DNA of 5,299 bases, from positions 1 to 5,299 of the forward strand of contig OMUE01000094.1 of the NCBI GenBank assembly GCA_900314165.1, in the 5' to 3' direction. Source of the DNA: an uncultured Acidaminococcus sp. (GTDB taxonomy: Bacteria > Bacillota_C > Negativicutes > Acidaminococcales > Acidaminococcaceae). The notes under the pieces were generated by a model that saw nothing but the letters and a program-made list of their open reading frames with translations, made no database searches and was not told where the DNA came from. Below, piece by piece: positions 1 through 5,299 of the stretch; position 1 is the stretch's first letter, and each line of letters begins with the position of its first letter. Both the position numbers and the translations under genes were made by a program.

Positions 1-233
1 TTCTTGGCAGCCTGCACAATAGGCGTATTGCGGTTGCTGCTGAGCTTGGACTCCACCTTCTTCATCTGTTCTTCCTGCTTCTTGACTTCTTCACTCTGGG
101 TGACTGCCGGCTTCTTTGCCGTATTTTTGTCGGCTGCCTTGCTGGCAGAGCCACAGCCACTGGTAAGGAAGCCCATGCTCAGGGACATGGCCAGCAGGGC
201 GCTTACTGTTTTCTTTGCAATGCTTTTTCTCAT
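1..233 (-). CDS. Lipoprotein N-terminus, probably HtrA-like serine protease (partial)
   Basis: Only the first 77 codons are in the window; the gene runs off the left edge. The ATG at 233 is preceded by AAGGAG (240-245) with 6-7 bases of spacing. The protein starts with a basic n-region (RKSIAKK), a hydrophobic stretch (about residues 10-24) and a lipobox-like T-S-G-C with C27 as the putative lipidated Cys, so it should be exported and anchored to the outer face of the membrane. A Lys/Ala-rich linker and a charged, probably coiled segment (about 45-66, SEEVKKQEEQMKKVESKL) follow. The last visible residues, RNTPIVQAAK, resemble the segment that precedes the 'VGPAVVGI' start of the trypsin-like domain in Firmicute HtrA proteins. 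The gene starts 15 bases after walJ and its RBS lies at the walJ stop, so the two are surely co-transcribed; walJ-htrA is a known Firmicute order. The catalytic domain is not visible, so HtrA is an inference and another lipoprotein is possible. Confidence 0.6.
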   Translation of the reverse strand, partial: MRKSIAKKTVSALLAMSLSMGFLTSGCGSASKAADKNTAKKPAVTQSEEVKKQEEQMKKVESKLSSNRNTPIVQAAK

Positions 234-248
234 AGTAAACTCCTTCTT

Positions 249-1031
249 TCAGCGGACGTTGCTGACCAGCTCATTCTGGCTGGCTACAAAAAGCTGAATG
301 CCTTTTGTGCGAAGTTTTTGTGCCAACTGGTCATGGACCGTTTCGTAAGCAACTTCCGGCGTATTATTTTTTTCACTGAGGTGAGCCAGGAACACTTCTT
401 CCGGAGGATTAGCCAATTCCGTCAGCAGTGTGCCGGCCATCGTATTAGACAAATGACCCAGGCTTCCGGCTATGCGCTGTTTCAGCGGCCAGGGATAAGG
501 GCCATGTTCCAGCATGGATTCATCGTGGTTTGCTTCCAGTACCAGGATCCGGGAACCTTCGGCCGCCCGTTCCACCGTCCTGGTAATCTCCCCACAGTCT
601 GTCAGGTACGTGCATTTCTCATCGCCGTAGAATACCTGATAGCCAACAGGATCTGCCGCATCGTGAGGAATGGCAAAGGGTTCTATCCGCAGGGCTCCCA
701 TACTGCAGCCCCGGGGAATGACCCGGACCTGGGGCCTTGCCAGCTTCTTCCGAAAGGGAATCTTCGCCCAGGTCTTTTCATTGGCAAAGATAGGGATAGT
801 ACTGTGGCTGCGGGTAAACACCTCCAGACCGGCAATATGGTCCCGGTGTTCATGGGTCAGGAACACGCCACTCAGCTGTTCCGGTTCCAGGCCACAGGCC
901 TCCAGACCCTTCACAATCCTTCGGCAGGAGATGCCTGCATCGATCAGGATAGCCGTATCCCCTGCCCGGATCAGGGTAGCGTTCCCCTTGCTGCCACTGG
1001 CTAATACATCTACTTCAAAACTCGATTTCAT
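249..1031 (-). CDS. walJ: WalJ/YycJ metallo-beta-lactamase-fold hydrolase
   Basis: A 260-residue cytoplasmic MBL-fold protein of the YycJ/WalJ family, a predicted metal-dependent nuclease/hydrolase linked in Firmicutes to cell-wall and DNA-replication coordination through the WalRK locus. The order of family motifs is complete: ASGSKGN near residues 11-17, DAG at 31-33, the metal-binding H60-x-H62-x-D64-H65 (THEHRDH), PHDAADPVGY at 122-131, TDCG at 144-147 with ligand D145, LEANHDESML at 165-174, the YPWPLKQRI and GHLSN blocks at 179-196, and AHLSEKNN with H217 as probable last ligand. The start is taken as the ATG at 1031 because AGGTGA lies just upstream; an in-frame TTG at 1046 would add MTGEI but would put the RBS inside the gene. 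It is followed by the partial lipoprotein gene after 15 bases. No walR or walK is next to it here; upstream on the same strand is a PerR-like gene, separated by a terminator. Length and motifs are normal for the family. Confidence 0.93.
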   Translation of the reverse strand: MKSSFEVDVLASGSKGNATLIRAGDTAILIDAGISCRRIVKGLEACGLEPEQLSGVFLTHEHRDHIAGLEVFTRSHSTIPIFANEKTWAKIPFRKKLARPQVRVIPRGCSMGALRIEPFAIPHDAADPVGYQVFYGDEKCTYLTDCGEITRTVERAAEGSRILVLEANHDESMLEHGPYPWPLKQRIAGSLGHLSNTMAGTLLTELANPPEEVFLAHLSEKNNTPEVAYETVHDQLAQKLRTKGIQLFVASQNELVSNVR

Positions 1032-1095
1032 GATTTCACCTGTCAAGATAAAAATGCCGGGTGTATTTTATCTATACCCCGATATTATAAACAAT

Positions 1096-1125
1096 ATTAT
1101 AACAAAATCTGGTCATAAATGTAAA
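1096..1125 (-). promoter_or_regulatory. Probable sigma-A promoter of walJ
   Basis: On the minus strand TTTACA (1125-1120) is separated by 18 bases from a perfect TATAAT (1101-1096). The -35 overlaps the U-tract of the upstream perR terminator, a compact terminator-promoter overlap. A second TATAAT (1089-1084) lies 12 bases further but has no -35 partner at a good distance. Expected transcript start is near 1089-1087, about 57 bases before the walJ ATG. Confidence 0.6.
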
Positions 1126-1155
1126 AAAACACCGAACTTCTGCAAGTCCGGTGTT
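1123..1155 (-). terminator. Rho-independent terminator of the perR-like gene
   Basis: Read on the minus strand, AACACCGGACTT (1155-1144) pairs with AAGTTCGGTGTT (1139-1128) over 12 bp with one G-U pair and a 4-base loop, and a run of seven T follows (1129-1123). It lies 10 bases after the perR-like stop codon and isolates that gene from walJ. Confidence 0.93.
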
Positions 1156-1164
1156 TTCTTTCCC

Positions 1165-1590
1165 TTATTGTTTCGGCGTACAGTCTGGGCAGATTCCATA
1201 GAAATAGAATTGATGTCCCTGTACCTTGAAACCAGTCTCTTTGGCAACCAGATCCTCAATGGCTTTTGCATCCAGGTGAGGCACATCACATACCTTGCCG
1301 CATTTCATGCATTTGATATGAGGATGTTCCATCACATTGGCATCGTACCGGAAACTGTCCTCCCCGGTATTCAGTACCTGGATCACGTTCAACTTGCTGA
1401 AGATTTCTACAGATTTGTACACTGTAGCAAAGCTCATGGTAGGATATTTTTCCTTGACTTTGTTATAAATCATTTCCGCAGTCGGATGTTCGTTGGTATG
1501 AGCCAACATATCATACACAGCCAGCCTTTGAGGCGTCACTTTACAGCCATTATCCCGTAACAACTTTGCCAATTCCGTCGCTGTCAACAT
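1165..1590 (-). CDS. perR: PerR-like Fur-family transcriptional repressor
   Basis: A 141-residue Fur-superfamily repressor. The N-terminal winged helix (about 1-82) contains the family signature VTPQRLAVYDML (18-29), HPTAEMIY (35-42) and the recognition helix SFATVYKSVEIF (53-64). The C-terminal dimerisation/metal domain has two structural zinc pairs, C94-x2-C97 and C134-x2-C137. The regulatory site matches Bacillus PerR position by position: H35, D83, H89, H91 and D102 align with PerR H37, D85, H91, H93 and D104. The last being Asp rather than Glu favours PerR (Fe-dependent peroxide sensing by His oxidation) over Fur. Start: the ATG at 1590 has GGAGGTG seven bases upstream; an in-frame ATG at 1626 would add 12 residues but lacks an RBS and would contain this one. 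Its own promoter carries a PerR-box-like site, so autorepression is likely. No target such as rubrerythrin or catalase is adjacent. Fur or Zur function cannot be fully excluded from sequence alone. Confidence 0.85.
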   Translation of the reverse strand: MLTATELAKLLRDNGCKVTPQRLAVYDMLAHTNEHPTAEMIYNKVKEKYPTMSFATVYKSVEIFSKLNVIQVLNTGEDSFRYDANVMEHPHIKCMKCGKVCDVPHLDAKAIEDLVAKETGFKVQGHQFYFYGICPDCTPKQ

Positions 1591-1630
1591 AATCGACACC
1601 TCCATTTCTTTAGATTTTGTCGACATAACA

Positions 1631-1645
1631 TTCTAATAATTATTC
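1631..1645. promoter_or_regulatory. PerR/Fur-box-like operator over the perR start site
   Basis: TTCTAATAATTATTC matches the Bacillus PerR box TTATAATnATTATAA at 11 of 14 defined positions with the same 7-1-7 symmetry. It lies just downstream of the predicted -10 (1654-1659), covering the transcript start, which is a good position for autorepression. The left part also belongs to a perfect 8-bp inverted repeat, ATTCTAAT (1630-1637) and ATTAGAAT (1651-1658), whose right arm overlaps the -10, so two overlapping binding registers are possible. Confidence 0.6.
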
Positions 1646-1653
1646 TTTAAATT

Positions 1654-1682
1654 AGAATACGTTATTTTTTGTTTTTTGTCAA
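1654..1682 (-). promoter_or_regulatory. Promoter of the perR-like gene
   Basis: A consensus TTGACA (1682-1677) and TATTCT (1659-1654, four of six to consensus) with exactly 17 bases between them. Predicted start near 1647, giving a leader of about 57 bases before the ATG at 1590. The operator-like palindrome sits directly on the start. Confidence 0.65.
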
Positions 1683-1735
1683 CAAGCATTTTACATTAGC
1701 AAACAAGTCATTATCTGTGTTTAAGAATGTTCGGA

Positions 1736-1747
1736 TAATAATTATTA
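1736..1747. promoter_or_regulatory. Second TAATAATTATT palindrome, possible upstream operator
   Basis: TAATAATTATTA is a perfect 12-base palindrome and shares the 11-mer TAATAATTATT with the operator-like site at 1634-1644. It lies about 54 bases upstream of the perR -35 and no other promoter is clear nearby. It could be a second repressor site allowing looping or cooperative binding. The spacer is very AT-rich, so chance is a real alternative. The rest of the 1748-1840 spacer is AT-rich with no further feature that I can support. Confidence 0.3.
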
Positions 1748-1835
1748 AAATAATTTTACAGTTTTATAAGCAATTTTTAATTTAAAATATTTCTTCCTAT
1801 CACAAACAGAAAATTATTTTCCAGAAGAAAATCAT

Positions 1836-1867
1836 AAAACAAAAAGAGCTGTGATTTTTCACAGCCC
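1836..1867 (-). terminator. Rho-independent terminator of the L,D-transpeptidase gene
   Basis: On the minus strand GGGCTGTGA (1867-1859) pairs with TCACAGCTC (1854-1846) around an AAAA loop, nine pairs with one G-U, followed by TTTTTGTTTT (1845-1836). It begins 8 bases after the transpeptidase stop codon. The TTTTTCACAGC arm recurs at 5170-5180 and 5260-5270. Confidence 0.9.
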
Positions 1868-1874
1868 CTTGCTT

Positions 1875-2663
1875 TTAATTTTGGATGGTCACCGGCATGC
1901 CGATGTAGGCCACATTTTTGAGTGCACGCAGGTTATCGTTGTTCAGCCGGACGCAGCCTTCGGAAGCATCAGTGCCCAGGGAACGGGGATCATGGGTACC
2001 GTGGATGCCTATGCCATCCCAGGCACCACCACTTAAGTCTTCAGTATCCAGGCTTAAGAACCAGGGACCGTAAGCCCCTTCGATTTCACCCCGGCCATCC
2101 CCAAAGTCATGGGTCCAACCGGACGCATCGTCGATTTCATCCACTTCAAAGGTACCTACGGGAGTCATGTTGTCCCCGCTGCGCTGTTTCTGGCCCAGGC
2201 CCCCCTTGCCTATGGCACAATCCCAGGCACGGACAATCTGGGTGCCGTTACGGATGTACAGTTTATGACTTCTTTTATCTACCAGTACATTGTACTTCGT
2301 GCCTGCCACAAGGGGCTGTGCCGTCGCATCCGGTATGGTATCCGCAGGCTTCGGGATTACAGGCTGGGTTTCCGGCTGGGTATTCTGGCCATTCTTTTTG
2401 TCACCCTTTGCCTGCTTGGCATCCTTTTTATCTTTTGTGCTCTTCTTGTCCTTCTGTTTCTTTTCCTTAGCTGCTTTCGGCTTCTTTTTGGCATCTGCCA
2501 GCCGCACAGGCACCTGAGTGGCTTCCGGGCCCGGGCTGTTATACCCCAGGGCAAAGCACCCTGTCAGCACTAATACCAGCAGAACCAGACAGGATACGCC
2601 GGCCAGCAGGAACCGTTTCTTATTTTTCGGAGATTTTTTATTCCCATTTTTATCTTCAGTCAT
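1875..2663 (-). CDS. Lipid- or membrane-anchored L,D-transpeptidase (YkuD domain)
   Basis: A 262-residue envelope protein. YkuD-fold L,D-transpeptidases use a catalytic Cys to form 3-3 cross-links in peptidoglycan or to attach proteins to it. The short Lys-rich cytoplasmic end (1-17) is followed by a hydrophobic segment (about 18-40) carrying L-T-G-C with C36 at a good lipobox position. Residues 59-93 form an extremely Lys-rich, low-complexity linker (KKKPKAAKEKKQKDKK and on), then a Pro/Thr/Gln-rich stretch to about 117. The YkuD domain occupies about 122-262: YNVLVDKRSHKLYI at 124-137, MTPVGTF at 166-172, the conserved IGIHGTHDP with H221, and the active-site block S234-E-G-C237-V-R-L-N. 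The ATG at 2663 has AAGAAGG about eight bases upstream. It is monocistronic: own promoter divergent from cysE, own terminator. Length is typical for a single-domain YkuD protein plus anchor and linker. The precise reaction cannot be told from sequence, and lipoprotein versus uncleaved membrane anchor is open. Confidence 0.9.
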   Translation of the reverse strand: MTEDKNGNKKSPKNKKRFLLAGVSCLVLLVLVLTGCFALGYNSPGPEATQVPVRLADAKKKPKAAKEKKQKDKKSTKDKKDAKQAKGDKKNGQNTQPETQPVIPKPADTIPDATAQPLVAGTKYNVLVDKRSHKLYIRNGTQIVRAWDCAIGKGGLGQKQRSGDNMTPVGTFEVDEIDDASGWTHDFGDGRGEIEGAYGPWFLSLDTEDLSGGAWDGIGIHGTHDPRSLGTDASEGCVRLNNDNLRALKNVAYIGMPVTIQN

Positions 2664-2693
2664 ATATCTGACCTTCTTTCTATAGATTATTTA

Positions 2694-2722
2694 ATGATAC
2701 CATCACAGTACTGCCAGTGCAA
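2694..2722 (-). promoter_or_regulatory. Promoter of the L,D-transpeptidase gene
   Basis: Minus strand TTGCAC (2722-2717), 17-base spacer, TATCAT (2699-2694). It places the start near 2688, about 25 bases upstream of the ATG at 2663. It is divergent from the cysE promoter, with 47 bases between the two -35 elements. Confidence 0.6.
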
Positions 2723-2737
2723 GACCCTGCTGACTCT

Positions 2738-2764
2738 AAAAAAGCCTCCAAAAAACGCAAAAAA
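2738..2764. promoter_or_regulatory. Three phased A6 tracts upstream of the cysE promoter
   Basis: AAAAAA runs occupy 2738-2743, 2750-2755 and 2759-2764, starting 12 and 9 bases apart, which is close to one helical turn on average. They end six bases before the -35 of the cysE promoter. This is the position of an UP element or an intrinsic bend that raises promoter strength. Function is inferred. Confidence 0.4.
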
Positions 2765-2769
2765 GCTTC

Positions 2770-2798
2770 TTGACATATGTAACGAAAAAGATTACAAT
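2770..2798 (+). promoter_or_regulatory. Strong sigma-A promoter of the T-box-cysE transcript
   Basis: A perfect TTGACA (2770-2775), 17 bases, then TACAAT (2793-2798, five of six). Predicted start about 2804-2806, immediately before the T-box Stem I. The A-tract cluster lies just upstream. Being near-consensus, it should fire constitutively, leaving control to the riboswitch. Confidence 0.88.
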
Positions 2799-2804
2799 AC
2801 AACC

Positions 2805-3052
2805 AATGTTAATAAATGAAAGGCAATGACCAAAACAAGTACTCTTAGGCTAGCGGCACAGAGAGCGCGAATCACCGGCTGAAAGTTCGCACCGAAGCTG
2901 AATAAGACGAATGCCTTTGGGAGCCGAAAGATTGAAACCTAGTAGGTCTTTCCGGGCAGCCTCCGTTACAGGTATGAGTGGCAGCTGATGACAGGCTGCA
3001 ATCAGAGTGGAACCGCGAGCACAATCGCCTCTGTATAGGGGGCGATTTTTTT
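2805..3052 (+). promoter_or_regulatory. T-box riboswitch, probably tRNA-Cys responsive
   Basis: A T-box leader that binds uncharged tRNA and lets transcription continue. Stem I: base GGC/GCC (2822-2824 with 2922-2924), a kink-turn-like AATGA opposite GA, lower helix CCAAA/TTTGG (2830-2834 with 2916-2920), AGTA (2838-2841) facing the specifier loop, TCTTA/TAAGA (2843-2847 with 2903-2907), then distal AGAGAG (2860-2865) and GCGAA/TTCGC (2867-2871 with 2886-2890) enclosing GGCTGAAAG. The specifier loop CGAATGCC (2908-2915) contains UGC, a Cys codon, at 2912-2914. Stem III: GCAGC/GCTGC (2981-2985 with 2995-2999). The T-box motif AGAGTGGAACCGCG lies at 3004-3017; its UGGA bulge (3008-3011) pairs with a discriminator U73, as in tRNA-Cys. 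CAGAG (3003-3007) can pair with CTCTG (3029-3033) as antiterminator, competing with the terminator. An overlapping GCC (Ala) register exists but does not fit U73 or the downstream cys genes. Confidence 0.93.
3022..3052 (+). terminator. Attenuator terminator of the T-box
   Basis: AATCGCC (3023-3029) pairs with GGCGATT (3041-3047), extended by weaker pairs toward the loop, followed by seven T (3046-3052). Its 5' arm includes bases needed by the antiterminator (CTCTG, 3029-3033), so the two structures exclude each other. Termination is expected when tRNA-Cys is charged. Confidence 0.92.
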
Positions 3053-3108
3053 GTGCCCAAAAAGGCTGCCAGAGATTTGTCTTTGCAAAAGAAAGGGTGG
3101 GACAGGAC

Positions 3109-3804
3109 ATGTTTAGTTCATTGCGCAATGATGTGCGGGTCATCAAACAAAGGGACCCGGCTGTAAAGAATACGCTGGAAGTTCTCCTTTGTTACTCCGG
3201 ACTTCATGCAATTTGGGCTTACCGGATTGCCCATTTCTTTTATGAAAAGAAATGGTTCGTAACGGCCCGCCTGATTTCTACGGCGGCCAGACTGCTGACC
3301 GGCATTGAGATCCATCCCGGGGCCCAGATTGGGGAAGGTTTATTTATCGACCATGGTTCCGGTATCGTCATTGGAGAAACGACCATTATCGGCAACAATG
3401 TATCCCTGTACCAGGGCGTGACTCTGGGCGGCACAGGGAAAGAAAAAGGGAAACGGCACCCCACCATCGGGGATTACGTAGTCGTAGCCTGCGGTGCCAA
3501 GGTATTGGGCTCCTTTACGGTAGGAGAAGGTGCCAAAATCGGTGCAGGCTCTGTAGTTTTAAAGGAAGTGCCTCCTTATGCCACCGTCGTAGGCATTCCC
3601 GGCCATGTGGTTGCTCAGGGCGGCCGCCGGGTTGCCCGTGCCCACAGTGAGCGGGACGTAGATCTGAACCACAACCGGCTGCCGGATCCTATTGAAGACC
3701 AGATTGAGGCTCTGGAAAAACAGGTAGCCCTGTTAAAGCTGCAGGTTCAGGAACTGAAACAGCAGGAAGAAGCTCCCCGCCTGAGGAAAGTCGTCAATTT
3801 ATAG
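3109..3804 (+). CDS. cysE: Serine O-acetyltransferase (EpsC/CysE family)
   Basis: A 231-residue enzyme that transfers acetyl from acetyl-CoA to L-serine, giving O-acetylserine for CysK. Short N-terminal helical part (about 1-65) with the family's RNDV...RDPA (6-18) and the Y29[14 protein letters not shown] (to 43) block. The left-handed beta-helix made of hexapeptide repeats spans about 66-170: [23 protein letters not shown] with catalytic D81-H82, then [21 protein letters not shown] with H117 and the acetyl-CoA site, and [21 protein letters not shown] to 165. A C-terminal charged heptad-like helix (about 194-222) ends the protein at ...VVNL. The start at 3109 is chosen because AAAGGGTGG lies 8 bases upstream and an upstream in-frame ATG (3007) sits inside the T-box. 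The leader of about 300 bases holds the T-box; a UUCG terminator follows the stop. It is the short EpsC type without the long E. coli-like N-terminal domain. Confidence 0.96.
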
Positions 3805-3824
3805 AAAGGCTTCGGCCTTTTTTT
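3805..3824 (+). terminator. Short UUCG-loop terminator after cysE
   Basis: AAAGGC (3805-3810), TTCG loop (3811-3814), GCCTTT (3815-3820) and a run of seven T (3818-3824). It starts directly after the cysE TAG. Six base pairs with a stable tetraloop suggest an efficient but perhaps incomplete terminator, so some read-through into cysK is possible. Confidence 0.8.
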
Positions 3825-3868
3825 CTGGATATAAATTCATAGTATTTCTCTAAAATTAGGAGGTTTTT

Positions 3869-3940
3869 ATGAGCTACGAGTCTTTCTCACAACCCGGTTT
3901 TCGATGTTGTTTCCTGACAGGCATTACCTATAAACATTAA
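3869..3940 (+). CDS. Candidate 23-residue Cys-Cys leader peptide upstream of cysK
   Basis: A short ORF with an ideal AGGAGG Shine-Dalgarno (3858-3863) five bases before its ATG. It encodes MSYESFSQPGFR, then C13-C14, then FLTGITYKH and a TAA stop. I know no family for it. Two adjacent Cys codons (TGT TGT, 3905-3910) in a 23-residue ORF, just upstream of the last gene of cysteine synthesis, are the mark of a ribosome-stalling leader peptide: slow decoding when Cys-tRNA is uncharged would alter downstream RNA folding. It ends 67 bases before cysK. The tandem Cys codons lie in the 5' arm of a predicted hairpin. There is no signal sequence or membrane segment. Alternatives are an unrelated small protein or a chance ORF; the strong RBS argues against chance. 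No clear promoter lies between the cysE terminator and this ORF, so it may be on a read-through transcript. Confidence 0.6.
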   Translation: MSYESFSQPGFRCCFLTGITYKH

Positions 3941-3979
3941 CATCAGTCCATATCCGTTTGCCAGAACATGATGATGGCA
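3903..3979 (+). promoter_or_regulatory. Possible attenuator-type fold between leader ORF and cysK
   Basis: GATGTT-GTTT (3903-3912) can pair with AAAC-att-AACATC (3932-3944), a 6+4 bp helix with a 3-base bulge; its 5' arm contains both Cys codons and its 3' arm contains the leader stop codon. A downstream hairpin TGCCA/TGGCA (3959-3963 with 3975-3979) has TGATG in its loop and arm region. If the first helix is opened by a stalled ribosome, CATCA (3941-3945) could pair with TGATG (3969-3973 or 3972-3976) and disturb the second hairpin. No U-run follows, so control would be translational or through RNA stability. Folding was done by eye. Confidence 0.35.
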
Positions 3980-3984
3980 GTCCC

Positions 3985-4006
3985 ATACATAAAAAGGAGA
4001 ATGTAT
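3985..4006 (+). promoter_or_regulatory. cysK ribosome binding site in a hairpin loop
   Basis: ATACAT (3985-3990) and ATGTAT (4001-4006) are exact complements flanking AAAAAGGAGA (3991-4000). The whole cysK Shine-Dalgarno would be displayed in a 10-base loop one base before the ATG at 4008. The AT-rich helix is weak, so it may only help expose the RBS or may be coincidence. Confidence 0.4.
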
Positions 4007-4007
4007 T

Positions 4008-4946
4008 ATGTCTAAAATCTATAAAAGCGTATTGGAATTAATCGGTCATACCCCTCTGCTGGAACCGGTCCGTTTCACGGCAGGCAAGGACCTGAAGGCT
4101 CGTCTGCTGGTGAAGCTGGAAAGTTTCAACCCTGCGGGGTCTATTAAAGACAGAACCGCTCTGGCTATGATTGAAGATGCCGAAAAACGAGGTGTGCTAA
4201 AAGAAGGCGGCACCATCATTGAGCCCACCAGCGGCAATACGGGCATCGGCCTGGCTGCTGTGGCTGCCGTAAAAGGCTACCGGGCTATCATGGTCATGCC
4301 GGAAACCATGTCCGTAGAACGGCGGAACATGATTGGGGCCTATGGTGCAGAAGTTGTCCTGACAGAAGGGAAAAAGGGCATGGCCGGTTCCATTGAAAAG
4401 GCCAATGAATTAAAAGCCTCCATTCCCGGCAGTTTCATTCCCGGCCAATTCGACAATCCGGCTAACCCGGCCATCCACAGAGCCACCACAGGCCCGGAAA
4501 TCTATGAAGATACGGACGGACATGTTGATATTTTCGTCGCTACGTTTGGTACCGGTGGTACTTTAAGTGGTGCTGCCCAATATCTGAAATCCCAAAAGCC
4601 CTCGGTAAAAGTGGTTGCTGTAGAACCGGCAGACTCTCCTCTTCTGAGCCAAGGGAAAGCCGGTCCCCACAAGCTTCAGGGAATTGGGGCGAACTTTATT
4701 CCTGCCACCCTGGATCAAAAAATTTATGATGAAATCCTGACCGCCACCACGGACCAGGCTTACGATACAGCCCGGGACTTCATTACGAAAGAAGGCTTCC
4801 TGGTAGGGATTTCCGGCGGTGCTGCCCTGTATGCAGCCCTGGTAGAAGCCCAAAAACCGGAAAACACCGGGAAAACGGTGGTCACCATCCTGCCGGATAA
4901 CGGCGACCGTTACCTGACTACGCCGGGATTCATAAAAGCAGAATAG
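4008..4946 (+). CDS. cysK: Cysteine synthase (O-acetylserine sulfhydrylase)
   Basis: A 312-residue PLP enzyme of fold type II that makes L-cysteine from O-acetylserine and sulfide in the cytoplasm. Visible motifs in order: NPAGSIKDR (41-49) with the PLP Schiff-base K47, the substrate loop PTSGNTG (73-79), QFDNPANPAIHRATTGPEI in the middle, the phosphate-binding GTGGT (181-185) within FGTGGTLSG, and GISGGAA (267-273) with S269 as expected partner of the PLP ring nitrogen. PDNGDRYLTTPGF near the C-terminus matches the usual PDTGERYLSTPLF. The family usually has GISSGAA, so the second Ser is Gly here. The protein has no Cys residue. The ATG at 4008 has AAAGGAG about eight bases upstream. It lies 203 bases after cysE, beyond a terminator and a Cys-Cys leader ORF, so it is probably controlled separately from, or in addition to, the T-box. 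Cystathionine beta-synthase is less likely given length and motifs. Confidence 0.96.
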   Translation: MSKIYKSVLELIGHTPLLEPVRFTAGKDLKARLLVKLESFNPAGSIKDRTALAMIEDAEKRGVLKEGGTIIEPTSGNTGIGLAAVAAVKGYRAIMVMPETMSVERRNMIGAYGAEVVLTEGKKGMAGSIEKANELKASIPGSFIPGQFDNPANPAIHRATTGPEIYEDTDGHVDIFVATFGTGGTLSGAAQYLKSQKPSVKVVAVEPADSPLLSQGKAGPHKLQGIGANFIPATLDQKIYDEILTATTDQAYDTARDFITKEGFLVGISGGAALYAALVEAQKPENTGKTVVTILPDNGDRYLTTPGFIKAE

Positions 4947-4983
4947 TATCACACACCACAAATAATTTTTATAAGGCTCAAAC

Positions 4984-5070
4984 CCGTAGGGGCGCATCGT
5001 GAGATGCGCCCACCAAGGATTCTTTGAATAAGTATCCTTGATGGGCTTATCTTACGATAAGCCCCTACGG
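4984..5070. repeat. 87-base cloverleaf inverted-repeat element (REPIN-like)
   Basis: The ends are inverted repeats, CCGTAGGGG (4984-4992) and CCCCTACGG (5062-5070). Inside, GGGCGCATC/GATGCGCCC (4990-4998 with 5003-5011) forms a 9-bp hairpin with a GTGA loop, CAAGGAT/ATCCTTG (5014-5020 with 5034-5040) a central hairpin, and GGGCTTATC/GATAAGCCC (5043-5051 with 5056-5064) a second 9-bp hairpin. With the outer six pairs (4984-4989 with 5065-5070) this folds as a four-way junction. The outer hairpins are inverted copies of one another that differ at two paired positions in each arm, all compensated. This resembles two REP-type palindromes in opposite orientation (a REPIN). TAGGGGC/GCCCCTA palindromes are common dispersed repeats in bacteria; copy number in this genome cannot be seen. 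Confidence 0.85.
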
Positions 5071-5146
5071 AATATGCGTTAAAGATTTTTGTCCGTTTTA
5101 TACCAAAACAGAAAGTTTTTTGTGGTTTGTCCTGCCTGAGTCAAAG

Positions 5147-5187
5147 AAAAGGAGCTGTGAAAAAATGAATTTTTCACAGCTCCTTTT
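5147..5187. terminator. Strong 18-bp bidirectional terminator downstream of cysK
   Basis: AAAAGGAGCTGTGAAAAA (5147-5164) and its exact complement (5170-5187) enclose a five-base loop, with T-runs on the exit side of both strands. It is the first intrinsic terminator after cysK (about 200 bases after its stop) and may also stop a convergent transcript from beyond the window. Its core GAGCTGTGA equals that of the 1846-1867 terminator. Confidence 0.92.
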
Positions 5188-5227
5188 TATTGTCAGCATG
5201 GCTGACTTCCTTGCCCGCCGCAGGCGC

Positions 5228-5255
5228 CTCTTCACTCTTCACTCTTCGCTCTTCA
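5228..5255. repeat. Four tandem 7-bp units (CTCTTCA)
   Basis: CTCTTCA at 5228-5234 and 5235-5241, CTCTTCG at 5242-5248 and CTCTTCA at 5249-5255, one substitution in four units. Non-coding microsatellite-like tract that could vary in copy number by slippage. Confidence 0.85.
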
Positions 5256-5258
5256 CTA

Positions 5259-5279
5259 TTTTTTCACAGCGCCTTTTTT
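5259..5279. repeat. Third copy of a terminator-arm sequence
   Basis: TTTTTCACAGC (5260-5270) repeats the arm seen at 1855-1865 and 5170-5180, followed here by GCC and six T. The expected complementary left arm is absent; only AGGCGC (5222-5227) can pair with GCGCCT (5269-5274) across a 41-base loop holding the heptamer repeat. It looks like a remnant or a rearranged terminator rather than a working one. Confidence 0.4.
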
Positions 5280-5299
5280 ACCATTTACAATTTTCCGGC

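Follow-up and report, generated by a model that had tools for sequence, protein, structure and literature searches.

A conserved CGA-TGT dicodon in a putative cysteine-responsive leader upstream of cysK in relatives of Acidaminococcus and Megasphaera

Introduction

In attenuators of the trp and his type, the ribosome waits at codons for the end product of the pathway. The leader of the cysteine synthase gene cysK described here resembles them in being a short open reading frame (ORF), led by a Shine–Dalgarno (SD) sequence, ahead of a biosynthetic gene for the putatively sensed amino acid. It differs in having neither terminator nor antiterminator and a single conserved Cys codon (two in the window, the whole 5,299-nucleotide stretch of uncultured Acidaminococcus sp. 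DNA that we analyzed). In translational attenuators of the erm and cat type, the inducer is an antibiotic, and stalling on the leader opens the sequestered SD of the next gene. An opening of the SD is proposed for cysK as well, where the inducer would be missing charged tRNA; unlike in the erm and cat systems, sequestration is not seen in the window alone. The Cys T-box (RF00230) is an RNA-only sensor of tRNA, whereas the sensor proposed here would be ribosome-based.

Several described upstream ORFs come closer in subject. Mycobacterial polycysteine leaderless sORFs (Canestrari 2020) are cited as cysteine-responsive attenuators in the accessible parts of PMC13236596 and PMC9094748, the former citing them as translation attenuation. 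Like the cysK leader, they are, as cited there, short ORFs that contain Cys codons and precede cysteine genes. By their title they are polycysteine and leaderless, whereas the cysK leaders have one conserved Cys after a fixed CGA and are mostly SD-led; combination with a T-box, a feature of one clade of cysK leaders, is a further difference. According to the available text of PMC8632094, uORFC-8-2, located before cysS in Rhodobacterales, is likewise an upstream ORF with conserved Cys codons ahead of a cysteine-related gene, whereas its tandem Cys codons, its two stems and its U run, taken as a terminator, are not shared by the cysK leaders. The Bordetella copper ORF CruR is similar in that its translation controls the next gene of the operon; the text available for it (PMC9426467) describes a DUF2946 protein whose CXXC senses copper, with RAPP as the site of arrest and Rho as the output. 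In contrast, the SD-led cysK leaders are 9–25 amino acids long, and Rho was not found in the genomes of 14 relatives.

Within the open-licence PMC literature (titles and starts of abstracts), we found neither a CGA-UGU sensor nor any leader peptide described for cysK of these bacteria. As far as that literature goes, leader peptides that respond to cysteine are known, whereas the layering of a dicodon sensor on a T-box has no precedent.

Results

The cysteine locus of the window

The CysK tree identified the window as Acidaminococcus-like, the nearest CysK among the loci compared being that of locus L091 in the Acidaminococcus clade (83% identical). Unless stated otherwise, the features below lie on the forward strand. 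The first gene of the locus, cysE (serine O-acetyltransferase, positions 3109–3804; TIGR01172, 249.5 bits, cut-off 210.65), is under a Cys-type T-box, as the original prediction had claimed: the leader spans positions 2817–3035 (Rfam RF00230, 104.5 bits, gathering score 93), its specifier, UGC after GAA, was read by eye from the alignment, and its terminator hairpin, followed by T, lies at 3023–3047. Directly 3' of cysE stands a terminator-like hairpin, AAGGC-UUCG-GCCUU with a T run (3806–3824; −8.8 kcal/mol for 3800–3832), which the consensus terminator scan did not call. The promoter scan called no site between this hairpin and the leader ORF, and one weak site within the ORF (3914–3943), with the count of sites at chance level.

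The leader ORF occupies positions 3869–3940, starts with ATG and encodes in 23 codons the peptide MSYESFSQPGFRCCFLTGITYKH, which matched no NCBIfam model. Its SD, AGGAGG, was found in the sequence and scored at 3858–3863, and its stop codon is followed after 67 bases by the ATG of cysK at 4008. The ORF, its SD, this spacing and the adjacent TGT codons at 3905–3910 are all as originally described. The cysK gene itself (cysteine synthase A, 4008–4946; TIGR01139, 426.4 bits, cut-off 350.95) is preceded by the SD AAGGAG at 3994–3999. No T-box covariance match was found in positions 3841–4007 up to E = 1, and the T-box of cysE is the sole one in the window.

Three further elements were observed around the locus. 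A PerR-type regulator adjoins it on the reverse strand (1165–1596; NF052545, 190.9 bits, cut-off 180). On the 3' side of cysK, positions 4985–5073 read by eye as a long, imperfect palindrome, CCGTAGGGGC...GCCCCTACGG, that encloses inverted repeats and resembles an interspersed repeat element. A near-perfect terminator-like hairpin, AAAGGAGCTGTGAAAAA/TTTTTCACAGCTCCTTT, was also noticed by eye at 5142–5192, with a shorter similar one at about 1843–1868.

An Arg-Cys dicodon is invariant among 24 leaders

The leader belongs to a family of 24 cysK loci, namely the window plus 23 loci distributed over 22 genomes from the orders of Acidaminococcus and Megasphaera. Upstream of cysK, CGA-TGT (Arg-Cys) stands in frame with no stop codon before it in 24/24 loci; in the window, this core lies at 3902–3907, 33 nt after the start codon. 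All 24 leaders spell this Arg as CGA, a codon that accounts for 16 of 208 Arg codons in the accompanying cysK genes and for 2 of 53 in five genes of the window. The Cys codon is TGT in every leader, and these conservation figures carry some ascertainment, because some members were first picked out by the motif (CGATGTTG). Others were picked out by an SD and a short Cys ORF alone, and the six loci found in this way (L121, L125, L132, L133, L137 and L138) all obey the CGA-TGT rule. An own start codon is present in 23 of the 24 loci, the exception being L109, and an SD was scored ahead of the start in 23 of 24. In each of the 16 leader loci belonging to the window's clade, CGA lies 33 or 36 nt from the start; for the seven other-clade loci with their own start, the figure is 15–24 nt.

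The second Cys codon of the window (TGT, 3908–3910) is not conserved family-wide. The codon after CGA-TGT is TGA in 8 of the 24 loci, TGT in 6, TGC in 3, AGC or AGT in 3, TAT or TAC in 2 and CGA or CGT in 2, so that a second Cys adjoins the core in 9/24 loci, its place being taken otherwise by a stop, Ser, Tyr or Arg. The original prediction of a Cys-sensing leader had expected start, ribosome binding site and adjacent Cys codons to be kept while the remaining codons drift. Across the 24 loci, reading frame and first Cys codon behaved as expected; the tandem as a conserved unit was rejected, the second Cys being absent in 15 loci and CGA-TGT being what is conserved instead.

Among six Acidaminococcus-type sequences, CGATGTTG was the longest invariant block of the ORF, and the other invariant block was the SD of cysK. 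Outside close species, the leader peptides have little in common beyond Arg-Cys. Examples, each ending at a stop codon, are MSLSVSARPQGFRC (L001), MQQNWWNKPLGPRC (L002), MHKGKRCCN (L096, where five codons precede the Arg-Cys pair), MSTRDRRCCR (L099), MTLLTVNKRC (L118), MKIKNIMVFKDTRCRSCRLNG (L121), MYQDIFSYQVLFRCSRPVYF (L125), MLPIFTYLWVFRCSRYSL (L132), MEQLFEKFILCKRCCRLIGRE (L006), MIYYIARSSYFRCY (L137) and MNCTKTRIYPNRCYHFTPQKQ (L138). In L109, the one locus whose upstream gene was tested for it, that gene (1007–1456) is an Rrf2-family regulator (PF02082) ending in KCRCCK, and CGA-TGT-TGT stands in the gene's own frame at its end, so that the leader core seems to have merged with the tail of this regulator gene. 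Because the frame is kept in every locus, including this one, the conservation argues that the codons are read.

The hexamer CGATGT also occurs within 200 nt upstream of cysK in 9 of 177 other regions (two duplicate rows included), which is about the chance rate. A search of 18 genomes for an SD, a start codon and CGATGTTG gave 127 matches, among which 21 rows were in frame without a stop; 13 of these rows (12 places) were cysK leaders and 8 lay elsewhere.

Distribution of the leader

Within the two orders, the leader was found in 23 of the 78 cysK loci sampled (22 of L091–L150 and one of L157–L174), a sample in which L107 and L168 have almost no upstream sequence. Elsewhere in the class, 48 loci (L151–L156 and L175–L216) yielded no short CGA-TGT ORF, and CGATGTTG was absent from the named-contig loci outside the two orders. 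The hexamer alone, with no short ORF, occurs outside the two orders in L202 and L216. We also observed that L153 and L187, from other class members, carry SD-preceded short ORFs before cysK in which Arg-Cys is written AGA-TGC; these may be distant relatives of the leader or coincidental.

In a CysK tree of 65 rows, the window's clade of 24 comprises 16 leader loci and 8 leaderless ones, and seven leader loci are scattered in several places outside it. Presence of the leader requires 10 changes on this tree, at least 5 of them forced by well supported branches; the leader family spans deep splits of the CysK tree. As a separate observation, made by eye, the cysE gene of L004, L128, L129 and L131 seems to end in ...ERCPNQMRPLK, with CGA TGT in frame and a leaderless cysK downstream; in L126 and L127, the Arg-Cys at the end of cysE is written CGC TGC. 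Such an ending may be a relic, a leader that has moved, or coincidence.

Decoding of the conserved codons

In the relative G006, the Arg anticodons are TCT, CCT, CCG and ACG, and no TCG was seen (56 tRNAs read from 60 Rfam matches). A tRNA-Arg(ACG) was also found in 11 further genomes of the two orders (ARAGORN) and in G067. The TCG anticodon pattern gave 11 matches across 22 genomes, none of them tRNA-like as judged from the matched strings. TadA scored over its cut-off in 13 of 14 genomes and fell 2.5 bits short in the remaining one. With ACG present, TCG not found and TadA present, these gene inventories suggest that CGA is probably read by inosine-34 alone, and UGU probably by tRNA-Cys(GCA). 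According to the accessible text of PMC4046918, CGA is poorly read in the Salmonella his leader, and the same text cites work in which the tRNAs for Cys and Arg decoded NNC more quickly than NNU. On these decoding facts, the invariant pair consists of two weak codons.

Terminators and Rho

An intrinsic terminator between the dicodon and cysK was found in 0/24 loci, whereas the same scan finds one in three of four related multi-Cys leaders. Rho (TIGR00767) scored over the 509-bit cut-off in 0 of 14 relatives' genomes, the best partial score per genome being 27–40 bits; reading frames of about 470–510 amino acids suggest that these partial matches are ATP synthase subunits. Control of cysK by transcription termination is therefore unlikely. 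A rut-like excess of C over G in the spacer was considered and rejected as inconsistent, since G exceeds C in L001, L091, L099, L100, L121, L130, L166 and others. As a side observation, Rho may be missing from the Acidaminococcus and Megasphaera orders.

The multi-Cys leaders with a terminator before cysK are those of L161 and L167, which are second cysK copies, and of L115. They have five to seven Cys codons, the first of which are followed by a stretch able to base-pair with the region of the terminator (−16 to −18 kcal/mol). The Cys-rich leader peptides are MMKNTCCQNCRLCCMMRFTPGQESKSF (L161), MQKTTCQQNCSLCCMRCSTPG (L167) and MYRTSDKMSNMCCCRMLN... (L115), together with ...GRMCCC (L110), which ends in CCC and has no terminator. 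L161, L167 and L115 resemble cysteine attenuators of the classical kind within the same order, which makes the CGA-TGT leader a distinct solution.

The leader and the T-box

Upstream of the leader, a T-box over the gathering score was found in 16/16 leader loci of the window's clade, and in 15 of them, among which is the window, the elements run T-box, cysE, leader, cysK, a gene order that fits the two-layer response originally proposed. The Cys T-box responds to the signal proposed for the leader, tRNA-Cys charging, and it also occurs in other arrangements around cysK. In L123, it is followed by the leader and cysK without cysE, which places two putative sensors before one gene. In L124 (95.8 bits) and L003 (88.2 bits, E 7.8e-20, just below the gathering score of 93), it immediately precedes cysK, and both cysE and leader are missing. 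Six of the eight leaderless cysK rows in the window's clade also have no T-box right before cysK. In the second clade, no T-box was found ahead of the leader in L096, L099, L100, L102, L109 and L118, and none in L166; in L098, one lies on the opposite strand at a distance of about 1.1 kb. Overall, leader and T-box can replace or add to each other at cysK, as would fit a shared cysteine signal.

RNA folding around the cysK SD

Pooled over 23 leader loci (L109, with no start codon of its own, was left out), the SD of cysK was less accessible than in dinucleotide shuffles, with a mean unpaired value of 0.372 vs 0.487 (sd 0.034; 0 of 60 shuffled sets as low). When the stretch that a stalled ribosome and one queued behind it would cover was masked, the value rose by 0.121 vs 0.046 in shuffles (sd 0.032; 0 of 60 as high); pooled p values from such sets are optimistic, because the loci are related. 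Neither effect was seen in 23 leaderless cysK controls (L152, which has no SD, was left out), where the corresponding values were 0.493 vs 0.485 and a gain of 0.018 vs 0.045.

Individual loci varied. In the window RNA, SD accessibility went from 0.57 to 0.54 on masking of the leader and from 0.60 to 0.54 with a smaller mask, which is no gain, and in L099 and L006 the masking effect was opposite, by 0.24 and 0.29. Strong single-locus cases of sequestration are L095, where a 12-bp partner of the cysK SD lies right after the leader stop, L123, L093 and L133. A scan for anti-SD duplexes was not significant (combined p 0.23). A single shared RNA structure was also considered and rejected: judged by eye, a hairpin enclosing CGATGT seemed persuasive for Acidaminococcus and Megasphaera, but it is not found family-wide. 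It is enriched overall (combined p 3.5e-4, from 24 related loci), with p above 0.4 in 11/24 loci and 0.88 in the window.

Discussion

These comparisons make it reasonably probable that the leader is a translated one-codon cysteine-starvation sensor that acts on cysK translation and is layered on the T-box. We infer stalling, a cysteine response, and the direction and mechanism of the effect on cysK, as follows. The working part of the leader peptide would be the dicodon CGA-UGU. When Cys-tRNA(Cys) is scarce, the ribosome would wait with Arg(CGA) in the P site and the single UGU in the A site, a step that may be unusually slow since CGA would be read via inosine-adenine wobble and UGU via G-U wobble. 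The waiting ribosome, together with one queued at the leader start, would keep the leader RNA off the cysK SD, and cysK would be translated. With enough cysteine, the ribosome would pass and leave, the RNA would refold and cysK translation would drop. Such control would add to that of the T-box before cysE, which acts at the level of transcription.

Several observations speak against this reading: masking the leader brings no gain in SD accessibility in the window RNA, L099 and L006 show the opposite effect, the anti-SD duplex scan was not significant, the family shares no single secondary structure, 8 of the 24 cysK rows in the window's clade lack the leader, and a lone Cys codon is little for an amino-acid sensor of the classical type. 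We infer that CGA could make the following UGU hypersensitive, and a more specific proposal, which we offer tentatively and regard as possible rather than probable, is a one-codon sensor whose sole conserved part is the dicodon. In it, weak inosine-adenine pairing in the P site would make UGU hypersensitive to the supply of Cys-tRNA, so that neither a run of Cys codons nor a conserved RNA structure would be needed. The sensor would act on cysK translation without Rho, on top of the cysE T-box (or behind a cysK T-box, as in L123), and the locus would possess two independent read-outs of tRNA-Cys charging.

We prefer translational attenuation because the pooled folding favors a cysK SD that is sequestered and would be opened by a stalled ribosome. 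Its main rival is protection of the mRNA, in which a ribosome stalled at CGA-UGU would shield the cysK transcript from decay, controlling its stability with no need for a conserved RNA structure. Drifting spacers, the lack of a terminator, of a convincing Rho match and of a shared structure all fit such protection; nevertheless, it does not predict the pooled SD sequestration specific to leader-bearing loci, and we consider it unlikely, if still worth attention. Arrest by the nascent peptide, with the Arg-Cys end sensing a small molecule (free cysteine, sulfide or a metal) in the exit tunnel instead of UGU sensing tRNA charging, appears improbable. A stop codon directly follows the pair in 8 of the 24 loci, and arrest peptides with a conserved Arg-containing end exist (RAPP, in the available text of PMC12992588), but the upstream residues drift, L096 has just five codons before the pair, and arrest would not require the particular codons CGA and TGT, both of which are fixed.

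Classical transcription attenuation, through an intrinsic terminator or Rho between leader and cysK, is the mode proposed for uORFC-8-2 before cysS (available text of PMC8632094) and shown with Rho for CruR (available text of PMC9426467), and a terminator with its antiterminator partner is present in the related multi-Cys leaders of L161, L167 and L115, three of the four. We nonetheless judge it highly unlikely for the CGA-TGT family, given that a terminator-like hairpin precedes cysK in none of the 24 loci and that Rho exceeded its cut-off in none of the 14 genomes. Slightly less likely still is that CGAUGU is a recognition site in RNA or DNA, for a protein or as a hairpin loop, within an incidental ORF. 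The hexamer is indeed fixed at the nucleotide level, and part of the family has the enclosing stem, with its combined p of 3.5e-4 over 24 related loci; however, the hexamer is in frame in all 24 loci, even at the end of an upstream gene, and the enclosing stem was not found in the window.

If the preferred reading, translational attenuation at CGA-UGU, is true, a ribosome would sense one amino acid via a single regulatory codon placed after a poor wobble codon, and the effect of P-site wobble on A-site decoding could be tested in a natural regulator. The locus would then also offer a naturally occurring example of one tRNA being monitored by two sensors of different kinds. Since most of the ORFs have 9–25 codons, such a cysteine regulator would easily be missed by annotation.

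Methods

Relatives of CysK were taken from 80 loci on named contigs and from genome searches of two orders and of the class. In the order of A. fermentans, 41 of 63 genomes had a CysK match, and in that of Megasphaera micronuciformis, 33 of 61. The class search covered 380 genomes, 219 of them with a CysK match, and part of these matches was taken (60 further stretches). L092, L094 and L135, which are copies of L001, L002 and L006, were left out before the 24 family members were counted. The criterion of an SD and a short Cys ORF also yielded ORFs before cysK that contain no Arg-Cys, for example in L105, L110, L115, L139 and L141.
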